Positions 1-9,735 of a stretch of 9,735 nucleotides of DNA are shown here, piece by piece (the first letter of the stretch is position 1; the number at the start of each line of letters is the position of its first letter). The position numbers and the translations under genes are program-made. The notes under the pieces were generated by a model. That model was not told the origin of the DNA, ran no database searches, and worked only from the letters and a program-made list of their open reading frames with translations. The DNA comes from J061 sp003695725 [NCBI: Candidatus Schekmanbacteria bacterium] (GTDB taxonomy: Bacteria; Schekmanbacteria; GWA2-38-11). Location of the stretch: assembly GCA_003695725.1 (NCBI GenBank), contig RFHX01000370.1, positions 1-9,735 on the forward strand, in the 5' to 3' direction.

Positions 1-9
1 CTTTATTTC

Positions 10-35
10 TAAAGATTTCCATCTGTCAATCTTTA
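10..35. repeat. 8-bp perfect inverted repeat upstream of the cytochrome gene
   Basis: TAAAGATT (10-17) is followed by a 10-nt spacer and its exact reverse complement AATCTTTA (28-35). It lies about 40 bp upstream of the putative -35 box of the cytochrome c gene. It could be an operator for a dimeric regulator, or the weak terminator of a gene beyond the left edge; no T-run follows it directly. In AT-rich DNA an 8-bp match can occur by chance, so this is only a candidate. Confidence 0.3.
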
Positions 36-75
36 TACAGTTTAAAATTAGTTAACAACATATTTTATCATTCTC

Positions 76-104
76 TTGACAAATGAATCTGTAAAATTTA
101 TTTT
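76..104 (+). promoter_or_regulatory. Candidate sigma70-type promoter for the cytochrome c gene
   Basis: A perfect -35 box TTGACA (76-81) is followed by a 17-nt spacer and a weak -10 box TATTTT (99-104, four of six consensus bases). Transcription would begin near 110 and leave a leader of about 37 nt containing the GGAGG ribosome site at 137-141. The perfect -35 box and exact spacing support it; the weak -10 box lowers confidence. Confidence 0.45.
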
Positions 105-147
105 TTCATTAATGAGGGTATCATAACTTTTAATTTGGAGGTTTTTT

Positions 148-438
148 ATGAAGAAGAGTTTTTCGATTTTTCTAGCCCTTTATTTTGCTGCAATAATTGG
201 GCTCGTTCAAATCACAACCGAAAACAAAGCCTTTGCAGCGAGCGGGAAAAAACTATTCAAAAAAAATTGTCAATCCTGCCATGGGAAAAAGGGGAAAGGT
301 GCAAACGCACCAAATATTCAGGATGAAAGATTTAAAGAATTCAAACGGACAGTCAAAAAAGGAAAAGGCTCAATGCCCTCATTTTCTTCTCTTAAAAAGA
401 GAAGCATCAAAAAGATATGGAAGTATGTAACAAGATAA
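148..438 (+). CDS. Small exported monohaem c-type cytochrome
   Basis: This is a 96-residue class I cytochrome c-like protein for periplasmic electron transfer. Residues 1-31 form a signal peptide: Lys-Lys, a hydrophobic core at about 5-22, and an AFA-A type cleavage region near 29-31. The haem-attachment motif CxxCH is C41-C44-H45. M76, in a GSMP context, is the probable distal axial ligand, so the fold appears complete within about 65 mature residues, short even for this family. The mature part is strikingly lysine-rich, suggesting a basic protein that docks on acidic partners or membrane. GGAGG at 137-141 sits 6 nt before the ATG and fixes the start. It has its own promoter and no redox-enzyme neighbour here, so its partner cannot be deduced. 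Confidence 0.88.
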   Translation: MKKSFSIFLALYFAAIIGLVQITTENKAFAASGKKLFKKNCQSCHGKKGKGANAPNIQDERFKEFKRTVKKGKGSMPSFSSLKKRSIKKIWKYVTR

Positions 439-442
439 AAAC

Positions 443-489
443 ATCCTGCCAACGATTTGAGGCAGGCAATCTAATTGCCTGCCTTTTTT
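443..489. terminator. Overlapping bidirectional intrinsic terminators
   Basis: On the plus strand AGGCAGGCAA (460-469) pairs perfectly with TTGCCTGCCT (475-484) around a 5-nt loop, and a T-run (484-489) follows: a strong Rho-independent terminator for the cytochrome gene. On the minus strand the same central segment can instead pair with the segment at 445-450 (CCTGCC against GGCAGG, 10-nt loop). That hairpin is followed on the minus strand by ATGTTTTT, a weaker terminator for the U32-peptidase operon. The plus-strand hairpin's right arm lies inside the last codons of the minus-strand gene, whose stop is at 471-473. Confidence 0.8.
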
Positions 490-1706
490 CTAAGAAAATC
501 TCCCGGTTTAATATCAATATTCGGGACCTTAATATCTATATTCATCCCCGGATGTGCTTTTTCCAATCTATCATTGCTATCAATCATCATTTCTTTTAGT
601 TCAAATCTAAATGTTTTGAATCCGGGTAAAAGACACTCAACAATATCTCCTATTTTTATTTGATTTTTTATTTCAACATTAACAACTTTGCAATTAGCAA
701 AGGACTTTACAACGCTTTTTACAATCCCTACGGGGATATAATCCTGAATATAATTATCTTCATAAAAAAAACTGTCATCATCTTCTACTGATATAAACCC
801 TTCGGTGTATCCTCGGTGGCTTATTTTTTTCAATTCGTCCAACCACTCCTGACGAAAACTAAAATTTTCTCCTTCTTTTAAAAATGTATCTATAATATCA
901 CGGTAAACCCTCACTACAGAGGCAAGGTAATAGGAGCTTTTGTTTCTTCCTTCAATCTTGAAAGAATCAATTCCTATCTTTGTCAATTCTGGGATTCTTT
1001 TGGCAAGACATAGGTCTCTATAATTCATTATTAGAGTGCCCTTGCTATCTTCCTCTATAGGAAAATACATCCCTTTTCTTGTCTCTTCCACAATACTATA
1101 TCTCCACCTACATGGTTGAGTACAATCTCCTCTGTTAGCGCTTCTTTTGTTAAGATATTCGCTCAAATAACATCGCCCTGAATAAGAAAGACACAAAGCA
1201 CCATGAATAAACAGTTCGAGCTCAACATCGGAAATATCTTTTCTAATTGCTTTTATCTCATCAAGTGTCAATTCTCTTGCAAGCGTGACTCTTTTTATAT
1301 TGCTGTGTTTTTTCCAAAACTTGATGGATGCACTGTTGGTTGTATTTGTCTGCGTGCTTAAATGAATAGGAATATGTGGTAGTTTTTCATTAATAAAACC
1401 GATTACTCCCGGATCAGTTACAATAAATGCATCAGGTGAATATTTCTTTAAAAAGTGTATAAACTTTTCGAGCTCTTTTATGTCTTCATTGCGAGCAAAA
1501 AGGTTTAAACAAAGATAAAGTTTTTTGCCTTTATCCTTCACAAATGAAAGAGCTTTTTCTATTCCTGATTCATCGAGTTCCGAAATAGCCCGCAAACTAA
1601 ATCCTTTTACTCCGGCATAAACTGCATCGGCACCATAATGAAGGGCTGTTTCAATTTTCTCGATACTACCTCCTGGTGCAAGCAATTCAGGTTTAAAGTT
1701 TGCCAT
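471..1706 (-). CDS. trhP: U32-family peptidase-like protein, probable tRNA 5-hydroxyuridine synthesis protein TrhP
   Basis: This 411-residue protein has the N-terminal signature of the U32 family (ELLAPGGS at 7-14, GADAVYAG at 25-32) and the family core at 165-180, with LFIHGALC followed by SGRC. Four cysteines, C172, C179, C195 and C199, are in the positions conserved across the family and probably bind an iron-sulfur cluster. Family members once called collagenases (E. coli YegQ/TrhP, B. subtilis YrrN/YrrO) install 5-hydroxyuridine at tRNA wobble position 34 using a prephenate-derived pathway. The related RlhA, which acts on 23S rRNA, is much longer, so length favours a TrhP type. There is no signal peptide, so it is cytoplasmic. 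The start lies inside the end of mltG with a 14-bp overlap, implying translational coupling. Assignment to TrhP rather than another U32 subgroup is inference. Confidence 0.8.
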   Translation of the reverse strand: MANFKPELLAPGGSIEKIETALHYGADAVYAGVKGFSLRAISELDESGIEKALSFVKDKGKKLYLCLNLFARNEDIKELEKFIHFLKKYSPDAFIVTDPGVIGFINEKLPHIPIHLSTQTNTTNSASIKFWKKHSNIKRVTLARELTLDEIKAIRKDISDVELELFIHGALCLSYSGRCYLSEYLNKRSANRGDCTQPCRWRYSIVEETRKGMYFPIEEDSKGTLIMNYRDLCLAKRIPELTKIGIDSFKIEGRNKSSYYLASVVRVYRDIIDTFLKEGENFSFRQEWLDELKKISHRGYTEGFISVEDDDSFFYEDNYIQDYIPVGIVKSVVKSFANCKVVNVEIKNQIKIGDIVECLLPGFKTFRFELKEMMIDSNDRLEKAHPGMNIDIKVPNIDIKPGDFLRKKAGN

Positions 1707-2712
1707 TGGACTTCTGCTTTTGGCTTAATTTGTATTCATTTACCGCATTAAGGTGTTCACTGTAAGTTTTAGAAAATTTATGCCTTCCCTCACCGGCAAC
1801 TACAAAATAAAGATAATCTACATCAGCAGGATTAAGCGCCGCTCTAATAGATTTTTCACCCGGATTACAAATAGGTCCCGGAGGTAATCCGGAATATCGA
1901 TAGGTATTATAAGGAGAATCATAGTTCAAATCTTTCCTGTAAAGGCGGCTGTTGAATTTCTTTTTAGCATAAATGACTGTGGGGTCACATTGGAGAAGCA
2001 TTCCTTTCTTGAGGCGATTATAAAAAACTGCAGCAATTATTGGTTTTTCTTCGTCAAGATAAGTTTCTTTTTCGATCATCGAGGCAATAGTCAAGATTTG
2101 ATGTAGATTCATTCCCATAGACTTCATCTTTGCTTCATCATCAGGTGTTATTCTTTTCTTTAGCTCTCTGACCATAGTCCGTAAAATATACCTCGCGCCT
2201 GACCTTTTTGTAAATGCATATGTATCCGGGAAAAGGTAGCCTTCAAGAGAGATTGCATCGATCCCCAATGATTTTATGAAATCTCTGTTTCGCGCAAGAG
2301 AAAGGAATTCATCCTTTTTTACAAGATGTTTCTTTTCAAGTTTCTCAGCTATCTCTTCAAGTCTTATACCTTCAGGAAAGGTTATATAATACTTCTTTTC
2401 CTCCCCGCTTTTCAAAATATTCATTATCTCCTCAGGACTCATATTGCGCCTCAACTCGTACTCGCCCGATTTAAGCTTTGTTTCATTTCCCTCGAGGATT
2501 GTCATAACCTTGAAGAGAAAAGCGCTCGAAATCAAACCCTTCTTCTTCAACCTCTTGGCAATCTTATCCATTGGCATATTATCTTTAATATTGAGGACAA
2601 CTGTCCTTTGTCCTGACGAGCAAGGTGTTTTTTTGAAAACTGTATAAATTCTAAATACCCATATGAAAACAATCAAAGTGATTATCAATATGGCTTTAAA
2701 AAAACTTTTCAT
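1693..2712 (-). CDS. mltG: Endolytic murein transglycosylase MltG (YceG-like)
   Basis: MltG cleaves nascent glycan strands in peptidoglycan and acts as a terminase for glycan polymerisation. This 339-residue protein has one N-terminal membrane anchor (about 6-22) after a short basic start, then a LysM-like subdomain (about 37-105) and the YceG catalytic domain. Family landmarks are EGYLFPDTY (157-165), the catalytic region SMIEKET (211-217, probable catalytic Glu at 214 within EKE), FYNRL (230-234), LQCDPTVIY (240-248) and SPYNTY with GLPPGPICNPG (266-285). Length matches the family. AAGGG lies 4 nt before the ATG, inside the end of ruvX, and the ATGA overlap with the ruvX stop indicates coupled translation. 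All key motifs are intact. Confidence 0.95.
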   Translation of the reverse strand: MKSFFKAILIITLIVFIWVFRIYTVFKKTPCSSGQRTVVLNIKDNMPMDKIAKRLKKKGLISSAFLFKVMTILEGNETKLKSGEYELRRNMSPEEIMNILKSGEEKKYYITFPEGIRLEEIAEKLEKKHLVKKDEFLSLARNRDFIKSLGIDAISLEGYLFPDTYAFTKRSGARYILRTMVRELKKRITPDDEAKMKSMGMNLHQILTIASMIEKETYLDEEKPIIAAVFYNRLKKGMLLQCDPTVIYAKKKFNSRLYRKDLNYDSPYNTYRYSGLPPGPICNPGEKSIRAALNPADVDYLYFVVAGEGRHKFSKTYSEHLNAVNEYKLSQKQKSNGKL

Positions 2713-3140
2713 TTTTCCCTTTTTCCGAGTGTTCCAATAGAATCAAGATATGCTTGAAGAATTATTACAGCAGAAACCTTGTCCTTGAGAGCTTTCCTTT
2801 TTTTCCTTCTTACATTTCCTTCAATAAGCGCTCTGGTAGCTTCTTTTGTCGAAAATCTTTCATCCCATTGTACTAATTCAACACCTTTTAAAGAATTTAG
2901 CTTTGACACGAAAGAAAGAGTTTCTTCCCCTTGTTTTCCTATTTTACCATCTTTATCAAAGGGCATTCCATAAACAATTTTCTCTACATTATATTTCTCA
3001 ACAAGTTTATATATTTCATTTACGGCTATCAAATCATTATCCCTCATTATCGTTTCAAGTCCCCGCGCAATAATCCCTCTTTCATCACTCAGAGCAATTC
3101 CAATCCGCCTTTCACCAATGTCCAAACCAAGTATTCTCAT
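2709..3140 (-). CDS. ruvX: RuvX/YqgF family RNase H-fold nuclease
   Basis: This 143-residue cytoplasmic protein belongs to the YqgF family, annotated as putative Holliday-junction resolvase and linked experimentally in E. coli to pre-16S rRNA 5'-end maturation. It begins with the RNase H-fold strand ILGLDIGERRIGIALSD (3-19), where D7 is the first acidic ligand. It continues with VYGMP (56-60), WDERFST (92-98, D93/E94) and a C-terminal helix in which D120 lies nine residues before ILQ (127-129), as in the family. Three acidic positions are therefore intact. A GGAG site (minus-strand complement of 3153-3156) precedes the ATG by 12 nt. It is the first gene of the three-gene operon with mltG and the U32 gene. 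Confidence 0.93.
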   Translation of the reverse strand: MRILGLDIGERRIGIALSDERGIIARGLETIMRDNDLIAVNEIYKLVEKYNVEKIVYGMPFDKDGKIGKQGEETLSFVSKLNSLKGVELVQWDERFSTKEATRALIEGNVRRKKRKALKDKVSAVIILQAYLDSIGTLGKREK

Positions 3141-3194
3141 CTATATCGTATGCTCCAATTTAATAGAAAAGATGCAACATTACAGATTAGTATC

Positions 3195-3222
3195 TTGACA
3201 CAAATTCTTTTATTTATAGTAT
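3195..3222 (+). promoter_or_regulatory. Candidate sigma70-type promoter for the phosphodiesterase gene
   Basis: A perfect -35 box TTGACA (3195-3200), a 16-nt spacer and TAGTAT (3217-3222, four of six) lie in the 119-bp divergent space between ruvX and the plus-strand phosphodiesterase. The alternative -10 TATAGT (3215-3220) matches better but leaves only 14 nt of spacer. The leader would be about 30 nt and contains AAGGAAG at 3247-3253, 6 nt before the ATG. I could not pick a convincing promoter for the divergent ruvX operon. Confidence 0.45.
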
Positions 3223-3259
3223 TTTGTATTGAAAATTTAAACAAAAAAGGAAGTTTTTT

Positions 3260-3745
3260 ATGAAAATTGGGATCGTTGCTGATTCACACGACAATATAAC
3301 AGTCATTGAAAATTGTGTAAAAGTCTTTAAAGAAGAAAATATCGATATTTTGCTTCATGCAGGCGATATCGTTGCACCCTTTGCTCTCAAAGCATTTTTT
3401 TCATTAAACAAAAAGATTGTAGCCGTTTTTGGAAATAACGATGGTGAAAAACTTGGATTAAGAACGACATTGGAAAATAAAGGTGAAATACACAATGAGC
3501 CATATGTAGGCAAGTTGGATAAAATTAGATTTATGCTTACTCATAGAGCTGAAATAGCATTGCCTGCAATGGAATCAAATCTTTATGACTTGGTAATCTT
3601 CGGACATACGCATCTTCTCAAAATAGAAAAAAAATCTGATAGATACCTTATCAATCCCGGAGAGTTATGCGGTTGGGTTTCTGGAAAGAAAACAGCTGTT
3701 ATATATGACACAATTAAGAAAGAAGCCAAAATCATTAATTTATAA
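3260..3745 (+). CDS. YfcE/MJ0936-type metallophosphodiesterase
   Basis: This is a 161-residue calcineurin-like phosphoesterase of the small single-domain YfcE/MJ0936 group, cytoplasmic and typically Mn- or Ni-dependent with phosphodiester substrates. The metal motifs appear in order: DSH (D8, H10), GD (D36), GNND (N59), a lone H95 and GHTH (H116, H118), followed by the family's INPGE (131-135). All expected ligands are present. The usual HGH after the fourth strand reads H95-R96-A97-E98, so the residues after the metal-binding His are changed. The physiological substrate cannot be read from sequence. AAGGAAG 6 nt upstream and a perfect fit of MKIGIVADSH to the family N-terminus fix the start. 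It is probably a single-gene unit; no strong terminator follows. Confidence 0.88.
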   Translation: MKIGIVADSHDNITVIENCVKVFKEENIDILLHAGDIVAPFALKAFFSLNKKIVAVFGNNDGEKLGLRTTLENKGEIHNEPYVGKLDKIRFMLTHRAEIALPAMESNLYDLVIFGHTHLLKIEKKSDRYLINPGELCGWVSGKKTAVIYDTIKKEAKIINL

Positions 3746-4007
3746 AAATAATCTTTTATCTCCTACATATTGAATAAGCGTACAAGTCCTTTCCAAAAAA
3801 AATCATCTTCAAAAAAATCGGTTGCTATTCGATTCTATAGGACTTTCTATAAAGTCGAACACTTAAAACTCTTTGATAGTTTTGACAAGTCGGAAAAGGT
3901 AAAAAAAACTATTTCTTAGGTAAATCTTCTCCTATAGTGTGTCCTGTTATTTCTATTAAGTGAAAAGATTAGAAAAAAATGAAGGGAAACTATAAAATCA
4001 CTTCCTA
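3746..4007. other. Gene-free space between convergent genes, with inverted repeats
   Basis: I see no convincing coding region or strong intrinsic terminator in these 262 bp. Visible structure is limited: a hairpin GACTTT-CTAT-AAAGTC (3841-3856), and an 8-bp inverted repeat CTATAGGA (3835-3842) against TCCTATAG (3930-3937) with an 87-bp interval. ACAAGTC occurs twice (3782-3788 and 3885-3891). A TTGACA at 3882-3887 has no good -10 box at a proper distance. Confidence 0.35.
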
Positions 4008-4637
4008 TCAATATTGATTCAAAAAAGCTTTCTTAGCTTCATATATATATTTTTCAACTTTATCAAAGTCTTTCTTGCCCGGTATTGATTCAACACCGCT
4101 TGCAACATCAACAGCGTAGGGATTGACTGAATTTATCGCATCCGCAACATTATCAGGATTAAGTCCTCCAGAAAGTATTATTTTCCCGTACTCTTTCGCC
4201 TTCAATGCTAAATCCCAATTAAAGGTTTTACCTGTGCCTCCAAGTAGATTTTCATCATATGTATCAACCAAAAACACAGAAACATTGGAGTAATTTTCCA
4301 TAACTTTAATGCTTCCCTCATCTTTTACTCGAATCACTTTTATCACTTTAAATTCTTCAAATGCTTCGAGATATCGAGGACTTTCATTCCCATGAAACTG
4401 CAGATAGTCAAGATTACAATACCTTGCAATTTCCTTTACTTTTTCTATCGACTCATTTACGAACACTCCTACAGCATTGACAAAGGGCGGCAGAGAAGCA
4501 ATGATTTCATATGCTCTTTGTGGAGAAATAGATCGTTTACTCTTCTCATAAAAAATAAAACCTAAGGCATCTACACCTTTTTCCGCACAGTAAAGAGCAT
4601 CTTCTTTATTAGTTATTCCACATATTTTTATCTTCAT
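4008..4637 (-). CDS. trpF: Phosphoribosylanthranilate isomerase (tryptophan biosynthesis)
   Basis: TrpF converts N-(5-phosphoribosyl)anthranilate to CdRP, the third step from chorismate to tryptophan, in the cytoplasm. The 209-residue length is normal for the monofunctional (beta/alpha)8 enzyme. Diagnostic motifs are KICGIT (4-9, catalytic C6), DALGFIFY (23-30), QFHGNES (80-86), the catalytic Asp in VFLVDT (D125), the phosphate loop GGTGKTFNW (133-141), LSGGLNP (155-161) and DVASGVES with GKKD (177-190). The start matches the usual MKIKICGIT. The 20 nt before the ATG on the minus strand are pyrimidine-rich with no Shine-Dalgarno sequence, which is unlike the other genes here. No other trp gene is nearby, so trpF stands alone. 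Confidence 0.96.
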   Translation of the reverse strand: MKIKICGITNKEDALYCAEKGVDALGFIFYEKSKRSISPQRAYEIIASLPPFVNAVGVFVNESIEKVKEIARYCNLDYLQFHGNESPRYLEAFEEFKVIKVIRVKDEGSIKVMENYSNVSVFLVDTYDENLLGGTGKTFNWDLALKAKEYGKIILSGGLNPDNVADAINSVNPYAVDVASGVESIPGKKDFDKVEKYIYEAKKAFLNQY

Positions 4638-4735
4638 AAGTAGAAAGGGAAATTAATACAGAATTTTCATAGAATTAGAATACTAAAATCATATGGACAA
4701 AACCACTTTTTTTTAGTTAAAATAGAAAACACTTT

Positions 4736-4778
4736 TCAGCATTTCTTGCCAGCAGGCCAAAATATTTTAGACCGCTGA
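4736..4778. promoter_or_regulatory. Candidate hairpin/operator element upstream of the antiporter-trehalose operon
   Basis: A relatively GC-rich island sits in an otherwise AT-rich divergent region. CAGC-A-GG (4750-4756) pairs with CCGCTG (4772-4777) with one bulged A, and the enclosed palindrome AAAATATTTT (4759-4768) can extend the stem. The same GCTGA (4774-4778) can instead pair with TCAGC (4736-4740). No T-run follows immediately. It may be an operator, a leader RNA structure, or chance; its role is inference. Confidence 0.3.
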
Positions 4779-4803
4779 CAGTTGGATTTTCTATTTCTAA
4801 TAA
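4775..4803 (+). promoter_or_regulatory. Weak candidate promoter for the CBS-antiporter-trehalose operon
   Basis: CTGACA (4775-4780, five of six) is separated by 17 nt from TAATAA (4798-4803, three of six). If used, the leader to the ATG at 4892 would be about 80 nt, and the hairpin at 4750-4777 would touch the -35 box and act as an operator rather than as RNA. The poor -10 box leaves this uncertain; the operon may use an alternative sigma factor I cannot recognise. Confidence 0.25.
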
Positions 4804-4891
4804 ATTATTAGATGTTTTTCATTGATTTAAAATTAACATAACAAATTCACTAAGATAAATTATTTAAAAGGAAGAAAAAAAGAGAAAAAAT

Positions 4892-5359
4892 ATGCTGATT
4901 AAAGAAATTATGACAACTGATGTCATTTCAGTGAAAAGATCGACTACCTTCAGTGAACTTCTTGAAAAGTTCAAAGACTTTCATCTCTTCCCAATGGTGC
5001 CTGTGATTGAAAATACTGGCAAACTCGTGGGAATTGTTTCATTTAGGGACTTAATCAGCATTTTTACTCCTGTAAAAAATGACATTATCAAAAGAATGCC
5101 CTTTGTTGAACAGGAAGAAGCAGATATCTTCAATGTCGACTTAGCTCCTGAAATGGGAAAACTTATCGTAGTTGAAGACATAATGGATAAAAGGTTTATA
5201 GCTTTGGAAGAAGAAATGACAATCGAAGAGGCATTCAATTTGATGAAACTTCACAAGAAAGATGAACTACCTGTTATTGATAAAGAAGGTAATTTAAAGG
5301 GCTTAGTTGGCATCTTTGATATTGTATGCAGTGTATTCAAGGAAAGAGGTATTTTATAA
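4892..5359 (+). CDS. Tandem CBS-domain protein, probable regulator of the adjacent antiporter
   Basis: This 155-residue cytoplasmic protein consists of two CBS motifs and little else. The first spans about 1-58, opening IKEIMTTDVISV, with LVGIVSFRDL at 45-54. The second spans about 94-150, with VEDIMDKRFIAL, DELPVID (124-130) and LKGLVGIFDIV (135-145). A linker of about 35 residues joins them. CBS pairs bind adenine nucleotides or related ligands and usually control a partner. There is no catalytic domain. Its stop codon abuts the antiporter ATG (TAAATG), so the two are almost certainly co-translated and the antiporter is the likely partner; that is inference. An AGAG site lies 7 nt before the ATG, and a better AGGAAG lies further upstream. 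Confidence 0.87.
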   Translation: MLIKEIMTTDVISVKRSTTFSELLEKFKDFHLFPMVPVIENTGKLVGIVSFRDLISIFTPVKNDIIKRMPFVEQEEADIFNVDLAPEMGKLIVVEDIMDKRFIALEEEMTIEEAFNLMKLHKKDELPVIDKEGNLKGLVGIFDIVCSVFKERGIL

Positions 5360-6538
5360 ATGAATCTTATATTGGGGACAGGTTTTATATTCCTTACATC
5401 ATTATTGTCAGCAAGAATAATAGGCAAGTTTAAACTTCCTGTAGTAACAGCTTACCTTCTTCTTGGTATATTGATTGGTCCGCATATCCTTAAACTGGTC
5501 CCAGTAAAGCTATTGAGCGTATCTAATATTGTTTCAAATATCGTTCTTGGAATAATTGCCTTTGGAATTGGACAAAACTTTCAGATAAGCACATTTAAAA
5601 AAATAGGCAAATCAGTAACATGGATTTCAGTGCTTGAGTCTATTGGAGCATGGACACTCGTTACAGCGGCATTCTTTTTCATTGTTAGGCAACCGTTATA
5701 TGTTTCGCTATTATTTGGTGCAATTGCGGCAGCAACAGACCCTGTTGCCACAATAATGGTAATAAGAGAATATAGGACAAAGGGGGTTTTTACAGATACG
5801 CTTTTAAGCGTTGTAGCCATAGATGATGCATGGGGGCTTATAATATTTGCCCTTTCACTTGCCATTTCTCGTGCTCTTTATGGGCATCAAATCGCTCCCA
5901 CATATCTTTTGGAAACATTGGGCTTTTCTCTTCTTGAAATTTTTGGAGCTTTTATTTTAGGTGGAATTGCTGCATTCGTACTTTCTTATTTCTCCAAATA
6001 TATAAAGAGCAAAACAGAACTTCTTACATTTACACTTGGATTTGTTTTACTTGTAATCGGGCTTGCAATTGAATTAAGGTTGTCTGTTTTGCTTGCTAAT
6101 ATGTTTTTTGGTTCAGTCCTTGTAAATATAAATAAGTCTTCTTTCCAATTTTTTGACATTCTCAATACAATCGATTCTCAACTCTTTTTAATCTTTTTTG
6201 TCCTTGCAGGGGCAAATCTTGAAGTTGGACTCTTGCCGAAGCTTGGCTTATTGGGAGTCTCTTATCTCCTTGTAAGAGTAGTGGGAAAAGTTTCCGGCGC
6301 AGGACTTGGCGGTATATTGGGAAAATCTCCTTCAAATGTTAGAAAATACATTGGATTTGCACTTGTGCCTCAAGCCGGTGTAGCCCTTGCCTGCGCTCTT
6401 ATAGCAAAAAATGACTTTCCAGAGATTGGTAATATGATTTTCAGCACAATTGTTGCAACAACAGTAATTTATGAGTTGATTGGTCCAATTTGCAGTAAAT
6501 TTGCCCTTGTAAAAGCCGGCGAAATCACAAAAGAATAA
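5360..6538 (+). CDS. CPA-superfamily cation:proton antiporter (KefB/NapA-like membrane domain)
   Basis: This 392-residue integral membrane protein has about 11-13 hydrophobic helices. The first resembles the CPA2 opening, with LPVVTAYLLLGILIGP at 26-41. The ion-binding core is recognisable: ATDPVAT (125-131) in the unwound helix and the adjacent acidic pair D155-D156 in VAIDDAWG. A DD pair is typical of electrogenic CPA2 exchangers, whereas electroneutral CPA1 members carry ND. FVLAGANLEVGLL (280-292) and RVVGK (306-310) are also family-like. It ends after the last helices with no RCK/TrkA-N domain, so regulation may come from the upstream CBS protein. It likely exchanges Na+ or K+ for H+; the ion cannot be read from sequence. 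AGAGGT lies inside the CBS gene, 9 nt before the ATG. Confidence 0.92.
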   Translation: MNLILGTGFIFLTSLLSARIIGKFKLPVVTAYLLLGILIGPHILKLVPVKLLSVSNIVSNIVLGIIAFGIGQNFQISTFKKIGKSVTWISVLESIGAWTLVTAAFFFIVRQPLYVSLLFGAIAAATDPVATIMVIREYRTKGVFTDTLLSVVAIDDAWGLIIFALSLAISRALYGHQIAPTYLLETLGFSLLEIFGAFILGGIAAFVLSYFSKYIKSKTELLTFTLGFVLLVIGLAIELRLSVLLANMFFGSVLVNINKSSFQFFDILNTIDSQLFLIFFVLAGANLEVGLLPKLGLLGVSYLLVRVVGKVSGAGLGGILGKSPSNVRKYIGFALVPQAGVALACALIAKNDFPEIGNMIFSTIVATTVIYELIGPICSKFALVKAGEITKE

Positions 6539-6541
6539 AAA

Positions 6542-7336
6542 ATGAAATATCTTTTCTTCGCTCTCGATGAAATCAAAAGAAAAATGAAAAAGAAGAACAT
6601 TTTTCTCTTTTTGGACTACGATGGAACTTTATCTCCAATTGTTGATTCACCAGATAAAGCTATTCTTCCCAATGAAACAAAAGAAACCATACAGAAGCTT
6701 TCCAATCTAAAAGATTTTGGAATTGCTATAATAAGCGGCAGAGCAATAAATGATATCAAAAAAAGAGTGGGGATAAAAAAAATAATCTATGCAGGAAATC
6801 ATGGATTTGAAATTGCAGGAATAAAAAAGAAGCCTAAAATAGGGGGATTAGAAAAATTTAAAAAAACTTTAAAGAAAATCAAAAAGACATTGAATGAAAA
6901 AGTCGGCAAAATCGAAGGCGTAATAATAGAATGTAAGGGAATATCCCTTACATTCCACTATAGAATGGTAAATGATAAAGATGTAAGATATGCAAAAAAA
7001 ATATTCAAAAAAATCGTCAATAAATATGTTGATAATGAAGAAGTTCGTTTGAAAGGTGGCAAAAAGGTTATTGAAATAAGGCCACCTGTCGATTGGGATA
7101 AAGGCAAAGCGGTATTATTTATTTTGAACGCTATAGAAAATAAATTTAAAAGGAAATTTTATCCTATTTATATCGGCGACGATAAAACCGATGAAGATGC
7201 ATTCAAGGTGTTAAATAAAAAAGGACTTTGTATCAGAATTGGAAGGTCGAAAAAAACATTTGCAAATTATTATTTAAAGAATACGGCTGAAACAGTAAAA
7301 TTTCTTGAAAGATTGATAACTTTTAAAGAGGCGTAA
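6542..7336 (+). CDS. otsB: Trehalose-6-phosphate phosphatase (HAD superfamily)
   Basis: OtsB removes phosphate from trehalose 6-phosphate to give trehalose in the cytoplasm. HAD motifs are complete in this 264-residue protein: motif I LDYDGTLSPIVDSP (24-37, nucleophile D25 and acid/base D27), motif II IISGR (63-67), GNHGFE (85-90) before the cap domain, and motif IV YIGDDKTDEDAF (210-221), the OtsB version of the Mg-binding loop. The cap (about 95-180) is very lysine-rich. Length is typical. The start is 3 nt after the antiporter stop with a poor ribosome site; the in-frame ATG at 6584 (residue 15) is an alternative that keeps motif I. Its neighbours are an antiporter and a GT4 trehalose synthase rather than OtsA (GT20), which is unusual. 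Confidence 0.93.
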   Translation: MKYLFFALDEIKRKMKKKNIFLFLDYDGTLSPIVDSPDKAILPNETKETIQKLSNLKDFGIAIISGRAINDIKKRVGIKKIIYAGNHGFEIAGIKKKPKIGGLEKFKKTLKKIKKTLNEKVGKIEGVIIECKGISLTFHYRMVNDKDVRYAKKIFKKIVNKYVDNEEVRLKGGKKVIEIRPPVDWDKGKAVLFILNAIENKFKRKFYPIYIGDDKTDEDAFKVLNKKGLCIRIGRSKKTFANYYLKNTAETVKFLERLITFKEA

Positions 7337-7339
7337 AAA

Positions 7340-8008
7340 ATGGCAAGTCTTGAAAGAGCAAAACAACCTTTTCACTTCCATACCCGGCTTCACCTCTCAG
7401 AGCTTACAGGGCTTAGAGCAAGCAATTTAAATGAATTCCTATATCTTTTAAAAGAAGTTCCCGGCTCTTGCATATATCATCACACACATAGGTTTTTGCA
7501 GCAGCATCAATATATTTCCCCTGCCCCTCCTAATGATTTTGCCCTTTGGGTAGAAGAAGCTCTCAATGAGGATGAGCTTGCAGAAAAACTTGCAAGCATA
7601 GATACGATAGAGTTTTCAACAATCAGAAGTCTGCGGGAAAAGATAATATCTACAATCGAAAATTATCTCAATGAAAACCCAATGGCTAAACTCAAATTTG
7701 CAAGAAAAGGAGAGGAATTCGACTTTGTCAAATCAGTGAGTTTTATTATTCCTACAAAATATAAAGCACATAATACTAAAGAATTTCTTGAAATTCTCAA
7801 AAAGATAACTATTGATTCGATTTACTTTCATATCTTTGAGGCACGCCTGAGGCTTGAAAGAGGAACAAATGATTTTTCATATTGGTTTGAAACATCAGTA
7901 TGGAACAAAGGGTTAGCTGACAAAATTGCTAAATTAGATCCGTATACATATACACTTGAAAATTTGAGGTCTGCAATAATCGAAATAATTGAAAATGACA
8001 AGGGTTAA
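7340..8008 (+). CDS. DUF5752-type protein of unknown function with internal duplication
   Basis: This 222-residue soluble protein has no signal peptide or membrane helix. I recognise it as resembling DUF5752 proteins found beside trehalose synthases; the function is unknown. It shows two repeats, at about 11-110 and 127-220. Each opens F-x-F, then has EFL-x(2)-L-K (32-38; 148-154), S-x-IY-x-H or SIYFH (43-47; 160-164), NDF-x(2)-W-x-E (65-72; 178-184 with FE), ELAEKLASID/GLADKIAKLD (79-88; 191-200) and a closing LR-x(2)-II-x(2)-IEN helix. The first repeat is rich in His (FHFH, HHTH). AGAGG 8 nt upstream sets the start, and the gaps to otsB and treT are 3 and 2 nt. Position suggests a regulatory or scaffolding subunit of trehalose synthesis; that is inference. 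Confidence 0.8.
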   Translation: MASLERAKQPFHFHTRLHLSELTGLRASNLNEFLYLLKEVPGSCIYHHTHRFLQQHQYISPAPPNDFALWVEEALNEDELAEKLASIDTIEFSTIRSLREKIISTIENYLNENPMAKLKFARKGEEFDFVKSVSFIIPTKYKAHNTKEFLEILKKITIDSIYFHIFEARLRLERGTNDFSYWFETSVWNKGLADKIAKLDPYTYTLENLRSAIIEIIENDKG

Positions 8009-8010
8009 CA

Positions 8011-9222
8011 ATGGCAAAAATAGATGAATATATACCAATTGTTGGACAGGCAGTAATCGATGATTTGAAATTGCTCTCCGAAAAACTTAACGGAAAAGTG
8101 ATACAAAATGTAAATTCCACTTCTGTTGGGGGCGGAGTTGCTGAAATACTAAATAGAATGATTCCGCTTCTTCGAGAAATAGGTGTCAACGCCGAATGGG
8201 ATGTAATAGATGGCAATCCAGAGTTCTTTGATGTAACAAAAAAATTTCACAATGCGCTTCACGGCAGTAAGGTCAATATAATTCAGAAGGACTTTGAAAC
8301 ATTTCTTGCAACGAGTGAAGAAAATATAAAAAAAATGGAAATCAAGGGGGATATAGTATTTATTCATGACCCTCAGCCCATAGCATTGGTAAAAAAGAAA
8401 AATGACAATAAATGGATATGGCGATGTCACATCGATGTTTCAAATCCCGAACAATCAGTTTGGAATTTTCTAATGCAATTTATTGTTAACTATGATTCAT
8501 CAGTCTTTTCTGCGCCTGTATTTTCACAGAAACTTCCAATAAGACAATTTATGATTTCTCCTTCCATTGACCCATTGAGTGATAAAAATAAAGAGCTTCC
8601 ACAGGATGTTATAGATAAGGTAGTGGAAAAATACAATATACCGACTGACAAACCAATAATTACTCAAATATCCCGTTTTGACAGACTGAAAGACCCTGTA
8701 GGAGTTATCGATGCATATAGGCAGGTAAAAAGACATATCGACTGCCGCCTTATTTTAGCTGGCGGTACTGCTACAGATGACCCTGAAGGACTACAGGTCC
8801 TTGAAGAAGTGCAAAATAGAGCTGATGGAGACAAGGATATACTCATACTACTCTTGCCACAGGATGACATCGTTATCAATGCCATTCAGAGGATTTCTAC
8901 TGTCATCCTACAAAAATCCATCAAAGAAGGCTTTGGATTAACTGTTTCCGAAGCCCTTTGGAAAGCTAAACCGGTAGTTGCATCCAATGTTGGTGGAATA
9001 CCTCTTCAGATAAAACACAAACACACTGGTATGCTTTGCCATTCAATCGAAGGAGCGGCTTTTGCCTTAAAACAAATACTCAATTCACCTGAATTAGCTA
9101 AACGCCTTGGTGAAAATGGCAAAGAGCATGTGCGTCACAACTTTCTTCTGACACGACATATGAAGGAATATATGCTTCTATTCCTCTCCTTGTACTGTAA
9201 TGACGATATAGTAAGATTGTAG
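8011..9222 (+). CDS. treT: GT4 glycosyltransferase, trehalose synthase TreT / trehalose phosphorylase group
   Basis: This 403-residue GT-B enzyme matches the group containing archaeal and bacterial TreT, which makes trehalose from NDP-glucose and glucose, and the fungal retaining trehalose phosphorylase. Visible marks are the N-terminal STSVGGGVAEIL loop (36-47), WDVIDGNPEFFDVTK (63-77) and HNALHG (80-85). IHDPQP (118-123) and WRCHIDVS (137-144) follow, then ISRFDRLKDP opening the second Rossmann domain (220-229), and the GT4 E-x7-E motif with E306 and E314 (KEGFGLTVSEAL). ASNVGGIP (324-331) follows. Length is slightly below typical TreT. AAGGG lies 6 nt before the ATG. It closes a five-gene run after otsB and DUF5752. 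Whether it uses glucose, glucose 6-phosphate or phosphate as co-substrate cannot be settled here. Confidence 0.88.
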   Translation: MAKIDEYIPIVGQAVIDDLKLLSEKLNGKVIQNVNSTSVGGGVAEILNRMIPLLREIGVNAEWDVIDGNPEFFDVTKKFHNALHGSKVNIIQKDFETFLATSEENIKKMEIKGDIVFIHDPQPIALVKKKNDNKWIWRCHIDVSNPEQSVWNFLMQFIVNYDSSVFSAPVFSQKLPIRQFMISPSIDPLSDKNKELPQDVIDKVVEKYNIPTDKPIITQISRFDRLKDPVGVIDAYRQVKRHIDCRLILAGGTATDDPEGLQVLEEVQNRADGDKDILILLLPQDDIVINAIQRISTVILQKSIKEGFGLTVSEALWKAKPVVASNVGGIPLQIKHKHTGMLCHSIEGAAFALKQILNSPELAKRLGENGKEHVRHNFLLTRHMKEYMLLFLSLYCNDDIVRL

Positions 9223-9246
9223 AAACTATTCTTCTCTCAGTGTAAT

Positions 9247-9735
9247 TTACAATACTCTGACCTTGCAGATTTCCCCCGGCTCCGCCTTCATTTTAACGCC
9301 GGCTTTTTCAGCAAATCTTTCCCATACAGGAATGCACCACTTGTTGCAGACATCCTTCCATTCAATCTCATATGTGCCAAGATATTTTTGGATATTTTCA
9401 AGGATATCCTTATAAGGACAGGGAAAAGAACGCTCATTCTTTTTGATATCTATATGTTCATACAACTGATATGAACAACTTGTTCTTTCAAATATGCCCC
9501 ATAAATAGAAATCCTTATTTCCTGTCCTTTGAATTGCCGGTTTGATATGCCTTTCTATAACAGGATTCAGTACATTCGTATAATGTTCAACAAATTCCTT
9601 ATCAATCCCCTTTCTCACAGAAAAATCGAGGTTTCTCAAGTGCACCTTTACAAGGGCATCGTAAAATTTATGAGGATAGGGGTCTATATTGCTGTAAGTC
9701 TTAACAAGGACCTTCAGGGCATCTGAAAGGTCTTC
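9247..9735 (-). CDS. Unrecognised cysteine-containing protein, N-terminus beyond the window
   Basis: The reading frame is open from the right edge to a TAA at 9247-9249, giving the last 162 residues of a larger protein. A GTG at 9643-9645 could start a 132-residue product, but the frame continues upstream with normal-looking protein, so I take the gene as 5'-truncated. It is mixed helical and soluble-looking, with aromatic-rich stretches (DFYLWGIFERTSCSY). Cysteines are at visible residues 87, 106, 130, 134 and 157, including CNKWC followed by IPVWERFAEKAGVKM. The cysteine spacing recalls ligand- or metal-binding families such as DUF6125 or L-2-amino-thiazoline-4-carboxylate hydrolase-like proteins, but I cannot claim membership. 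It converges on treT with a 24-bp gap and belongs to a different transcription unit. Confidence 0.65.
   Translation of the reverse strand, partial: EDLSDALKVLVKTYSNIDPYPHKFYDALVKVHLRNLDFSVRKGIDKEFVEHYTNVLNPVIERHIKPAIQRTGNKDFYLWGIFERTSCSYQLYEHIDIKKNERSFPCPYKDILENIQKYLGTYEIEWKDVCNKWCIPVWERFAEKAGVKMKAEPGEICKVRVL

Follow-up and report, generated by a model that had tools for sequence, protein, structure and literature searches.

Do ion exchange and trehalose synthesis form one physiological unit where their genes stand in a single tight run? Bacteria under salt stress have to transport ions and also to produce compatible solutes, and the best-studied bacteria wire these two tasks via separate genes. 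In the stretch of Candidatus Schekmanbacteria DNA analysed here (9,735 nucleotides, hereafter the window), a preliminary description had proposed five same-strand genes for a CBS pair, a CPA antiporter, OtsB, DUF5752 and a TreT-type GT4. The ORF list agrees on the strand and on the gaps of 0, 3, 3 and 2 bp, and Pfam and NCBIfam agree on the identities. All on the plus strand, these are the CBS gene (4892..5359, 155 aa), the CPA antiporter gene (5360..6538, 392 aa), otsB, encoding trehalose-6-phosphate phosphatase (6542..7336, 264 aa), the DUF5752 gene (7340..8008, 222 aa) and the TreT-type GT4 gene (8011..9222, 403 aa).

Upstream, trpF (4008-4637, minus strand) diverges from the operon, and the intergenic region between it and the CBS gene (4638..4891, plus strand) is the putative place of the operon promoter. 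On the other flank, an ORF left open by the contig end (9247-9735, minus strand) converges on the operon and gave no Pfam or NCBIfam match in profile scans. A sigma-70 scan returned 39 sites against 34.6 +/- 6.6 in shuffled sequences and is therefore uninformative on internal promoters; the terminator scan of the window was also at chance level. A binning artefact was ruled out by mltG, which lies on the same contig and is single-copy in the genome: the identity of MltG follows a gradient from 57% within the family to 46 and 44% within the order, and there is no obvious misbinning. Among the ORFs of the window scanned with Pfam no MscS was detected. GT20 (OtsA) is likewise not part of the operon; the genome profile search located the only GT20 match above the cut-off on a separate contig, as an OtsA~OtsB (GT20~OtsB) fusion.

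The antiporter belongs to the CPA superfamily (Na_H_Exchanger, PF00999, 1.8e-31; 109.8 bits, cut-off 26.2), while the CPA2 subfamily model TIGR00932 gave 39.7 of the 238.3 bits required. Solved Na+/H+ antiporters are matched weakly (4czb, 3e-06; 4cz8, 7.7e-06). Residues D155-D156 align with N-D of 4czb and are DD in 32 of 32 aligned CPA sequences, window included; with this pair of adjacent Asp residues in TM5 position, the protein is a DD-type, NapA/NhaA-like antiporter. The DD motif goes with electrogenic exchange. The TM4-type motif varies, being TAPAA in 21 of the 32 sequences and TDPVA in the window alone, so the ion carried is not settled by the motif.

The protein encoded ahead of the antiporter consists of two CBS stretches (PF00571, 3.1e-26). 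Among 38 CPA genes surveyed for their neighbours, 30 were readable close homologues, three lay at contig edges and five were remote and had no separate CBS gene; a CBS gene stands directly upstream in all 30 readable cases. Of two loci read later, L201 has it upstream and L202 downstream. Three of the five remote proteins, being all the long ones that were scanned, are fusions of the type CPA~2xCBS, and for the other two, L188 and L189, no CBS gene was found, L189 having a PTS EIIA gene instead. Like the window genes, the fusions (length 544-558 aa, identity with the window CPA 36-38%) combine PF00999 with two CBS stretches, in their case at the C-terminus; unlike them, the window has two genes with CBS first. 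Papers listed in a literature search on CBS domains and antiporters concern c-di-AMP and osmotic stress. This genetic tie, by neighbourhood and by fusion, supports the earlier reading of nucleotide-sensed cation exchange in this respect, and the CBS protein is very probably the regulatory partner, or subunit, of the antiporter.

On the trehalose side, OtsB is identified by Trehalose_PPase (PF02358, 2.8e-53) and, at equivalog level, by TIGR00685 with 182.1 bits over a cut-off of 68.05. Its HAD catalytic motifs (D25, D27, T29 and G212-D213-D214) are invariant in 71 aligned sequences including that of the window. The GT4 protein carries the TreT N-terminal domain (TreT_GT1, PF21269, 8.5e-56) together with Glycos_transf_1 (PF00534, 9.2e-26). 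TreT corresponds to EC 2.4.1.245. The closest solved chains are matched over nearly full length: 6zj4 (1.1e-124), labelled 'trehalose phosphorylase/synthase', and 2x6q (1.3e-102), which is TreT. As in TreT, E306 is kept at the position that differs (E/A) between 2x6q and 2xa2, where it is Ala, and it is invariant in 83 sequences, window included. Unlike TreT, the window GT4 stays below the NCBIfam equivalog for Thermococcales TreT (NF041139; 377.2 bits, cut-off 775).

What usually accompanies these genes was studied in 80 named loci, the best 80 of at least 549 confirmed DUF5752 matches; they are mostly from Omnitrophota, so that the following shares are not phylum-neutral, and many lie on short contigs, the upstream sequence reaching 4.5 kb or more in 42 of the 80. 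DUF5752 is followed by TreT in 80/80. Beside this pair, OtsB is present in 64, GT20/OtsA upstream in 63 and MscS nearby in 29 of these best 80. In relatives, OtsA is a usual member of the operon, in many cases as a fusion with a membrane sensor, and MscS is an occasional one. In Omnitrophota the fusion often joins a TM - Cache-like - TM - HAMP-like receptor to the enzyme; among the matches listed in a literature search there was no paper on a trehalose-6-phosphate synthase with a Cache or HAMP domain. The trehalose gene set first described was correct in its three core genes and had missed the usual OtsA and the occasional MscS. In the accessible part of a paper on Omnitrophota (PMC8542988), trehalose synthesis genes are reported and no CPA-trehalose operon was found.

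A precedent is known from archaea. According to the available part of the report on the Thermoproteus tenax msc-gt-tpsp operon, the genes for a mechanosensitive channel, a glycosyltransferase and trehalose-6-phosphate synthase/phosphatase share a tricistronic transcript, and the authors suggest that their products act together in response to osmotic stress; beside this transcript, tpsp has a monocistronic one from its own promoter (PMC3634074). Operons of this kind can therefore uncouple. In Sulfolobus acidocaldarius, as far as the accessible part of the report goes, a strain without its three trehalose routes did not grow under salt stress (PMC7688234). The wider DUF5752 family resembles the T. 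tenax operon, as partly seen in that report, in having GT20, OtsB, a glycosyltransferase (here GT4) and often MscS (counts from the best 80 of at least 549). The window differs by lacking GT20 and MscS, by adding the CBS protein, the CPA antiporter and a protein of the OrfY family, and by its bacterial host.

These data bear on the role of GT4, which in the window is encoded beside OtsB and in relatives usually also beside OtsA, neither of which is needed by TreT. Rather than making trehalose independently, GT4 could either synthesise trehalose-6-phosphate or activate OtsA/OtsB as their partner; GT4 and OtsB would then perform consecutive steps or form one complex. The frequency of OtsB and GT20 in the named loci and the shortfall against NF041139 would fit this, as would the published parts at hand on T. 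tenax, where TPS activity requires the co-expressed GT (PMC3634074), and on S. acidocaldarius, where Saci_1249 is a GT4 TPS (PMC7688234). However, the resemblance to TreT is reported to be far lower for Saci_1249 than for Saci_1827 (same source), the window protein matches 6zj4 and 2x6q nearly end to end, and the acceptor cannot be read from the sequence alone. We regard this alternative as a real possibility, though less likely than not.

For DUF5752 (PF19027, 1.3e-69; 234.1 bits, gathering score 23), a protein with internal duplication, a profile search matched OrfY of T. tenax (PDB 4CSO) with an E value of 2e-47. The AlphaFold model (pLDDT 88.6) superimposes on 4cso with Z 20.6 and rmsd 3.0 over 211 aligned residues; the fold is the same end to end, although identity is only 31%. 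No other fold was convincing in the second-look PDB list, the next Z being 3.8. DUF5752 is thus the OrfY family. The family call made previously was right, whereas the solved relative had been overlooked; the view of DUF5752 as a family without known relative is thereby ruled out. A literature search for DUF5752 by name found no paper. The deposited label of 4CSO, 'OrfY protein, transcription factor', and the constant position of the gene next to TreT (80/80 of the best 80 of at least 549) would suit a DNA-binding regulator of the operon. Four loci in three Dehalococcoidia genomes, however, encode MscS~DUF5752 fusions with DUF5752 right after the MscS beta domain, which would tether such a regulator to the membrane, and half DUF5752 domains occur in response regulator-PPDK_N proteins. 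To judge from these domain contexts, a DNA-binding role is unlikely.

Channels and transporters were also found within the trehalose operons. The count covered 71 loci in which GT20 or OtsB could be seen (L078 was skipped). An ORF is interposed before DUF5752 in 14 of them; L082 and L087 have such an ORF on the opposite strand alone, leaving 12 same-strand cases. L035, where CPA precedes OtsB at a contig edge, is outside these. A channel or transporter is encoded in 11 of the 12, or 10 if DUF1646 is not counted as a transporter, a share that is suggestive, the loci being related to each other and set against no matched background. MscS and/or CPA account for nine, CLC for L069 and DUF1646 for L067; one of the nine, L043, also has a PF01699 exchanger and, in addition, two Band_7 genes. 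The sole same-strand case of another kind, L104, has a second GT4. In L056 the operon is directly preceded by a CPA~TrkA_C gene.

The five-gene order of the window was detected again in five Omnitrophota loci (L029, where the contig end cuts TreT, L047, L058, L074 and L161), and in a sixth case the order is split over two contigs (L158 and L035). Since the order recurs in this way, the layout goes beyond chance. In L029, L035, L058 and L161 the CPA gene and otsB share 4 bp, whereas a gap separates them in L074 (4 bp) and in L047 (179 bp). The preliminary description had named conservation limited to close relatives as an outcome that would speak against its proposal; the neighbourhood check found the operon in another phylum. 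The idea of a fixed five-gene unit, on the other hand, has to be given up in favour of two modules with an optional CPA. CPA occurs in 5 of the 80 named DUF5752 loci (the best 80 of at least 549 matches) and in 0 of 11 loci from the set of relatives, and it has no match in the three nearest genomes. Among 28 Omnitrophota genomes with a CPA match of at least 44% identity, 27 contexts were examined (26 plus L029, G296 left out): two have trehalose genes beside CPA and 25 have none, two of the latter ending just downstream. GT4 matches by CBS-CPA in L167-L169 were rejected as trehalose genes, being without the TreT N-terminal domain and two having a GT9 domain (the scan took one of the two GT4 matches of each kind and comprised four proteins).

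On a tree of OtsB, DUF5752 and TreT, the six rows linked to CPA, one of them the window, require 6 changes, of which starred branches force at least 4, and cluster no more than shuffled labels. It is a quick tree with SH-aLRT only, from which L029 was dropped for its cut TreT; L021, L024 and L028 form long branches, and their OtsB, not directly upstream of DUF5752, may be a paralogue. The CPA link was thus made or kept in several lineages. On the CPA tree the linked antiporters share a single clade of 11 rows with five that are unlinked (support 94/87, just short of a star). A single origin of the link would be allowed by the CPA tree, whereas the linked loci are dispersed over the core tree. 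Such scatter, the many CPA contexts without adjoining trehalose genes and the absence of CPA from the nearest genomes would be expected if CBS-CPA were a mobile two-gene unit that had landed in a trehalose operon and was co-transcribed without shared physiology. Against this stand the constant slot, with CPA always the next gene upstream of otsB, the unrelated transporter families in most same-strand interposed loci, and the fusion of MscS to DUF5752. We consider mere company of this kind rather improbable.

We regard it as moderately probable that the window holds an osmotic/ionic stress operon of two modules, CBS-CPA antiporter and trehalose core, and we read it as a fresh variant of the archaeal msc-gt-tpsp kind, here in bacteria. 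This reading is based on the tight gaps, the recurrence in Omnitrophota, the CPA link made or kept in several lineages, the CBS-CPA pairing, the company of DUF5752, TreT and OtsB in the named loci, the transporters in the interposed loci, the MscS~DUF5752 fusions, the CPA~TrkA_C gene of L056, the T. tenax precedent and the salt phenotype in S. acidocaldarius; counted against it are the optional CPA, the few Omnitrophota CPA contexts with trehalose genes, the lack of clustering on the core tree, the OtsA missing from the window operon, the separate tpsp transcript of T. tenax and the variable TM4-type motif. The first module would be an antiporter divided over two genes and responsive to nucleotides: its two-CBS protein, a putative nucleotide sensor, would adjust a DD-type CPA that probably swaps a monovalent cation for protons. 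In the second, the TreT-type GT4 would make trehalose, or its phosphate, from NDP-glucose, and OtsB would dephosphorylate trehalose-6-phosphate from this GT4 or from the OtsA~OtsB fusion of the genome. The OrfY-family protein may tune GT4 or operon expression, with trehalose or a sugar phosphate as a conceivable signal. With one message presumably serving both modules, a common stress signal would let toxic cation be extruded and a neutral osmolyte be built up together; we infer co-regulation of the ion and trehalose genes.

A bolder version, which we hold to be doubtful, is a self-contained osmostat in which OrfY/DUF5752 would be a trehalose- or sugar-phosphate-responsive domain coupling osmolyte synthesis to ion flux, OrfY-TreT being fixed and the transport slot interchangeable (MscS, CPA, CaCA-type exchanger, CLC). 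DUF5752 would then act as the cytoplasmic part of the MscS channel in Dehalococcoidia, OtsA of Omnitrophota would often serve a membrane receptor as its output domain, and the CBS-gated antiporter would be the ion arm in the window.

Our results suggest that a single genetic unit serves these cells for dealing with salt and for making protective sugar, with the same order in a distant phylum. With a fixed trehalose core and a plugged-in channel or exchanger, the coordination of ions and solutes could be tested directly on very few genes. The recurring operon would place the uncharacterised DUF5752/OrfY family in a physiological context, and the idea derived from the archaeal msc-gt-tpsp operon would be extended to several uncultured bacterial phyla.

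The five genes at 4892-9222 on the forward strand lie exactly where the preliminary description had placed them, with gaps of 0, 3, 3 and 2 bp in the ORF coordinates. Gene by gene, Pfam assigned two CBS domains, Na_H_Exchanger (the cation/proton antiporter PF00999, CPA), Trehalose_PPase (OtsB), DUF5752 (PF19027), and TreT_GT1 with Glycos_transf_1 (TreT-type GT4). The OtsB protein scored above the cut-off of the NCBIfam trehalose-phosphatase equivalog, and the GT4 protein fell below that of the Thermococcales TreT equivalog. Flanking the operon are a divergent trpF on one side and a convergent ORF on the other; for the ORF at 9247-9735 on the reverse strand, open at the contig end, no match was found in Pfam or NCBIfam. 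A small c-type cytochrome that looks secreted and contains CxxCH (PF13442) is encoded at 148-438 on the forward strand. The window is one entire contig (G000:C370) of a genome of 2.77 Mb with a completeness of 97.8%. Since its MltG gene is single-copy and shows an identity falling from 57% within the family to 46% and 44% within the order, the contig is very probably a true part of its assigned genome.

Matches to DUF5752 were found in 17 of 60 genomes of the relatives set, the window's own counted. In the surroundings of 11 full-length genes from this set, the window's left out, DUF5752 adjoins TreT in every case and OtsB lies within the fetched stretch in nine, and neither a CPA antiporter nor a CBS gene occurs in any of these 11 fetched loci. 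Among 80 named loci, the best 80 of at least 549 confirmed matches and for the most part from Omnitrophota, DUF5752 is followed by TreT in all 80, OtsB stands beside DUF5752 in 64, GT20 (OtsA, trehalose-6-phosphate synthase) upstream in 63 (39 of the 42 whose upstream sequence reaches 4.5 kb or more), MscS nearby, as a gene or as a domain, in 29 and a CPA nearby in five. On the basis of these neighbourhood counts, DUF5752-TreT is the fixed core and OtsA/OtsB are its regular partners. The DUF5752 profile retrieved PDB 4CSO (E 2e-47), which is OrfY of T. tenax and bears the deposited label transcription factor, and the AlphaFold model of the window protein (pLDDT 88.6) matches this structure with Z 20.6 and rmsd 3.0 over 211 residues. 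By eye, the sequence is internally duplicated, and each half bears the signature H...DFxxW...D; H48, D66, W70, H164, D178 and W182 are unchanged in all 43 aligned proteins. A DUF5752-like half domain is also located between a response regulator domain and a PEP synthase-like PPDK_N domain in proteins of more than 900 aa (L013, L014, L015). The word DUF5752 gave no match in a literature search.

The OtsA partner often carries an additional N-terminal part. From the loci, 44 GT20 proteins were collected that are 700 aa or longer and show no OtsB match, and 43 of them have at least two hydrophobic segments ahead of the GT20 domain. Scanning 21 of the N-terminal parts at E up to 0.01 yielded sCache_3_2 in 13, dCache_1 in seven and HAMP in three, the Cache and HAMP scores of the single part shown in full being under the curated cut-offs. 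For the model of one such protein (pLDDT 82.1), structural matches were obtained to WalK and further sensors of the Cache type. The build TM, Cache-like, TM, HAMP-like, GT20, about 745 aa long, is present in 43 of the 80 named loci (phmmer; best 80 of at least 549), for example at L047:1900-4137, L161:4310, L190 and, in the related genome G002, L023:8743-11337. Judged by domains and model, these proteins look like membrane receptors with trehalose-6-phosphate synthase as output domain. A genome search detected no sensor-fused GT20 in the window's genome; its sole GT20 above cut-off is a GT20-OtsB fusion of about 740 aa on contig C44 (L185), and the genome has two OtsB domains, that of the operon and that of the fusion.

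GT20 or OtsB is in view in 71 of the named loci; in 12 of them another gene on the same strand intervenes ahead of DUF5752, and in 11 of these 12 a channel or transporter is among the intervening genes: MscS (L034, L043, L047, L058, L062, L080, L086), CBS-CPA (L029, L047, L058, L074), an exchanger of family PF01699 (L043), a CLC channel (L069) or DUF1646 (L067), a family with some members annotated as cation transporters. The remaining locus, L104, has only a second GT4. Furthermore, a CPA-TrkA_C antiporter lies ahead of the operon in L056, and MgtE immediately before DUF5752 in L093. In four loci from three Dehalococcoidia genomes (L101:2397-3770, L103:707-2080, L105:708-2081, L107:3045-4418), MscS and DUF5752 form one protein of 457 aa, with DUF5752 placed straight after the beta domain of the channel; a C-terminal MscS domain was not detected at E up to 0.01. 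These gene orders are suggestive of an ion-transport slot, the counts being raw ones from loci that are related to each other.

The order CBS-CPA-OtsB-DUF5752-TreT recurs in L047, L058, L074, L161 and L029, the last with TreT truncated where the contig stops, and is divided in genome G061 between the contigs L158 and L035. Further upstream, the CPA-linked relatives carry a GT20 that is either complete or truncated at a contig end. The three genomes nearest to the window's, of the same family or order, gave no CPA match; the only one of them with the core, G002, has sensor-GT20, OtsB, DUF5752 and TreT. The CPA-linked loci lie dispersed over the core tree, with six changes, at least four of them forced by starred branches, and they cluster no more than in shuffles. 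On the CPA tree, the linked antiporters fall inside one 11-member clade together with five unlinked ones (support 94/87). Either an old association was repeatedly lost or the link was repeatedly made at the same place, the recurrent position being the next gene upstream of otsB. It speaks against a strong link between CPA and trehalose genes that the latter adjoin only two of the 27 Omnitrophota CPA contexts examined.

CBS and CPA themselves form a second unit. CBS is the next gene upstream in all 30 readable close homologues of the window CPA, often with a 4 bp overlap; outside this number are three CPAs at contig edges and five remote ones without a separate CBS gene. Two further CPA loci have CBS upstream (L201) and downstream (L202). 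Of the long remote homologues (544-558 aa), all three that were scanned combine PF00999 and two CBS domains on one chain. Because of this adjacency and the one-chain homologues, the window pair is a split form of a CPA-CBS protein, a relation that provides the best evidence that CBS acts on the antiporter. D155-D156 of the window CPA are unchanged in 32 of 32 aligned proteins. At the remote homologue L189:274-1956, a PTS EIIA-type gene adjoins in CBS's place and would be another soluble regulatory partner of a CPA. The CBS-CPA pairs of L163 and L201 lie directly beside MscS genes, in neither case as part of a trehalose operon.

Among published systems the msc-gt-tpsp operon of T. tenax comes closest; the study on it mapped mono- and tricistronic transcripts and described a TPS activity that required GT, and its authors proposed a joint stress response (PMC3634074). 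For S. acidocaldarius, it is reported that cells lacking all three trehalose routes do not grow under salt stress and that a GT4 TPS is present alongside TreT (PMC7688234). That CBS-CPA is incidental company in the trehalose operon appears rather unlikely to us; the downstream CBS of L202, the monocistronic transcript of T. tenax and the shuffle result on the core tree speak for it, and on their account we have raised its probability and slightly lowered that of a stress operon. The earlier idea of an ion arm and a trehalose arm has gained comparative support; in its strong form, the two arms would also be linked in stoichiometry and timing. By analogy with T. tenax and S. acidocaldarius, we consider, with somewhat better than even confidence, that the window encodes an osmotic or ionic stress operon, the ion arm of which would be a CBS-gated antiporter.
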